A model generated the notes under the pieces. It was not told the origin of the DNA. It did not search any database and saw nothing but the letters and a program-made list of their open reading frames with translations. Position numbers and translations under genes: made by a program. 64,000 nucleotides of DNA from Rathayibacter caricis DSM 15933 (lineage in GTDB: Bacteria; Actinomycetota; Actinomycetes; Actinomycetales; Microbacteriaceae), in contig NZ_PZPL01000001.1 of the NCBI RefSeq assembly GCF_003044275.1, forward strand, positions 3,038,001 to 3,102,000. Direction: 5' to 3'. Positions 1-64,000 of the stretch are shown here, piece after piece; position 1 is the stretch's first letter; each line of letters starts with the position of its first letter.

Positions 1-273
1 GCGGAGGTCGTGCTTCTCGGCGGCGGCGATGATCTCGGCGGCGAGGCGCCCGTAGTACGGCCGGTCGATCTCGGGCACCGCGAGTCCGATGGTGCCGGTG
101 CGTCCCGTCCGCAGGTTCCGCGCGGCGACGTTGACCCGGTAGTCGAGCCGCGTGATCACGTCGAGCACCTTCTCGCGCGTGGTCTCGCGGACGTGCGGGT
201 GGTCGTTCAGCACGTGCGACACGGTCATCGCCGAGACCCCGGCCTCTTTCGCCACGTCGTGGATCGTCACCAT
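1..273 (-). CDS. LacI-family transcriptional regulator (N-terminal part, cut by window edge)
   Basis: Only the first 91 codons are inside the window. The protein opens MVTIHDVAKEAGVSAMTVSH, the classic LacI-family helix-turn-helix, followed by the hinge helix (VNVAARNLRTGRTGTIG) and the beginning of the periplasmic-binding-protein-like sensor domain (VPEIDRPYYGRLAAEI). The ATG overlaps the stop of the upstream GH43 gene (ATGGTGA), so it is the last known gene of the sugar operon starting near 5.35 kb. By family knowledge it should bind a sugar or glycoside and repress its own operon; two TATCGATA-centred operators lie at the operon promoter. The ligand cannot be read from the sequence. Confidence 0.93.
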   Translation of the reverse strand, partial: MVTIHDVAKEAGVSAMTVSHVLNDHPHVRETTREKVLDVITRLDYRVNVAARNLRTGRTGTIGLAVPEIDRPYYGRLAAEIIAAAEKHDLR

Positions 274-1223
274 GACGCACCTCCTCCCCTCGAGCTTCCC
301 ACGGGTGCAGGCCCGATCCCGGCACGGGAGCGGAGTCGTGCCGCTTCGTCGTCGGTGAGCGCGAGGAGCGACCCGTGGCGCGCGTCGTCGGGTAGACACG
401 CGCCACGGACCGGTTCGAACCCTCCCTTCCCGGGTCGGGCGGAGGAGAAGACGCGGTACCCGCGCAGGCCGAACTCGTCGATCAGCAGCCAGGTCGCGGC
501 CCCGTCGGCGGAGCGGATGACCGCGGGACCTTCTCCGCGGGCGAGCTCGGGGCGGCCGATCCCCGTCCGCACGGTCTCGAAGCGGCCGTCGAGGGACGCT
601 CCGCGCGCGAGCGTGATCGAGGTCGCGTCGGCTCCCACCGGCGTCTCGACAGTGAAGCGGAGCCACTCGTCGCCGTCGGGGAGGAACGTCGCGTCGATGA
701 CGTCGCGACCGGTGTCCAGGGCGGCCCTCGCGGGGGAGAAGCGCACGAAGTCCTCCGTCTCGACGACGAGGATCCTCTGGTGGACGGCGGTGCCGCGATC
801 CTGCCCGGGCGGGAAGAGCGCGCTCGAGAAGAAGACCTGCCAGCAGCCGTGCTCCTCGTTCCGGTACGCCTTCGGCGCCCACGCGTTGCCCGCCTCCTCC
901 GGAGCGACGGCTCGCAGTTGGGGATCGCCCCAGTCGACGAGATCCGACGACTCCCACACCAGGATCGACCGGCTGCCGTGCCGCACCGCCCGGTGCCAGT
1001 CGTCGTCCTCCGTGCGCAGGTCCGTGGCGAGCAGCACGACCCGTCCCGAGGCGGTGTCCCGCACGAGGAACGGGTCCCGGGCGCCGCGCTCGCCCACGTT
1101 CGAGCACAGCGGCCCGCCCGGCAGTGCGTGGAAGACGAGCGGAGTCGCGTCCGCGCTCACGGCGAACCGCACGGCCTCCCCACCGGGCCCCGGGAGGAAG
1201 TAGGCGAGGAGGTACCCGGTCAC
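267..1223 (-). CDS. Glycoside hydrolase family 43 protein (arabinosidase/xylosidase-like)
   Basis: This is a 318-residue predicted five-bladed beta-propeller hydrolase. It shows RDPFLVRD (candidate catalytic base Asp), DVIDATFLPDGDEW (pKa-modulating Asp) and GEGPAVIRS (general acid Glu), spaced as in GH43. There is no signal peptide, so it is probably cytoplasmic and acts on imported oligosaccharides. The GTG start at 1223 overlaps the stop of the upstream permease (GTGA); the open frame extends further upstream but only as an antisense-quality shadow inside the permease. It lies between the ABC permeases and the LacI regulator. Substrate (arabinofuranosyl or xylosyl) is inferred from the family only. 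Confidence 0.8.
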   Translation of the reverse strand: MTGYLLAYFLPGPGGEAVRFAVSADATPLVFHALPGGPLCSNVGERGARDPFLVRDTASGRVVLLATDLRTEDDDWHRAVRHGSRSILVWESSDLVDWGDPQLRAVAPEEAGNAWAPKAYRNEEHGCWQVFFSSALFPPGQDRGTAVHQRILVVETEDFVRFSPARAALDTGRDVIDATFLPDGDEWLRFTVETPVGADATSITLARGASLDGRFETVRTGIGRPELARGEGPAVIRSADGAATWLLIDEFGLRGYRVFSSARPGKGGFEPVRGACLPDDARHGSLLALTDDEAARLRSRAGIGPAPVGSSRGGGASW

Positions 1224-2131
1224 CCCTTCACGCTGCCGGACACCAGACCGCCCACGATGTGCTTCTGCATCAGGACGAAGAAGACCACCATCGGCAGCAG
1301 CACGACGACGCTCAGCGTGAGGAACGCGGGCCAATTCACTCCGAACTGCCCGACCGCCTTGTACACCTGCAGCACGAGCGTCTGCTTCTCGGACGAGCTG
1401 ATGAAGACGTTCGGGGTGATGAAGTCGTTCCAGACCCACATCGTCTGGAAGACGCCCACGGTGATGAGGATCGGCCGGATCAGGGGGAGCACGATGCGCC
1501 AGTAGATCTGCCACGGACCCGCCCCGTCGATCCGCGCGGCCTCGAAGATCTCGAGCGGGAGCGACTTCATGTACCCCTGGATCAGGAAGTAGCAGAAGAT
1601 CGACCCCGCGGCGTAGAGCAGGATCAGCCCCTCCAGGCTGTCGACCAGACCGGCGCTCGCCAGGAGGCGGTAGAGCGGGATCAGCGTCGCCTGACCGGGC
1701 ACCAGGAACGCGATGATCAGCACGACCGACACGATCCGGGTGAGGAGCGTGGTGCGCAGCAGCATCGCGTAGGCCGCCATCGAGCCCACGAGGAGCATGA
1801 GCGCCACCGACACGACCGTGACGTAGAACGTGTTCGCGAAGGCTCCGACGATCGGGACGGAGGCGAACACGTCGGCGTAGTTGCGGAAGTCGAGGCGGGT
1901 CGGCAGGGCGAACGGAGCGTTCGACACCTCCTGCTGCGTCTTCAGCGTGCTGACGACGATGTAGTAGAAGGGTGCGCCGACCAGCGCGGCCAGCGCGATC
2001 ATGCCGATGCTGGTCAGGGCGCCCGCCACTCCGCGACGGCGCTGAGCGCGCGTCCGTCGCGGGCGTCGGCGAAGGACGGGGGGATCGGCGACCGGCGGTG
2101 CCGGGGGCAGGGAGACCGCGGTGGTGGTCAT
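1220..2131 (-). CDS. ABC sugar transporter permease (MalG type)
   Basis: 303 residues with about six membrane segments and the inner-membrane permease loop EAARIDGAGPWQIYWRIVLP, which contacts the ATPase. A basic proline-rich N-terminus (residues 1-32) precedes the first membrane helix. It resembles the MalG/CUT1 family used for oligosaccharide import. ATG at 2131 overlaps the stop of the partner permease (ATGA), indicating translational coupling. No ATP-binding subunit is encoded in this operon, so a shared MsiK-like ATPase elsewhere in the genome is expected; this is common in Actinobacteria for CUT1 systems. Confidence 0.93.
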   Translation of the reverse strand: MTTTAVSLPPAPPVADPPVLRRRPRRTRAQRRRGVAGALTSIGMIALAALVGAPFYYIVVSTLKTQQEVSNAPFALPTRLDFRNYADVFASVPIVGAFANTFYVTVVSVALMLLVGSMAAYAMLLRTTLLTRIVSVVLIIAFLVPGQATLIPLYRLLASAGLVDSLEGLILLYAAGSIFCYFLIQGYMKSLPLEIFEAARIDGAGPWQIYWRIVLPLIRPILITVGVFQTMWVWNDFITPNVFISSSEKQTLVLQVYKAVGQFGVNWPAFLTLSVVVLLPMVVFFVLMQKHIVGGLVSGSVKG

Positions 2132-3072
2132 GAGGTCCTCTCCTCGAATCGGCGCGAGATGAGCAGCTGCACGGCGACGATCGAGCCGACGACGAGCAGG
2201 AACACGACGGCGAGGGCCGAGGCCTTGCCGAACTGCGCCTGGCCGACTCCGTTCTGGATGATCGACTGCGTGATCGTGTAGGTCGAGAACCCAGGACCGC
2301 CCTTGGTCAGGGTGAAGGGCAGGTCGTAGACCTTCAGCCCGCCCGTCATGAGGAGCAGCGTGCTGACCGTCACCGCGGGGGCGAGCAGGGGGAGGGTGAT
2401 CGAGAAGAAGCGCCGCACGGCCGACGCTCCGTCGATGCGGGCGACCTCGTAGTAGTCCTCGGGGATCGACTGCAGATAGGCGAGATAGAGGATCGCGTGC
2501 CAGCCGGTGCTCGACCAGACGCCCACGACGATGACCGAGAGCTGGGCGAGGGTGCCGTTCGAGAGCCACGGCACCGGACCGAGCCCAGCGACGGTCTCGA
2601 GCACCCGGTTGATGGCTCCGGAGCCCAGCGGCGACAGGATCAGGCCCCAGACGAGGCCGAGGATCGCGATGCTGGGGATGGCCGGGAAGAAGAGGACGGC
2701 CCGGACCGCTCCGCGACCGACGAAGGGGCGGTTGAGGACGAGGGCCAGAGGGATCGCCAGCGCAGTGACGAGGACCGTGGTCCCGAGGCTGTAGGTCAGC
2801 GTGAAGAGGAGCCCGGCCAGCATCGCCGGGTCGCGGACGATGCTGGCGTAGTTCGCGAGTCCGACGAACTCGGAGTCGACGGAGTAGCCGTCGAAGTCGG
2901 TCAGGCTGAAGTAGAACGACTGGGCGAGCGGCACGGCGAAGAGCAGGACGAAGACGAGCACGATCGGCACGAGGAACAGGCTCGTGCTGATGGTCTCGCG
3001 ACGCCGGAGCGGATCGATGCGGGCGCGCCGGACAAGGGCGGCTCCGCGGTGCGGTGCGGTGAGGGCAGACAT
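2128..3072 (-). CDS. ABC sugar transporter permease (MalF type)
   Basis: 314 residues with six predicted membrane helices and the EAA-type loop YEVARIDGASAVRRFFSITL near residue 215. The sequence GGPGFSTYTITQSI is typical of the MalF-like CUT1 subunit. It forms the heterodimeric channel with the downstream MalG-type permease, and its gene lies just after the solute-binding lipoprotein gene. An ATG 49 bp downstream of the binding-protein stop is the chosen start, with a GGAG-like Shine-Dalgarno. Confidence 0.93.
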   Translation of the reverse strand: MSALTAPHRGAALVRRARIDPLRRRETISTSLFLVPIVLVFVLLFAVPLAQSFYFSLTDFDGYSVDSEFVGLANYASIVRDPAMLAGLLFTLTYSLGTTVLVTALAIPLALVLNRPFVGRGAVRAVLFFPAIPSIAILGLVWGLILSPLGSGAINRVLETVAGLGPVPWLSNGTLAQLSVIVVGVWSSTGWHAILYLAYLQSIPEDYYEVARIDGASAVRRFFSITLPLLAPAVTVSTLLLMTGGLKVYDLPFTLTKGGPGFSTYTITQSIIQNGVGQAQFGKASALAVVFLLVVGSIVAVQLLISRRFEERTS

Positions 3073-3120
3073 GGTTCTCCGTTCCCGGAGGGCCGGCCCG
3101 GCCGGAGCCGGGCCGAGCCC

Positions 3121-4371
3121 TCAGCCCTGCGACTCGAGTCGCGCCTGCAGCGCCGCCGAGACGTCCTCGGGGGAGGCCTGCCCCTGCACGAGCAGCTGGA
3201 TCTGAGCGACCGCCTCGGTGCTCAGAGCGTCCTGCTCGCGCGGCCAGGCGATCGAGGGGAGGTAGAAGCGCCCCTCCTGCAGTCCGGCGAGGTTCGGCTC
3301 GAGCGCCGGGTCGACGACCGGCGTGTAGTTGGCGGTCGTCGTCAGCGCGGAGGTGCCCTCCTGATAGATCCGGACGCCCTCCTCGCTGCCGAGGAAGCTC
3401 AGGAACGCCTCGGCCTCGGCCTCGTGGTCGGTCTTCGCGTTGATCGCGAAGCCCGGGGATGCGGCTCCGGCCCAGAACCCGGCTCCGTCGAGAGTGGGGA
3501 AGGGAGCGAACTCGACGTCGAGATCCGGGGCCTTCTCGCGGACAGCGGGCAGGTTCCACGGTCCGGCAGCGATCATCGCGACGCGTCCGTTCGCGAACTC
3601 GTCCACGATCTGGTCGCCGGTCAGGCTGACGACGTCCTGGCTCATCAGCCCGCTGGTGAGCAGCTCGCTCCAGGCGGCGAGCGGCTCGTCCCAAAGGTCG
3701 CCGAACTCGGCGCTCCCGTCGAAGATCGCCTCGTCGACCTCGCCGCCCTGCTCGGCGTCGACCGAGCCGACCATCGCCGACAGGCCCATCGGGATCTGCG
3801 TGGCGGCGTCGTAGTACGGCACGACTCCGGTGTCCTTGACGCTCGACAGTGCGTCGAGGAAGCCGTCCCAGTCGGTCGGCACCTCCGTGACGCCCGCCGC
3901 CTCCAGAAGTGCCCGGTTGTAGAGGATCCCGCCGGCCCAGGAGGAGGTCGACATGCCGTACGCCTTGCCGTCACTGCTGTACGTCTCGGTGTTGTACGGC
4001 GACATCTCGGCCATGAACGGCTCGTCGGTCAGGTCTTTCACGAAGCCGCCGTCGATGAGGTTCGTCTTGTTCTCGGCGGCGATCAGGAACACGTCCGCCG
4101 CGTTGTTCCCCGCGAGGCGGGTCTGCAGGGTCGAGACGTACTCGGCGACCGGAGGCGCGTTCGAGAACTCGACCGAGATGTCCGGGTTCGCTGCTTCGAA
4201 GGCCTCGATGACCGGCGTCATCGTCGCCTCGTTGTCCCAGGAGAAGAAGCTGAGCTCGGTCTTCCCGGAGTCGGCGCCGGCGGAGCCGCAGGCGGTCAGG
4301 GAGAAGGCGCTCGCCGCGGCGACGGCGAGGGCGGCCGTGCGGAGGGCGACGGTGTGGGGGCGATGCGACAT
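3121..4371 (-). CDS. ABC transporter extracellular sugar-binding lipoprotein
   Basis: 416 residues. A signal peptide ends in the lipobox LTAC with the acylated cysteine at about residue 28, so the protein is membrane-anchored outside the cell. The mature part (SFFSWDNEATMTPVIEAFEAANPDI...) is a CUT1-type solute-binding protein, ending in QARLESQG. ATG at 4371 is preceded by GAGGAA. It delivers the sugar to the two permeases downstream. The ligand is unknown; the flanking GH43 enzymes suggest an arabino- or xylo-oligosaccharide. Confidence 0.93.
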   Translation of the reverse strand: MSHRPHTVALRTAALAVAAASAFSLTACGSAGADSGKTELSFFSWDNEATMTPVIEAFEAANPDISVEFSNAPPVAEYVSTLQTRLAGNNAADVFLIAAENKTNLIDGGFVKDLTDEPFMAEMSPYNTETYSSDGKAYGMSTSSWAGGILYNRALLEAAGVTEVPTDWDGFLDALSSVKDTGVVPYYDAATQIPMGLSAMVGSVDAEQGGEVDEAIFDGSAEFGDLWDEPLAAWSELLTSGLMSQDVVSLTGDQIVDEFANGRVAMIAAGPWNLPAVREKAPDLDVEFAPFPTLDGAGFWAGAASPGFAINAKTDHEAEAEAFLSFLGSEEGVRIYQEGTSALTTTANYTPVVDPALEPNLAGLQEGRFYLPSIAWPREQDALSTEAVAQIQLLVQGQASPEDVSAALQARLESQG

Positions 4372-4403
4372 TGCATTCCTCGTTCTGTGAAGGGTGGGTG
4401 GGA

Positions 4404-5291
4404 TCAGGAGAGGGGGAGTCGGAGGTGGGCGTGCCGGGGGACCACGGGCACGAGCCGGTCGCCGTCGTGGTGGAGCAGGTCGAAGACGATCTCGCGGTGC
4501 ACCCCGTCTCCGCCCGGCACGGCGAAGCGGTGGTAGGCGATGACCCAGTCGTCCGTGCCGGGGACGCGGCAGATCGAGTGGTGACCGGTCGCGAGGATGC
4601 CCTCGGCGGTGTTCTTCTCGAGCAGGACGCCGCCGTCGGTCCACGGGCCGAACAGACTGCTGCCGACCGCCCAGCGCACGCGGTAGTCCTCCTCCCTGGT
4701 GTCGTTCTCGGACCAGGTCAGGAAGTAGGAGTCGCCGCGCCGGTGCAGGTGCGCCGCCTCCCGGAACCCGGTCGGCACCCAGGAGTGCACCGCGTCCTCG
4801 TGGAACGACATCAGGTCGTCGCCGAGGCGCACCAGGTGGGCGACGGAGTTGCCCCAGAGCAGGTAGACCGCCCCGTCGTCGTCGACGAACACCGACGGAT
4901 CGATGGCGGTGCCGGGGAAGCGGCCTGCGGGCACGAGGGGGGTGCCGAGGTCGGCGTAGGGGCCCGCGGCATCGGAGGCGCGGGCCACTCCGATGCTGTT
5001 GCCCGCCGTGAAGTAGAGGTAGTGGGTGCCGTCCCGCTCGAGAGCGGCGGGCGCCCAGGCGAAGGAGTCGGCCCAGGCGACGTCGCGACCGAGGCGCAGG
5101 ATCTCGCCCTCGTCCGTCCAGTCGACCAGGTCGGGGGAGGAGTAGCACCGGAAGGCCCGGCTGCCCCAGTCGTGGATGCCGTCGGTCGTCGGGAAGAGGT
5201 GCCATCTGCCGCCGGAGACGACGAGCGACGGATCGGCGAGGAAGCGCTCCAGAGGCGAGGGGGAGGGTGCCCTCGTGTCGGTGTCGTGCAT
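4404..5291 (-). CDS. Glycoside hydrolase family 43 protein, first gene of operon
   Basis: 295 residues. GH43 landmarks are LADPSLV at the N-terminus (catalytic base Asp), AIDPSVFVDDDG near residue 160 (modulating Asp), REAAHLHRRGDSYFLTWS near residue 200 (the general-acid position, EAAHL where many members have EGPHL) and a late GHHSI histidine. No signal peptide is seen. ATG at 5291 is preceded by AGGAG and lies 56 bp from the promoter -10; the longer open frame would start upstream of the promoter and is rejected. It is a second, different GH43 in the same operon, so the two may cleave successive linkages of one imported oligosaccharide (inference). Confidence 0.83.
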   Translation of the reverse strand: MHDTDTRAPSPSPLERFLADPSLVVSGGRWHLFPTTDGIHDWGSRAFRCYSSPDLVDWTDEGEILRLGRDVAWADSFAWAPAALERDGTHYLYFTAGNSIGVARASDAAGPYADLGTPLVPAGRFPGTAIDPSVFVDDDGAVYLLWGNSVAHLVRLGDDLMSFHEDAVHSWVPTGFREAAHLHRRGDSYFLTWSENDTREEDYRVRWAVGSSLFGPWTDGGVLLEKNTAEGILATGHHSICRVPGTDDWVIAYHRFAVPGGDGVHREIVFDLLHHDGDRLVPVVPRHAHLRLPLS

Positions 5292-5313
5292 CGCACTCCT
5301 TCGTGCTCGCGTT

Positions 5314-5329
5314 CCTGTATCGATACAGG
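5314..5329. promoter_or_regulatory. LacI-type operator O1 (perfect 16-bp palindrome)
   Basis: CCTGTATCGATACAGG is a perfect palindrome in the transcribed leader of the sugar operon. Its TATCGATA core is repeated at operator O2 exactly 22 bp away, about two helical turns, which fits cooperative binding by the LacI-family product encoded at the end of the operon. Confidence 0.8.
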
Positions 5330-5337
5330 TCCGGCCA

Positions 5338-5349
5338 TGTATCGATAAA
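5338..5349. promoter_or_regulatory. LacI-type operator O2 overlapping -10
   Basis: TGTATCGATAAA shares the TATCGATA core with O1 and overlaps the -10 hexamer, so a bound repressor would block RNA polymerase directly. Confidence 0.72.
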
Positions 5350-5375
5350 GTACGTCGCGGCCGAAGCCGTGTCAA
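5347..5375 (-). promoter_or_regulatory. Sigma-A promoter of the sugar operon
   Basis: Read on the minus strand there is TTGACA (5375-5370), a spacer of exactly 17 bp and TACTTT (5352-5347). It points into the GH43 gene beginning at 5291 and is overlapped or followed by two LacI-type operators. Confidence 0.8.
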
Positions 5376-5424
5376 AAGAGCGGAGGAGTGACTCCTCGCC
5401 CGGGGCGCCTGCTGCGGCGTCAGG

Positions 5425-6150
5425 TCACGCCGCGCCGGCGATGCCCCCGACCACCAGGCCCGCACCACCGAGCGCCGCGACGACGAGGGTGACCCGTCGC
5501 ACCGCTGCGGCCGACACCCGGGGCGCGACGAGCATCGCCAGGATCGTCCCGAGGGCGAGTCCGGCCAGCGCCCAGCCCAGTCCCGACAGATCAGCCGGGG
5601 ACGGGCCGAGCACCAGCAGCGTCAGCAGGTTGAGGGGGAGCGCGAACGCCTGGAGGGTCGCGCTCGCGACGACGGGTGTCCAGCGGCGCTGGGCGGCGAA
5701 GAGGGCGACGGGCGGACCGCCGGCGCCCGCCAGCACGGTGAAGACTCCGCTGAGCGCCCCGGCGAGGACCGCGCCCCGCGCGCCGTCGAGGAACGGGAGT
5801 GCACGTCCGCCTACCACGAGCGCCGTCGCGAGCAGGATCACCACTCCCGCGACGACGGCGAGGGCCGCGGGCCGGACGGCGTCCAGCAGGAGTGCCGCCG
5901 GCACGACCAGCAGTGCCGCGGGCACGAGGAGGCGCAGTGCCTCCGCCGGACGCACGTGCCGGAACGACCGGACGAGGACGACCGCGTTGAGGACGATCGA
6001 CAGTGCCAGCACAGTGCGGACGCCGCGGTCGTGGCCGAGCGCGAGCACGAGCAGGGGAGAGGTGACCAGCGCGAATCCGACTCCCGACAGCACCTGGCAC
6101 ACCGCGCCGACGGCGACCACGAGCAGGACGAGCGCGCTCAGCGCCGCCAC
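5425..6150 (-). CDS. TauE/SafE-family membrane transporter
   Basis: 241 residues, almost entirely hydrophobic, with about eight predicted membrane helices. The two-repeat layout (LSGVGFALVTSPLLVLALG near the N-terminus and GVFTVLAGAGGPPVALF in the middle) is typical of the TauE/SafE family of sulfite, sulfoacetate or related anion exporters. The GTG start at 6150 has a GGGAG Shine-Dalgarno. It probably shares a transcript with the small membrane protein gene 49 bp upstream. The actual substrate is not evident, as no sulfur genes are near. Confidence 0.82.
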   Translation of the reverse strand: MAALSALVLLVVAVGAVCQVLSGVGFALVTSPLLVLALGHDRGVRTVLALSIVLNAVVLVRSFRHVRPAEALRLLVPAALLVVPAALLLDAVRPAALAVVAGVVILLATALVVGGRALPFLDGARGAVLAGALSGVFTVLAGAGGPPVALFAAQRRWTPVVASATLQAFALPLNLLTLLVLGPSPADLSGLGWALAGLALGTILAMLVAPRVSAAAVRRVTLVVAALGGAGLVVGGIAGAA

Positions 6151-6199
6151 GGACGGCTCCCTCTCCGGATCCGAACGGCGGCAGGAGCGACGTGGGTGA

Positions 6200-6451
6200 T
6201 CAACGGCTCGCGTCCTGCGCGCGAGGTCGGCGGAGGCGCAGGGCGGTCCGGACGACGATCACCGCGACGATCACGAGCCAGACCCAGAGGTTCGCCGGAG
6301 CTCCGAGAAGAGACCGGTGCGCCGTCTCGCACCGCGACGCCGACGGCTCGACGGCGTCGTAGCAGGTGGAGACGGTCGAGAGCGGCGCGAGGACGAGGGT
6401 CGCCAGGAGCACGAGACCGATGCCGGTCAGGAGGATCAGCGGTCGCGACAT
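6200..6451 (-). CDS. Small two-helix membrane protein, unknown function
   Basis: 83 residues with a hydrophobic helix at about residues 5-27, an exterior loop carrying two cysteines (STCYDAVEPSASRCETAH), a second helix at about 50-70 and a basic C-terminal tail. The paired cysteines in the loop could form a disulfide. It precedes the TauE/SafE gene in the same direction. I do not recognise the family. Codon use (GC-rich third positions) supports a real gene. Confidence 0.55.
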   Translation of the reverse strand: MSRPLILLTGIGLVLLATLVLAPLSTVSTCYDAVEPSASRCETAHRSLLGAPANLWVWLVIVAVIVVRTALRLRRPRAQDASR

Positions 6452-6506
6452 GTCCCGATCCGATCAGATCGCGTGGGCGCAGGAGGCGCGACTCGCCCGG
6501 AGCGCA

Positions 6507-6541
6507 CGAAGGCCCGCCGATCGGTGACCGGCGGGCCTTCG
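6507..6541 (-). terminator. Strong hairpin terminator after MFS gene
   Basis: CGAAGGCCCGCCG pairs perfectly with CGGCGGGCCTTCG (13 bp) around a 9-nt loop, 23 bp after the stop of the MFS gene. No long U tract follows, as is usual in high-GC actinobacteria. Confidence 0.78.
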
Positions 6542-6564
6542 CAGGAAGGGTGGCGCGGCCCGCC

Positions 6565-7899
6565 CTACCTGACCTTCTTGATCGGGAAGATGACCAGCGC
6601 TCCGATGATCGCGGCGACCGCGCAGACGGAGAACCAGAGTGCGTAGTTGTTGCCCGACGGGTCGCTGACGTAGACGAGGATGCCGCCGATGAGCGGCGCG
6701 ATCGTCTGGGGGAGGGCGTTGGCGATGTTGAAGACGCCGAGGTCCTTGCCCGAGTTCTCGGGGTCGGGGAGGACGTCCACGACGAGGGCGAGGTCGACGC
6801 CGACGTAGATGCCGTAGGCGATGCCGAGCAGCGCCTCGAGGATGTAGAAGGTGGGGACGTCCTGCACGAAGATCAGCGCGAAGGTCCCGATCGCGAACAG
6901 CGCGGTGGAGCTCCAGACGAAGACCTTGCGCCGCCCGATCCGGTCCGACAGCCAGCCGGCGAAGTAGCTGGCTCCGACCAGGGTGGCGGTGTAGATGAGC
7001 ACGCTCGTCGTGATGACGCCGGGGATGTCCTCGGCGTCGACGCCGATGTGGTTGAGGAGGTAGAAGAAGCGGAACGTCGTGAAGCCGAAGCTCGCGAAGG
7101 TGATGAGGAAGCGGGACCACCAGGCGAGCGCGTAGTCGGGGTTCTTGCGCGGGCTGACCCAGAAGGTCTCGGCCCAGTCGCGGAGGGTCGCACGCGGCGG
7201 AGCGGCGGGCAGGCGGCGGTCGGGGAGGACGACGGCGAAGACGACCATGACGATGATGGCGAGGACCGAGGGGCCGACGAAGAGGATGAGGAGCTGGTCC
7301 TGGAACGCCTGTGCGACGTAGGTGCCGCCGAGGACGCCGACGTTCTGCGCGATGCCGAGGGCCGCGGTGATCTTGCCGCGCTGGAACTTGGGCACCTGGT
7401 CGGCGATCGTCGCGATGAAGGGGGCGAGCGTCATGTTGGCGCCGAGCTGGGCGAGCGACCAGCCGACCGTGGCGAGGAGGAGGCTGGGCGCCAGCGCCAT
7501 GATCACGAAGGCGACGGTCATGATGACCGTGCCGGCGACGATCCAGACGCGTCGGCGGCCGAAGCGGCTCGTCGTGCGGTCCGAGAGACGACCGAAGACG
7601 ACGTTCGCGATCGTGGCGAACAGGGCACCGAATCCGCCCAGCACCGCTGCGGCTCCGGTCGCACCGTTCGCGTCGATGACGCCCGCGTCGACGAACGACT
7701 GGATCTTGATCCCGATGCCGACGATCGCCGGCCCCAGCAGGGCGATGAAGAACACCAGCTGCGCCGCGAGCAGCCAGAAGATGTAGCTCCCCTTGGCGGG
7801 CTCGGTCGGCTCCGGGAAGCCCTGGTCGCGCCTGACCGTCGCGGTCGCCGTCGTCATTCCGGACGGCATACCCGCCGCGGATCCACTCGCAGTTGTCAT
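6565..7899 (-). CDS. MFS transporter (SLC45/GPH-like sugar transporter)
   Basis: 444 residues with about 12 membrane helices. MFS signatures are visible in the loop after the second helix (GRLSDRTTSRFGRRRVWI) and again in the second half (GWLSDRIGRRKVFVWSS). The long soluble N-terminus (residues 1-35) and the pattern of the first half resemble SLC45/GPH-like sugar-proton symporters in Actinobacteria. The ATG at 7899 has GAGGA upstream; an internal ATG at residue 15 is possible. It stands alone between a terminator and a divergent gene, with a near-palindrome in its leader that could be a repressor site. The substrate is unknown. Confidence 0.85.
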   Translation of the reverse strand: MTTASGSAAGMPSGMTTATATVRRDQGFPEPTEPAKGSYIFWLLAAQLVFFIALLGPAIVGIGIKIQSFVDAGVIDANGATGAAAVLGGFGALFATIANVVFGRLSDRTTSRFGRRRVWIVAGTVIMTVAFVIMALAPSLLLATVGWSLAQLGANMTLAPFIATIADQVPKFQRGKITAALGIAQNVGVLGGTYVAQAFQDQLLILFVGPSVLAIIVMVVFAVVLPDRRLPAAPPRATLRDWAETFWVSPRKNPDYALAWWSRFLITFASFGFTTFRFFYLLNHIGVDAEDIPGVITTSVLIYTATLVGASYFAGWLSDRIGRRKVFVWSSTALFAIGTFALIFVQDVPTFYILEALLGIAYGIYVGVDLALVVDVLPDPENSGKDLGVFNIANALPQTIAPLIGGILVYVSDPSGNNYALWFSVCAVAAIIGALVIFPIKKVR

Positions 7900-7952
7900 C
7901 TCTGAGTCCTCTCACCGTTGAGTCGACGGGTCTCCACAGCCTCTGCCGAAAA

Positions 7953-7967
7953 CCGAACGTCGTTTGG
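7953..7967. promoter_or_regulatory. Near-palindromic operator candidate upstream of MFS gene
   Basis: CCGAACGTCGTTTGG is a 15-bp dyad with one mismatched pair, centred 61 bp upstream of the MFS start. The surrounding 7900-8180 stretch has no gene; it is locally less GC-rich and must hold the divergent MFS and LCP promoters. The LacI-like AACG/CGTT arms make a repressor site plausible. Confidence 0.4.
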
Positions 7968-8180
7968 GAACTGAGTATGCACGGGGCGGATCGACGCCGC
8001 AAGAGATCGGACGCAGAAAATCCGACCGATGTATGGTTTTCACGTCGTGGCAGGGACGCCCGACGGATCGGAGCAGAACCACGGCCCCGGCCGCCCGCCG
8101 CGACCCCGCCGATGGCGTGCCCGCCGCGTGAGGACACGCCGGTGAGCACCCGGGGGCCGCGCGTCGGGGAGACTGTCGGA

Positions 8181-9371
8181 ATGGCAGCAGAGCGCAGCAT
8201 CCGCCACGGGCGGCTCCGGCGACGGTCGGGACGGCGGACCGCGGTGGTCGCGGTGGCGGCGGGACTGGCCGTCCTCGGCGTCAGCGCGACCTCGCTGGTG
8301 GCCATCGCGGCCGCGAGCATCAGTCGCAACGTCACCGGCAACGCCGTCGACCTCGGCGTCGAGGCCGACGGCACCGGAGGCCTGCAGCTCGGCGCGATCG
8401 AGGGCGGCTTCAGCGTCCTGATCGTCGGCACCGACAACGACGCCGCGCAGGGCGAGCAGTTCGGCGTCCGCGACGCCACGCTCAACGACGTCAACATCCT
8501 CCTGCACGTCTCGGAGGACCACGACAGCGCGACGGTGATCAGCTTCCCGCGCGACCTGATCCTCGACCGCCCCGAGTGCACCGACCCCGAGACGGGAGTC
8601 GTCTCACCGGCCGAGACCGCCGCCTCGCTCAACCGTGCGTTCGGCGCCGGGGGACTGGCCTGCGTCAACGACACCCTGCAGGCCTTCACCGGCCTCTCCG
8701 TGCCCTATGCCGGCTGGGTCTCGTTCAACGGGGTCATCGAGATGAGCAACGCGGTCGGGGGAGTGCCGATCTGCCTCGCCGGTCCGATCCGGGACACCGA
8801 CTCCGGGCTCGACCTGCCCGCCGGCGTGTCGACCGTCTCCGGAGAGACGGCGCTCGCGTTCCTGCGCACCCGCAAGGGCGTCGGCGACGGCAGCGATCTG
8901 GGGCGCATCTCCTCCCAGCAGCAGTACCTCGCCTCGCTGATGCGCACCGTCCGCTCGGCCGACACGCTCTCGAACCCGCCCGTGCTCTACGGGCTCGCCC
9001 AGGCGGCCTCGTCGAACCTGCACCTCTCGACGACGATGACGAACCCGAGCACGATGATCTCCCTCGCGCTCGCCCTCAAGGACATCGACCTCGAGCGGAT
9101 GGTGTTCGTGCAGTACCCCGCGCTCGACGACCCGGACTACCCGGGGAAGGTCGTCCCGGATCCGGTGCTCGGCGCCGAGCTGATGGCACGGGTCCTGGCG
9201 GACGAGCCCGTCGTGCTCGCCCCCGCGCCGGGAGACCCGGTCGAGCCCGCGCCGCCCGCCGTCGAGCCCACGGCCGGCGCACAGGAGCCTGCTCCGCCGC
9301 AGGAGCCCGCGGCGGTCGCCGCTCCGGGCCAGACGGCCGCGGAGGAGACCTGCGCAGTCCCGTCCGGCTGA
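8181..9371 (+). CDS. LytR-CpsA-Psr (LCP) family cell-wall ligase
   Basis: 396 residues. A basic N-terminus (RHGRLRRRSGRRT) is followed by one membrane anchor and an extracellular LCP domain: VLIVGTDN, an Arg-Asp pair in GVRDATLNDV, ISFPRD, and the arginine-rich RTRKGVGDGSDLGRISSQQQ. These are residues used by LCP enzymes to bind the polyprenyl pyrophosphate. The family attaches secondary polymers to peptidoglycan. The C-terminal 65 residues are Pro/Ala/Glu-rich and probably disordered. I chose ATG 8181; an in-frame GTG at 8142 with GAGGA 10 nt upstream is an alternative. Confidence 0.88.
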   Translation: MAAERSIRHGRLRRRSGRRTAVVAVAAGLAVLGVSATSLVAIAAASISRNVTGNAVDLGVEADGTGGLQLGAIEGGFSVLIVGTDNDAAQGEQFGVRDATLNDVNILLHVSEDHDSATVISFPRDLILDRPECTDPETGVVSPAETAASLNRAFGAGGLACVNDTLQAFTGLSVPYAGWVSFNGVIEMSNAVGGVPICLAGPIRDTDSGLDLPAGVSTVSGETALAFLRTRKGVGDGSDLGRISSQQQYLASLMRTVRSADTLSNPPVLYGLAQAASSNLHLSTTMTNPSTMISLALALKDIDLERMVFVQYPALDDPDYPGKVVPDPVLGAELMARVLADEPVVLAPAPGDPVEPAPPAVEPTAGAQEPAPPQEPAAVAAPGQTAAEETCAVPSG

Positions 9372-9377
9372 GCACGG

Positions 9378-9395
9378 GGCCTCCGATCCGAGGCC
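9378..9395. terminator. Weak bidirectional hairpin between convergent genes
   Basis: GGCCTC and GAGGCC pair over a 6-nt loop in the 34-bp gap between the LCP and PPOX genes. Confidence 0.4.
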
Positions 9396-9405
9396 TCGGG
9401 GATCG

Positions 9406-9885
9406 TCAGCGCGCGTCGAGCCGCTGCGCCACGTCGGCCGGGAACCCGCCCGTCGAGACGGGGCTCCAGCGCGTCGGAGTGACGCGCAGGAGGGACTTGT
9501 CCTGCAGTGCCATCGCCGCGCGGTACTCGTCCCAGTCGGGGTGCTCGCCCGCGATGCAGCGGTAGTAGTCGACCAGTCCGTCCGCGGCCTCGGGCATGCG
9601 GAGGACCTCGCCGTCGCCGTCGACCTGGATCCAGGCACCGTCCCACTCGTCGGACAGCACCAGCACCGACACGGCGGACCGGCGTTCGACGTTCCGGGTC
9701 TTCGCGCGGCCCGGATACGTGGAGACGACGATCCGGCCCTCCTCGTCGACCCCGCCGGAGACCGGCGACATCTGCGGCCTGCCGTCGCCCCGGGTGGTCG
9801 CGACGATCATCCGGTGCCGGGGCCGCACGAAGGCGAGCATCCCGGCACGGTCGACGGCGGTGTTCGTGGAGATCGTCCTGGCCAT
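9406..9885 (-). CDS. PPOX-class (pyridoxamine 5'-phosphate oxidase-like) flavin/F420 protein
   Basis: 159 residues forming a split beta-barrel of the PPOX superfamily. Typical pieces are RHRMIVATTRGDGRPQMSPV (first strands), GRIVVSTYPGRAKTRNVERR (cofactor phosphate binding) and the late DEYRAAMALQDKSLLRVTPTRW. This variant matches actinobacterial F420- or FMN-dependent enzymes more than true PdxH. Which cofactor and substrate it uses cannot be decided. It faces the LCP gene convergently and is apparently monocistronic. Confidence 0.82.
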   Translation of the reverse strand: MARTISTNTAVDRAGMLAFVRPRHRMIVATTRGDGRPQMSPVSGGVDEEGRIVVSTYPGRAKTRNVERRSAVSVLVLSDEWDGAWIQVDGDGEVLRMPEAADGLVDYYRCIAGEHPDWDEYRAAMALQDKSLLRVTPTRWSPVSTGGFPADVAQRLDAR

Positions 9886-9930
9886 GCCTCCACGCTAGGC
9901 CACCGATGTGATGCGGCTCGCGGTGCGGAG

Positions 9931-11637
9931 TCAGCCGCCGCGGCGCCCGGACAGGAGCGCGTGGAGCAGCGGCACGATCGACACGATCATGAGCGCGGAT
10001 CCGAGACCGCCGTCGTCGCTCCGCACCACCGCGCCCGCGATGAGCAGCCCTGCGAACAGGACGGCCGACACCACCCGGCGCACGGTCGCGTCGAGCCGGT
10101 TCAGCCGACGCTCGACGCTCGGCACCGTCACCGCGAGAGTGCCGTCCTCGAGGGTCGAGGCGAGCGACTCCAACCGGCGGGGGAGCCGCCAGAGCAGACC
10201 GAGGTTCTCGACCGCCTGCCTGCCCAGATCCTGCGCCACGTTGCCGCGCTCCTCCCGGATCAGCCGCTGCGCGTACGGCTCGACCGAGTCCCACAGGTTG
10301 AAGGACGGATCGAGCGCACTGCAGACGCCGGAGGTGAGCGACATGGCCCGGATGATCAGCAGGAAGTTCTCGGGCAGCTGGAACGGCAGCGAGCGGACGA
10401 CGTCGCCGAACTGCTCGGCGAACTGGCGGAACTCGCGCGGGTCGACCTCGCGCAGCTCGGCGAAGCCCATCCCGCCGAAGCGCGCGAACAGCTGCGTCAT
10501 CGCCTTCTCGAGCTCGCGGGAGTCGGCGGAGGGCAGCAGAACGCCGAGGTCGCGCGCCGCATCGACGAGGCCCTTGCCGTCGCGCGAGGCGGCCGCGATG
10601 AGCATCGTGCGCAGCCCCGCCCGAGTCGTCGGCGGGACCTCGCCCATCATCCCGAAGTCGATGAAGGTGAGCCGCCAGGGCAGCTCGGCGCCGGGGGTCG
10701 GAGTGACGAACACGTTCCCCGGGTGCGGATCCGCATGGAACCAGCCGGTCGTGAACAACTGGTCGAACATCACCGCGGCGAACACCGGAGCGACGTCGCG
10801 CGGGTCGATGCCGGCGGCGCGCAGCCCGTCGGCGTCGGTGATCTTGATCGCGGTGACGTCCTGCAGGGTGAGGACCTTGCGGGTCGAGCGCTCCCAGACG
10901 ACGTCCGGCACGCCGATCCGCGGGTCGCCGGCGAAGTCCGCGGCGAAGCGGACGGAGTTGGCGGCCTCCTGCAGGTAGTCGATCTCCTCGAGGCTGGTCG
11001 CGGCGAACTCCTCGACGAGCGCGGGGGCGTCGACGCGGTCGGAGACGAGGCGGACGTGGGTGAGCCAGCGCCCGACCCGGCGGAGCGCGGCGAGGTCGAC
11101 GTCGACGATCGCGTCGATCCCGGGTCGCTGCACCTTCAGGATCGCGGTGGTGTGACCGGTGTCGGCCGAGTCGAGCGGCGACAGGAGCGCCCGATGGGCC
11201 TGGCCGAGCGACGCCGCCGCCACGGGCGACTCGTCGACTCCGGCATACGCGCGCTCCAGTGACATGCCGAGCTCGGCCTCGGCGAGGGCGCGGATGCGGG
11301 GGAAGGGGACGGGCGGGACCTCGTCCTGCAGTCCCTCGAGCTCCCGCGTGATCTCGGGCGGCAGGACGTCCAGGCGCGACGACATGAACTGCCCGACCTT
11401 GATCATCAGACCGCCCAGCTCGACCGCGAGCACGTGGAAGCTGCGAGCGAACCGCCGCATCCGGTGCGGTCGCGTGCGCAGGGCGATCACGTTCAGCCCC
11501 AGCCGGGGGAGGACCAGATCGAACCACCAGGTCACCGCGAGGTGCCAGGCGGCGAAGCGCAGGATGCGGCGGTAGCGCCGCCGCTCACTGCTCGCTCGGC
11601 GGCCCGGGTCCCCAGGACCCGGGCTGTCCGACGGCAC
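9931..11637 (-). CDS. ABC1 (AarF/UbiB-like) atypical kinase
   Basis: 568 residues. ABC1-family signatures are GGLMIKVGQFMSSRLDVLP (the KxGQ motif), AAASLGQAHRA (the alanine-rich loop), ILKVQRPGID, FHADPHPGN and FIDFGMMGEV (catalytic and metal-binding residues). Two hydrophobic helices close the C-terminus (residues about 520-560), anchoring it in the membrane. UbiB-type proteins support isoprenoid quinone or lipid metabolism; the exact role in actinobacteria is unsettled. GTG at 11637 starts 5 bp after the PadR stop with AGGA upstream, so the two genes are co-transcribed. Confidence 0.88.
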   Translation of the reverse strand: MPSDSPGPGDPGRRASSERRRYRRILRFAAWHLAVTWWFDLVLPRLGLNVIALRTRPHRMRRFARSFHVLAVELGGLMIKVGQFMSSRLDVLPPEITRELEGLQDEVPPVPFPRIRALAEAELGMSLERAYAGVDESPVAAASLGQAHRALLSPLDSADTGHTTAILKVQRPGIDAIVDVDLAALRRVGRWLTHVRLVSDRVDAPALVEEFAATSLEEIDYLQEAANSVRFAADFAGDPRIGVPDVVWERSTRKVLTLQDVTAIKITDADGLRAAGIDPRDVAPVFAAVMFDQLFTTGWFHADPHPGNVFVTPTPGAELPWRLTFIDFGMMGEVPPTTRAGLRTMLIAAASRDGKGLVDAARDLGVLLPSADSRELEKAMTQLFARFGGMGFAELREVDPREFRQFAEQFGDVVRSLPFQLPENFLLIIRAMSLTSGVCSALDPSFNLWDSVEPYAQRLIREERGNVAQDLGRQAVENLGLLWRLPRRLESLASTLEDGTLAVTVPSVERRLNRLDATVRRVVSAVLFAGLLIAGAVVRSDDGGLGSALMIVSIVPLLHALLSGRRGG

Positions 11638-11642
11638 CCGGG

Positions 11643-12179
11643 TCAGTCCTGCGCGAGGATCGCGTACAGGCGGCGGCGCACGTCCTCGAGTTCGGTGACG
11701 GCCTGGCGGATCTGGGCGGGGGTGCCCGAGCGCTGCACCTGCGCGGCGGCCTGCGCCAGCGCGATGCCCGCCTTGGGCAGGGCGCCGGCCTCGACGCCGT
11801 CGGTCTCGGCGAAGGGGGAGGAGGTTCCGGACGCGGCGACCTGGGCGTGGCCCGCCTCCGTGAGGGAGTAGGTCTTGCGGCCGTTCGACTCGTCGGCCGA
11901 GATCAGTCCCTCGTCGGCGAGGAGCTGGAGGGTGGGGTAGACGGAGCCGGGGCTCGGCTTCCAGCTGCCTCCGCTGCGCTCCTCGATCTCGTGGATGATC
12001 TGGTAGCCGTGCATGGGCTGCTCCGCGAGGAGCGCCAGGACGGCGGCGCGGACGTCGCCGCGTCCGACCCGGGTGCCGACCCGCTTCTCGAAGCCGGCGC
12101 GCGCCTGCTCCATCGCCTGCCAGATGCTGTCGATCGGGTTGCCGGCGCCGAACGCACCGGTCGAGGAAGAGCTGTTCAT
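11643..12179 (-). CDS. PadR-family transcriptional regulator
   Basis: 178 residues. A winged helix (residues about 35-110) contains VLALLAEQPMHGYQIIHEIEE and WKPSPGSVYPTLQLLADEGLI, the standard PadR recognition and wing sequence. A C-terminal helical part follows (residues 125-178). PadR proteins usually repress neighbouring genes, often transporters. Here the downstream partner is an ABC1 kinase, starting 5 bp on. Direct repeats of AGCGACATG and ATGT/ACAT dyads sit immediately upstream and suggest autoregulation. Confidence 0.9.
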   Translation of the reverse strand: MNSSSSTGAFGAGNPIDSIWQAMEQARAGFEKRVGTRVGRGDVRAAVLALLAEQPMHGYQIIHEIEERSGGSWKPSPGSVYPTLQLLADEGLISADESNGRKTYSLTEAGHAQVAASGTSSPFAETDGVEAGALPKAGIALAQAAAQVQRSGTPAQIRQAVTELEDVRRRLYAILAQD

Positions 12180-12208
12180 GATGACCTCCGTTTCTCCGAA
12201 CGATACTC

Positions 12209-12239
12209 AGCGACATGTACGCCGACTGTGAGCGACATG
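12209..12239. promoter_or_regulatory. Putative PadR operator: two AGCGACATG direct repeats 22 bp apart
   Basis: AGCGACATG occurs at 12209-12217 and 12231-12239. An ACAT...ATGT dyad of the kind bound by PadR proteins spans the interval. The element begins 30 bp upstream of the padR start. Confidence 0.45.
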
Positions 12240-12291
12240 ATCGGTGCGCAGTCCGACGCGGGGCTCGGAGGGAGTCCCGGGCGACGTCGGA

Positions 12292-12978
12292 TCAGAGGGT
12301 GCCGCTCTCCGGGACCGGTCGGCGGACCGTGAACTCGAGCGCGAGCTTCGGCGCGGTGCGGGTGTCGTAGACGACGGTCAGGTAGCGCTTCCCGATGCGG
12401 GCCCCGAAGGCCGTGAGGAACGGCGCCGCCTCGAGGAGCCGGCCGCGGTGGGGCTCCCGATCGACCGTCACGCAGGTCGTCTCGAGGAGGTCGGAGTGGT
12501 GCAGTCGGCCGGCCGACGTCTTCCTGGGGGAGCGGACCGGGACGTGCCGGGGATCGCGGGCGCGGAGGACGTCGTTCGCATGGGCGGCGAGGCGCGTCTC
12601 GAGTGCGTCCTTGCGGTCGCCCGGCCCGGCCTTCGCCGTGCGGACCGCGTCCCACAGGGTCGGATAGCGGATCTGCCGGATCTGCTCGACCATCCAGAGC
12701 GGCAGGCTCGACGACTCGGCCCTCTCGATGGCGGCGACCTGCTGCGGAGTGAGGTCGACGAAGTTCGACGGATGCGACCGGTTCAACGGATGCCGGTAGT
12801 ACGTGTACGAGAGGGAGACGCCGTCGACCCTGGCTCGATCGCTGAGGGTCGCCGCCGCGAGCTCGGAGAGGTGCGGCTGGGCGGCGAACCCGAAGACGGG
12901 CCCGTCGAGGGACCGCAGGGTCGCCTCCACCCCGGACGGCTCCAGCGGATCTCGGGTCGTCACGGTGGCGGTCGTCAT
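12292..12978 (-). CDS. Protein of unknown function, 228 residues
   Basis: I do not recognise this soluble protein. It has no signal peptide or membrane helix. Visible features are a conserved-looking core (SLSYTYYRHPLNRSHPSNFVDL), a helical segment with Trp and Arg clusters (LPLWMVEQIRQIRYPTLWDAV) and a C-terminal beta-rich part (YLTVVYDTRTAPKLALEFTV). The ATG at 12978 is preceded by CCAGGAG, and codon use matches the neighbours. It seems monocistronic, upstream of padR in the same direction but separated by 112 bp with candidate regulatory repeats. A perfect 19-bp palindrome lies about 95 bp upstream of its start, so it is probably regulated by a dedicated repressor encoded elsewhere. Confidence 0.7.
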   Translation of the reverse strand: MTTATVTTRDPLEPSGVEATLRSLDGPVFGFAAQPHLSELAAATLSDRARVDGVSLSYTYYRHPLNRSHPSNFVDLTPQQVAAIERAESSSLPLWMVEQIRQIRYPTLWDAVRTAKAGPGDRKDALETRLAAHANDVLRARDPRHVPVRSPRKTSAGRLHHSDLLETTCVTVDREPHRGRLLEAAPFLTAFGARIGKRYLTVVYDTRTAPKLALEFTVRRPVPESGTL

Positions 12979-13066
12979 GGATGGGCTGCTCCTGGAGGCG
13001 TCGGCTGCGGCGGAGAACGGTGCGCCGAACCCTCAGCGGAAGGACCACGTCCCTCCGAACGACTAT

Positions 13067-13090
13067 CTTTATCGTAAAGTTACTTTACGA
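13067..13090. promoter_or_regulatory. Perfect palindromic operator upstream of the unknown 228-aa gene
   Basis: TCGTAAAGTTACTTTACGA (13072-13090) is a perfect 19-bp palindrome. An extra CTTTA half-site at 13067-13071 makes a three-arm series CTTTA / TAAAG / CTTTA. The site lies in the 257-bp gap (12979-13235), whose AT-rich patch is consistent with a minus-strand promoter. The rest of that gap shows no gene. Confidence 0.65.
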
Positions 13091-13235
13091 CGAAGGTTTC
13101 CGGGCCACAAGTGCCCGACGGATCGCGAACGGTCGGGGCAGCTGTCCGTCGACCGGAACCGCGCGGACGGCGTCCACCCGACGTCTGACGTCAGCGGGCA
13201 GCGGACCGAGTGCTCGCCTCTCGCTGCGTTCGACT

Positions 13236-14294
13236 TCAGGGAAGCCGCTGCGTCCGGCTCCGCCGGTAGCCCGGCATGGTGATCAGCCATCGCGCGAAGC
13301 CGTACCGCTCCATCAGGTACGCCAGCGCCGCGGGCAGCAGGACCCCCGCCGCAGTGCCGGCGATGATGTGGACGGGGAGGGAATCGACGCCGGCCCGGTC
13401 GAGAAGCGCCCGCGTCAGGCTGAGCGGGATCCCGTGGGCGACGTAGATGGTGAGGCTCCATGAACCGAACTTCTGCAGCACTCGGCCGGCTCGGGTGGTG
13501 TCGACTGCGCGGCCGAGCGCGATGAGCATGACGACCCCCGGCACGGACGCCAGGACGAACGGCACGGACAAGTCGTCCGCCAGCACGCCCGTGGGGTAGA
13601 GGAGGAAGACGACCACGGTGAACACGGCAGCCGCACCCGCAGCGACGACGGCCGCGATGCGCCGGGAGAGAGACGTGGCACGAACCAGCTGTCGGGACGC
13701 CAGGACGCCGAGCAGCATGTAGAGAGTGAACGGGTGCACTTCGAGGAGCGGCGGCCATCCGTCGATGTCGGAGAGCAGGACGAGGCCACCGACGAGCGCC
13801 GCCGCCACCGCACCCCACCAGGCGAAGCGGTGGAGCAGCGCGTAGGCGCCGCCGACCACGGCGAATGCGAGGAAGAGTGCCGGCAGATACCAGGCCCGCG
13901 GATCCCACACCAGACCGACGAGCACGTCCGTGGGGCTCAGGTCTTCGCCGACTCCCACTTGGAGCGCGCCCAGTTCGACAGCTCCGCGCAGCAACGCCCA
14001 CACCGCATAGGGGTAGAGCAGGAACTGCGCCTTGTCGGCGACCCAGCCGCCGTACGAGAAGCGCTTCATCGTGTGGATCAGGAAGACGCCCGCGAGGAGG
14101 AAGAACAACGGCATGCGGAACGTGTGGAAGACGTCGTTCGCGACCTGGTAGGCCTCGGGCAGATCGCGCCCGGTGGCCTCCAGCCCGACGATCGAATGGC
14201 CGCACACCATGCCGATGATCGCGAAGCCGCGGGCGACGTCGAACGCGGTCACCCGCGTTCGCGTGACGGCGGGAGCAGAGGCGTTCGCACTCAT
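13236..14294 (-). CDS. Acyltransferase family 3 (OafA-like) membrane protein
   Basis: 352 residues with about ten predicted membrane helices. The opening TAFDVARGFAIIGMVCGHS and the following FHTFRMPLFFLLAGVFL are the acyltransferase-3 signatures (catalytic His region and RMPLFF). Such proteins transfer acetyl or other acyl groups to exported sugars or lipids. The start is ATG 14294, with GAAGGAAG upstream, preferred over an upstream in-frame start that lacks a Shine-Dalgarno. No neighbouring polysaccharide genes define its substrate. Confidence 0.82.
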   Translation of the reverse strand: MSANASAPAVTRTRVTAFDVARGFAIIGMVCGHSIVGLEATGRDLPEAYQVANDVFHTFRMPLFFLLAGVFLIHTMKRFSYGGWVADKAQFLLYPYAVWALLRGAVELGALQVGVGEDLSPTDVLVGLVWDPRAWYLPALFLAFAVVGGAYALLHRFAWWGAVAAALVGGLVLLSDIDGWPPLLEVHPFTLYMLLGVLASRQLVRATSLSRRIAAVVAAGAAAVFTVVVFLLYPTGVLADDLSVPFVLASVPGVVMLIALGRAVDTTRAGRVLQKFGSWSLTIYVAHGIPLSLTRALLDRAGVDSLPVHIIAGTAAGVLLPAALAYLMERYGFARWLITMPGYRRSRTQRLP

Positions 14295-14611
14295 CAGATG
14301 GTCTTCCTTCGGGACGTGGGCATCGGACCGCGAGCCCGACCCCGTGTCCTCGGTGTGGAGCAGGGCGGCCGACGTCATCGGCGTGGGGCAAGGCGACCGG
14401 CGGCGCCACGAGGCGACGCCGGATGCTCAGACACTAAAGCATTCAGCTAATCCCAATGTTTCGCGGCGGTGTCGGTTTCAGTGGAAAGCGGAGGCGAACA
14501 GGGGTTCTCCTGCCCACGGTGGTTCTGACGGGGTGGTCTCCCATGACGTCACTGCTGGAAGAGCTCAGGAGGCGCCGGTCGAGGAGACGAGCGGTCCCGA
14601 GTCGGAATGAC

Positions 14612-14625
14612 ATAATGTGCATTAT
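14612..14625. promoter_or_regulatory. 14-bp palindrome in AT-rich patch
   Basis: ATAATG and CATTAT are perfect inverted arms around a TG centre. A further imperfect dyad (GTGCATTA...ATTGCAC) overlaps its right side. It looks like a regulator site, but the target gene is unclear. Confidence 0.4.
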
Positions 14626-14641
14626 CGGATATTGCACGAAA

Positions 14642-14654
14642 GGCGCCCGGCGCC
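14642..14654 (-). terminator. Possible weak terminator after SDR gene
   Basis: GGCGC-CCG-GCGCC hairpin followed on the minus strand by TTTCG, 47 bp past the SDR stop. Confidence 0.3.
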
Positions 14655-14700
14655 GGTTTCCCGTGCCGACGGATCGTCGCCGACCCAGCGCCGGCGGCGG

Positions 14701-15465
14701 CTACGCGCCGACGAAGTCCGTGATGTCGCCCACCAGGCGCGTGTTCTCCGCCGGGATCGGCTCGACGGCCGCCAGAGCGACCTCGGCGGCGAACTCTCCG
14801 ACGTTGTAGAGCTTGCCGGCCGACTCGCGGCGCGAGCTGATCGCTCCGGGGTTCGAGCGCTCGAGCAGCGTCGCCGTGATGGTGCCCTCGATCATGTCGC
14901 CCGACACCACGACGAACTCGATGCCGCGCTCGGCGAGCTCGGGGATGCGGTCGCGCAGGGCGTCCTCACCCGCGCGCTTGGACAGCGCGACGGGCTCGTA
15001 CTCGGGCATCGTCGGCGTCGAGCGGATGAAGTGGGCCTGGTGGCTCGTCACGAAGACGATGCGCGAGCCCTCGCCGAGCAGCGGCAGCGCCGCCTCGAGG
15101 GTCGCCACCTGCGAGTCGCGGTTGAGGACCATCGCATAGTCCTCGCCCATGTTGCTCTCCATGCCGCCGGACGCGTTCAGGACCAGCACGTCCAGTCCCC
15201 CGAGCTCGTCCTGGATGCGGGCGAAGAGGTCGGTGCGCGACTGCGCGTCGGTGAGGTCCGCTCCGACCGCGAAGGCCGAGCCGCCCGCGGCGACGATCTG
15301 GTCGACGAGCTTGTTCGCCCGCGGCGCCTTGGAGCGGTAATTGACGACCACACGGGCGCCCGCCTCGGCGAAGTAGCGGATCGTGTCGGCGCCGATGCCG
15401 CGGGAGGAGCCGGTGACGAGGACGCGCTTGCCGTCGAGCGAGCCGGGAGCGAGGGGGTTGGACAC
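14701..15465 (-). CDS. Short-chain dehydrogenase/reductase (SDR)
   Basis: 254 residues with a Rossmann fold. KRVLVTGSSRGIGADTIRYF carries the TGxxxGIG dinucleotide-binding motif, and VVNYRSK after the second strand suggests NADP(H) preference. DLTD and VLNASGG follow. The active site deviates: the usual YxxxK segment appears as YEPVALSKRAGE (Tyr and Lys seven residues apart), so the catalytic tetrad may be modified. GTG 15465 has GGAGG upstream. It is monocistronic and divergent from the NfeD gene. The substrate is unknown. Confidence 0.82.
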   Translation of the reverse strand: MSNPLAPGSLDGKRVLVTGSSRGIGADTIRYFAEAGARVVVNYRSKAPRANKLVDQIVAAGGSAFAVGADLTDAQSRTDLFARIQDELGGLDVLVLNASGGMESNMGEDYAMVLNRDSQVATLEAALPLLGEGSRIVFVTSHQAHFIRSTPTMPEYEPVALSKRAGEDALRDRIPELAERGIEFVVVSGDMIEGTITATLLERSNPGAISSRRESAGKLYNVGEFAAEVALAAVEPIPAENTRLVGDITDFVGA

Positions 15466-15650
15466 GAGGAGATCCTCCAGGACGCCGATGCGAAGACCGG
15501 GGCGGGCACGATGACGGGCCGGGGCCCCGACAGGCGATCCTACCGAAACCGTCCGCCCCGCGCCCCTCGACCCGGCCGCCGACCCTCCCAGCCCGCTTCC
15601 GGGGGGCCTTGTTACGGTGGAACCGCTCATCCGGGGAAGGAGCAACCAGC

Positions 15651-16118
15651 ATGGACGCTGTCCTCCAGTACGCGTGGATCCTCTGGCTCGCGCTGATCCT
15701 GATCTTCGTGATCGTCGAGATGATCACTCTCGAGTTCACGTTCCTGATGCTCGCCGTCGGCAGCATCGGCGGACTCCTGACCGGTTTCGTCGGAGCGCCC
15801 TTCTGGGTGCAGGTCCCGGTCGCCGCGGTCCTCGCGGTGCTGCTGCTGCTGACCGTCCGTCCGCCCCTGCTCCGCCTGCTCCGACGCGGCGGTGATCCGG
15901 CTCCGATCGGCGCCGACGCCCTGCTCGGACTCGCGGGCAGCGTCGTGATCGCGGGCGACGGCCCCGGTCAGGTCAAGCTGGCCAACGGCGAGACCTGGAC
16001 GGCACGCCTGTCGCCGCTCGTCGAATCACGTCCACTCGGTCTCGGCGAACGTGTCGTCGTCACCGCCATCGACGGCGCGACCGCTGTCGTCGTCCCCGCC
16101 GAAAGGAGCTCCTCGTGA
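15651..16118 (+). CDS. NfeD-like membrane protein
   Basis: 155 residues. Two to three N-terminal membrane helices (about residues 5-80) are followed by a small C-terminal OB-fold domain (residues 90-150: LLGLAGSVVI...GETWTARL...LGERVVVTAIDGATAVVVP), the NfeD architecture. NfeD proteins pair with SPFH/stomatin proteins and organise membrane microdomains. GAAGGAG precedes the ATG. Its stop overlaps the GTG of the SPFH gene, giving a coupled pair. Confidence 0.88.
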   Translation: MDAVLQYAWILWLALILIFVIVEMITLEFTFLMLAVGSIGGLLTGFVGAPFWVQVPVAAVLAVLLLLTVRPPLLRLLRRGGDPAPIGADALLGLAGSVVIAGDGPGQVKLANGETWTARLSPLVESRPLGLGERVVVTAIDGATAVVVPAERSSS

Positions 16119-17053
16119 CCACCTCCGCACTCGTGACGACCATCGTCGTCGCGGTGATCGTCGTCTTCGCCCTGGTCGTCCTGTTCAAATCCATCAGGAT
16201 CGTCCCGCAGGCCACCGCGGGGGTCGTCGAGCGGCTCGGCAAGTACCACCGCACGCTGCTGCCGGGCCTCAATCTCGTCATCCCCTTCATCGACCGGGTG
16301 CGCCCCTCGGTCGATCTGCGCGAGCAGGTCGTCTCGTTCCCGCCCCAGCCGGTGATCACCGAGGACAACCTCGTCGTCTCGATCGACACGGTCGTCTACT
16401 TCCAGGTCACCGACGCCCGCGCGGCCACCTACGAGATCGCCAACTACCTCGGCGCCGTCGAGCAGCTCACGACGACCACACTCCGCAACGTGGTCGGTGG
16501 CCTGAACCTCGAGGAGGCGCTCACCTCCCGCGACAACATCAACGGACAGCTGCGCATCGTCCTCGACGAAGCCACCACCAAGTGGGGCATCCGTGTCGGC
16601 CGCGTCGAGCTCAAGGCGATCGACCCACCCGCCTCCATCCAGGACTCGATGGAGAAGCAGATGCGCGCCGAGCGAGACCGCCGCGCCGTCATCCTCACTG
16701 CCGAGGGCACCAAGCAGTCGCAGATCCTGAACGCGGAGGGGCACCGCCAGGCGGCCATCCTCGCTGCGGAGGGAGACGCGAAGGCCGCTATCCTGCGCGC
16801 CGAAGGCGAGGCGAAGGCCATCACGACGGTGTTCGAGGCGATCCACCAGGGCCGTCCGGACAAGGAGCTGCTCGCGTACCAGTACCTGCAGACGCTTCCC
16901 AAGCTCGCCGACGGCAGCGCCAACAAGCTCTGGATCGTGCCGAGCGAGCTGACCGAGGCGCTGAAGGGCATCGGTGCCGCGTTCGGCCCGAAGGGCCAGG
17001 ACCCCGAGCGTCCGCAGGACACCGCAGTCACTCCCCCGGCACCGCGCTTCTAG
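16115..17053 (+). CDS. SPFH/stomatin-family protein (QmcA-like)
   Basis: 312 residues. An N-terminal membrane helix (about 5-28) precedes the SPFH domain: RIVPQATAGVVERLGKYHRT, GLNLVIPFIDRV, DLREQVVSFPPQPVITEDN and ITEDNLVVSIDTVVYFQV. A long Ala/Glu-rich coiled coil (residues about 180-250, with repeated AEG steps) allows ring assembly, as in flotillin and stomatin families. It is translationally coupled to the upstream NfeD-like gene (GTGA). The likely role is as a membrane scaffold for protease or lipid-domain quality control (inference from family). Confidence 0.92.
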   Translation: MTTSALVTTIVVAVIVVFALVVLFKSIRIVPQATAGVVERLGKYHRTLLPGLNLVIPFIDRVRPSVDLREQVVSFPPQPVITEDNLVVSIDTVVYFQVTDARAATYEIANYLGAVEQLTTTTLRNVVGGLNLEEALTSRDNINGQLRIVLDEATTKWGIRVGRVELKAIDPPASIQDSMEKQMRAERDRRAVILTAEGTKQSQILNAEGHRQAAILAAEGDAKAAILRAEGEAKAITTVFEAIHQGRPDKELLAYQYLQTLPKLADGSANKLWIVPSELTEALKGIGAAFGPKGQDPERPQDTAVTPPAPRF

Positions 17054-17065
17054 GGTCCGCGCACC

Positions 17066-17842
17066 GTGAGCGACAGGCGGCCGCCGTTCCTCCGGGGACG
17101 GCGGCCGCGCGTCATCGCCCACCGCGGCTTCGGGCCGGGCCGGATCGGCAACACCCTGGGTGCGTTCGAGCGGGCACTGGAAGCCGGCGCGGACCTGCTC
17201 GAGACCGACGTCCGAGCCTCTCTCGACGGAGTCGCCGTCCTCGTCCACGACGAGGTCGTCCGCGATGCCGGCGGTCGGCCCCACCGGATCGGCGCCGAGC
17301 GCTGGGAGGATCTCGCGCGTCTCGTCCTCCCCGGCGGAGAGGCGCTGCTGAGCCTCGAGGACGCACTGCGGCTGCTGCCCGACGCCCTCCTGAACATCGA
17401 CGTGAAGGCCCGCGCCGCGGTGGTCCCCACTGCACGTGCCGTCGACCGGCAGGGTGCGGGCGACCGCGTGCTGATCACCTCCTTCTCGGAGTCCCGCCGC
17501 GCCTCGACCGTGCGACTGCTCCCCGGAGTGGCCACATCCGCGTCCGCCCCCCGCTTCCTAGCGGCATTGCTCGGAGCGCACCTCCGGCTTCCCGCACTGG
17601 TGCGCCTCGCGCTGCACGGGATGGACGCGCTCCAGGTCCCGGAGTCGGCGCTCGGCCTGCGCGTCACCACTCCCCCGATCCTTGCGCGCCTGCGGGTCAC
17701 CGGGGCCGAGATCCATCTGTGGACCATCAACGACGCGCAGCGGATGACCCGGCTGCTCGCCCTGGACGTCGACGGACTCGTCACCGACCGGACGGACCTC
17801 GCGCGCCGCGCCGTCGATGATCGGAAATCCCCTCTCACCTGA
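17066..17842 (+). CDS. Glycerophosphodiester phosphodiesterase (GDPD) family
   Basis: 258 residues forming a TIM-barrel GDPD. VIAHRGFGPGRIGNTLGAF carries the HRG catalytic His-Arg. LETDVRASLDGVAVLVHDE carries the ETD metal ligands and the second catalytic His. LNIDVKA and IHLWTIND follow, as in the family. No signal peptide, so it is probably cytoplasmic and hydrolyses glycerophosphodiesters to glycerol 3-phosphate plus an alcohol. GTG 17066 starts 12 bp after the SPFH stop and probably shares its transcript. Confidence 0.9.
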   Translation: MSDRRPPFLRGRRPRVIAHRGFGPGRIGNTLGAFERALEAGADLLETDVRASLDGVAVLVHDEVVRDAGGRPHRIGAERWEDLARLVLPGGEALLSLEDALRLLPDALLNIDVKARAAVVPTARAVDRQGAGDRVLITSFSESRRASTVRLLPGVATSASAPRFLAALLGAHLRLPALVRLALHGMDALQVPESALGLRVTTPPILARLRVTGAEIHLWTINDAQRMTRLLALDVDGLVTDRTDLARRAVDDRKSPLT

Positions 17843-17929
17843 GGGTTCTCTGGCAAAGGAGACGACCGCAAGACCACCTCCAGGTACGCGGTCGACACTT
17901 GTCGGAGCACAGCGAGAGGAGACCACACA

Positions 17930-18295
17930 ATGGCAGATCGAAGCTTGCGAGGAATGAGACTGGGTTCTCAGAGCCTGCAGAGCGAGGAGGGTGTCGTCTT
18001 CTCACCGCGTTCGACGCACACCTACCACTGCACGAACTGCGGCCACGACACCGACATGGTGTTCTCGGCCGACGCCGAGGCGCCGGAGACCTGGGAGTGC
18101 CGCGCGTGCGGTCACGAGGCCACCCTCCTGGTGGACTCGAAGCCCGTCGTCGTCGACCGCGGTGAGCAGAAGGCGCCCCGTACCCACTGGGACATGCTGC
18201 TCGAGCGCCGCACCCGCGCGGAGCTGGAGGAGCTGCTTGAGGAGCGGCTCGCCTACCTGCGCGCCCGTCGAGGCGAGCACAAGATCGGCGCTTAG
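17930..18295 (+). CDS. rbpA: RNA polymerase-binding protein RbpA
   Basis: 121 residues, the expected size. The zinc-binding core has C34xxC37 and C57xxC60 (YHCTNCGHD and WECRACGHEA). The basic linker and C-terminal sigma-interacting helix (RTHWDMLLERRTRAELEELL) follow. RbpA is an actinobacteria-specific essential factor that binds RNA polymerase and group 1/2 sigma factors and stabilises open complexes. GAGAGGAG sits before the ATG. The 3' end overlaps the convergent lnt gene by 4 bp, leaving no room for a separate terminator. Confidence 0.97.
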   Translation: MADRSLRGMRLGSQSLQSEEGVVFSPRSTHTYHCTNCGHDTDMVFSADAEAPETWECRACGHEATLLVDSKPVVVDRGEQKAPRTHWDMLLERRTRAELEELLEERLAYLRARRGEHKIGA

Positions 18296-19845
18296 CGCCG
18301 GTCTGCGTCCCGGGGCCGGGGAGCGCGCGTCCGCAGGACGAACGAGACCAGGCCCGTGAGACCTGCGGCGAGGACGTACCAGCCGAGGTTCCGGGACCAC
18401 ACCAGAGCCGGGGTCGTGGTGGAGGCGAGGGGGACCTCGTCCACCATGGCACCCGGCTCGAACCATGTCAGGGAGTCGAGCGTCGAGCCGTCGGGCGCGA
18501 TGATCGCGCTCGTGCCGACCGTCGAGATGTTCACCACGCTCCGGCCGGTCTCGATCGCCCTCAACCGCGCGATCGCGAGCTGCTGGACGCTCTCGTCCGT
18601 GCGACCGAAGTCGGCGTTGTTCGTCTGGGCGAGGATGATCTCGGCGTCGCCGTCGATCATCGCGTTCGTCAGGGCGTCGTCCGAGATGTCGAAGCAGATC
18701 GCGATGCCCGCCAGCACGCCGTCGATGTCGAACACGTTCGGCCGGGTGCCGATCGAGTAGTCCCGGCTCACCAGATCGACGAGGTCGGGCGCGAACATCC
18801 GCCAGAACGCCCGATCCGGCATGTATTCGGCGAACGGCACCGGATGCACCTTGTCGTAGATCTGCGTCGCGCCCTCCCCCGCCTTCCACAGCAGCGAGCT
18901 GTTGTAGAAGACGTCCTCCTCGGGGTTCGTGATCGTGCCGACGATGAACGGAGCGTCCATGGTGCGGCTGAGGTAGTCGAGCACCGCGGCCGACTGGGCG
19001 TTGCGCGTCGGATCGATGTCGACGCCGTTCTCGGGCCAGACGACCATGTCGACGTCCTCGTCGAGCACGGGAAGAGTCGCGGAAGTGTGGTCCTCGAGGA
19101 TCTGCCCGCGGTAGCTCTCCGAGAAGAGGCCCGCGTCGGAGTCGCCCTGGATCGCCGCGATACGGGTCGTCCCGTCGGTCGGCGCCGGCCACGCGGGGAA
19201 CACCAGGGCGACGATCGCGAAGCCGGCGACCGTCGCGACTCGGGCGGTGCCGGGGACCGAGACCTCGCGGACGGCCTGCGCCAGGAGCGCCGCGAGGAAC
19301 GCCACCACGAAGCTCAGTCCGGTGAATCCGATCCAGGCGGCGAGATCGGCCAGCGGGCCCGTCGACTGCGAGAGCGCGAGCCTCCCCCAGGCGAAGCCGC
19401 CGTACGGCCAGACGCTCGTGATCGTCTCGCGGCCCGCCCAGAGTGCGGCGAGCAGGGCCGGGATGCCGACCATGCGCCCGAGCGGTCCGGTCCAGACGAG
19501 GTGGCCGCGGGTGGACACGAGCGCCATCAGACCGGCGGAGAGGGCGAAGAAGATCGCCTGGAGTCCCGCCAGGGCCGCCCACGGGACGGGCCCGAGGTAC
19601 AGCGTCAGCCACTCGATGTGGACGCCCCAGAACACGCCGCCGCCGACGAGGCCCACCAGCGCACCGCTCCAGAAGCCGCGACCGGCGAGCGCGAACAGGA
19701 TCGCCGCGGCGCCGACGATCGCGAGCGGCCAGACGTCGGTGTCCGGGAACCCGCGGTCCAGGACCGCTCCCCCGAGCGCGGCGAGGATCAGCGCGAGCCA
19801 CAGCGGTGCCGTGCGCCCCGGAGGCGCGGGAGTCGCTCCGGTCAT
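18292..19845 (-). CDS. lnt: Apolipoprotein N-acyltransferase
   Basis: 517 residues. About seven N-terminal membrane helices (residues 15-215) are followed by a nitrilase-type catalytic domain: IAAIQGDSD, VVWPENGVD (catalytic Glu), YDKVHPVPFAEYMP (catalytic Lys) and GIAICFDI (nucleophile Cys). A last helix closes the C-terminus. Lnt adds the third acyl chain to lipoprotein cysteine on the outer face of the membrane. It starts with ATGA overlap on helY, making it the last gene of the pafB-to-lnt chain, and converges with rbpA. Confidence 0.94.
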   Translation of the reverse strand: MTGATPAPPGRTAPLWLALILAALGGAVLDRGFPDTDVWPLAIVGAAAILFALAGRGFWSGALVGLVGGGVFWGVHIEWLTLYLGPVPWAALAGLQAIFFALSAGLMALVSTRGHLVWTGPLGRMVGIPALLAALWAGRETITSVWPYGGFAWGRLALSQSTGPLADLAAWIGFTGLSFVVAFLAALLAQAVREVSVPGTARVATVAGFAIVALVFPAWPAPTDGTTRIAAIQGDSDAGLFSESYRGQILEDHTSATLPVLDEDVDMVVWPENGVDIDPTRNAQSAAVLDYLSRTMDAPFIVGTITNPEEDVFYNSSLLWKAGEGATQIYDKVHPVPFAEYMPDRAFWRMFAPDLVDLVSRDYSIGTRPNVFDIDGVLAGIAICFDISDDALTNAMIDGDAEIILAQTNNADFGRTDESVQQLAIARLRAIETGRSVVNISTVGTSAIIAPDGSTLDSLTWFEPGAMVDEVPLASTTTPALVWSRNLGWYVLAAGLTGLVSFVLRTRAPRPRDADRR

Positions 19846-22280
19846 GCGACCGCGGAGTAGGCGACGATGCCCCGGCGCACGAGGTCGAGTGCCGTGCGGG
19901 CGGCGCGGCCGACCTTGCCGTCGGCGACCACCGAGAGCTGATCGAGGAGGTCGATGGTCTGCTTCGCCCACCGGACGAAGTCTCCGGCCGCCATGTCGGC
20001 CTCGCGCAGGACGGCGTCCAAGGGCATCCCGCGGGCCCACATGTTCATCGCGAGCGCGAGGCTCGTCGAGATCGGGTTGCTGCCCGGCAGCCGGTGGTCG
20101 CGCTCGACGTCGTCGAGTCGCGCCCAGAGCAGCTGCGTCTTCTCGAGCGCTTCGGGGAATCCGCCGCGCGGGAGGAACTTCTCGTTCAGGGTCCCCTCCT
20201 CGCGCCGCGGCTCGAAGACGAGGCAGCACGCCATCGCCGCGAGGCCGGCGGGATCGAGCTCCGTCCAGGCCTGCTTGCGGAGGCACTCCGCGACGAGCAG
20301 ATCGCGCTCCCCGTAGATGCGGCGCAGGGTCCGCCCGTTCGGCGTGAGCGAGAGCTCGCCCGCGTCGTCGCGCCGGAAGTAGCCCAGCTCGAGGAGGACC
20401 TCGGTGATGCGGTCGAAGACCTTGGCCACCGCTCCGGTGCGCGAGCGGATCTGGCGCTCGATCTCGTCGGTCTCCCGGCGGAGCTTCCACCACCGCTCGG
20501 CCCAGCGCGCGTGCTGCTCCCGATCGGTGCAGGCGTGGCAGGGGTGCGCCTTCATCCGGCGACGGAGCGAGGTCAGCTGCCCCTGCCTCTTCTCGCGCTC
20601 GGCGTGCGAGGCGGACTCCCCCCGGACGGCGCCGCGGCGCTCGAGCTCGCTGATCTCGCGCCGGATGGCGGCGTACTGCTCGAAGTCGCCCAGGTGGCAC
20701 TGCATCGCCGCGACGTAGCCGTCGAGCGACTCCTCCTGCTGGCGAACCCGTCGTGCGAGGTCGACGACGGAGCGGTCGGCCTGGAACTGGGCGAACGAGG
20801 ACTCGAGGATCTCGCGCGTGCGCATCCGGCCGAACTGCTCGATGAGGTTGCAGGCCATGTTGTAGCTCGGCCGGAAGCTCGAGTTCAGGGGGTACGTGCG
20901 GCGCGAGGCGAGCGATGCCACCGCCTGCGGGTTCATCCCGCCGCGCCACTGGATGACGGAGTGGCCCTCGACGTCGATGCCGCGCCGGCCCGCGCGACCG
21001 GTCAGCTGGGTGTACTCCCCCGGAGTGATGGGGACGCGGGCCTCGCCGTTGAACTTCTCGAGCTTCTCGAGCACGACCGTGCGGGCGGGCATGTTGATGC
21101 CGAGCGCGAGGGTCTCGGTGGCGAAGACGACGCGCACGAGCTTGCGCAGGAACAGCTCCTCGACGACCTCCTTGAAGGCGGGGAGCATGCCCGCGTGGTG
21201 GGCGGCGACCCCGCGCTGCAGTCCGTCGAGCCACTCCCAGTAGCCCAGGACGGCGAGGTCCTCGTCGCGGATGGTGCGGCAGCGCTCCTCCACGATGGCG
21301 CGGATCTCGTCGCGCTCGTGCCGCTCGGTGAGCCGGACCCCCGAGCGCAGCACCTGGCGCACCGCCTGGTCGCAGCCTGCTCGACTGAAGACGAAGAAGA
21401 TCGCGGGGAGGAGGTTCTTGCCCTCGAGGATCTCCACGACCTCCGAGCGCTGGACGAGGTCATCGGCCGGACGGGTGTCCTGGAACCGACCACGGCCCCG
21501 GCCGCGCGGGCCTCCCCTGCCGCCGCGCTCGACGCGCGTCCCGCCCTGAGCGAGACGCGCCAGCTCGGGGTTGACCCGGTTCGTCGCGGCCCGGCCCGAG
21601 GAGTCGAACAGGTCGAGCAGCTTGCCGCCGACGAGCACGTGCTGATCCAGCGGCACCGGGCGCTCCTCCGACACGATGACCTCGGTCTCGCCCCGGACGG
21701 TCTGCAGCCAGTCGCCGAACTCCTCGGCGTTGGACACCGTCGCGCTGAGCGAGACGAGGCGGACACGCTGCGGCAGGTGGATGATGACCTCCTCCCACAC
21801 CGCCCCGCGGAATCGATCGGCGAGGTAGTGCACCTCGTCCATGACCACGTACGCGAGATCGCGCAGCAGATCGGAGTCGGCGTAGAGCATGTTCCGCAGG
21901 ACCTCGGTCGTCATGACGACGATGCGGGCCCGGGCGTTGACGTTCGAGTCGCCGGTGAGGAGACCCACCTCGGACGCGCCGTAGTCCTCGACGAACTCCT
22001 GGAACTTCTGGTTGCTGAGCGCCTTCATCGGCGTCGTGTAGAAGACCTTGGCGGTCGGGTCCTGCATGGCGAGGTGGATCGCGAACTCGGCGACGGCGGT
22101 CTTCCCCGCACCCGTGGGGGCCGCGACCAGGACGCTCCGACCGTCGTCGAGAGCGCTGCACGCCTCGTACTGGAACGGATCGAGGTCGAACGCGAGGGTC
22201 GAGCGGAACGACTCGACCCTCGCGTGGCCCTGGCGGGTGCGGAACGCGGCGAACCGCTCCGACGGGGACTGATCGCTCAC
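19842..22280 (-). CDS. helY: Ski2/Mtr4-like DEAD/DEAH helicase HelY
   Basis: 812 residues. Superfamily 2 motifs are in order: Q-like FDLDPFQYEA, motif I APTGAGKT (residues about 45-52), Ib TTPMKALSNQ, II MDEVHYLAD, III LSATVSNAEE, V TLALGINMPARTVV and VI QLTGRAGRRGID. The C-terminal helical region has CHACTD (a possible metal pair) and the DSHCT-type end. A Gly/Arg-rich RGG-like insert occupies residues about 245-262. Actinobacterial HelY proteins are relatives of exosome-associated Mtr4. GTG 22280 overlaps the tatC stop. Confidence 0.93.
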   Translation of the reverse strand: MSDQSPSERFAAFRTRQGHARVESFRSTLAFDLDPFQYEACSALDDGRSVLVAAPTGAGKTAVAEFAIHLAMQDPTAKVFYTTPMKALSNQKFQEFVEDYGASEVGLLTGDSNVNARARIVVMTTEVLRNMLYADSDLLRDLAYVVMDEVHYLADRFRGAVWEEVIIHLPQRVRLVSLSATVSNAEEFGDWLQTVRGETEVIVSEERPVPLDQHVLVGGKLLDLFDSSGRAATNRVNPELARLAQGGTRVERGGRGGPRGRGRGRFQDTRPADDLVQRSEVVEILEGKNLLPAIFFVFSRAGCDQAVRQVLRSGVRLTERHERDEIRAIVEERCRTIRDEDLAVLGYWEWLDGLQRGVAAHHAGMLPAFKEVVEELFLRKLVRVVFATETLALGINMPARTVVLEKLEKFNGEARVPITPGEYTQLTGRAGRRGIDVEGHSVIQWRGGMNPQAVASLASRRTYPLNSSFRPSYNMACNLIEQFGRMRTREILESSFAQFQADRSVVDLARRVRQQEESLDGYVAAMQCHLGDFEQYAAIRREISELERRGAVRGESASHAEREKRQGQLTSLRRRMKAHPCHACTDREQHARWAERWWKLRRETDEIERQIRSRTGAVAKVFDRITEVLLELGYFRRDDAGELSLTPNGRTLRRIYGERDLLVAECLRKQAWTELDPAGLAAMACCLVFEPRREEGTLNEKFLPRGGFPEALEKTQLLWARLDDVERDHRLPGSNPISTSLALAMNMWARGMPLDAVLREADMAAGDFVRWAKQTIDLLDQLSVVADGKVGRAARTALDLVRRGIVAYSAVA

Positions 22281-23101
22281 GCGGGCAGGTCGGAGGCGGT
22301 GCCGTCGAACACCGGCTGGCGCTTCGCGACGCGACGGTCGTGGAGGATCGCGATGCCGCAAGCGAGGAAGAACAGGACGATGATCGGGATCGCGAGCAGG
22401 AACATCGAGATCGGGTCCGCCGCGGGAGTCGCGATCGCGGTGAAGAAGACGATCACCATGATCGCGATGCGCCACGACTTCAGGATCAGCATGCCGGGCA
22501 GGATCCCGAGGAAGTTCAGCAGCACCAGGAACACCGGCAGCACGAACGCGATGCCGACCATCAGGACGAGCTTGAGCACGAAGTCGTAGTAGTACTTCGC
22601 ATCGATGAAGCTCGCCGCGTTGTCCCCGGTGAAGCCGGTGAGCAGCTCGACGATGTGCGGGAAGACGAACCAGCCCGCCGCGCAGCCCGCGAAGAACAGC
22701 GGGATGGCCGTCAGGATGAACCCGAGCCCGTACCGCATCTCCTTCTTGGTGAGACCGGGGACGAGGAACGCCCAGATCTGGTAGAGCCACACCGGGCTCG
22801 CGATCACGATGCCGACCGTCATGGCGATCTGGAGGCGCAGATCGAAGGCGCCCGCGATCGTCGGGAAGTTGAGGATCGCCTCTTTGCCCTGGGTCGACGC
22901 CACCTCGAGGATGGGCGCCTTGAGCGACTCGAAGACCCACTCCGAGACGAACCATCCGGCGATGCAACCGAGAACGATCGCGATCGCCGACTTGAAGAGC
23001 CGGTTGCGGAGTTCGATCAGGTGAGCGCCGAGGGACATGCGCCCCTCGGGATCCTTCCCCGATCGCTTCGTCCGTGGCTTCTTCGCTGCCACGGACGTCA
23101 T
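22277..23101 (-). CDS. tatC: Sec-independent protein translocase TatC
   Basis: 274 residues, six membrane helices. Family motifs are SLGAHLIELRNRLFKSA at the N-terminus (signal peptide recognition), the conserved Glu in the cytoplasmic loop, FALVPGLTKKEMR and the late ATPAADPISMFLLAIPI. A Lys/Arg-rich N-tail (residues 5-20) precedes the core. TatC recognises twin-arginine signal peptides and recruits TatA. Its ATG shares one base with the tatA stop (TAATG), and its stop overlaps the helY GTG. Confidence 0.96.
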   Translation of the reverse strand: MTSVAAKKPRTKRSGKDPEGRMSLGAHLIELRNRLFKSAIAIVLGCIAGWFVSEWVFESLKAPILEVASTQGKEAILNFPTIAGAFDLRLQIAMTVGIVIASPVWLYQIWAFLVPGLTKKEMRYGLGFILTAIPLFFAGCAAGWFVFPHIVELLTGFTGDNAASFIDAKYYYDFVLKLVLMVGIAFVLPVFLVLLNFLGILPGMLILKSWRIAIMVIVFFTAIATPAADPISMFLLAIPIIVLFFLACGIAILHDRRVAKRQPVFDGTASDLPA

Positions 23102-23358
23102 TACTTGAGCGGTGACTCGGGCGGCGTGGTCGTGCCGGTGCCGGTGGTCGAGCCGGTGGTGGTACCGGTGGACGACGCGGGACCCTCGGTGGAGCGCTCG
23201 GAGCCGTCCTCCTCCTTCATGGTCTTGACCTCGCTCTTGAAGATGCGCATCGACTGGCCGACGCTGCGCGCGAGCTGCGGGAGCTTGGGCGCACCGAAGA
23301 GCAGGAGGATCACGGCGAGGATGATGAGGAGGTGCCACCCCTGGAGGCCAGCGAACAT
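23101..23358 (-). CDS. tatA: Sec-independent translocase TatA
   Basis: 85 residues. One N-terminal helix ([14 protein letters not shown]), then the amphipathic helix with the conserved [20 protein letters not shown], then an acidic and Thr/Ser/Gly-rich tail ([16 protein letters not shown]) that is disordered. The tail is unusually repetitive in TTG steps. The start MFAGLQGW is preferred over an upstream frame extension that lacks family resemblance. No tatB is nearby, in keeping with Tat systems that use TatA and TatC only. Confidence 0.95.
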
Positions 23359-23365
23359 TGCAGAC

Positions 23366-23695
23366 TCACTTTGCTTGTCGGTTGCGGTGTACCAGGAGCT
23401 TACCCCGTTCGACTCGCGCCGACCGGCGATCCTCGGTCCTGTCACGGCGGGAGTCGCGACGCGACTCGTGGGCCCGTCGCACCGCGTCGCGATCGGCGAA
23501 GAGCGACGACGGGGGCCGGGCGACGACCGGATCGCCGCCCTCGGGCTGGATCGCGTCGAGCTTCGCGGTGAGCTCGTCGAGCTGCCCGAGCAGAGCGCGA
23601 CCCTTGCGCCAGTACGACACCAGGAAGAGCGCGAGCACCGCCAGCGCGGCGATCGCGAGCACCGCCCAGATCAGGATCCACGACCACCAGGTCAC
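23366..23695 (-). CDS. Single-pass membrane protein between pafC and tatA
   Basis: 109 residues. One helix at about residues 3-28 ([18 protein letters not shown]) is followed by a short coiled segment ([15 protein letters not shown]) and a very basic tail ([19 protein letters not shown]). GTG 23695 overlaps the pafC stop (GTGA), so it is translated with pafC. Its place in the pafBC-tat-helY chain is notable. The function is not known to me, and the basic tail could contact nucleic acid or membrane phosphates. Confidence 0.7.
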
Positions 23696-24690
23696 GACTC
23701 CTCCTCCCCGTTGGCCCGCAGAGCGGCGAGAGTCCACTGGGCCACGGCGTCGCGAGCGGCGGGCGGAGCGACGACGGTCACGAGGCCGGGCAGGGAGGCG
23801 ACCAGGCGGGTGAGGCCCTCCAGGTGCGCGACGCGGATCCGGACGAGCACTCCCTGCTCCGCCTCATCGGCGGGAACCGGCGGGAACTCGGCGTCCACGG
23901 CGTAGTCGCCGAGGAGCGGGACGGAGCTCGGCGCGACGCGGAGATCGACGAGCAGATCGGAGTCGGACGCCTCGAAGAGGCGATCCGGCAGCGTGACCTC
24001 GTTGCGGCGCCGAACGATCGGCGATCCGGTGTCGGCGAGACCGCGCATCCGATCGACGCGGAACGTGCGGACGCCCTCGCGGAGGTGGCACCAGCCGCGG
24101 AGGTACCAGTCGCGGTCGACGGACTCGAGGAGGAAGGGGTCGACCAGTCGCGACTCCGTCTCGCCGCGGGCGTTGCGGTAGTCGAAGGCGAGCTGGGTCC
24201 CCGAGGCCAGAGCGGTCCGGATCACCTCGAGCCCGGCATCGGCCCCGGTGCCGCGCGCGACGGCCACCGCGCTCGGCGCCGAGGAGGCTCCGCGCGACAG
24301 CTTGCCCATCAGGGCGGCGATGCGGTCGTTGCCCTGGTTCTCGGGCAGGGCGGCGAGGTACTGCATGCCGGCGATCAGCGCGGCCGCCTCCCGCGCCGAG
24401 AAGCGGGGCGAGTCGTCGATGGCGACCTGCTGGGTCAGGACGACGTGGTCGTTCTCCTCGAAGTCGTCCCAGCTGATGTCGAACAGGTCGTTCGCCTGGT
24501 ACTGGGCCGTCTCTCCCGGGATGCCCGACACGGCGATGAGGCGGACGGCGCGCCGCACCTCCTCCGGGGCGATGTCGAAGTGCTCGGCGACCTCGCCGAC
24601 GCTGACCCGGCCGCGGTCGAGCAGGTACGGGACGAGGGAGAGCAGGACCGCGAGGCGGTCGCGGGCCTGGAGCGTGCGGGGCCTAGCCAT
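23692..24690 (-). CDS. pafC: WYL-domain DNA-damage regulator PafC
   Basis: 332 residues. An N-terminal winged helix (LLDRGRVSVGEVAEHFDIAPEEVRRAV) is followed by a WYL domain (residues about 150-250: LAFDYRNARGETESRLVDPFLL, DWYLRGWCHL) and a C-terminal WCX-like part. PafC pairs with PafB in an actinobacterial transcription activator of the LexA-independent DNA-damage response. ATG 24690 overlaps the end of pafB by 8 bp. The neighbours downstream are a one-TM protein, tatA, tatC and helY. Confidence 0.92.
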   Translation of the reverse strand: MARPRTLQARDRLAVLLSLVPYLLDRGRVSVGEVAEHFDIAPEEVRRAVRLIAVSGIPGETAQYQANDLFDISWDDFEENDHVVLTQQVAIDDSPRFSAREAAALIAGMQYLAALPENQGNDRIAALMGKLSRGASSAPSAVAVARGTGADAGLEVIRTALASGTQLAFDYRNARGETESRLVDPFLLESVDRDWYLRGWCHLREGVRTFRVDRMRGLADTGSPIVRRRNEVTLPDRLFEASDSDLLVDLRVAPSSVPLLGDYAVDAEFPPVPADEAEQGVLVRIRVAHLEGLTRLVASLPGLVTVVAPPAARDAVAQWTLAALRANGEEES

Positions 24691-25711
24691 CGTGACTCCC
24701 TCCGGGGTCGGACTGCAGGCGGTGGTCGGACAGGGAGCGGCGCAGGCGGCGGACCACCGCGTCGCGCAACTCGAGCGGCTCGAGGACGACGACCTCGGGG
24801 CCGTAGCCCGCGAGCTCGTCGGCCAGGATGTCGGCGTCCGTGAAGTGGAGGCGGAGCAGGTGCTCGCCCTCCCCCGCCGTCTCGGCACGGCGGCCGAGGC
24901 GCAGCGCCGCGTCGGAGTCGGGCGCCACCCGCAGGAGAGCGGTGTTGCGGCGCAGCACGTCGTCGAGCTGGGCGAGCGCCGCGACCGCGTGGTCCCCCTC
25001 CTCCGGAGCGAACGTGCGGCCCGTCGACGCGACCGGCCCGACGATGCGGGAGAGGAGGAAGGTGCGCGTCCCCTCCGCACCCTCGTCCCAGGCGTGCAGA
25101 TGCCAGCGGCCCTGGTGGTTGACGAGGGCCCGCGGCCGGACGACGCGGACACGCGGCTCGGCGGCGCCGGGCTTGAGGTAGGGGAAGCGGACGACCTGAC
25201 CGCGGTCGAGCGCGGTGCTCAGCGGCTCGAAGGAGGCTTCGCGGACCCGGATGGACGGGCTGATCCCGATCACGGGGTCGACCGACTCCACGCCGATCGA
25301 GCGGAGCTTGATCAGCGCCCGGCGGGACTCGGCCGAGAGAGTGCCCTCCCGCCACACCGCGCCGGCGAGGCGGAGCAGGGCGACCTCCTCCGGATCGAAG
25401 GAGATGTCGGCGGGGAGATCGTAGCTGCGCTTCGCGATGCGGTAGCGCACGGTCTGCGTGTTGCCCGGGTCCCCCGGGGCGTCGACCGTCTCGATCGGGA
25501 TGCCGAGCTCGCGCAGATCGTCCTTGTCGCGCTCGAACTGCCGCTCGAGCGAGGCGCGATCGCCGCGGTCGGACCGCTGGCGGTAGCCCTGCACGGTCGA
25601 GAGGACGTCCGCCTTGGTCAGTCCGTTCTCGGCGGCGACGAGGGCAAGCACGAGGTTGAACAGACGCTCCTCGGCCGGGATGCGGCTCGAGGGAGAAGCG
25701 TCGGCGGGCAC
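24683..25711 (-). CDS. pafB: WYL-domain DNA-damage regulator PafB
   Basis: 342 residues. The N-terminal winged helix (LFNLVLALVAAENGLTKADVL, FERDKDDLRELGIPIETVD) is followed by the WYL-like domain (VRFPYLKPGAAEPRVRVVRP, GRWHLHAWDEG) and a WCX C-terminal region. PafB with PafC forms the activator of PafBC-type promoters. It opens the chain running to lnt. Only 40 bp separate it from the FKBP gene, which could be the next gene upstream in the same transcript. Confidence 0.9.
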   Translation of the reverse strand: MPADASPSSRIPAEERLFNLVLALVAAENGLTKADVLSTVQGYRQRSDRGDRASLERQFERDKDDLRELGIPIETVDAPGDPGNTQTVRYRIAKRSYDLPADISFDPEEVALLRLAGAVWREGTLSAESRRALIKLRSIGVESVDPVIGISPSIRVREASFEPLSTALDRGQVVRFPYLKPGAAEPRVRVVRPRALVNHQGRWHLHAWDEGAEGTRTFLLSRIVGPVASTGRTFAPEEGDHAVAALAQLDDVLRRNTALLRVAPDSDAALRLGRRAETAGEGEHLLRLHFTDADILADELAGYGPEVVVLEPLELRDAVVRRLRRSLSDHRLQSDPGGSHDG

Positions 25712-25751
25712 GCCTTCCAGTCTAGGGCGCGGCCCGGGCGGCGCCGGGGAC

Positions 25752-26708
25752 TCAGACGGTGCCGAGGATGTCCGCGACGAAGATCAGCGTAGATCCGGCG
25801 GGGATGGCTCCCTGTTCGGTGTCGCCGTAGCCCTGGTCGGGCGGGATGATCGCGATGACCTGCGAGCCGACGGGCTGGTCGATGAGGGCCTCGGCGAAGC
25901 CGGGGATCACTCCGCCCTGGGTCGTGGAGCCGTCGGCCGCGGTGAAGACGACCGGCGCGCCCTTCTCCCAGCTGGAGTCGAAGGTCTCGCCCGTGCTCCA
26001 GAGCCAGCCGGTGTAGGCGACGACGACCTGGTCGCCCTCCTCGACGACCTCGCCGTCACCCTTCTTCAGCTGCGCGATCTCGAGCTCGGTCGGAGCGTCG
26101 CCCGAGGGCTTCGCCAGCCCCGGCTGACCGTTCTCGTCGAGAGTCACGGTCGGGAAGCCGCTGGGAGCGGGCTGCTGCTCGCCGTTCGCGCGGGCGAGCG
26201 AGGCGCTCTGCACGTCGGCGACCAGGACGAGGGTGTCCTCGGGCGAGATGCCGAGCTGGGCCGAGGACTCGCCGAAGCCGTCCTCCGGGGCGATCGCGAT
26301 CGCGACGCGAGAGCCGACCTGCGTGCAGAGCAGGCCGTCGTTCAGGCCCACCAGGCCGGAGCCGCCCACGGCGAAGCGCGCGGTGCTCTCGCCGTCGTAC
26401 GGGGAGGCCTCGAGCACGCTGCCGTCGGCGCCGTTGACGAGCGTGTAGTCGATCGTGACCAGCTGGCCCTTCTCGAGCGGGTCGCCCGAGCCCTCGATCA
26501 GGGTGCTGACCTGCGAGGTCGAGACCTTCAGCGGGCTCGGCACCGTCACGTCGGGCTGCGAGCCGAAGTCGCCGCTCGCCTCGACCGCCGACGACGAGTC
26601 GCCGGAGGAGAAGGGGGCGTCGCAGTCGGCCGTCGGCGAGGACGCGGAGCATCCCGCGAGAGCGGCGACGATGCCGATGCTGGCGATGAGCGCGGTGGTG
26701 CGGCGCAC
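25752..26708 (-). CDS. FKBP-type peptidyl-prolyl isomerase lipoprotein
   Basis: 318 residues. A signal peptide with lipobox LAGC puts the acylated cysteine at residue 20. Two FKBP-like domains follow: residues about 75-165 (GQLVTIDYTLVNGADGSVL, VGSRVAIAI) and about 220-318 (GDQVVVAYTGWLWSTGETFD, GGVIPGFAEALIDQPVGS, GYGDTEQGAIPAGSTLIFV). The second has the better active site; the first is degenerate. It is an extracellular folding catalyst. GTG 26708 is the chosen start. It lies between trmI and pafB. Confidence 0.9.
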   Translation of the reverse strand: MRRTTALIASIGIVAALAGCSASSPTADCDAPFSSGDSSSAVEASGDFGSQPDVTVPSPLKVSTSQVSTLIEGSGDPLEKGQLVTIDYTLVNGADGSVLEASPYDGESTARFAVGGSGLVGLNDGLLCTQVGSRVAIAIAPEDGFGESSAQLGISPEDTLVLVADVQSASLARANGEQQPAPSGFPTVTLDENGQPGLAKPSGDAPTELEIAQLKKGDGEVVEEGDQVVVAYTGWLWSTGETFDSSWEKGAPVVFTAADGSTTQGGVIPGFAEALIDQPVGSQVIAIIPPDQGYGDTEQGAIPAGSTLIFVADILGTV

Positions 26709-26785
26709 GGGTCCTCTATTCGACGGGTGGAGCGGGGGCCCGGGTGCGGGGCCATCGGGACGGCGGCCCGGAGGCCGGAATCAGC

Positions 26786-27823
26786 TTAGACGATGCCCTC
26801 GTCGCCCTCGGAGCCGTCCGAGGGCTCCTCGGCGCCGAAGCCGCGCGCCCGCGACAGCTCGGCGCTGGTCGCCGATTCGCGGACCCGCTTGCGGAGGCTC
26901 TTGGGGCTGACCGCCCGCTCGCCGAGTGCGCCGGGTGTCCAGGCCTCGACGTCCTCGTCGCTGAAGTCGGTCTTGGACGGGCGGCGCTTGAGCTCGGGGA
27001 GCACGGTGTCCGGAGCGAGCCGGCGCGCGGTGATCAGGAAGCCGGTGTGCCCGATCATGCGGTGGTCCGGGCGCACGGCCAGGCCCTCCACGTGCCAGCC
27101 GCGCACCATCGTCTCGTTGGAGGACGGGTTGGTGAACAGGCCGGACGCGCGGATCGCCTCGGCCGTCCGCGAGAGCTGCGTCACGGTCGCGACGTAGCAG
27201 AGCAGCACTCCGCCGGGGGTGAGGGCCTCGGCGGCGACGTCGAGGCACTCCCACGGCGCGAGCATGTCGAGGACGACGCGGTCGGCCTCGCCGGAGGGCA
27301 CGGCTCCGGGCAGCTCGTCGACGAGGTCGCCGACCGTGACGCTCCAGTTGTCGGGCGTGTACCCGAGGAACGTCTCGACGTTGGCGCGGGCGACGTCGGC
27401 GAACTCGTCGCGGCGCTCGAAGGACGCCAGTCGGCCGGTCGGGCCGACCGCGCGCAGGAGCCACAGCGAGAGGGCGCCGGAGCCCACGCCCGCCTCGACG
27501 ACGCGCGCGCCGGGGAACACGTCCGCGAGCGCGAGGATCTGGGCGGCGTCCTTGGGGTAGACGATCGCCGCTCCGCGCGGCATCGACATCACGAAGTCGG
27601 CCAGGAGCGGTCGGAGGGCCAGGTGCTCCACTCCGACGGTGTTGACGACCACGGAGCCGTCGGGCAGGCCGATGATCGTGTCGTGCTCGATCCCTCCGCG
27701 GTGCGTGTGGAAGACCTTGCCCGGGATGAGCGTGATGGTGTTCATCCGCCCCTTCGGCCCGGTCAGCTGGACGCGGTCGCCCGCGCGGAAGGGTCCGGAA
27801 TGCTGCAGTGCCTCACCGGTCAT
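26786..27823 (-). CDS. trmI: tRNA (adenine58-N1)-methyltransferase TrmI
   Basis: 345 residues. An N-terminal beta domain (GDRVQLTGPKGRMNTITL, FHTHRGGIEHDTIIGLPDGS) precedes the SAM-binding Rossmann domain: RVVEAGVGSGALSLWLLRAV, FERRDEFADVARAN and DRVVLDMLAPWECL. This is the m1A58 methyltransferase that caps the T-loop of tRNA. The C-terminal 50 residues are charged and lineage-specific. ATG 27823 overlaps the HAD stop (ATGA). In mycobacteria this gene sits at one end of the Pup-proteasome region; here FKBP and pafB follow directly. Confidence 0.95.
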   Translation of the reverse strand: MTGEALQHSGPFRAGDRVQLTGPKGRMNTITLIPGKVFHTHRGGIEHDTIIGLPDGSVVVNTVGVEHLALRPLLADFVMSMPRGAAIVYPKDAAQILALADVFPGARVVEAGVGSGALSLWLLRAVGPTGRLASFERRDEFADVARANVETFLGYTPDNWSVTVGDLVDELPGAVPSGEADRVVLDMLAPWECLDVAAEALTPGGVLLCYVATVTQLSRTAEAIRASGLFTNPSSNETMVRGWHVEGLAVRPDHRMIGHTGFLITARRLAPDTVLPELKRRPSKTDFSDEDVEAWTPGALGERAVSPKSLRKRVRESATSAELSRARGFGAEEPSDGSEGDEGIV

Positions 27824-28548
27824 CGGAGGGCCTCCGTCTCGGTCGTGAGCGGTCGGTCGCCGCGGTGCTCGGAGGACACCAGCGCGAGGTCCGCGAGGGT
27901 GCGGCCCGCGAGGGTGGGCCAGAGGGAGTAGGGGGCGTCGGAGTCGAGCTCGAGCTGGTGGGGCACGCCGATCGCGGCGGCGCCGGAGGCGACTGCGGCG
28001 GCGAGGCCCGCGTGCGAGTCCTCGATCGCCACGCACGCGCCGACGGGCACGCCGAGGGTCCGCGCGGCGAGCAGGTACGCCTCGGGGTCGGGCTTGCTCC
28101 GCTCCACCATGTCGCCGCTGACGACGGCGTCGAACGCCGGGAAGGGCAGGCGGTCGACGACGGCGTGCGCCATCCGTCCGATGGACATCGTCACCAGGGC
28201 CTGGGGCACGCCCGCGTCTCGCACCGCGGCGAGGAGCTCGAGCGCCCCGGGCCGCCAGGGGATCTCGACGGCCAGCTGCGCGACGACCTCGTCGGTCATC
28301 CGGTCGATGATCTGCTCGACGCTGAGGTCGACGCCCTTGCCCTGCAGGATGCGGGCGGAGGCCGGCAGCCCCGATCCGACGAGGCTCATCGCGTCCTCGT
28401 GGGTCCAGACACCGCCGTAGGACGCGACGAGCGCGTGCTCGGAGGCCATCCAGTAAGGCTCGGTGTCGACGAGCGTGCCGTCCATGTCCCAGAGGACCGC
28501 GGCCGGGGCGTCGAGGGTCGGGCGCGCGGCGGAGGAGTCGGAAGTCAC
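27820..28548 (-). CDS. HAD-superfamily phosphatase (beta-phosphoglucomutase-like)
   Basis: 242 residues. HAD motifs are I LWDMDGTLVDTEPYW (nucleophile Asp), II LVTMSIG, III RSKPDPEAYLLAARTL and IV CVAIEDSHAGLAAAVASGA. A four-helix cap follows motif I, giving subgroup C1 (phosphoglycolate phosphatase or beta-phosphoglucomutase-like). The substrate is not defined. GTG 28548 is divergent from the PAC2 gene, and its end couples to trmI. Confidence 0.88.
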   Translation of the reverse strand: MTSDSSAARPTLDAPAAVLWDMDGTLVDTEPYWMASEHALVASYGGVWTHEDAMSLVGSGLPASARILQGKGVDLSVEQIIDRMTDEVVAQLAVEIPWRPGALELLAAVRDAGVPQALVTMSIGRMAHAVVDRLPFPAFDAVVSGDMVERSKPDPEAYLLAARTLGVPVGACVAIEDSHAGLAAAVASGAAAIGVPHQLELDSDAPYSLWPTLAGRTLADLALVSSEHRGDRPLTTETEALR

Positions 28549-28710
28549 GAGCGACCATCGTACCGGCAGCCCTGCAGGAGCCGTCCGTACGCGGACAGCG
28601 GAAAGCACCGGCGTCGCGCGGGCGCGGGCGGGGCGGGTCCTATCCTTGTGCAACGGGTGCCCGCGGACCGCGCAGGCCCGGACCTCGAGCCGAACGCGGA
28701 GATCGTGCCT

Positions 28711-29571
28711 ATGAACGTGATCAAGGGAAACGTCCTCGTCGTGGCCTTCGAAGGCTGGAACGACGCAGGGGACGCCGCGAGCGGGGCGGTCCGCCTCGTC
28801 AAGGACGACGGCGACTACGTGCCCCTGTTCGCGGTCGACGCCGAGCAGTACTACGACTTCCAGTACACCCGTCCGATGCTCTCGATCGGCGAGGACGGCC
28901 GGCGCACGCTCGCGTGGCCCGGCACCCAGATCTTCGGACCGGCCGACACCTCCGTCCACGCCGAGAGCGCGCTCTACGTGATGATCGGCACCGAGCCGTC
29001 GCGCAGCTGGAAGAGCTTCGCCGCGGAGGTCGTCGACGCGATGCTCGCCATCGACATCTCGGCCGTCGTGTTCCTCGGCGCGATGCTCGCCGACGTCCCG
29101 CACACCCGGCCGATCTCGATCTTCGCCTCGAGCGAGAACGCCGAGCTGCGCTCCGAGCTCGAGCTCGAGCGCTCGAGCTACGAGGGCCCCGTCGGCATCC
29201 TCAGCGTGATCGGCGACGCGGCGCAGAAGGTCGGGATCCCCGCCGTCTCGATCTGGGCCTCGGTCCCCCACTACGTGCACAACGCGCCCTCGCCCAAGGC
29301 GATGCTGGCGCTGCTCGAGAAGCTCGAGGAGGTCGTCGGCCTGGGCATCCCCCGCGGCGACCTCGTCGAGGAGGCCGAGGAGTGGGAGCGCGGGATCGAC
29401 GCGCTCGCGGCCGACGACGAGGAGATGGCCGCCTACATCGCCCAGCTCGAGCAGGCGCGCGACACGGTCGACTCGCCCGAGGCGAGCGGCGAGGCCATCG
29501 CGCAGGAGTTCGAGCGCTACCTCCGTCGCCGTGGCGACGGCCGCTCGGGCGAGGAGCCGTGGCGGGCGTGA
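28711..29571 (+). CDS. PAC2-family protein
   Basis: 286 residues. The PAC2 core is VLVVAFEGWNDAGDAASGAV (start), SRSWKSFAAEVVDAM, VVFLGAMLADVPHTRPISIF, GPVGILSVIGDAAQKVGIPAVSIWAS and the C-terminal acidic helices. The family is related to proteasome-assembly chaperone 2 and conserved in Actinobacteria. ATG 28711 with GGAGA upstream is chosen; an in-frame GTG two codons earlier is too near the ribosome site. Its function is uncertain. Presence of a PAC2 protein does not require a proteasome. Confidence 0.88.
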   Translation: MNVIKGNVLVVAFEGWNDAGDAASGAVRLVKDDGDYVPLFAVDAEQYYDFQYTRPMLSIGEDGRRTLAWPGTQIFGPADTSVHAESALYVMIGTEPSRSWKSFAAEVVDAMLAIDISAVVFLGAMLADVPHTRPISIFASSENAELRSELELERSSYEGPVGILSVIGDAAQKVGIPAVSIWASVPHYVHNAPSPKAMLALLEKLEEVVGLGIPRGDLVEEAEEWERGIDALAADDEEMAAYIAQLEQARDTVDSPEASGEAIAQEFERYLRRRGDGRSGEEPWRA

Positions 29572-29609
29572 CCTGCTGAGCCGCGCGTCGCCGCGGCTCC
29601 TGCCGAGGA

Positions 29610-30857
29610 TCAGCCCAGGCGGATCCCGAGCAGGGCGTCGACGGTGTCGCGCAGCAGCGCGGGGTCGTCGACCCCGGTCGTCGCGACGGCGTCCACCAGT
29701 GCGATCGCGCCCGGAGTGTCCATGTCCTCGCGGAGGACGACACGGAGCCGCTCGAGCACCTCGAGAGCCGAGGCGGTGCCGGTCGCCGCGAGCGACGCCT
29801 CCCAGCGGCCGAGGCGCTCGACGGCGGCGGGCAGATCCTCCGGCAGCCACTCCCAGTCGGAGCGGTAGTGGTGCGCGAGGAGCGCGAGGCGGATCGCCCG
29901 CGGATCCGCTCCCTGGGCGCGCAGTCGCGACACCAGGACGAGGTTGCCGAGCGACTTGCTCATCTTCTCGCCCTCGTAGCCGACCATGCCGGCGTGCGCG
30001 TAGGCGCGGGCGAGCGGACGGCCGGACAGCGAGGCGGCGTGACCGGCGCTGAACTCGTGGTGCGGGAAGACGAGGTCGCTCCCGCCGCCCTGCAGCGTGA
30101 AGTCGGGGCCGAGCCGATCGAGCGCGATGACCGAGCACTCGATGTGCCAGCCGGGGCGGCCTCGACCGACGGCGGAGTCCCAGGCGGGCTCCCCCGGGCG
30201 CTCGGCGCGCCAGAGCAGCGGGTCGAGCGGGTGCCGCTTGCCGGCCCGCTCCGGATCGCCGCCGCGGAGTGCGAACAGCTCGGCCATGGCGGCGGAGTCG
30301 AGTCGGCTCTCGCTGCCGAGGTGCCAGACGGCGCTCTCCGCCGCGGCGACGTCGTAGTAGAGGTCCGCGGCGCCCTCGGTCTCAGCGTCGGGCGCGGGGA
30401 CGCGGTAGGCCACTCCGTCGCGCTCGAGACGGGCGACCGCGTCGGCGATCGGCTCGACGCTCTCGGTGACGCCGATGTAGTGCGCCGGCGGCAGGATGCG
30501 CAGCGCGGCCATGTCCCCGCGGAACAGCTCCACCTGCTCCTCGGCGAGGTCCCGCCAGTCGACGCCGGTCGCCGTCGCGCGCTCGAGCAGCGGGTCGTCG
30601 ACGTCGGTGATGTTCTGCGCGTAGTCGACCTCGAGACCCGCGTCGCGCCAGAGCCGCTGCACGGTGTCGAAAGCGAGATAGGTCGACGCGTGACCGAGAT
30701 GGGTGGCGTCGTACGGCGTGATGCCGCAGACGTAGAGGCGGGCGGTCCCCTCCGGAGCCGCGAGCTCGACGAGCCCGCCGGTCGAGGTGTCGTGGATCCG
30801 GGGCACGGGTCCGGCTCCCGGCAGAGCGGGGAGGTCCGGGGAGGTCCAGGCGCGCAT
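29610..30857 (-). CDS. mshC: Cysteine:1-D-myo-inosityl 2-amino-2-deoxy-alpha-D-glucopyranoside ligase MshC
   Basis: 415 residues, a cysteinyl-tRNA synthetase homologue. LYVCGITPYDATHLGHASTY carries the zinc Cys and HIGH-like motif; WHIECSVIA and FPHHEFS are zinc and substrate residues; KMSKSLGNL is the KMSKS loop. It joins cysteine to the glucosamine-inositol in mycothiol synthesis. That marks the organism as a mycothiol-making actinobacterium. ATG directly follows the uppP stop codon. The usual tRNA-binding C-terminal extension of CysS is reduced. Confidence 0.96.
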   Translation of the reverse strand: MRAWTSPDLPALPGAGPVPRIHDTSTGGLVELAAPEGTARLYVCGITPYDATHLGHASTYLAFDTVQRLWRDAGLEVDYAQNITDVDDPLLERATATGVDWRDLAEEQVELFRGDMAALRILPPAHYIGVTESVEPIADAVARLERDGVAYRVPAPDAETEGAADLYYDVAAAESAVWHLGSESRLDSAAMAELFALRGGDPERAGKRHPLDPLLWRAERPGEPAWDSAVGRGRPGWHIECSVIALDRLGPDFTLQGGGSDLVFPHHEFSAGHAASLSGRPLARAYAHAGMVGYEGEKMSKSLGNLVLVSRLRAQGADPRAIRLALLAHHYRSDWEWLPEDLPAAVERLGRWEASLAATGTASALEVLERLRVVLREDMDTPGAIALVDAVATTGVDDPALLRDTVDALLGIRLG

Positions 30858-31706
30858 CTAGGCGGCGATGAGCCCGGTGCTGAGCGCGACCATCAGGACA
30901 CCGCCGAGCAGGATCCGGTAGATCACGAACGGGAGGAAGCTGCGGCGCGAGATGTAGCCCATGAAGAACGCGATCACGACGAAGCCGACGACGAACGCGA
31001 CCACCGTCGCCACGAGCGTCTCGACTCCGCCGACCTGGATCTGGTTCGGCAGGACCTCGGGATCGGTGAGGCTCTTGTAGAGCTGGTAGAGCCCGCTGCC
31101 GAACACGGCGGGGATGGCCAGGAGGAACGAGTAGCGGGCCGCCGCGGCGCGCTCGTAGCCCATGAAGAGACCGGCGGTGATGGTGCCGCCCGAGCGCGAG
31201 ACGCCCGGGATGAGGGCCAGCGCCTGCGCGCCGCCGTAGATGAGTCCGTCGCGGCCGTTCAGATCGCGCAGACGGCGCTTCTTCGCTCCGACATGGTCGG
31301 CGATGCCGAGCAGGATGCCGAAGAGGATGAGCGTCGTGGCGACCACCCAGAGCGAGCGGAGCGTCGTCTCGATAGCGTCCTGGAAGATCAGGCCGAGGAC
31401 GATGATCGGAAGGCTGCCGATGATGATCAGCCAGCCCATCCGGGCGTTCGGGTCGGAGCGGGGCACGCGGCCCACGAGCGACCGGCACCAGTTGCCGACG
31501 ATCTTCACGATGTCGCGCCAGAAGTAGATGATCACCGCGGTCTCGGTGCCCAGCTGCGTGATCGCGGTGAACGCCGCACCCGTGTCGCGGCCGCCCAGGC
31601 CCGGCAGCAGCTCGCTGACGATGCGGAGGTGGGCGCTGGAGGAGATGGGGAGGAATTCGGTCAGACCCTGGACGAGTCCCAGGATCAGCGCTTCGAGCAG
31701 GCCCAT
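30858..31706 (-). CDS. uppP: Undecaprenyl-diphosphatase UppP (BacA)
   Basis: 282 residues, about seven to eight membrane helices. Signatures are [20 protein letters not shown] near the N-terminus and [20 protein letters not shown] in the middle, with the catalytic Glu, Ser and Arg. It recycles the undecaprenyl carrier for peptidoglycan synthesis and gives bacitracin tolerance. The coupling with mshC is seen in many actinobacteria. It follows the M20 peptidase gene by 69 bp in the same direction. Confidence 0.97.
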
Positions 31707-31775
31707 GCGTCACTTTCGAGGAGGGCTGGGGCGTCGTCGGCCAGCAGGCGGTCGGTGGCGGTCGGAAGGCCGGCC

Positions 31776-33101
31776 TCAGGATCGCAGGAGCAGATCGGTC
31801 AGGACCTTCCTGCCAAACACTAGTGCGTCGAGCGGAACCCGCTCATCGACCCCGTGGAACAGCGCGGGGAAGTCGAGGGACCCCGGCAGCTGCAGCGGCG
31901 CGAAGCCGTAGCCCGTGATGCCGAGGGTCGAGAGGGCCTTGTTGTCGGTCCCTCCGGAGAGCAGGTAGGGCAGCACCTCGACCTCGGGGTCGAACCGCCG
32001 GAGCGACGCCGCCATGCTGTCGACCAGGGGGCCTGCGAACGGGACCTCGAGGCCGATGTCGCGGTGCTGGACCTCGATCTCGATGTGCTCGCCGGCGAGC
32101 TCGCGGATGCGCTCGAGCACCGCGTCCTCCTCGCCGGGGAGCACGCGGACGTCGACGACGGCCTCGGCGAACTCGGGGATGACGTTGGCCTTGTAGCCGG
32201 CGGAGAGCATCGAGGGGTTCGCTGTGGTGCGCAGCGTGGCCGCGATGAAGCGCGAGGCGGTGCCCGTGGCGATGGCGAGCTCCTCCGGAGTGCTGCGCTG
32301 GGGGTCGCGGCCGAGGATGCGGGCGACCTCGCCGAGGAGCTCGCGCGTGGTGTCGGTGAGGCGGGTGGGCCACTCCTCGCTGCCGATGCGCGCGATCGCC
32401 TCGGCGAGGCGCGTGACCGCGTTCTCGCGGTTGATCTGCGACCCGTGGCCGGCGGTGCCGCGAGCGCGGAGCTTCAACCAGAGCAGCGCCTTCTCGCCGG
32501 TCTGCACGAGGTAGGCGCGCGTGCCGTCGAGGTCGATGGAGTAGCCGCCGACCTCGCTGATCGCCTCGGTCGCCCCGTCGAACAGCTCGGGACGGGTCTT
32601 CACGAGGTGCCCGGAGCCGCGCACGCCGCCCGCCTCCTCGTCGGCGAAGAACGCGACGACGAGATCACGGGAGGGTCGACGGCCGGAGCGGAGGACGTCG
32701 CCGAGCGACGCCAGGATCATCGCGTCCATGTTCTTCATGTCGACGGCGCCGCGGCCCCAGAGCATGCCGTCCTTGATGACTCCGCCGAAGGGGTCCACGC
32801 TCCAGTCCTCGGCGATCGCCGGGACCACGTCGAGGTGCCCGTGCACGACGAGGGCGCCGCGCTCGCGGTCCTCCCCCGCGACCCGGGCGACGACGCTCGT
32901 GCGGCCCGGGTCGGAGTCGACGAGTTCCGGCTCGAGGCCGAGGTCGCGCAGGTACGACGCGACGTACTCGGCGGCCTCCCGCTCGGGCTCCGCCCTGCCC
33001 TCGCCGTAGTTGCTCGTGTCGAAGCGGATGAGGTCGCGCGCGATCAGCGCGGTCTCGTCGAGCTCCTGGTCGGGAACGGAGGAGGAGGAGGCGCTGGTCA
33101 T
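31776..33101 (-). CDS. M20/M25/M40 metallopeptidase (dipeptidase or deacylase)
   Basis: 441 residues. Zinc-site residues are seen in LVVHGHLDVVPA (His-Asp), GRGAVDMKNMDAMI (bridging Asp), FADEEAGG (catalytic Glu pair) and LFHGVDERVP (final His). The dimerisation insert lies at about 200-330 (GTAGHGSQ). Substrates in this family are peptides, acylated amino acids or carnosine-like dipeptides. ATG 33101 is divergent from the tRNA-Leu gene. Confidence 0.92.
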   Translation of the reverse strand: MTSASSSSVPDQELDETALIARDLIRFDTSNYGEGRAEPEREAAEYVASYLRDLGLEPELVDSDPGRTSVVARVAGEDRERGALVVHGHLDVVPAIAEDWSVDPFGGVIKDGMLWGRGAVDMKNMDAMILASLGDVLRSGRRPSRDLVVAFFADEEAGGVRGSGHLVKTRPELFDGATEAISEVGGYSIDLDGTRAYLVQTGEKALLWLKLRARGTAGHGSQINRENAVTRLAEAIARIGSEEWPTRLTDTTRELLGEVARILGRDPQRSTPEELAIATGTASRFIAATLRTTANPSMLSAGYKANVIPEFAEAVVDVRVLPGEEDAVLERIRELAGEHIEIEVQHRDIGLEVPFAGPLVDSMAASLRRFDPEVEVLPYLLSGGTDNKALSTLGITGYGFAPLQLPGSLDFPALFHGVDERVPLDALVFGRKVLTDLLLRS

Positions 33102-33196
33102 GCCCCCACGCTACCGGCGGGCCGCGGTCATGGACCGCTCCGAAACCGTGCTAATGTCTTCTTCGGCCGCGGAAACGCAGGCCGGAAACAACACTC

Positions 33197-33281
33197 GTCC
33201 GGGTGGCGGAAATGGCAGACGCGCTAGCTTGAGGTGCTAGTGCCCGTATAGGGCGTGGGGGTTCAAGTCCCCCCTCGGACA
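33197..33281 (+). tRNA. tRNA-Leu (anticodon GAG)
   Basis: 85-nt cloverleaf with long variable arm. The acceptor GTCCGGG pairs with CTCGGAC, with one G-U pair, and discriminator A is at 33281. The anticodon loop is CTTGAGG, giving GAG for CUC/CUU leucine codons. The T-arm contains GGTTCAAGTCC. The CCA end is not encoded. Confidence 0.96.
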
Positions 33282-33302
33282 CAGATCGAGAACGACGCAT
33301 CG

Positions 33303-33336
33303 GAACCCCTGTTCCTCTTCGGAGGAGCGGGGGTTC
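33303..33336 (+). terminator. Terminator of tRNA-Leu
   Basis: A 15-bp stem with two G-U pairs (GAACCCCTGTTCCTC with GAGGAGCGGGGGTTC) is closed by a TTCG tetraloop, 22 nt after the tRNA, followed by TCGTGTTT. Confidence 0.85.
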
Positions 33337-33410
33337 TCGTGTTTCCGGAGGTGCTCCGCTCGGTTCGGACGCTCGGCTTTGTCGGGATCGGGCCGGCGGG
33401 CGGGCTCGAA

Positions 33411-34556
33411 TCACGCCGGGGGTATCGTGCGGGCAGCCCACTCGCGGATCACGCGGTCGAACCGCTCCGGGTCCAGGTTGTACTCCCCTCCGTGCACCGT
33501 GTCGGGGAACGCGGCCACCTCGACGAACCGCGCGTTCGCCGCGGCGAAGCGCTCCGTCAGCGCGAAGGGGACCTCCGGATCGCCGACGGAGTGCACGACG
33601 AGGGTCGGCACGGACACCAGCGGACCGGCGCCCCAGTCGAGGGCGTCGAGGTCGATCGGAGCGGGGAGCCCGACGATCCTGCTGAGGACCGGATCGCCGA
33701 GGGCCCACTCCGCGAGCCGCCCCGCCCCGCTGGGAAGACCGGCGCGAGCCGCACCGTGACGGATGGCTCCGCGCCAGGTGGTCGCGGGGCAGACGAGGAC
33801 GAGGCCGGCGATGAGGGCGCGATGCGCCGAACGCTCGTGGAGCAGGAGCGCGATCTGCGCGCCGAGCGACCAGCCGACGAGGACGATCGACCGGGCGCCC
33901 TGCGCGACGGCGTGATCCAGGGCAGCCTCCACGTCGGCCCACTCGGCCTGTCCGAGCATCGACGCGCCCCGCGGAGTGCCGGGGCCGTCGCCGTCGCCGC
34001 GGAAGGAGGGGACGATCGAGGTGAAGCCGAGCTGCCGAGCGACGGGGACGGAGCGCAGCGACGTGATGCGCGTGGTGCGGATGCCGTGGATGTGCACGGT
34101 CCACACATCAGCCTCGGGACCCGCGCCCGGGAAGACCCAGGCGGGGGCCGTTCCTCCGGGGACGACGAGGTCGACGGAGCCGACCTCGACCCCGAGCTGC
34201 TGCGGCGCGGCGAACACGTGACCGGTCCACCGGACGGGACCCGGGCTGATCGCGGCGCCCCAGGAGCCGAGGACTTCGCGCTCGACCAGGCGTCCCGAGT
34301 CGCGGGTGCCGAGGACGGCGCCGACGCGCACGTGCCCGTCGCGCGACGGGGACCAGATCCCGAAGGACCCGGGACGGGTCGTCGCGTCGTCGGCGTCGAG
34401 GACGACGGACTCGGCCGACGCCGAACGGAGACGCACGAACCTCGGCCGACCGCCGAGCACGACACGGCGGGCGAGCAGCACCCCGACCGCGGCGACCACG
34501 GCTCCGACCGCCCCTGCCGCGACGACGACGGTCGCGGCGGCGCGCTCCCCCGGCAC
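33411..34556 (-). CDS. Alpha/beta hydrolase with N-terminal membrane anchor
   Basis: 381 residues. One helix at about 7-28 anchors the protein. The hydrolase core has the nucleophile elbow VLVGWSLGAQIAL (GWSLG), VPTLVVHSVGDPEVP (Asp) and VHGGEYNLDP (His), completing the triad. An N-terminal beta-rich part (residues 40-160) precedes the core. It is a serine hydrolase of unknown substrate. GTG 34556 begins 5 bp after the stop of the LLM gene, so both share one transcript. Confidence 0.8.
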   Translation of the reverse strand: MPGERAAATVVVAAGAVGAVVAAVGVLLARRVVLGGRPRFVRLRSASAESVVLDADDATTRPGSFGIWSPSRDGHVRVGAVLGTRDSGRLVEREVLGSWGAAISPGPVRWTGHVFAAPQQLGVEVGSVDLVVPGGTAPAWVFPGAGPEADVWTVHIHGIRTTRITSLRSVPVARQLGFTSIVPSFRGDGDGPGTPRGASMLGQAEWADVEAALDHAVAQGARSIVLVGWSLGAQIALLLHERSAHRALIAGLVLVCPATTWRGAIRHGAARAGLPSGAGRLAEWALGDPVLSRIVGLPAPIDLDALDWGAGPLVSVPTLVVHSVGDPEVPFALTERFAAANARFVEVAAFPDTVHGGEYNLDPERFDRVIREWAARTIPPA

Positions 34557-34561
34557 CGGGC

Positions 34562-35596
34562 TCAGACGGCGGCCGCGCGCGCGGACGTCCAGCCCAGGGC
34601 GGGCGCGATCGACTCGGCGACGGTCTGCAGGAGCCGCGCGTTGTACTCGACGCCCAACTGGTTCGGCACGGTGAGCAGGAGGGTGTCCGCCTCCTGCACG
34701 GCGGCGTCGGCGGCGAGCTCCGAGGCGATGAGGTCGGGCTCACCGGTGTAGCTGCGGCCGAAGCGCGCCGGCACGCCCTCGAGGGACGCGACCTGGTCCG
34801 CTCCCCCGCGGCCGCCGAAGTAGAGGCGGTCGAGCTCGCTCGTGATCGGGAGGACGCTGCGCGAGACCGAGACGCGCGGCTCCCGCTGCCAGCCGGCCTC
34901 GGCCCAGGCCGAGCGGTACTCGCGGATCTGCCGGGCCTGGAGCTCGTCGAAGGGGATGCCCTCCTCCTCGAGCAGGAGGGTCGAGGACTGCAGGTTCATG
35001 CCCTGCTCGGCGGCCCAGCGCGCCGTGGCGAAGCTGCCGGCGCCCCACCAGATGCGGTCCTCGAGTCCGGGCGAGCGCGGTTCGATCGGGAGCGGGAGCG
35101 ACTGACGCGTCATCGCCGGGTCGGACTGCGCCACGGGAGCACCGGAGAGCGCCTCGCGGAAGAGCTGCACCTTGTGCCGGGCGAGGTCGGCGTCGGTCAT
35201 TCCTTCCGGGGGCACGAAGCCGAACGCCTCGGAGCCGCGCAGAGCGGTCTCGGGCGATCCCCGGCTCACGCCGAGCTCGAGCCTGCCGCCCGAGATGAGG
35301 TCGGTCGCCGCCGCCTCCTCGGCCATGTAGAGGGGGTTCTCGTAGCGCATGTCGATCACGCCCGTGCCGATCTCGATGCGGCGGGTGCGAGCGGCGATCG
35401 CTGCCAGCAGCGGGAAGGGCGAGGCGAGCTGCGTCGCGAAGTGGTGCACGCGCACGTAGGCGCCGTCGAGCCCGATCTCCTCCGCGGCCTCGGCGAGCTC
35501 GATGGTCTGGAGGAGCACATCGCCTGCGGTGTGGGTCATCGACCCCGGCACCGACTGGTAGTGGCCGAAGGAGAGGAAGCCGATGCGCGAGACCAT
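34562..35596 (-). CDS. LLM-class flavin-dependent oxidoreductase
   Basis: 344 residues with the luciferase-like TIM barrel. The N-terminus (RIGFLSFGHYQSVPGS), AIAARTRRIEIGTGV, GRLELGVSRGSP and WAAEQGMNLQSSTLL match bacterial luciferase-like monooxygenases. The subgroup (FMN or F420) is not decided. It is followed by the hydrolase gene in the same transcript and preceded by 46 bp from the SIMPL gene. Confidence 0.88.
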   Translation of the reverse strand: MVSRIGFLSFGHYQSVPGSMTHTAGDVLLQTIELAEAAEEIGLDGAYVRVHHFATQLASPFPLLAAIAARTRRIEIGTGVIDMRYENPLYMAEEAAATDLISGGRLELGVSRGSPETALRGSEAFGFVPPEGMTDADLARHKVQLFREALSGAPVAQSDPAMTRQSLPLPIEPRSPGLEDRIWWGAGSFATARWAAEQGMNLQSSTLLLEEEGIPFDELQARQIREYRSAWAEAGWQREPRVSVSRSVLPITSELDRLYFGGRGGADQVASLEGVPARFGRSYTGEPDLIASELAADAAVQEADTLLLTVPNQLGVEYNARLLQTVAESIAPALGWTSARAAAV

Positions 35597-35642
35597 GCCT
35601 GCTTCAGCACCCGCGGACGGCTCGGTATTCCCGGGCCGGATC

Positions 35643-36296
35643 TCAGAGCGCGTCGAAGTCGGCCGAGATCGACGCGGCGATCTCGATGTCCTCGGGCTTC
35701 AGGGCGAGCGGCTCCTCGTGGGAGGCGAAGGCGGCGGCGCGGCTCATCGTGCCGTAGCCGCCTCCTCCGCCCGAGGTGTGCGGCCGCAGACCGGGCTCGA
35801 ACAGGGTGAGCACGCGGGGCTGGCCGAGCCCGAGGGCGGAGGCGTACGCGGCGGCGCGCTCCTGCGCGTCGCGGACGGCCGCCACGCGGACCTCGCGCTC
35901 CACGCTCGCCCGTCGGGCGGCGGTCAGATCCCAGTCGACTCCCGAGACCACGACGCCCGGCAGTCCGGACACCGACGACACCCATCGGCCGAGTGCGTCG
36001 AAATCCCGGTACTTGACCCGCACGCTCGCCGCGGCGATGTGGAAGACCTCGGCCACGTCCGAGTCCTTGAGGAATCGGCGGACGGTCGAGACCGACACCT
36101 GGTCGGCCGACCACCACGTGGCCGCTCCGGACTGCTGCTCGGCGCGGGCCTGATCGCGCACGGTGGCGTGCAGTGACGAGACCTCGGCGAGCACCGCCGA
36201 GCGGGACCGCGACTCGCGGCGGATCTCGAGGCGGACGGTCCCCCGCTCGGCGGGGTGGAAGTGCTGCGCGGTGCCGGCGACGGTGAGGGTGACCAT
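35643..36296 (-). CDS. SIMPL-domain (DUF541) protein
   Basis: 217 residues. The pattern VTLTVAGTAQHFHPAERGTVRLEI, WWSADQVSVSTVRRF (typical central SIMPL strand), VVVSGVDWDLTAARRASVEREVRVAAVRDAQERAAAYASALG and GQPRVLTLFEPG is the SIMPL/DUF541 fold. No signal peptide is visible, unlike many members. ATG 36296 was chosen; ATG 36314 is an alternative. The function is unknown in general; relatives include periplasmic oxidative-stress proteins and IRAK1-binding proteins. Confidence 0.8.
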   Translation of the reverse strand: MVTLTVAGTAQHFHPAERGTVRLEIRRESRSRSAVLAEVSSLHATVRDQARAEQQSGAATWWSADQVSVSTVRRFLKDSDVAEVFHIAAASVRVKYRDFDALGRWVSSVSGLPGVVVSGVDWDLTAARRASVEREVRVAAVRDAQERAAAYASALGLGQPRVLTLFEPGLRPHTSGGGGGYGTMSRAAAFASHEEPLALKPEDIEIAASISADFDAL

Positions 36297-36359
36297 GCCC
36301 TCATGGTGCCCCATCCGCCTCCGCCGCGCCCCTCCGCCGCCCTCCGGCGTGCTGCCGCG

Positions 36360-36629
36360 TCACCCGCGCGACTCGAGCGACCTCCGGATCGTGTCGGCGA
36401 GGGCGCGCTCGACCGAGAGGTTGCTGAGGATCTGCTCGCGGTAGCCGCCCCGGGCCGGCGGCACGACGCGCCCCGAGACCGGGTCGGTCGATCCGCGGAG
36501 GGCGCGCTCGCCGTCGGCGATCGACTGCTCGAGCAGCTCGAGGCGCCGTGCGAGACGGTCGGATTGGAAGCCCTCGGCGGTGATCCGCTCGTCGGGGGCG
36601 GTGGGGAAGGGCGAGGTGGTCGCGCTCAT
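36360..36629 (-). CDS. Small soluble protein, unknown function
   Basis: 89 residues with charged helical stretches (SDRLARRLELLEQSIADGERAL and IRRSLESRG). The ATG at 36629 has GAAGGAT upstream; an upstream in-frame ATG at 36671 is less supported. I do not recognise it. It sits 63 bp upstream of the SIMPL gene. Confidence 0.5.
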   Translation of the reverse strand: MSATTSPFPTAPDERITAEGFQSDRLARRLELLEQSIADGERALRGSTDPVSGRVVPPARGGYREQILSNLSVERALADTIRRSLESRG

Positions 36630-36752
36630 GGTGGTCCGATCCTTCGGGGCGCCCGGAATCGGCGCCGTCACCAGGGAGACACGGGAGAGGCCCTTCCATG
36701 ACGCGGTGGCGCGGAATCAAGGTCGGGCGTGGCGCGAAGCGTCGCCTCCGGA

Positions 36753-38099
36753 TCAGTCGCGGAAGACCGACAGGTGCTGGTTCTCGACGATCGCGAGGGT
36801 GCGGACGAGGCGGGTGTAGCGCTCGACGAGCTCCCCCTCCTCGGCGCCCTGGCCCAGCAGGGCCGAGATGCTCTCGGCGGGGAACAGTCCGACGATCTCC
36901 ATCGCGACCGCCCGGGCGTGCTCGAACGACAGCGCGCGGGCGTACTCGAGGGCGCGGGCGAGCTGGGGGCGCTCGCCGTCGGCCGGCCGGGCGTCCGCTC
37001 CGCTCGCCGCGGCGTGCGCCAGGACGGCCACGAACACGCGGGCGATCTCGTCGACGCGCAGGGCCCGCACGAGCGTGAGCAGGCGGGAGGAGACGCGCGT
37101 CACTCCGCGGGCCAGGAGCTCGCCGCTCAGGGCGCGCACCTCGATGACGTCGCCGCCCGTGAAGTCCCCCGACACCCGCTTGATCCCGGAGGCGAAGAGG
37201 CTCGACCCGGAGTGGACGCTCCGCTCGGCCTCGAGGTTGATCTCGACCCGCCCGCGCGCCGTGGCGACGCCCGAGATCCAGCGCTGCTCCACTGCGGGGT
37301 GCGCGTGCACCGCGCGGACGAGCGTGCCGGGGCCGGGGCTCTCGAGGGCGCGCAGGATGACCTCGGGGGTCCGCGCGCCGGCGATCCTCGTCGAGACGCC
37401 GTTGTGCGCGGCGAGCTCGGCCGCCTTGAGCTTCGAGCGGATCCCTCCGCGTCCGGTGCCGCCCTTCTGCACGCCGATGCCGCGCAGCTCGGCGATGCCG
37501 AGCTCGTCGAGGTGCACGCCCTCGGCGATGCTGCCGGCGAAGACGCCGGGCACGTCGGTGAGCAGCAGGAGGAGATCGGCGCCCAGGAGCATCGCGAGGC
37601 CGCCGGCGACCCCGTCGTTGTCGGAGCCCGCCGAGTCGATGGTGTCGTTGCCGTTGACGATCGGCACCACTCCGGCGTCGAGCGCGTGGCGGATCGCCTC
37701 GGCCACGTGCGACATCTGCCGAGGGGAGGCCAGGTCGGACTCGCCGATCAGGATCTGGGCGACGAGCGACCCGGACAGCTCGGCGACCGAGCGGTAGAAG
37801 CCCATGAGCACGGTCTGGCCCACCGCGGCGGCGAGCCTCGAGCTGATCGGCTCGTCCTGCGAGCGGGCGAAGAGGGCGCGGCCGGAGGAGACGGCGCCGG
37901 AGGAGACGAGGACCACGTCCCAGCCGAGACCGCGGGCCGTGAAGGCGCTCTCGAGGGCACTGGCCAGGAGCACGGGGTCGGGTCCGGACTGCTTGGTGAC
38001 GGAGCTCGAGCCCATCTTGACCACGAGGGTGCGCCTGCGCGGTGCGACCGCCTCGTCGGAGGAGGGAGCGGCGGCGGAGTCGGGCAGTGCGTCGGGCAT
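36753..38099 (-). CDS. Glutamate 5-kinase-like (ProB homologue) with PUA domain and extra C-terminal region
   Basis: 448 residues, versus about 370 for typical ProB. The amino-acid kinase domain has VVKMGSSSVTK (Lys28 region), VLVSSGAVSSGRALF, VVPIVNGNDTIDSAGSDND, LLLLTDVPGVF and GTGRGGIRSKLKAAE. A PUA domain follows at about 276-335 (RWISGVATARGRVEI, SGSSLFASGIKRVSGDF). The remaining 113 residues are a helical, unrecognised extension. The normal ProB signature NENDxV reads NGNDTI here. There is no proA neighbour, although ProB normally pairs with it. It may be a second, divergent kinase rather than the proline-biosynthesis enzyme. Confidence 0.75.
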   Translation of the reverse strand: MPDALPDSAAAPSSDEAVAPRRRTLVVKMGSSSVTKQSGPDPVLLASALESAFTARGLGWDVVLVSSGAVSSGRALFARSQDEPISSRLAAAVGQTVLMGFYRSVAELSGSLVAQILIGESDLASPRQMSHVAEAIRHALDAGVVPIVNGNDTIDSAGSDNDGVAGGLAMLLGADLLLLLTDVPGVFAGSIAEGVHLDELGIAELRGIGVQKGGTGRGGIRSKLKAAELAAHNGVSTRIAGARTPEVILRALESPGPGTLVRAVHAHPAVEQRWISGVATARGRVEINLEAERSVHSGSSLFASGIKRVSGDFTGGDVIEVRALSGELLARGVTRVSSRLLTLVRALRVDEIARVFVAVLAHAAASGADARPADGERPQLARALEYARALSFEHARAVAMEIVGLFPAESISALLGQGAEEGELVERYTRLVRTLAIVENQHLSVFRD

Positions 38100-38129
38100 G
38101 GCCCCCATGGTAGAGCTGAGCACTCCCTC

Positions 38130-38160
38130 CCCGATTACCGAGCGGTGGTCGGTAATCGGG
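38130..38160. promoter_or_regulatory. Operator-like inverted repeat between ProB-like and GH3 genes
   Basis: Two perfect 12-bp arms, CCCGATTACCGA and TCGGTAATCGGG, flank a 7-bp centre. The dyad lies 31 bp upstream of the ProB-like start and 50 bp upstream of the GH3 start, so it could control either. Long arms with a TTACCGA core are typical of TetR-family operators. No TetR gene is in the window. Confidence 0.65.
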
Positions 38161-38209
38161 TAGCGTGCCCGGTGGAGCCGACGAGGGCTCCCCCTCGGAA
38201 GGACCTCCC

Positions 38210-39946
38210 ATGACAGCGTCGTCGACCTCCTCGCCCACCGGCTCGCCCGTGGACCGCCGCTACCTCGATCCGCTCCGGCCCGTCGAGGAGCGGGTGCGGA
38301 TCCTGCTCGGGCAGATGACCCTCGAGGAGAAGGCGGGCCTGCTCTTCCAGACGATGATCGTGCTGGGCGAGGGCGGGGCGCTCGCCGGAGCGGACGGCGG
38401 CTTCGGACTCCCCTCCACCTCCGAGATGGTGCTCGAGCGGAGGATGACCCACTTCAACCTCCTGGGCGGGGCGCAGGCGTCTGCGCGCGAGATCGCGGAG
38501 TGGCACAACCGGCTGCAGGAGCTCGCCGCCTCGACCCGCCTCGGCATTCCCGTGACCCTGTCCACCGATCCGCGCCACTCCTTCACCGACAACCCCGGCA
38601 CGGGATCGTCCGCCGCGGCGTTCTCGCAGTGGCCGGAGCCGCTCGGACTGGGAGCGATCGGGGACGAGGCCCTCGTCGAGCGCTTCGGCGACATCGCGCG
38701 GCGGGAGTACCTCGCGGTCGGGCTGCGGGTGGCGCTGCATCCGCAGATCGACCTGGCGACGGAGTCGCGCTGGGCACGGCAGGTCGGCACGTTCGGCGAG
38801 GACGCCGACCTCACGGGGCGACTGGGCGCGGCCTACATCCGCGGGTTCCAGGGCGCCGCGCTCGGCCCGGAGTCCGTCGCGACGATGACCAAGCACTTCC
38901 CGGGCGGCAACGCCGAGTACCACCTGCGGCCGTTCGAGAAGGCCTTCGAGGCCGGGACGAGCCAGATCATGCCCTATTACGGGATGCCGGTCGGCACGGA
39001 GCACGAGGAGGTCGGCTTCGGCTTCAACCGCTCGGTGATCACGGGGCTGCTGCGGGAGCGGTTCGGGTTCGACGGCGTCGTGTGCACCGACTGGGGGCTG
39101 CTCACGGACGCCGACATCCTCGGCGACCGGCACCCGGCCCGCGCCTGGGGCGTCGAGCACCTCACCGTGCCGGAGCGGATGGCGAAGGCGCTCGACGCGG
39201 GCGTCGACCAGTTCGGCGGCGAGGCGATCCCGGAGGTGCTCGTCCAGCTGGTGCGCGACGGGGTGGTCGAGGAGGAGCGCCTGGACGTCTCGGTGCGGCG
39301 GCTGCTGCGGGAGAAGTTCGTGCTGGGGCTGTTCGACGCGCGCTCGGTCGACCCGCTCCGGGCGGAGGAGGTGGTCGGGTCGACGGAGTTCCGCGCCGCG
39401 GGCGAGGACGCCCAGCGCGCGGCCGTCACGGTGCTCGCGCACGACGACGTCCTGCCGGTGCGGCGCGGCGCGCGGCTGTACGTCGAGGGGGTCTCCCCCG
39501 AGGCGGCCGCCGGGTACGGCGAGGTGGTGGAGTCGCCGGGGGAGGCGGAACTCGCCGTGATCCGCCTGCAGGCGCCCTTCGAGCAGCGGACGACGGCGTT
39601 CGAGGGCTTCTTCCACGCGGGGTCGCTGGAGTTCCCGGACGAGGTGGTCGCGCACGTGCTGGACGTCGCGGGGCGGGTGCCGACGATCGTGGTCGTGTTC
39701 CTGGACCGGCCGGCCGTCCTGACTCGGTTCGTGGGATCGACCGCGGCGCTGCTCGCCGAGTTCGGGGCGTCGGACGAGGCGGTGCTGGACGTGCTGGTCG
39801 GCGGATCGGCTCCCCGGGGGAGGCTGCCGATGGACCTGCCGCGCTCGATGGCGGCGGCCGCGGCGCGGCGGCCCGATGTGCCGTTCGACACCGTGGATCC
39901 GCTGTTCCGCTTCGGTCACGGACTGCGGATCGGCACGGCGGAGTAG
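38210..39946 (+). CDS. Glycoside hydrolase family 3 protein
   Basis: 578 residues. The N-terminal TIM barrel has GIPVTLSTDPRHSF, TMTKHFPGGNAEYHLRPF (substrate Lys-His) and FDGVVCTDWGLLTDADI, whose Asp at about residue 294 is the nucleophile. A C-terminal alpha/beta sandwich follows (about 420-578). No signal peptide, so it is intracellular, likely a beta-glucosidase-type exo-hydrolase. ATG 38210 has GAAGGA; the upstream 15-codon extension lacks one. It is divergent from the ProB-like gene across a strong inverted repeat, suggesting shared or alternative control. Substrate is not evident. Confidence 0.88.
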   Translation: MTASSTSSPTGSPVDRRYLDPLRPVEERVRILLGQMTLEEKAGLLFQTMIVLGEGGALAGADGGFGLPSTSEMVLERRMTHFNLLGGAQASAREIAEWHNRLQELAASTRLGIPVTLSTDPRHSFTDNPGTGSSAAAFSQWPEPLGLGAIGDEALVERFGDIARREYLAVGLRVALHPQIDLATESRWARQVGTFGEDADLTGRLGAAYIRGFQGAALGPESVATMTKHFPGGNAEYHLRPFEKAFEAGTSQIMPYYGMPVGTEHEEVGFGFNRSVITGLLRERFGFDGVVCTDWGLLTDADILGDRHPARAWGVEHLTVPERMAKALDAGVDQFGGEAIPEVLVQLVRDGVVEEERLDVSVRRLLREKFVLGLFDARSVDPLRAEEVVGSTEFRAAGEDAQRAAVTVLAHDDVLPVRRGARLYVEGVSPEAAAGYGEVVESPGEAELAVIRLQAPFEQRTTAFEGFFHAGSLEFPDEVVAHVLDVAGRVPTIVVVFLDRPAVLTRFVGSTAALLAEFGASDEAVLDVLVGGSAPRGRLPMDLPRSMAAAAARRPDVPFDTVDPLFRFGHGLRIGTAE

Positions 39947-39952
39947 CCGCTC

Positions 39953-39974
39953 GGGAGGGGTGGAGACTCCTCCC
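39953..39974 (+). terminator. Weak hairpin after GH3 gene
   Basis: GGGAGG and CCTCCC pair around a 10-nt loop, 7 bp past the stop. The 39947-40038 gap otherwise contains no gene. Confidence 0.35.
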
Positions 39975-40038
39975 CATGGCTGCGATGACGGTGCTGCGGC
40001 GTAGTCTCCGAGGACCGCATCGGGGATGTCGGTGGCGA

Positions 40039-40067
40039 TTGACATACTCGAACACATGTTCGAATAT
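40039..40067 (+). promoter_or_regulatory. Promoter of the SOS mutasome operon
   Basis: TTGACA (40039-40044), then a 17-bp spacer and GAATAT (40062-40067). The next likely start codon, ATG at 40074, is 7 bp beyond the -10, which is where transcription should begin. The mRNA is thus probably leaderless. A LexA box fills the spacer. Confidence 0.82.
40048..40063. promoter_or_regulatory. LexA (SOS) box
   Basis: TCGAACACATGTTCGA is a perfect 16-bp palindrome matching the actinobacterial SOS consensus (TCGAAC-N4-GTTCGA). It sits between -35 and -10, so LexA would exclude polymerase. Confidence 0.92.
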
Positions 40068-40073
40068 GGGCAG

Positions 40074-40793
40074 ATGACAGCCTCCTCCCCCACCCTCTCC
40101 GAGGGGACGGCCGAGGCTGCGGAGCCGCTGCTGCGCCAGCTCGCGTCGGTGAAGGAGCTGCAGTCGCGGATCCGCGACATGCAGGCCACCACGCTCGAGA
40201 CGAAGAGCCTGGCGACGCTGCCGGCGTTCACCTCGGTGCTGCCGGGAGGCGCGCTGAAGCAGGGCGCCGCCTACTCGGTCGAGGGGTCCCTGAGCCTCGC
40301 GATGGGGCTGCTCGCGGGCCCGTCCTCCGAGGGGGCGTGGTGCGGGGTCGTCGGCGTGCCCGAGTTCGGCGCCGAGGCGGCGGCCGGCATCGGGATCGAC
40401 CTCGAGCGGCTGGTGCTCGTGCCCGCTCCGGCGGAGCACTGGCTCACCGTCACCGCCGCGCTCGTCGACGTTCTCACCGTCGTGCTGACCCGGCCGCCCG
40501 CCTCCGTCTCCTCGGCCGACGTCTCCCGGCTCGGCGCCCGGCTCCGCCAGCGCGGAGCGGCACTCGTCGTGCTCGGCGAGTGGCCGCAGGCCGAGGCGCG
40601 GCTCAGCATCCGCAGCAGCCGCTGGGAGGGGCTGGGGGCCGGTCACGGCTATCTGCGCTCCCGCGAGGCCCTCGTCGACGTCGTCGGTCGCGCGGGGACC
40701 CGCGTGCGGACCGTGCGGATGAGCATGCCCGGCGCCGACCAGGCCTTCGGAGTGCACCACGAGCACTCGCGCCTGCGCGAACGGGCGGTGTGA
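40074..40793 (+). CDS. ImuA-like mutasome accessory protein
   Basis: 239 residues from the ATG at 40074, chosen because it lies one helical step past the -10 of an SOS promoter and an upstream start would be inside the promoter. The protein has a RecA-like core fold (LPAFTSVLPGGALKQGAAYSVEGSLSLAMGLLA) but no classic Walker A lysine in GGALKQG-type contexts, as in the actinobacterial ImuA' group. It likely joins ImuB and DnaE2 in error-prone translesion synthesis. The stop is 1 bp before the imuB GTG. Confidence 0.8.
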   Translation: MTASSPTLSEGTAEAAEPLLRQLASVKELQSRIRDMQATTLETKSLATLPAFTSVLPGGALKQGAAYSVEGSLSLAMGLLAGPSSEGAWCGVVGVPEFGAEAAAGIGIDLERLVLVPAPAEHWLTVTAALVDVLTVVLTRPPASVSSADVSRLGARLRQRGAALVVLGEWPQAEARLSIRSSRWEGLGAGHGYLRSREALVDVVGRAGTRVRTVRMSMPGADQAFGVHHEHSRLRERAV

Positions 40794-40794
40794 G

Positions 40795-42399
40795 GTGGCG
40801 ACCGCACCCGAGCTGCGCCGCACGATCCTCGTGTGGTGCCCGGACTGGCCGCTGCTCGCCGCGGCGGGCGACGCCGGCCTGCCCGCGGAGGCGCCGCTGG
40901 CGCTCACCGAGAAGAGCCGCGTCTTCGCCTGCTCCCCGACCGCGCGCGCCGAGGGGGTGCGACGGGGCATGCGGATCCGCGAGGCGCAGTCGCGCTGCAC
41001 CGGGCTCACCGTGCTGCCCTACGACCCGGTGCTCGACCACCGGGCGTTCGAGCCGCTCGTGCAGGCGCTGGAGGAGATCACCCCGGGTGTGCAGCTGATC
41101 CGGCCGGGTCTCTGCGCGATCCGCGCCAGAGGCCCCCGCCGCTACTACGGGAGCGAGCGGTCGGCGGCAGAGGCGGTGCTGCGGCGACTGGCCGAGCTCG
41201 GGGTCGACCGGGCCCGCATCGGCATCGCCGACGGGCTCTTCGCCTCCGAGCTCGCCGCCAAGCACTCGGCCGAGGACGTCGCGATCGTGCCCGCGGGGAC
41301 GACCGCGGCGTTCCTCGCGCCGCTCCCCCTCGAGGCGCTCGGCACCGAGGCGGTCGGAGCCGCCGCGACGCGCTCGAAGCCGGTCCGCGGCGAGGACCTG
41401 GTGACCCTCCTGCGCCGGCTGGGCGTGCGGACGCTGGGCGCCTTCGCCGCGCTGCCGGCCGAGGACGTCGCCGCCCGGTTCGGACCGGACGGGGCCCGGT
41501 CCCATCTCCTGGCCCGCGGGGCCGAGACCGAGGCGGTCGTGCCGCGCCTGCCTCCCGAGCGGCTCGACCGGTCGCTCGAGTTCGAGCCCCCGCTCGACCG
41601 CATCGACCAGGCCGCCTTCGCCTTCCGGATCCCCGCGGAGGAGTTCGTCGCGGGGCTCACCCGGGCGCAGCTGGTGGCCACCGCGATCCGCATCGACGTC
41701 ACCAGCGACCGGGGCGAGCTCTCCTCGCGCAGCTGGCTGCATCCGCGCTGGTTCACCCCGGGCGACGTGCTCGACCGCGTGCGCTGGCAGCTGCAGGGCA
41801 GCGGGGCGATCGACACGGGCCTGGGCTCCCCGATCGCGCGCATCGCCGTGGAGCCGGAGGCGGTGGACGCGATCGGGAACCACGAGCAGGGCCTCTGGGG
41901 CACCGCCCCCGAGGAACGGGTCCACCACGGTCTCAGCCGCGTGCAGAGCATGCTCGGGCACGAAGCGGTCGTGACGGCGTCGATCGGCGGCGGCCGGGCG
42001 CTCCGCGATCGGCATCACCTCGTCCCCTGGGGCGACCGCGAGCCGGGCGATGCCCGGCCCAAAGGACTGCCGTGGCCGGGATCGCTCCCGCCGCCCCACC
42101 CGCCCACGGTGTTCACCGAGCCGGTGGCGGCACTCGTGCGGGGTCCGCGCGGGGAGCCCGTGTCGGTGGACGACCGCGGGTCCCTCGTCTCGGTCCCCGC
42201 CTACTTCACTCCCGGCACCTCGCAGGCCCGGCTCGAACCGGTGGCCGGCTGGGCGGGACCGTGGCCCGTCGACGAGCGCTGGTGGGACGCGCGGACCGCC
42301 ACCCGCTACGACCGCTTCCAGGTGGTCGACGCGGCCGGGACCGCCTGGCTCCTGGTCTGCCGCGACGGGGAGTGGGCCGCCGAGGCCCGGTACGACTGA
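40795..42399 (+). CDS. imuB: ImuB, catalytically dead Y-family polymerase homologue
   Basis: 534 residues. The Y-family fold is visible: ILVWCPDWPLLAA at the start, KSRVFACSPTARAEGVRRGM, ITPGVQLIRPGLCAIRARGP and LGVRTLGAFAALPAEDVAARF (helix-hairpin-helix). The usual metal-binding Asp at the start is replaced in CPDWP, so ImuB should not polymerise. It bridges the beta clamp and DnaE2. It is translated right after the ImuA-like gene; the C-terminal 120 residues are lineage-specific. Confidence 0.9.
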   Translation: MATAPELRRTILVWCPDWPLLAAAGDAGLPAEAPLALTEKSRVFACSPTARAEGVRRGMRIREAQSRCTGLTVLPYDPVLDHRAFEPLVQALEEITPGVQLIRPGLCAIRARGPRRYYGSERSAAEAVLRRLAELGVDRARIGIADGLFASELAAKHSAEDVAIVPAGTTAAFLAPLPLEALGTEAVGAAATRSKPVRGEDLVTLLRRLGVRTLGAFAALPAEDVAARFGPDGARSHLLARGAETEAVVPRLPPERLDRSLEFEPPLDRIDQAAFAFRIPAEEFVAGLTRAQLVATAIRIDVTSDRGELSSRSWLHPRWFTPGDVLDRVRWQLQGSGAIDTGLGSPIARIAVEPEAVDAIGNHEQGLWGTAPEERVHHGLSRVQSMLGHEAVVTASIGGGRALRDRHHLVPWGDREPGDARPKGLPWPGSLPPPHPPTVFTEPVAALVRGPRGEPVSVDDRGSLVSVPAYFTPGTSQARLEPVAGWAGPWPVDERWWDARTATRYDRFQVVDAAGTAWLLVCRDGEWAAEARYD

Positions 42400-42462
42400 C
42401 CTCCGCGCCTCCCTCCCGCACCTCCCTCCCGCACCACGATCACGATCACGAAGGAGCCCCGC

Positions 42463-45400
42463 ATGGGCTGGAACAACCCGCCGATCCCCTGGTCGGAGTT
42501 CGAACGGCGCCTTTCCACCGGCCGCCGGGCCGACGGCACGGTGGTCCGGGGCGACGGAGGGGACAGCCCGGCCTGGTCGCACAAGCGGCCGGCCTACTCC
42601 GCGGGCGACGACGTGCGCTCCCCCGACCTGAAGGTGCCCTACGCCGAGCTGCACGCGCACTCCAACTTCAGCTTCCTCGACGGCGCCAACCGCCCCGAGC
42701 AGATGGTCGAGGAGGCGGTGCGCCTGGGCATCGACACCCTCGCGCTGACCGACCACGACGGCCTCTACGGGATCGTCAGGATGGCCGAGGCGGCGCAGGG
42801 CCACCCCGTCCGGACCGCCTTCGGGGCCGAGCTCTCGCTCGGGCTCCGCACCCCGCAGAACGGCATCGCCGATCCCGAGGGCTCGCACCTGCTCGTCCTC
42901 GCCCGCCGCGAGGAGGGCTACCACCGACTGGCCCGCGCCCTGACCACCGCCCAGCTCGCGGGAGCCGAGAAGGGCAAACCGAGCTACGACCTCGAGGAGC
43001 TCGCCCGCGCGGCGGACGGGCACTGGATCGTGCTCACCGGCTGCCGCAAGGGCGCGGTGCGCCAGGCGCTGGTCGCCGAGGGCGAGGCGGCGGCCGAGGC
43101 CGAGGTGCGCGAGCTCGTGCGCCTCTTCGGGGCGGCGAACGTGCTCGTCGAGCTCTACGACCACGGCGATCCGCTCGCCTCCCTGCACAACGACGCCCTG
43201 GCGGTCATCGCCGAGCGGCTGCGGCTGCGGGTGGTGGCCACCGGGAACGTGCACTACGCCCGACCCGAGGACCGTCCCCTGCAGACCGCGCTGTCCGCCG
43301 TCCGCGCCCGGCGCAGCCTCGAGGAGATGGACGGCTGGCTCCCCGCGGCGGCGGGCGCCCACCTGCGCTCCGGCGCCGAGATGGCCGAGAGGTTCGCGCG
43401 CTACCCCGGCTCCGTCGAGAACACCGTCCGCGTCGCGGACGAGATCGCCTTCGAACTCGGGAAGGTCCGCCCCCGTCTCCCCCGCCAGGACGTCCCGGAG
43501 GGGCACACCCCCATGAGCTGGCTCCGCGAGCTCGTGCACCGGGCCGTCCCGCAGAAGTACCCGGGAGCCGACTCCGACGTGCTCGAGCGGCTCGAGAAGG
43601 AGCTCGCGGTCATCGAGGCGAAGGACTTCCCCGGCTACTTCCTGATCGTGCACGACATCGTGCACTTCGCGAAGGGGCAGGGGATCCTCTGCCAGGGCCG
43701 GGGATCCGCCGCCAACTCGGCGGTCTGCTACGTCCTGGGCATCACCGCGGTCGACTCGATCTTCTACGACCTCCCGTTCGAGCGGTTCCTCTCGAGCATC
43801 CGCGACGAGGAGCCCGACATCGACGTCGACTTCGACTCGGAGCGGCGCGAGGAGGTCATCCAGCACGTCTACGAGAAGTACGGGCGCCTGAACGCCGCGC
43901 AGGTGGCCAACGTGATCACCTACCGGCCCAAGTTCGCGGTCCGGGACATGGCGAAGGCCCTCGGCTACAGCCCCGGGCAGCAGGACGGCTGGTCGAAGCA
44001 GGTCGAGGCGTGGGGGGCCATCACCGAGAGCACCGACCACGACATCCCCGACGACGTCGTGGCCCTCGCCACCCGCGTCCTCGGCGCACCCCGGCACCTC
44101 GGCATCCACTCCGGCGGCATGGTCCTCACCGACCGCCCCGTCGGCGAGGTCTGCCCGATCGAGCCGGCACGGATGGAGAAGCGGACCGTCCTGCAGTGGG
44201 ACAAGGACGACTGCGCCTGGATGGGCCTGGTGAAGTTCGACCTGCTCGGGCTCGGGATGCTCGCCGCCCTGCAGTACACCTTCGACCTCGTCGCCGAGCA
44301 CGTCGGCGAGCAGTGGGACCTCTCCACGATCCCCCGAGAGGAGAAGGGCGTTTACGACCAGCTCTGCCGGGCCGACTCCATCGGCGTGTTCCAGGTCGAG
44401 AGCCGCGCCCAGATGGGCACCCTGCCGCGCCTGCAGCCGCGCCGCTTCTACGACCTGGTGATCGAGGTCGCGCTGATCCGGCCGGGCCCCATCCAGGGAG
44501 GCGCGGTGCACCCCTACATCCGCCGCAAGCTCGGCGAGGAGCCGGTCACCTACCAGCACCCCCTGCTCGTCACCCCGCTCAAGCGGACCCTGGGCGTCCC
44601 GCTGTTCCAGGAGCAGCTGATGCAGGTCGCGGTCGCGGTCGGCGACTGCAACGCCGAGGATGCCGATCTCCTCCGGCGCGCGATGGGCTCCAAGAGGGGG
44701 ACGGAGAAGATCGAGACGCTGCGCGAGCGGCTCTACCAGGGCATGGCGCGCAACGGCATCACGGGCGAGGTCGCGGACGACATCTACACGCGGATCCAGG
44801 CCTTCGCCAACTTCGGCTTCGCCGAGAGCCATGCGATCAGCTTCGCCCTGCTCGTCTACGCGAGTGCCTGGCTGCGGCTGCACTACCCGGCGGCGTTCAC
44901 CGCGGCGCTGCTCCGCGCCCAGCCCATGGGCTTCTACGCCCCGCACACCCTCGTGGCCGATGCGCGCCGGCACGGGGTGCGCGTCGAGTCCCCCGACGTC
45001 AACCGCTCGCTGCCCCACCCCGGCCTCGAGGCCGCACAGGACGCGCCTCCCCGGCGTCGGGGCGGGGCCGGCTACGGGAGCGAGGAGTGCCTGGCCGTCC
45101 ACCAACCGCCGACCGGTCTCTTCGACCGCACGGAGCCCTTCCACACCGACGACCACCGCCGCGACGCGGGCTTCGTGATCCGCCTCGGGCTCTCGGGGGT
45201 GAAGGGGATCGGCGACGCGCTCGCCCAGCACATCGTGGCCGAGCGCGAGCGCGGCGGCGCCTACGCGAGCATGTCCGACCTCTCGCGACGGGTCGGGCTG
45301 AACGCGACCCAGCTCGAAGCGCTCGGAGCCGCGGGGGCCTTCGATACCCTCGGGCTCGACCGCCGCCAGGCGCTGTGGGAGGCGGGCACCGCCGCCGCCG

Positions 45401-45876
45401 ACCGCGAGGAGTTCCTGCCCGGATCCGTCGTCGCCGTGCAGCCTCCGCTGCTGCCGATGCTCTCGGCGCAGGAGCGCGTCGTCTTCGACTTCTGGGCCAC
45501 CGGGATCTCCCCCGACGACCATCCGCTCCGGCACCTCCGCGCCGATCTCCGAGCGCGCGGCGCGCGGTCCACGGCCGACCTGCCGGGCACCTCCTCCGGC
45601 ACCCGGATCGAGGTGGCCGGCGTGGTGATCCACCGCCAGCGTCCCTCCACAGCCGGCGGAGTGACCTTCATGAACCTCGAGGACGAGCACGGGATCCTCA
45701 ACGTGATCTGCTCCGTCGGAGTATGGAACCGCTACCGGCGGATCGCCCGCGAGGCGCCCGCCCTCCTCGTGCGGGGCATCCTCGAGCGCTCCGAGGAGGG
45801 CGTCACCAACCTCCTCGCCGACCGCTTCGAACCCCTCTCGGTCGGCGCCCGCACGACCTCCCGCAACTTCCGATGA
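42463..45876 (+). CDS. dnaE2: Error-prone DNA polymerase III alpha-type DnaE2
   Basis: 1137 residues. An N-terminal PHP domain (AELHAHSNFSFLDGANRPEQ, ALTDHDGLYG) is followed by the polymerase: GRGSAANSAVCYVLGI, EEPDIDVDFDSERREEVI with the catalytic Asp triad, HLGIHSGGMVL and the ANFGFAESHAISFALLVY palm/fingers. A C-terminal OB fold (VVIHRQRPSTAGGVTFMNLE) is present. DnaE2 makes damage-induced mutations with ImuB. AAGGAG precedes the ATG, 63 bp after imuB. Confidence 0.96.
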   Translation: MGWNNPPIPWSEFERRLSTGRRADGTVVRGDGGDSPAWSHKRPAYSAGDDVRSPDLKVPYAELHAHSNFSFLDGANRPEQMVEEAVRLGIDTLALTDHDGLYGIVRMAEAAQGHPVRTAFGAELSLGLRTPQNGIADPEGSHLLVLARREEGYHRLARALTTAQLAGAEKGKPSYDLEELARAADGHWIVLTGCRKGAVRQALVAEGEAAAEAEVRELVRLFGAANVLVELYDHGDPLASLHNDALAVIAERLRLRVVATGNVHYARPEDRPLQTALSAVRARRSLEEMDGWLPAAAGAHLRSGAEMAERFARYPGSVENTVRVADEIAFELGKVRPRLPRQDVPEGHTPMSWLRELVHRAVPQKYPGADSDVLERLEKELAVIEAKDFPGYFLIVHDIVHFAKGQGILCQGRGSAANSAVCYVLGITAVDSIFYDLPFERFLSSIRDEEPDIDVDFDSERREEVIQHVYEKYGRLNAAQVANVITYRPKFAVRDMAKALGYSPGQQDGWSKQVEAWGAITESTDHDIPDDVVALATRVLGAPRHLGIHSGGMVLTDRPVGEVCPIEPARMEKRTVLQWDKDDCAWMGLVKFDLLGLGMLAALQYTFDLVAEHVGEQWDLSTIPREEKGVYDQLCRADSIGVFQVESRAQMGTLPRLQPRRFYDLVIEVALIRPGPIQGGAVHPYIRRKLGEEPVTYQHPLLVTPLKRTLGVPLFQEQLMQVAVAVGDCNAEDADLLRRAMGSKRGTEKIETLRERLYQGMARNGITGEVADDIYTRIQAFANFGFAESHAISFALLVYASAWLRLHYPAAFTAALLRAQPMGFYAPHTLVADARRHGVRVESPDVNRSLPHPGLEAAQDAPPRRRGGAGYGSEECLAVHQPPTGLFDRTEPFHTDDHRRDAGFVIRLGLSGVKGIGDALAQHIVAERERGGAYASMSDLSRRVGLNATQLEALGAAGAFDTLGLDRRQALWEAGTAAADREEFLPGSVVAVQPPLLPMLSAQERVVFDFWATGISPDDHPLRHLRADLRARGARSTADLPGTSSGTRIEVAGVVIHRQRPSTAGGVTFMNLEDEHGILNVICSVGVWNRYRRIAREAPALLVRGILERSEEGVTNLLADRFEPLSVGARTTSRNFR

Positions 45877-45935
45877 CCACGGCCACCCGGCGACGACCGC
45901 TCCCGCGATCGCACGCTCCACGAGAAAGCGATCCC

Positions 45936-46376
45936 ATGACGACCACCCACTCCGCCGGTCCGCTCCCGCACCTGGACGCGCCGCTGCTCGACGACCGCGA
46001 TCTGCGCGATCGCGTCACCTCCCTCATCGGCCCGGCCTACCGGCGCGCGCTCTGGCCGATCCTGCTCGACCGGGCCGGATTCCAGCTGCCGATCCTCTAC
46101 CCCGTCGACGGGCTGCCCGTGCATCCCGACGAGGAGCGCACCGAGCGGATCGTCGCGACGCTCGCCAAGGCCGTCGCCCACCACGAGGTCGGCTCCCTCG
46201 CCTTCGCGCTCGAGCGTCCCGGCCGGGCCTTCCTCGGCGAGACCGACCGGGTGCTCGCCCGCTACCTCGCCGCGGCGTGCCACCGGCGGGCGATCCCCCT
46301 GCGCGCGCTGCTGCTGGTGCACGACGAGGGCGTGCGCGTCGTCGCCGAGGCCGAGTACACGGCCTCGATCCGCTGA
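45936..46376 (+). CDS. Uncharacterised protein encoded at the end of the SOS mutasome operon
   Basis: 146 residues from ATG 45936 (weak GAGAAAG ribosome site). An in-frame ATG at 45873 overlapping the dnaE2 stop (ATGA) would give 167 residues and translational coupling. Features seen are a helical N-terminus, WPILLDRAGFQLPILYPVDG, a centre with HHEVGSLAFALERPG and an end with LLLVHDEGVRVVAEAEY. The repeated beta-strand and His/Asp pattern recalls a small alpha/beta nuclease- or JAB-like fold, but no motif is secure. No function is claimed. Placement makes it a candidate partner of DnaE2. Confidence 0.68.
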   Translation: MTTTHSAGPLPHLDAPLLDDRDLRDRVTSLIGPAYRRALWPILLDRAGFQLPILYPVDGLPVHPDEERTERIVATLAKAVAHHEVGSLAFALERPGRAFLGETDRVLARYLAAACHRRAIPLRALLLVHDEGVRVVAEAEYTASIR

Positions 46377-46414
46377 CCGGGGAGCACCCGTCGGGAACCA
46401 CCGGGGGAACGACG

Positions 46415-46446
46415 GAGGGACGACCCGCCGAGGCGAGCCGTCCCTC
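46415..46446. terminator. Bidirectional terminator between SOS operon and treZ
   Basis: GAGGGACG pairs with CGTCCCTC (8 bp) around a loop that itself contains CGCC/GGCG. It lies in the 85-bp gap between convergent transcripts. Confidence 0.6.
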
Positions 46447-46461
46447 TCCGAGCGATCGGGG

Positions 46462-48258
<1,797 letters not shown>

Positions 48259-48327
48259 GGAGATCTCCTGACGGTGTCGTGCGAGCGGGAACGGAGCCGG
48301 CCGGGCCGCGGGGGCCCGGCCGGACGG

Positions 48328-50643
48328 TCAGACGACCGGGACGAGCAGGGCGACGGGGAGGCCGCCGCCGAGGATCTCCGCGACGGGGGTGACCCCACCG
48401 GCGAAGGTCCGTCCGGTGAGCAGATCCTCGACCGGGTGGCCCGGCAGCACGACGACGGTGCCGCCCCAGCCGCCGGCCTCGACCAGCCGGTGCGGGAGCC
48501 GCGTCGCGACCGTCAGGGCGCCGCCCCGGTCGAAGGCGACGGCGTGCTCGGCCGCCTCGCCGATCGCCGAGACCGGCGCGTAGCGGGTGAACAGCTCCGG
48601 CCGGTCGCGGCGCAGCCGCAGCGCGCGCGAGGTGACGAGCAGCTTGGCGGCCCCCTCCTCGTCGATCGGCGGCAGCCAGCCGCCGTCGATCCGCTCGAGC
48701 AGCGCGCGGCGCTCGGCGAAGTCGACCGGGCGGCGGTTGTCGGGGTCCACGAGCGAGGTCTCCCACAGCTCGCTCCCCTGGTAGACGTCGGGGGTCCCGG
48801 GGGCGGTCAGCTGCACGAGCTTCGCCGAGAGGCTGTTCGACCAGCCGATCCCCTTCACCCGGGCGACGGTCCCCTCGATCAGGCTCCGCACGCGGGAGTC
48901 GTCGAAGGCGGCGTCCACGGCGGCGTGCATCCGCTCCTCGAACGCCTCGTCGGGCGCGGTCCACGTCGTCGAGCTGCCGGCTTCGCGCGACGCCTTCTCG
49001 GCGTACGCGTGCAGCCGCTCCCGCGACGCGGGCCAGGATCCGACGATCGCCTCCCAGAGGAGGTGCTCGACGGGACCGTCGCCGAAGCCGACGAGCGAGT
49101 GCAGCGAGCGCAGAGTCTCGGCCCAGACCTCGGGCTCCTCCGCCAGCGCGGTGATCCTGGCGCGGGTGTCCTCCCCGCGCTTCGTGTCGTGCGTCGAGAG
49201 GGTCGTGAGCGAGGCGGGGAACGAGGACTGCCGCACGCCCTGCCGGCGGTGGAACTCCTCGAGGTCGATCGCGAACTCGTCCGGGTCGGCCCCGACCTCG
49301 TTGAGCGACGTGAGCCGGCTGTAGCGGTAGAACGCCGTGTCCTCGACGCCCTTCGCCATCACCATGCCGGAGGTCTGCTGGAACCGGACGGAGACGGCGG
49401 TGCCGGTCTCGCCGAGCAGCGCGGCGACCCGGTCGATCGTGTCGGCGATCTCGGGTCGGCGCCGCACCGCGTCGAGGCGGGCGTGCTCCAGGTGCTCGGC
49501 GCCGTAGGGCAGGTAGCTGCGATAGACCGGGAAGGTCGCGAGCAGCTCGGCGAGAGCGTCGTCCGCCCCGTCCACCGAGGGGATCAGCCGCGCGAGGCGG
49601 AGCACCTCGGAGCGCAGGATCCCGTCGGCGATGCCGCGCTTCGTGTCGTGGATGAGGTCGGCCCAGACGACCGGCGGTCCGCCGTGGCCGAGCTCGGCGT
49701 CCAGTCCTTCGAGCACGCTCCGCGCCTCCGGGTCCACGAGGATCCGGTCGATGTCCGCGAGGGCGTCGTAGCCGGTGGTCCCGACGGTCGCCCAGTGCGC
49801 GGGCAGCGCCTCGTCGCCCTCGAGGATCTTCTCGACCCAGACCGGTGCCCCGCCGATGGCGCGGGCGAGGTCGTCGAGGTACCCGCCCGGGTCGGCGAGT
49901 CCGTCGGGGTGGTCCACCCGGAGGCCGTCCGCGAGCCCCTCGGTGAACCAGCGCACGATCTCGGCGTGCGAGGCGTCGAACACCTCGGGACGCTCGACCG
50001 TGATGGCGGCGAGGGTGTTCACCGCGAAGAAGCGGCGGTAGTTCAGCTCGGCGTCCGCGCGCCGCCAGTTGACGAGCTCGTAGCTCTGCCGCGCGTGCAC
50101 CGTGCGTCCGGAGTCGCCGGGATGCGCCGTCCCCGGAGCGATCGGCAGGCGGTTCTCGTAGTAGTGCAACTCGTCGCCGACGACCTCGAGCGCGTCGAGC
50201 TCGCTGTCGCTGTCGCCCTCGCTCGCGCCGTCGCCCAGGATCGGCACGCGCAGCTTCCCGCCGCCCGCCTCCCAGTCGACGTCGAACGCGGACGCGTAGC
50301 GCGAGGACGTCCCGTTCTTCAGGAGGTCCCACCACCACGAGTTCTCACTCGGCGTCGCGACGCCCATGTGGTTCGGCACGATGTCGATGAGCACGCCCAA
50401 GCCCTCGGCCTTCGCCGCAGCGGAGGCGTGGGCCAGTCCCTCGCCGCCGCCGCGGGCCGGGTCGACCTGCGAGTGGTCGACGACGTCGTAGCCGTGGTCG
50501 GAGCCCGGCTCCGCCGTCAGCAACGGCGAGAAGTAGAGCCAGTCGGCGCCCAGGGAGCGCACGTAATCGGCGACCTGCGCCGCCTCGTCGAGATCGAAGC
50601 CGGAGCGGATCTGGAGTCGGTAGGTCGAAGCGGGCAGTCGCAC
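48328..50643 (-). CDS. treY: Malto-oligosyltrehalose synthase TreY
   Basis: 771 residues. GH13 pieces are [54 protein letters not shown] (nucleophile region) and [11 protein letters not shown] (acid Glu). It converts the reducing end of maltodextrins to a trehalose linkage. GTG 50643 begins 1 bp after the glgX stop, and treZ follows. The product of GlgX debranching is its substrate. Confidence 0.96.
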
Positions 50644-50644
50644 G

Positions 50645-52888
50645 TCAGGCTCCTGTCGAAGAGGCGGTCGCGGAGTCGGTCGACTCCGAGTGGGGGCTGG
50701 TGGAGGCGATGATCGGGATCGCGGAGGTCGCGGCCAGCGAGGCCAGCGAGGCGGCCACCGAGTGGTCCACCTCCGGCTCCGGGGCGCTGTGCTCCTGGAG
50801 GATCACGAGCGACTTGGCCTGCACCGTCAGCATCGCGCCGGCCGGACGCGGGATCGAGTCCGCCTCGGCGCCCGCGGTGTCCACGAGCACGCTCCACAGC
50901 GCGGCGTACTCGTCGCTGGGCACCGAGAACTCCACGTCGACGTCGTCGGCGTTGAAGTAGAGGAGGAAGCTGTCGTCCGTCACGGGCAGTCCGCGCTCGT
51001 CGCGCTCGCGGATCCCGTTGCCGTTGAGGTAGATGCCGACCGAGCGGCCCAGGCCCGAGTCCCAGTCCTCCGGCGACATCTCCGTGCCGTCGGCCTTGAA
51101 CCAGACGATGTCGGGCAGGGGCTCCTCCGAGCCGCGGACGACGGGCCGGCCGTCGAAGAAGCGGCCGCGGCGGAACGTGGGATGCTCGGCGCGCAGGCGG
51201 ATCAGCGCGGCCGTGAACTCCAGCAGCGGGCGATCCGCGGTCGACCAGTCGATCCAGGTCAGCTCGCTGTCCTGGGCGTAGGTGTTGTTGTTGCCGTTCT
51301 GCGAGCGGCCCAGCTCGTCGCCGTGCAGGATCATCGGCACGCCCTGCGAGATGAGCATGGTCGCCAGGAAGTTGCGCTGCTGCCGGGCGCGGAGGCCCAG
51401 GACCTTCGGGTCGTCCGTCGGCCCCTCGACTCCGTGGTTCCAGGAGCGGTTGTGCGACTCCCCGTCGTTGTTGTCCTCGCCGTTGGCGTCGTTGTGCTTC
51501 TCGTTGTACGAGACGAGGTCGCGCAGGGTGAACCCGTCGTGGGCCGTCACGAAGTTGATCGAGGCGACCGGGCGGCGACCGGAGCGCGCGTACAGGTCGG
51601 CCGATCCGGTCAGCCGTGAGGCGAACTCGCCCAGCGTCGACGGCTCGCCGCGCCAGAAGTCGCGGACCGTGTCGCGGTACTTGCCGTTCCACTCCGTCCA
51701 CTGCGGCGGGAAGTTGCCGACCTGGTAGCCGCCGGGTCCGACATCCCACGGCTCGGCGATGAGCTTGACCTGCGAGACCACCGGATCCTGCTGCACGAGC
51801 TCGAAGAAGGTCGAGAGCCGGTCGACGTCGTAGAACTCGCGGGCGAGCGCCGAGGCGAGGTCGAAGCGGAAGCCGTCGACGCGCATCTCGGTCACCCAGT
51901 AGCGCAGCGAGTCCATGATCAGCTGCAGCGAGTGGGGGTGCCGGACGTTGAGGGTGTTCCCGGTCCCGGTGTAGTCCATGTAGTAGCGCTTGTCGTCGTC
52001 GACGAGCCGGTAGTACGCCTCGTTGTCGATGCCGCGGAACGAGAGCGACGGGCCGAGGTGGTTCCCTTCGGCGGTGTGGTTGTAGACCACGTCGAGGATG
52101 ACCTCGATGCCGGCCGCGTGCAGCGCGCGCACCATGCTCTTGAACTCCTGGACCTGCTGGCCCTGGTCACCCGTGGACGAGTAGGTGTTCTGCGGTGCGA
52201 AGAAGCCGATCGTGTTGTAGCCCCAGTAGTTCGAGAGGCCCTTCTCGATCAGGGTCGAGTCGTTGACGAACTGGTGCACCGGCATCAGCTCGATCGCCGT
52301 GATGCCCAGGTGCTTGAGGTGCGCGATGACCGCGGGGTGCGCGACGCCCGCGTACGTGCCGCGCAGCTCCTCCGGGATGTCGGGGTGGCTCTTCGTGAGC
52401 CCCTTCACGTGCGCCTCGTAGATGACCGTGCGGTCGTAGGAGATGCGCGGACGGCGGTCCCCCGCCCAGTCGAAGAACGGGTTGATGACGACGCCCATCA
52501 TCATGTGCGGCGCCGAGTCCTCGTCGTTCGTCGAGTCCGGGTCGCCGAAGGTGTACGAGAAGAGCGACTGGTCCCAGTCGATCTCGCCCGAGACGGCCTT
52601 CGCGTAGGGGTCGAGCAGCAGCTTGTTCGGGTTGCAGCGCTGCCCTGCGGCCGGGTCGTACGGGCCGTGGATGCGGTAGCCGTACTTCTGGCCGGGCTGC
52701 ACCTGCGGCAGGTAGCAGTGCCAGACGTAGGCGTCCGATTCGAGCACGTCGACGCGCGTCTCGGTGCCGTCGTCGTCGAACAGGCAGAGCTCGACGCGCT
52801 CGGCGACCTCGCTGAAGAGAGCGAAGTTCGTGCCGCTTCCGTCGAAAGTGGCGCCCAAGGGGTAGGCGGTTCCGGGCCAGGTCTCCAC
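50645..52888 (-). CDS. glgX: Glycogen debranching enzyme GlgX
   Basis: 747 residues. An N-terminal CBM48 ([21 protein letters not shown]) precedes the GH13 isoamylase core: [34 protein letters not shown] (nucleophile Asp), [20 protein letters not shown] and [19 protein letters not shown]. The C-terminal 50 residues are a low-complexity Ser/Ala/Thr tail absent from most GlgX. GTG 52888 with AGAGGAG is preferred over an in-frame ATG at 53056 that would include the upstream palindrome. First gene of the trehalose operon. Confidence 0.94.
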
Positions 52889-53202
52889 GAGACTCCTCTG
52901 GGGTGTGGTCTCGGGCGATCCGGATGAGGCCGTCGTTCGGTCCGCGGATGCCCGACGTCGGGGGTGATGGTCCATCACCTTCGCGACGGACCGACTGCCC
53001 ACCTTAGCGAGGGGCTCCTCCCGCTCACCCGGGAGCCGCTCGTCGGCGGGGGTCACCGGGCGCCGTCCTCGAGTGCAACGAGCGGGCGCATCGCGACGAG
53101 CGGGAGGAGCGGCGAGGTCACGTCTCGAACAGTACGGGCGGCGCCGATCCCGCCGGAGGGGCTGGCGCCGCGCCGGGCCGATCGGCTATCGCCCCGTCGC
53201 GC
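52889..53202. other. 314-bp gene-free region upstream of glgX
   Basis: No gene is seen. It must carry the glgX promoter on the minus strand and the end of the helicase transcript. Palindromes CCCGACGTCGGG (52951-52962) and GGTGATGG/CCATCACC lie within it. A hairpin with CGGCGCC arms (53139-53170) may act as a weak helicase terminator. Confidence 0.55.
52963..52979. promoter_or_regulatory. 17-bp palindrome upstream of glgX
   Basis: GGTGATGG-T-CCATCACC is perfect in its arms and centred 83 bp upstream of the glgX start. It is a candidate operator for the trehalose operon. Confidence 0.5.
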
Positions 53203-55008
53203 TCAGTGCGAGCCGATCCTCCGCCGCAGCAGGTCGATGCGCGCCTGCAGCTGGGTGACGCTGGCCTGGGCGACGGCCGGCCCGCCGCAGAGCCGCCGCA
53301 GCTCGGTGTGCACCTGGCCGTGGGTCTCCCCCGTGTTGCGCGCCCACAGCCCGACGAGCGAGTTCAGGAGGCTCCGCTGCTCCTTGAGGGTGCGGTAGAG
53401 CGGCGCGGGGATCTCGCTCTCCTTCGCCTCCGGAGCTGCCGCGGCGCCCGGGCGGGTGCCGGCGCGCTTCGCCTGCCGCTGCTGCCGGTGCTGCAGGAGC
53501 TCGCGCACCTGGTCGGGCTCGAGGAGCCCGGGGAGGCCGATGAAGTCGAGCTCCTCCTCGCTCTCGACCTCGACCTCCATGCCGAACTCGGCGCCCTCGT
53601 AGACGACCCGGTCGAAGGTCGCGGCGGAGCCGAGCGACTCGAACCGCCCCTCCTCGAGCAGATCGGAGGACGCCTTCTCCTGCCGCTCGGCGTCGGCCAT
53701 CAGGTCGGCCTCGGGGTACTCCTCGTCGTCCGAGCTCTTCCGGTCGAGCGCGTGGTCGCGCTGCTGCTCCATCGAGCTCGCGAGCGCGAGCAGCCCCGGC
53801 ACGTTCGGGAGGAAGATCGACGCGGTCTCGCCGCGGCGCCGGGCCCGCACGAAGCGGCCGATCGCCTGCGCGAAGAACAGCGGAGTCGACGCCGACGTCG
53901 CGTAGACGCCCACGGCCAGCCGCGGCACGTCCACGCCCTCCGACACCATCCGCACGGCGACCATCCACCGGCTGGTGTCCTTCGAGAACTCCTCGATCCG
54001 GTCGCTCGCCTCCTTCTCGTCCGAGAGGACGACGGTGACGGGCTCACCGCTGATCTCGCGCAGCATCGCGGCATAGGCGCGGGCGGCGTAGTGGTCGGTC
54101 GCGATCACCAGCCCGCCGGCGTCGGGGATCGCGCGGCGCACCTCGCTGAGGCGCGTGTTGGCGGCGCGCAGCACCGACGGGATCCAGTCGCCCTTGGGGT
54201 CCAGCGCCGTGCGCCACGCCTGAGAGGTGATGTCCTTCGTGTTGCCCTCGCCGAGCCGCGCCTCCATCTCGTCGCCGGCCTTCGACTTCCAGCGCATCTG
54301 ACCCGCGTACACCATGAAGAGCACCGGGCGGACGACGCCGTCGGCCAGGGCGCGGCCGTACCCGTAGGCGTAATCGGTCAGCGAGGTGCGGATGCCCTCC
54401 TCGTCGGGCAGGTAGCTGACGAACGGGATCGGCGCCGTGTCCGAGCGGAACGGCGTCCCGGTCAGCGACAGGCGCCGCACGGCGGGCTCGAACGCCTCGC
54501 GGATCGCGTCGCCCCAGCTGAGCGCGTCGCCGCCGTGGTGCACCTCGTCGAGGATCACGAGCGAGCGCCCCGAGAGGGTGAGCTCGCGGTGGAGCTCCGG
54601 GCGCACCGCGATCTGCGCGTAGGTGACGGCGACGCCGTGGTAGTGCCGGGCGTGGCGCCCCATCCGGTTCGTGAAGGTGGGGTCCAGGCGGATGCCGACG
54701 CGGTGCGCGGCCTCGGCCCACTGGCGCTTGAGGTGCTCGGTCGGAGCGACCACGGTGATGCGGTCGACGGTGCGGTTGTGCAGCAGCTCGGCCGCGAGCC
54801 GGAGGGCGAAGGTCGTCTTGCCCGCGCCGGGGGTCGCAGCGGCGAGGAAGTCGCGCGGCTCGGTCTGGAAGTACGCCTCGAGCGCCTCCGCCTGCCAGGC
54901 CCGCAGCTTGTTCGCCGTGCCCCACGGAGCTCGGCCCGGGAACGACGGGGACAGGTGCTCCGCAGCGGAGGTGCCGACCTGATGACCGAAGCTCGAGGGA
55001 CTGTTCAC
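53203..55008 (-). CDS. Superfamily 2 DEAD/DEAH-type helicase
   Basis: 601 residues. Motif I TPGAGKTTFALRLA (near residue 60), Ia VVAPTEHLKRQW, II ILDEVHHGGDAL (DEVH), III LTGTPFRS, V MVSEGVDVPRLAVGVYA and VI QAIGRFVRARRRGE are all present. The C-terminal 150 residues are charged and helical. This is an XPB/RAD25-like or type III restriction-type stand-alone helicase widespread in Actinobacteria; no methyltransferase or nuclease partner is adjacent. GTG 55008 was chosen. Role in repair or RNA metabolism is unknown. Confidence 0.88.
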   Translation of the reverse strand: MNSPSSFGHQVGTSAAEHLSPSFPGRAPWGTANKLRAWQAEALEAYFQTEPRDFLAAATPGAGKTTFALRLAAELLHNRTVDRITVVAPTEHLKRQWAEAAHRVGIRLDPTFTNRMGRHARHYHGVAVTYAQIAVRPELHRELTLSGRSLVILDEVHHGGDALSWGDAIREAFEPAVRRLSLTGTPFRSDTAPIPFVSYLPDEEGIRTSLTDYAYGYGRALADGVVRPVLFMVYAGQMRWKSKAGDEMEARLGEGNTKDITSQAWRTALDPKGDWIPSVLRAANTRLSEVRRAIPDAGGLVIATDHYAARAYAAMLREISGEPVTVVLSDEKEASDRIEEFSKDTSRWMVAVRMVSEGVDVPRLAVGVYATSASTPLFFAQAIGRFVRARRRGETASIFLPNVPGLLALASSMEQQRDHALDRKSSDDEEYPEADLMADAERQEKASSDLLEEGRFESLGSAATFDRVVYEGAEFGMEVEVESEEELDFIGLPGLLEPDQVRELLQHRQQRQAKRAGTRPGAAAAPEAKESEIPAPLYRTLKEQRSLLNSLVGLWARNTGETHGQVHTELRRLCGGPAVAQASVTQLQARIDLLRRRIGSH

Positions 55009-55146
55009 GTGCGCCAACGGTAGCCGACGCCACCGACGCGGGGGCCGGGTCCGCGCGATCGGGCGCCGCACCGGGCGTGGCCTGGGCGTGTCGCGATCGT
55101 CCGCGCGACGGATCCGGCTCACCGCGTCGCGGAGCAGAATGGAGGG

Positions 55147-56049
55147 ATGGTCGAGCAGCGTCATCCGTGGTCCCGCTACGTCGCCCTGGGCGATTCGTTC
55201 ACCGAGGGGATCGGCGATCCCGAGCCCGCCAGCCCCGGCGGTCACCGCGGATGGGCCGACCGCGTCGCCGAGGTGCTGGGCAGCCAGGTCGACGACTTCG
55301 CCTACGCGAACCTGGCCGTCCGCGGGAAGCTGCTCCAGCAGATCCTCGACGAGCAGGTCGAGCCGGCGCTGGAGCTGCGCCCGGACCTCATCACGATCTC
55401 CGCGGGCGGCAACGACGTGATCCGCCCGGGCACCGACCCGGACGACATCGCCGCGCGCTTCGAGTCGGGCCTGGAGCGGCTGCGCGCGGACGACGCGACG
55501 GTCGTGCTCTTCACCGGCGTCGACGTCGGCTTCTCCCCCGTCTTCGGGCGCATCCGCGGCAAGGTCGCGATCTACAACGAGAACCTGCGCGCGCTCGCCA
55601 AGCGCTACGACTGCATCGTCGCCGACCAGTGGTCGCTGCAGGAGATCCAGGACGTGCGGATGTGGGCGCCCGACCGCCTGCACCTCAACCCGCACGGGCA
55701 CCACGAGGTCGCCCGCATGGTTCTCGAGGCGCTCGCCGTCGAGAACTCGCTCCGGCCGCTCGCTCCGGAGCCGCTGCCCACGCCGACCTGGCGCGCGGCG
55801 CGCACCGAGGACGTGAAGTGGGCGCGCGAGTACCTCGTGCCGTGGGTGCTGCGGCGCGTGCGCCACCAGTCCTCGGGCGACTTCATCACGGCCAAGCGCC
55901 CGTCCGCGGAGCCCTACCGTGCCGACGCCGAGCGCGCGCAGCCCGCCCCCTCCGCACCGGGCACCGCGGCGCCGGGCAACGCGACGCCCGAGGAGGTCGC
56001 CGCCGACATCGCGACGGCCGGCGTCCGCATCGTCGTCGAGGGCGACTGA
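55147..56049 (+). CDS. SGNH/GDSL hydrolase
   Basis: 300 residues. Block I YVALGDSFTEGIGDPEP (nucleophile Ser), block III ITISAGGNDVIRPG (oxyanion Asn) and block V APDRLHLNPHGHHEVA (Asp-His) are complete. No signal peptide. The C-terminal 40 residues are Ala/Pro-rich. It is an esterase or lipase of unknown substrate. It is divergent from the helicase gene. Confidence 0.9.
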   Translation: MVEQRHPWSRYVALGDSFTEGIGDPEPASPGGHRGWADRVAEVLGSQVDDFAYANLAVRGKLLQQILDEQVEPALELRPDLITISAGGNDVIRPGTDPDDIAARFESGLERLRADDATVVLFTGVDVGFSPVFGRIRGKVAIYNENLRALAKRYDCIVADQWSLQEIQDVRMWAPDRLHLNPHGHHEVARMVLEALAVENSLRPLAPEPLPTPTWRAARTEDVKWAREYLVPWVLRRVRHQSSGDFITAKRPSAEPYRADAERAQPAPSAPGTAAPGNATPEEVAADIATAGVRIVVEGD

Positions 56050-56070
56050 GCGCTAGCCCACCGGCTCCGA

Positions 56071-57384
56071 CTAGCCGAGCAGCTCCGCCGGGTGCGAGGC
56101 GCGCCAGCCGAACCCCGGATCCTCGATCGATCCGTCCGCGACGAGGGGCAGCTCGTAGGGCGTGCCGTTGACGCTCACGGTCGCGGTCCCGACGCCCGCT
56201 CCGTCGGCCACCGTCTCGAGCGGATCGAGCTCGACCGTCGTCGAGGTCGTGACCGCTCCCCAGGTCAGCACCGACCGCGCCTCGGGGGTCTCGGCCACGG
56301 CCGACTCGCCCCAGAGGCTCGTGTACGAGCCGAAGTCCTGCCCCTCGGTCGTCAGCGGTACCGTGCGGAACCCCGCCTCGACGCTCGGCAGCAGGGTCAG
56401 GATGTCCGAGGCGAGCTGCGGATGCGTCCGCGCGCCCACGACGACGCCGACGAGCGTCACCGGCTCGCCCTCGACGACGGTGTCCACCGAGAACAGGAGG
56501 CACGATCCCGCCTCGTCCGTCGTCCCCGTCTTGATCCCGTCCACTCCCCCGCGCCCGAGGAGCGTGTTGGTGTTCTGCACCACGCCCACCCCGGGGACGT
56601 CCGCGCGGGGCAGGGCGACGATCGGCGCCAGCACCGGATCAGCGACGAGCAGCTCGCCCAGGCGCACCATGTCGGAGGTGGTGCTCACGGTGTCGGGCGA
56701 GAGCCCGCTCGTGTCGGTGACGACCGTGCGCGTCAGCCCCTGCTGGTCGAGCCAGGTGCGCGCGGCGGCGAGGTACGCCTCCTCCGAGCCGAAGGCCCAG
56801 ATCGCGAGGGACTTCGAGTAGTTGTTCGCGGACGGCAGCATCAGCACCGTCAGCGCCTCGCGCTGCGTCAGCTCGAGGCCCGCGGAGACGGGCGCGACGG
56901 AGCCGTTCTCGGCCAGCGAGTCGGTGTAGTGGCCGACGTCGGCACTGGTGAAGGTGATGTCCGCGCCGTCGGTCCCGTCGGCGATCGGCCGCGCGGCGAG
57001 GATCACCAGCGCCGTCACGACCTTCGCGATGCTCCCGGTGGGCACGGGCTCGGTCGAGCCGTAGCTCGCGAGCACGCCGTCCTGCTCGGCGTCGTCGAAT
57101 CCGACTGCTCCGATCGCCCCGGAGCCGTACGCCGGCCAGGCGAGCACCGGAGCCTCCGTCGTCGCCCCGGGCGTCTGCGCCACGAGGGCGGTCGCGACGG
57201 GCAGCTCGGCGCTCGCCGCGGTCGCGGAGTAGGCGCCGCCCGCGCCGACCAGGACGACGGCGAGCGCGCCCCCGATGATCGCACCGACGCGGCGCCGACG
57301 GGGCGGAGGGCCGGCAGGCTGCTCCGGCAGGACCGCTCCGAGCACGTCGATCGGCGAGTCGTCGGGTCGCGTCGGGGAGCTCAC
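56071..57384 (-). CDS. D-alanyl-D-alanine carboxypeptidase (S11-type penicillin-binding protein)
   Basis: 437 residues. A cytoplasmic proline-rich N-terminus and one membrane anchor (about 33-56) lead to the extracellular serine peptidase with SIAK (Ser118), PSANNYSK (SxN) and GIKTGTTDE (KTG). It trims the stem pentapeptide of peptidoglycan. A second beta-rich domain (residues 330-437) closes the protein. GTG 57384 overlaps the stop of the RNA methyltransferase gene. Confidence 0.92.
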   Translation of the reverse strand: MSSPTRPDDSPIDVLGAVLPEQPAGPPPRRRRVGAIIGGALAVVLVGAGGAYSATAASAELPVATALVAQTPGATTEAPVLAWPAYGSGAIGAVGFDDAEQDGVLASYGSTEPVPTGSIAKVVTALVILAARPIADGTDGADITFTSADVGHYTDSLAENGSVAPVSAGLELTQREALTVLMLPSANNYSKSLAIWAFGSEEAYLAAARTWLDQQGLTRTVVTDTSGLSPDTVSTTSDMVRLGELLVADPVLAPIVALPRADVPGVGVVQNTNTLLGRGGVDGIKTGTTDEAGSCLLFSVDTVVEGEPVTLVGVVVGARTHPQLASDILTLLPSVEAGFRTVPLTTEGQDFGSYTSLWGESAVAETPEARSVLTWGAVTTSTTVELDPLETVADGAGVGTATVSVNGTPYELPLVADGSIEDPGFGWRASHPAELLG

Positions 57385-58235
57385 CCCGTCATCGTAGGCG
57401 CGGTGTCCGCCCGATCCTCGGAGGGTGCGGCCGCGCGCGTCAGCGCCCAGAGCGCCACCGCTCCGGCGGACGCCACGTTCAGCGAGTCGACCCCGTGCAG
57501 CATCGGGATCGTGACCACGGTGTCCGCCGCGTCGAGAGCGGCCCGGCTCAACCCGTCCCCTTCTGCTCCGAGCACGATCGCCACGCGCTCGGGGCGCCGG
57601 GCGGCGTAGACGTCCAGCGGCACCGCGTCCGGCGCCAGAGCGAGTGCCGCGATCGAGAACCCGGAGGCGAGCAGCTCGTCCCGCGCCGGCCCCCACTCCG
57701 GCGTCCTGGTCCACGGCACCTGCAGCACCGTGCCCATGCTGACCCGCACGCTGCGGCGGTAGAGCGGATCCGCGCACCGCGGCGTCACGAGGACGGCGTC
57801 CGCCCCCATCCCGGCGGCCGCGCGGAACACCGCGCCGACGTTCGTGTGGTCGACGAGGTCCTCGAGGATCACGACGAGGCGGGCGTCCGCGAGCAGCTCC
57901 GTCACGGTGGGCAGCACGGGCCGGTGCATCGAGGCCAGCGCCCCGCGGTGCAGGTGGAACCCGGTCAGCTCCTCGATGGTCTCGTCGGGCGCCACGAACA
58001 CCGGGACCTCGGGGAAGCGCTCGAGCACGTCCGCCGCGTCCCCGAGCCGCTTCTCCTGCACCAGGACCGAGCGCGGGCGGTGCCCGGCGTCCAGGGCCCG
58101 GCCGATCACCTTGGCCGACTCCGCGATGTAGAGCCCGCCCTCCGGCTCCAGCACCCGCCGCAGGGCGACGTCCGTCAGCCGGTGGTAGTCGGCGAGGAGG
58201 GGGTGGTCGAGGTCCGCGATGTGCACGATCGGCAT
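57381..58235 (-). CDS. TrmH/SpoU-family RNA 2'-O-methyltransferase
   Basis: 284 residues. SPOUT motifs are LVDHTNVGAVFRAAAGMGAD, IVLGAEGDGLSRAALDAAD and IPMLHGVDSLNVASAGAVAL, which form the trefoil-knotted SAM site. The N-terminal 100 residues bind RNA. It modifies tRNA or rRNA ribose; the target nucleotide is not evident. It is coupled to the carboxypeptidase gene by a GTGA overlap. Confidence 0.9.
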   Translation of the reverse strand: MPIVHIADLDHPLLADYHRLTDVALRRVLEPEGGLYIAESAKVIGRALDAGHRPRSVLVQEKRLGDAADVLERFPEVPVFVAPDETIEELTGFHLHRGALASMHRPVLPTVTELLADARLVVILEDLVDHTNVGAVFRAAAGMGADAVLVTPRCADPLYRRSVRVSMGTVLQVPWTRTPEWGPARDELLASGFSIAALALAPDAVPLDVYAARRPERVAIVLGAEGDGLSRAALDAADTVVTIPMLHGVDSLNVASAGAVALWALTRAAAPSEDRADTAPTMTG

Positions 58236-58242
58236 CCCGGCA

Positions 58243-58258
58243 CCCTAGGGCCTGTCGA
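58243..58258. repeat. 16-bp direct repeat, copy 1
   Basis: CCCTAGGGCCTGTCGA occurs here, just upstream of the methyltransferase start, and again at 59894-59909. Confidence 0.6.
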
Positions 58259-58375
58259 ACGGGATGCCGCGCACGCGACGGCGATCCCCTCTTCACAGCC
58301 CTCGGGCACCGCGGCGCTCTAGACTTCGAGACGGGCCCGCCGCGCACGCGGAGGGATCACCGACGGGAGGCGCGG

Positions 58376-59230
58376 ATGGAGTCGAGTCCGACACCGGTCG
58401 AGGACGGCACCCGTGCCGACGCGATCGAGCAGGCCGTCGAACTCCTCACCGGGCGGCGCATCGCCGCCGTCACCGGCGCGGGCGTCAGCACCGACTCCGG
58501 CATCCCGGACTACCGCGGAGCCGGCGCGCCGGTGCGCACCCCGATGACCTACTCGCAGTTCGTCGCCGACCCCGACTACCGCAAGCGGTACTGGGCCGGC
58601 AGCCAGATCGGCTGGCGGCGCTTCACGAGCACGCTCCCCAACGACGGGCACCGCGCCCTGGCCCGACTCGAGGAGCGGGGCGTCCTGACCGGAGTCGTCA
58701 CCCAGAACGTCGACGGGCTGCACGTCCGCGCCGGATCCCGCCGAGTCGTCGACCTGCACGGCTCCGCCGACCGCGTCCGCTGCATGACCTGCGGGCAGTA
58801 CTTCGCCCGCGACGCCGTGGCCGACCGGATCGCCGAGGCGAACCCCTGGCTCGACGACCCGGACGTCTCCTCCCTCAACCCCGACGGAGACGCCGAGGTG
58901 CACGACGTCTCGGCGATGACCGTGCCCGACTGCACCGTCTGCGGCGGGATCCTCAAGCCCGACATCGTGTTCTTCGGCGAGTTCATCCCCACCGAGCGGT
59001 TCCAGGAGGCGCGCGCCATCGTCGCCGGCGCCGACGCCCTCCTCGTGGCCGGCTCCTCCCTCGTCGTCAACTCCGGCATCCGCTTCCTCGAGATCGCCCG
59101 CCGCGGCAAGATGCCGATCGTCATCGTCAACCGCGGCACGACCAAGGGCGACGGCCGCGCCGCGATCAAGATCGACGGCGGCACGAGCGAGGTCCTGCGG
59201 ATCCTCGCCGACCGCCTCCCCGCCCGCTGA
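58376..59230 (+). CDS. Sirtuin (Sir2-type NAD-dependent deacylase)
   Basis: 284 residues. NAD site GAGVSTDSGIPDYRG, catalytic TQNVDGLH and VVDLHGS, and the zinc ribbon with CMTCGQYF and CTVCGGILKPDIVFFGE are present. It removes acyl groups from lysines using NAD. GGGAGG precedes the ATG. It is followed 39 bp later by the phosphatase gene. Confidence 0.95.
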   Translation: MESSPTPVEDGTRADAIEQAVELLTGRRIAAVTGAGVSTDSGIPDYRGAGAPVRTPMTYSQFVADPDYRKRYWAGSQIGWRRFTSTLPNDGHRALARLEERGVLTGVVTQNVDGLHVRAGSRRVVDLHGSADRVRCMTCGQYFARDAVADRIAEANPWLDDPDVSSLNPDGDAEVHDVSAMTVPDCTVCGGILKPDIVFFGEFIPTERFQEARAIVAGADALLVAGSSLVVNSGIRFLEIARRGKMPIVIVNRGTTKGDGRAAIKIDGGTSEVLRILADRLPAR

Positions 59231-59269
59231 CCCGGGCATCCTCCCCTCCCCGCACCTCGAGAGGCTCCC

Positions 59270-59899
59270 GTGACCCAGCTCACCCTCGTCCGCCACGGCC
59301 AGACCGACTGGAACGCGGCGCGCCGCATCCAGGGAGCGAGCGACATCCCGCTGAACGACACCGGCCGTTCGCAGGCGCGGGCGGCCGCGCGGATCCTCGG
59401 CGAGCGGGAGTGGGACGCGGTCGTCGCGAGTCCGCTGCAGCGCGCCTACCAGACGGGTGCCGTCATCGCCCGGGGTCTGGGCCTCGACGAGCCGCTCGTC
59501 GTGCCCGGGCTGGCCGAGCGCGCCTACGGCGAGGCCGAGGGCATGACCGGGGACGACCTCCGCGCCCTCTTCCCCGGCGGCATCGAGGGTGAGCGCATCC
59601 CCGGCTGCGAGACCCGCGCCGAGGTGGTCGCACGGGCGACGGAGGCGCTGCTCGAGGTCGCGGAGCGCTTCCCCGACCAGCGGGTGATCGTGGCGACGCA
59701 CGGCGCCGTCATCGGCAGCCTCCTCCGCTCGCTCAGCGAGGACGCGCTGCCGCCGCAGGGGATCACCGTCGGCAACGGGTCGCGGCACGACTTCGCGATC
59801 GTCGACGGCGCCCTGCGGATCGTCGCCTTCGACGACTCCGGTGACGTGGTGGTCGTGGACGCCGATCTCGACGACGTCCTCAGCCCCGCCGCTCCCTAG
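59270..59899 (+). CDS. Histidine phosphatase family protein (phosphoglycerate mutase-like)
   Basis: 209 residues. LVRHGQTDWNAARRIQGASD carries the RHG motif with the phospho-acceptor His9. VVASPLQRAYQTG, LAERAYGEAEGM and VIVATHGAVIGSLL complete the acid and second His. GTG 59270 has GAGAGG. Its stop TAG overlaps the convergent glycosyltransferase stop by 4 bp. Confidence 0.92.
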   Translation: MTQLTLVRHGQTDWNAARRIQGASDIPLNDTGRSQARAAARILGEREWDAVVASPLQRAYQTGAVIARGLGLDEPLVVPGLAERAYGEAEGMTGDDLRALFPGGIEGERIPGCETRAEVVARATEALLEVAERFPDQRVIVATHGAVIGSLLRSLSEDALPPQGITVGNGSRHDFAIVDGALRIVAFDDSGDVVVVDADLDDVLSPAAP

Positions 59900-59909
59900 G
59901 GCCTGTCGA
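59894..59909. repeat. 16-bp direct repeat, copy 2
   Basis: Second copy of CCCTAGGGCCTGTCGA, spanning the overlapping stop codons of the phosphatase and glycosyltransferase genes. Confidence 0.6.
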
Positions 59910-60978
59910 GCGAGGTCAGCAGCTCGTAGAGCACCCGGGCGGAGTCGCGCCACGAGTACGCCGCCGCGCGCTCGCGCGACCGCTCCGAACGCTCCGTCCA
60001 TACCGCCGCATCCTCGAGCGAGCGGACTCCGCGCGCCACGTCCTTCGCACTGCCCGGATCCACCAGGACCGCGGCGTCCCCGCCGATCTCGCGGAAGATC
60101 GGGATGTCGCTGACGACGACGGGGGTGCCGAGCGCCATCGCCTCGACCAGCGGGATCCCGAAGCCCTCGTCGCGGCTCGCGCTGACGAGGGCGGTCGCGC
60201 GCGCGAGCACCGACCGGTACGTGGCGTCGTCCGCGCCCTGGTGGAACACCAGCTTCGCCGTCGGGGCGAGCGAGCGCAGCGTCTCGACCGTCTCGTCGCT
60301 CGCCCGGCTCATCAGGTGGAGCTCGTAGTCGGGCAGGAGCCGCATCGCGCGGGCCAGCGTCTCGACGTTCTTGTAGGGCATGTAGGAGCCCATGTACACG
60401 AGCGAGCGGGCGTCGGAGCGGTCGGGCAGCGACGCGGCCAGCGCGGCGCTCGCCTCGTCGGGGTCGCCCGCCGCATTCGGCACCACCACGACCGGACGGG
60501 TCGTCAGGCGGTGCTCCCGGATCAGCTCGCGGGTGGTCTCCGACACCGTCACCACGGCGTCGGCCCGCTGCAGCAGTCGGCGCTGCGGCCACCAGGACAG
60601 GTGGTAGAGGCGCCACAGCCCGCGGACGGGCAGCGGCAGATCGCGCGGGGGCGTGCGGTGGCGGTAGTAGATGAGGTCGTGCACGGTCAGCACCAGGCGG
60701 TAGCGGCGTCCGAGCGACCCCATGGTCTGCATCGGCGAGAAGACCACGTCCGGCTTCAGCCGGTTCACGAGGAGCGCCACGAACGGCTCGAACGGACCGG
60801 TCGGCGACGTCACCTTCTCCCACGGCAGGTCGGGCAGCAGCGCGAGCTGGCGGCGGTCGCTGATCAGCATCGTCACGTCGTGCAGAGCCGAGAGCTCGCG
60901 GACGAGCTCGGAGGTGTAGCGGCTGATGCCGTCGTGGCGCTCGAGCCGGGTGTAGCGGCAGTCGACGACGATCCTCAT
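59896..60978 (-). CDS. Glycosyltransferase family 4
   Basis: 360 residues with the GT-B fold. An N-terminal acceptor domain (MRIVVDCRYTRLERHDGISRY, LTVHDLIYYRHRTPPRDLP) is followed by the nucleotide-sugar domain: SLVYMGSYMPYKNVETLARA, LVSASRDEGFGIPLVEAMAL (EX7E) and GTPVVVSDIPIFREIGGDAA. It likely builds a glycolipid or cell-wall polysaccharide. Its ATG overlaps the stop of the hydrolase gene upstream. Confidence 0.9.
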   Translation of the reverse strand: MRIVVDCRYTRLERHDGISRYTSELVRELSALHDVTMLISDRRQLALLPDLPWEKVTSPTGPFEPFVALLVNRLKPDVVFSPMQTMGSLGRRYRLVLTVHDLIYYRHRTPPRDLPLPVRGLWRLYHLSWWPQRRLLQRADAVVTVSETTRELIREHRLTTRPVVVVPNAAGDPDEASAALAASLPDRSDARSLVYMGSYMPYKNVETLARAMRLLPDYELHLMSRASDETVETLRSLAPTAKLVFHQGADDATYRSVLARATALVSASRDEGFGIPLVEAMALGTPVVVSDIPIFREIGGDAAVLVDPGSAKDVARGVRSLEDAAVWTERSERSRERAAAYSWRDSARVLYELLTSLDRP

Positions 60979-61886
60979 CGGTCGATCCCCTCCTCGAGGG
61001 CGCGGCGGAGCACCGCGGCGGCCTCGTCCGGCGTCTCGTAGTGGATGAGGTGGCCGACCCCGTCGATCACGTGCAGCCGGGCGTGCGGGAGCGCCGCGAG
61101 CAGGCGGTGCTGCGCGGCGAGCGGCGTGATGTCGTCCTGCGCCGCCGCGATCAGCAGCGTCGGCACCGCCAGGCGCTGGGCGTACTCGCTCACGTCGTGC
61201 GAGACCGAGGCGCGGAACGCCTCCAGGACCGTGTCGCGCGACGCGAAGGCGCTGAAGTAGCGGTCGTGCTGGTCGTGCACGAAGCGCCGAAGACCGGCGT
61301 CCTTCGTCTTCACCATCGACAGGCTCATCACGCGCACGATCCGCGGATCGCGCAGCAGCCGGTACCCGAGAGTCCGCGGCAGCACCGCTCCGAGCCGGTA
61401 GTAGAGCACCGCGAGCCGCGTCAGCACTCCCCGAGGGCCGGCGAGGGCCGGAGCCGCGATCGGATTGACGAGCACGAGCAGCGGAGTCGGCAGCCCCGAC
61501 GCGACGGCCGCCGCGGCCACGATCGAGCCGAAGGAGTGACCGAGCACCACGGCCTCGCCGCGGAGCCCGAGCACGTCCAGGAACTCACCCAGCCAGGCCG
61601 CGTAGCCCTCCACGTCGTGCGCGTGCGCCGTCATGGGCGGGGACGCGCCGAATCCCGGCAGGTCCGGAGCGATGACGCGGACGTCCGCCCCTCCCCCGAG
61701 CAGACGGGCGATCACCGGCTCCAGACCGTGGTGCTCGCCGCGGAAGCCGTGCACGAGCACGATCACCGTCGCCGCGTCGTCCGAGCCGTAGCTCCAGTAG
61801 GCGGTGGACGCCCCCGGGACGGCCGCGGCGGCCTCCCGGATCGGGAGTCGTCCGAGGTCGGCGGCGTAGGGCGAAGCGACGGTCAT
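60975..61886 (-). CDS. Alpha/beta hydrolase
   Basis: 303 residues from ATG 61886 (GGGGA ribosome site); ATG 61898 would add four residues. The fold is complete: VIVLVHGFRGEHHGLE (oxyanion HG), VVLGHSFGSIVAAAA (nucleophile Ser), IAAAQDDITPL (Asp) and IDGVGHLIHYE (His). It is a serine hydrolase co-transcribed with the glycosyltransferase (ATGA), possibly acting on the same lipid or sugar product. Confidence 0.87.
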   Translation of the reverse strand: MTVASPYAADLGRLPIREAAAAVPGASTAYWSYGSDDAATVIVLVHGFRGEHHGLEPVIARLLGGGADVRVIAPDLPGFGASPPMTAHAHDVEGYAAWLGEFLDVLGLRGEAVVLGHSFGSIVAAAAVASGLPTPLLVLVNPIAAPALAGPRGVLTRLAVLYYRLGAVLPRTLGYRLLRDPRIVRVMSLSMVKTKDAGLRRFVHDQHDRYFSAFASRDTVLEAFRASVSHDVSEYAQRLAVPTLLIAAAQDDITPLAAQHRLLAALPHARLHVIDGVGHLIHYETPDEAAAVLRRALEEGIDR

Positions 61887-62043
61887 CTCGGTCCCCATCG
61901 TAGGCAAGACCGCCCGAACTTCTCGCCGCAACGCCTTGCGTGGCCGCGATCCGAGCCGGGAGCATGAGGACGCGCTCGCTTCGCGACGCATCGCCCCGTC
62001 CTCCGTGACGGTCATCCGCTCAGGCAGCAGCAGAAGGAGCACC

Positions 62044-63759
62044 GTGAGCTTCACGTCGCCGATCCAACTCCCCGGACTCGCCCTCGATCCCCAGTGGTAC
62101 CGCCGTGCGGTGTTCTACGAGGTCATGATCCGGTCGTACTACGACTCGAACGGGGACGGCGCCGGGGACATCAACGGACTGGCCTCCAAGCTCGACTACC
62201 TGCAGTGGCTCGGCATCGACGCGCTCTGGCTGCCGCCCTTCTACATGTCGCCGCTGCGCGACGGCGGCTACGACGTCTCGGACTTCAAGGCGATCCTCCC
62301 CGAGTTCGGCACGATGGAGGACTTCCGCGACCTGGTCCGCAAGGCGCACGAGCGCAACATGCGCATCGTCATGGACTTCCCGCTCAACCACACGAGCGAC
62401 CAGCACGAGTGGTTCCAGCAGTCGCGGTCGGACCCCGAGGGCCCGTACGGCGACTTCTACGTCTGGAACGACACCGACGACCGCTACCCCGACATCCGCA
62501 TCATCTTCGTCGACACCGAGGACTCGAACTGGGCGTTCGACTCCGAGCGCCGGCAGTTCTACTTCCACCGCTTCTTCTCGCACCAGCCTGACCTCAACTT
62601 CGAGAACCCGGCCGTCCGCGAGGCGATCCACGACGTGGTGAAGTTCTGGCTCGACCTCGGCGTCGACGGCATCCGGCTGGACGCGATCCCCTACCTCTAC
62701 GAGTCCGACGAGGGCAACGGCGAGGGCGAGCCGCCCACCCACGACTTCATCAAGAACCTCCGCCAGATGGTCGACCGGGACTACCCGGGCCGCATCCTGA
62801 TCGCGGAGGCGAACCAGTGGCCGCGCGAGGTCGCCGCGTTCTTCGGCACCGAGGAGGAGCCGGAGTGCCACATGGCCTTCGACTTCCCGGTCATGCCGCG
62901 CATCTTCTACTCCCTTCGCGCGCAGACGGCGAACGAGCTGAAGAAGGTCCTCTCCGAGACCTTCGACATCCCCACCGGAGCCGCGTGGGGCGTGTTCCTG
63001 CGCAACCACGACGAGCTCACGCTCGAGATGGTCTCGGAGGAGTACCGCCAGGCGATGTACGGCTGGTACGCCTACGACCCGCGGATGCGCTCCAACATCG
63101 GCATCCGGCGTCGCCTCGCACCGCTGCTCGACAACTCCCGCGCCGAGCTCGAGCTGATCAACGCCCTCCTCTTCTCGCTCGCGGGCAGCCCGTTCCTCTA
63201 CTACGGCGACGAGATCGGGATGGGCGACAACATCTGGCTCAACGACCGCGACGCCTCCCGCACGCCGATGCAGTGGACACCCGACCGCAACGCCGGCTTC
63301 TCGGCCGCCGACCCCGGCAAGCTCGTGCAGCCCATCGTGCAGTCGCTCGTCTACCACTACAACCAGGTGAATGTGGAGGCTCAGCTCGCGCAGTCCCGCT
63401 CGCTCCTGCACTGGATGCGGAACGTGCTGCACGTGCGCCGCGGCCACCCGGCCTTCGGCCTCGGCTCGATGCGGGTGCTCGAGACGGACCACGAGTCGGT
63501 GCTCGCCTTCGTGCGCGACTACGCCGGGTCCGGCTCCGCCATGGGCGACCAGCCCGAGGAGGTGCTGTGCGTCTTCAGCTTCAACCACAACCCGGTGTCG
63601 GTGACCATCACCGACCCCGAGAACCCCGGCTCCGCGCTGAGCGACCTGTTCGGCGGCGGACGCTTCCCCGGCTTCTCGGCGGACGGCACCCTCACGATGA
63701 CCCTCGGCACGCAGGGCTTCTTCTGGCTGCACGTCGCGAAAGCGGACCACGACCGATGA
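62044..63759 (+). CDS. treS: Trehalose synthase TreS (maltose alpha-D-glucosyltransferase)
   Basis: 571 residues. GH13 barrel: FYEVMIRSYYDSNGDGAGDI, VMDFPLNHTSDQHEWF, GVDGIRLDAIPYLYE (nucleophile Asp213), LIAEANQWPREVAAFFG (acid Glu) and LRNHDELTLEMV. It interconverts maltose and trehalose, the second trehalose route in this window. No maltokinase domain is fused. AGAAGGAG precedes GTG 62044; the longer frame is not supported. Confidence 0.96.
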   Translation: MSFTSPIQLPGLALDPQWYRRAVFYEVMIRSYYDSNGDGAGDINGLASKLDYLQWLGIDALWLPPFYMSPLRDGGYDVSDFKAILPEFGTMEDFRDLVRKAHERNMRIVMDFPLNHTSDQHEWFQQSRSDPEGPYGDFYVWNDTDDRYPDIRIIFVDTEDSNWAFDSERRQFYFHRFFSHQPDLNFENPAVREAIHDVVKFWLDLGVDGIRLDAIPYLYESDEGNGEGEPPTHDFIKNLRQMVDRDYPGRILIAEANQWPREVAAFFGTEEEPECHMAFDFPVMPRIFYSLRAQTANELKKVLSETFDIPTGAAWGVFLRNHDELTLEMVSEEYRQAMYGWYAYDPRMRSNIGIRRRLAPLLDNSRAELELINALLFSLAGSPFLYYGDEIGMGDNIWLNDRDASRTPMQWTPDRNAGFSAADPGKLVQPIVQSLVYHYNQVNVEAQLAQSRSLLHWMRNVLHVRRGHPAFGLGSMRVLETDHESVLAFVRDYAGSGSAMGDQPEEVLCVFSFNHNPVSVTITDPENPGSALSDLFGGGRFPGFSADGTLTMTLGTQGFFWLHVAKADHDR

Positions 63760-63778
63760 ACCACTCGTGAGCACGCCG

Positions 63779-63812
63779 CGGGGCCTCCGACCGATGTCGG
63801 AGGCCCCGTTTA
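63779..63812 (+). terminator. Strong terminator after treS
   Basis: A perfect 13-bp stem (CGGGGCCTCCGAC with GTCGGAGGCCCCG) with a CGAT loop is followed by TTTA. Confidence 0.85.
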
Positions 63813-63822
63813 GGCTGTCCGC

Positions 63823-64000
63823 GTGAGCATCACCGCAACGACCGAGCCGACCCTGTTCGACGACGGCGCGTTCGAGGCCCTCCCGTCCGACGAGGCTCGC
63901 GCCGCTCCGGTACCCGCCGAGCTCGCGCCCGCCGAGGGCGCGCCCTGGTTCGACCTCCTCGCCGTCTTCGATCTCGAGACCACGGGCATCGACGTCCGCA
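63823..64000 (+). CDS. DnaQ-type exonuclease (start only; cut by window edge)
   Basis: Only the first 59 codons are present. After an acidic, Ala/Pro-rich N-terminus comes WFDLLAVFDLETTGIDVR, the ExoI motif (FDLETTG) of DEDD exonucleases such as the polymerase III epsilon subunit. The rest lies outside, so the subtype is open. GTG 63823 follows the treS terminator. Confidence 0.85.
   Translation, partial: MSITATTEPTLFDDGAFEALPSDEARAAPVPAELAPAEGAPWFDLLAVFDLETTGIDVR

What the first reader, a model, noticed from the sequence alone, without database searches (positions are those of the whole stretch)
45873..46376. Fourth gene of the mutasome operon, unknown protein
A 146-167 residue unrecognised protein follows dnaE2 with an ATGA overlap or a 59-bp gap, before a terminator. 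The known ImuA-ImuB-DnaE2 set has no such member, so this could be a lineage-specific mutasome component or regulator. Position and direction are seen; the role is inferred.
Basis: inference. Interest (0 to 1): 0.8.

Follow-up and report, generated by a model that had tools for sequence, protein, structure and literature searches.

The report
RadC-fold gene behind Rathayibacter dnaE2
A small unnamed protein predicted to be shaped like the bacterial protein RadC, but lacking RadC's metal-binding histidines, is encoded right behind the damage-inducible error-prone polymerase genes in all Rathayibacter genomes checked; elsewhere in the family it lies away from those genes, so a role in mutagenesis is possible but unproven.

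The parts
45936..46376 (+). Gene Q: 146-aa protein of predicted RadC fold without the JAMM histidines, last gene of the operon
45873..45935 (+). dnaE2 stop overlap and spacer; alternative ATGA-overlap start giving the 167-aa form, in frame in 12 of the 13 species that have ATGA
42463..45876 (+). dnaE2, error-prone DNA polymerase
   Evidence: NCBIfam PRK05672 1449 bits
40795..42399 (+). imuB, Y-family homologue (name from position and weak Y-family matches)
   Evidence: Pfam IMS 9e-13
40074..40793 (+). imuA' (start chosen by me after the SOS palindrome; a longer frame begins at 40026)
   Evidence: NCBIfam repair_Rv3395c 1.8e-53; sequence
40048..40063 (.). LexA-type SOS palindrome TCGAACACATGTTCGA, the only perfect match to TCGAACNNNNGTTCGA in the window and one of 4 sites in the genome (consensus recalled)
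46415..46446 (.). inverted repeat between Q and the convergent gene, possible two-way terminator
   Evidence: energy no better than shuffled
46462..48258 (-). treZ-type gene (name recalled, no family search), convergent neighbour in 15 of 15 genus genomes

Best explanation
Q belongs to an uncharacterised family of small proteins (about 120-190 aa as read here) of the order to which Rathayibacter belongs, with a predicted RadC-type JAB/MPN fold whose zinc ligands are gone (model and alignment). Before the sampled Rathayibacter species diverged, one copy came to lie behind dnaE2 and stayed there (15 of 15; one clade). It is read from the LexA-controlled imuA promoter through dnaE2, perhaps by translational coupling, and so is made during the SOS response (inferred from the palindrome, the short gap and the lack of a promoter-like site). 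It most likely acts as a non-catalytic binding module, as inactive MPN domains do (recalled), docking on a partner protein through the conserved Trp40, Glu93-Arg94, Asp104, Gly132 (inferred). Its family-wide job does not depend on DnaE2; in Rathayibacter that job has been tied to DNA damage (inferred).
Against: The profile-profile match to RadC alone is weak (probability 9.7%, E 0.0033 for one comparison), and by sequence DUF4192 scores slightly better (E 0.0016, probability 16%; 2 of 57 relatives match DUF4192 at best E 8e-5, 1 of 57 RadC at 0.039), so the RadC link rests on a predicted model. No expression data. G009 and G012, the two divergent species, show no perfect SOS palindrome near the operon. 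Strict conservation of Glu93-Arg94-Asp104 would also fit a changed active site. Glu93 is not conserved outside the family (8 of 34).
Confidence: 0.45

Rival explanations
1. Passenger: Q does the same unrelated job in Rathayibacter as elsewhere and only happens to lie behind dnaE2; retention reflects inherited gene order, not function.
For: Outside the genus, dnaE2 or imuB called near Q in 0 of 126 genomes; 20 of 133 carriers without a dnaE2 match; 0 of 34 loci outside the family beside any of the repair-type genes tested; no neighbour kept across most genera.
Against: Adjacency kept in 15 of 15 species, including two with Q only 45 and 48% identical to the window's; a spacer that keeps the reading frame in 12 of the 13 species with the ATGA overlap.
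Confidence: 0.38
2. Q is a true fourth subunit or regulator of the Rathayibacter mutasome, binding ImuB, ImuA' or DnaE2.
For: Genus-wide fixed place behind dnaE2 and SOS site upstream in 13 of 15; co-occurrence with dnaE2 above chance before any correction for kinship (odds ratio 3.8); in g68 genome G242 dnaE2 lies 7.6 kb from Q and in G144 imuA about 5 kb; in g5 and g36, without a dnaE2 match, Q lies near the helicase and dinB genes that follow dnaE2 in some other genera.
Against: 99 of 212 dnaE2 carriers gave no Q match in the single-sequence search, and 20 Q carriers no dnaE2 match; no interaction evidence.
Confidence: 0.12
3. Q is an enzyme with a rebuilt site: Glu93, Arg94, Asp104 and His129 near the old JAMM face catalyse a metal-independent or differently metal-dependent reaction.
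For: Glu93 142, Arg94 139, Asp or Glu104 138, His129 117 of 142 family rows.
Against: Glu93 (8 of 34) and His129 are not kept outside the family; Glu93-Arg94 could equally be structural. Side-chain geometry was not examined.
Confidence: 0.05

Closest known systems
RadC (PF04002), JAB/MPN fold, structure 2qlc
   Different: Both zinc-ligand His replaced; no sequence match of Q to the Pfam profile, 1 of 57 relatives at E 0.039.
DUF4192 (PF13830)
   Same: Present in the same genomes, the window's own included; 2 of 57 relatives match, best 8e-5; weak collinear profile alignment with the start of four DUF4192 proteins (E 0.0016, probability 16%). By sequence this is at least as near as RadC.
   Different: A 321-position profile with a second half that Q lacks; no match of Q or of 31 relatives outside the family at E 0.01. 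Its fold was not tested.
ImuA'-ImuB-DnaE2 mutasome cassette (PMC10421592: start of abstract and passages seen)
   Same: The window carries the three genes behind a LexA-type palindrome.
   Different: The cassette is described there as minimally these three; here a fourth gene follows.
YolD genes beside Y-family polymerases (PMC6511836: passages seen)
   Same: A small protein encoded beside a damage-inducible polymerase.
   Different: Another protein; there co-occurrence has three exceptions among 207 cases, here it is loose.

Membership tests
RadC family (PF04002) | RadC-type JAB/MPN fold | tested here: met
   on a predicted model
RadC family (PF04002) | Pfam profile above its gathering score (Q itself) | tested here: not met
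   no RadC match of Q at E 1; one of 57 relatives at E 0.039
RadC family (PF04002) | JAMM zinc motif (E, HxH, D; motif quoted in PMC300881, passages seen) | tested here: not met
   by sequence alignment, not by superposed side chains
RadC family (PF04002) | N-terminal helix-hairpin-helix region of full-length RadC (recalled) | tested here: not met
   no HhH match; residues 12-142 of 146 are spanned by the match to 2qlc
DUF4192 (PF13830) | Pfam profile above its cut-off over the whole length (Q itself) | tested here: not met
   no match of Q; scores of the two matching relatives were not shown
DUF4192 (PF13830) | shared fold of the N-terminal half | not tested
   structure job failed
ImuA'-ImuB-DnaE2 mutasome | place behind dnaE2, conserved in the genus | tested here: met
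   15 of 15
ImuA'-ImuB-DnaE2 mutasome | obligate co-occurrence with dnaE2 | tested here: not met
   113 both, 20 Q only, 99 dnaE2 only, 67 neither of 299
ImuA'-ImuB-DnaE2 mutasome | physical interaction or mutagenesis phenotype | not testable with these tools
   needs experiment

The most novel reading that the evidence does not exclude
A RadC-fold protein that has lost the JAMM metal site is a dedicated SOS-induced fourth subunit or brake of the Rathayibacter mutasome, captured from a family that in several Microbacteriaceae lineages lies by DNA-repair genes.
Probability: 0.12. Interest if true: 0.72.

Novelty: new variant of a known kind. Interest (0 to 1): 0.42.

Why it matters
It gives an unnamed actinobacterial protein family a likely fold and a conserved signature, and shows a genus in which it stands in the SOS mutagenesis operon. 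The function of RadC was called unknown in PMC300881 (passage seen, 2003) and to my recollection is still unsettled; a relative without the metal site, fixed in an inducible operon, is a handle on what the fold does, and makes an extended mutasome testable by one deletion.

Tried and rejected
Rejected: 'lineage-specific gene'.

Rejected as a general rule: 'the family sits by DNA-repair genes'. In the Microbacteriaceae one of the chosen families (RecQ-like, SbcC, SbcD, DinB, AlkB-like, DnaE2, ImuA, ImuB, and a helicase beside dinB) was called within about 5 kb in 45 of 129 genomes, 13 of 43 genera, and next to Q in 23 of 129, 7 of 43 genera, Rathayibacter included. The families were chosen after seeing the neighbours, related genera share old gene order, and no random-position control was run. 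In the separate set of 34 loci outside the family the count was 0. I treat the pattern as mostly inherited synteny.

Tried: an SOS box before Q relatives elsewhere. Up to two mismatches, none that I would trust; the one-mismatch site in g8 lies by a convergent AlkB-like gene. Tried: PDB sequence search with the Q profile; seven weak hits, the best at E 0.0025 to a ryanodine-receptor chimera over 35 columns, dismissed as chance. A PreAtp-grasp match in Pfam (Q E 0.11; 3 of 57 relatives, best 0.0026) dismissed as chance. A first count of residue columns was shifted by one position and was replaced. Paper searches: Rathayibacter with dnaE2, 0 papers; DUF4192, 1 paper, listing only; Microbacteriaceae with RadC, 5 listings that look unrelated by title.

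Limits: the 299 family genomes are an even draw from a larger group. Q was sought there with a single sequence, so carriers are a lower bound. The neighbourhood count covers 126 non-genus genomes of 127 carriers (the G082 locus gave no Q model hit), and several loci are cut short by contig ends. Genes were called by a simple script of mine. The 26 dnaE2 3' flanks were picked by hand from positions, 18 from Q carriers and 8 from genomes without a Q match; one of the latter showed no dnaE2 piece and was left out. The tree has 141 columns for 150 rows, kept after near copies were dropped from 176, and 51 of 147 inner branches are open.

Full report
What is there. The frame 45873-46376 is present as described. 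Two starts are possible. The internal ATG at 45936 gives 146 residues and follows a purine-rich, Shine-Dalgarno-like stretch that is nearly identical in 13 of 15 Rathayibacter species; it also gives the usual family N-terminus. The ATG that overlaps the dnaE2 stop gives 167 residues. It exists in 13 of 15 species and is in frame in 12 of them although the spacer takes six lengths; in one (G011) it is out of frame. I take the short form as the main product and leave a coupled longer product open.

It is a gene. All 15 genus genomes searched carry it. In all 15 it follows dnaE2 on the same strand and faces the treZ-type gene. dN/dS in 15 pairs of six species is 0.10 to 0.33. In one species, R. 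tanaceti, the protein ends at residue 135.

The operon. imuA', imuB and dnaE2 are recognised. A perfect LexA-type palindrome lies at 40048-40063; it is the only perfect match to the (recalled) consensus in the window and one of four sites in the genome. The same 16-mer occurs in 14 of 15 genus genomes, and in 13 it lies about 6 kb upstream of Q on Q's strand; in G009 it lies on another contig, and G012 lacks it (positions compared by hand). These two show no perfect consensus site near the operon. No sigma-70-like promoter or strict terminator was found between 45700 and 46500, a scan that is weak for actinobacteria. Co-transcription is therefore inferred.

RadC or DUF4192. By sequence alone DUF4192 is at least as near: 2 of 57 relatives match it at best E 8e-5 against 1 of 57 for RadC at 0.039, and the profile comparison is slightly better (E 0.0016). 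Whether DUF4192 has the same fold could not be tested. I therefore claim the fold, not membership in either family.

Where else it occurs. 133 of 299 Microbacteriaceae genomes (44 of 85 genera) have a relative. With the profile, 40 of 198 genomes of the order do, 34 of them outside the family. dnaE2 was found in 212 of the 299 at E 1e-200; both genes in 113, Q alone in 20, dnaE2 alone in 99, neither in 67. The association is positive (odds ratio 3.8, Fisher p 1.6e-6) but uncorrected for kinship and genome size. Outside Rathayibacter no dnaE2 or imuB was called by Q in 126 genomes; in G144 (g68) imuA is about 5 kb away, and in G242 (g68) dnaE2 is 7.6 kb away. In 25 dnaE2 3' flanks of other genera, 18 of them from Q carriers, no Q was found. 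The Rathayibacter copies by dnaE2 form one clade (7 rows after near copies were dropped, SH-aLRT 96) inside the tree of the family; G009 has a second, separate copy elsewhere.

Neighbours elsewhere. In the Microbacteriaceae Q sometimes lies near a RecQ-like helicase, SbcCD, an AlkB-like gene or DinB (domains by Pfam, 'RecQ-like' and 'AlkB-like' being my names; counts: 45 of 129 genomes, 13 of 43 genera). In 34 loci outside the family none of these was near. Because the list was drawn up after the fact and gene order is inherited, I do not count this as evidence of a repair role. One detail remains odd: 12 of 25 dnaE2 3' flanks face a helicase gene, four of them with dinB beyond it in the stretch held; in g5 and g36, whose 12 genomes gave no dnaE2 match, Q stands near dinB in all 12.

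Interpretation. Shown: a conserved gene, its fixed place, its family. Predicted with good support: the fold and the missing zinc ligands. Inferred: SOS induction, lack of catalysis, action as a binding module. Not shown: any tie to mutagenesis. The literature searches (listings; passages of three papers) turned up no description of this gene or of a fourth imu-operon gene of this kind; the library lacks most subscription papers.

Noticed in passing
L249, L251, L253, L257-L259, L262, L265-L267, L271, L272: In 12 of 25 dnaE2 3' flanks of other genera a DEAD/ResIII-type helicase gene faces dnaE2 within about 4 kb, with dinB beyond it in four; g5 and g36, without a dnaE2 match, have Q near dinB.
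   Followed up: partly
L063 and L065, dnaE2-Q spacer: The two divergent Rathayibacter species share a spacer segment holding TGTGGATAA, which looks like a DnaA box (recalled); it occurs once in each 10-kb locus.
   Followed up: partly
L046:6056-6071 (also L025, L026, L027): A one-mismatch SOS palindrome (TCGAACATATGTTCTA; TCGAACATGTGTTCTA in L027) just before an AlkB-like 2OG-Fe(II) oxygenase gene convergent with Q in genus g8.
   Followed up: partly
L211:1501-1830 (G000:C1:886336-886665): The window's own genome also encodes a divergent RadC domain (Pfam 3e-14) that keeps a His-x-His.
   Followed up: no
L064: G009 carries a second Q copy, 36% identical to the window's, away from dnaE2 and on another branch of the tree.
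   Followed up: partly
G009, G012, G000: The number of perfect SOS palindromes differs widely within the genus: 12 sites in G009, 4 in G000, 1 in G012.
   Followed up: no
L018:6001-6408: The R. tanaceti copy ends about ten residues early, in the variable C-terminal tail.
   Followed up: no
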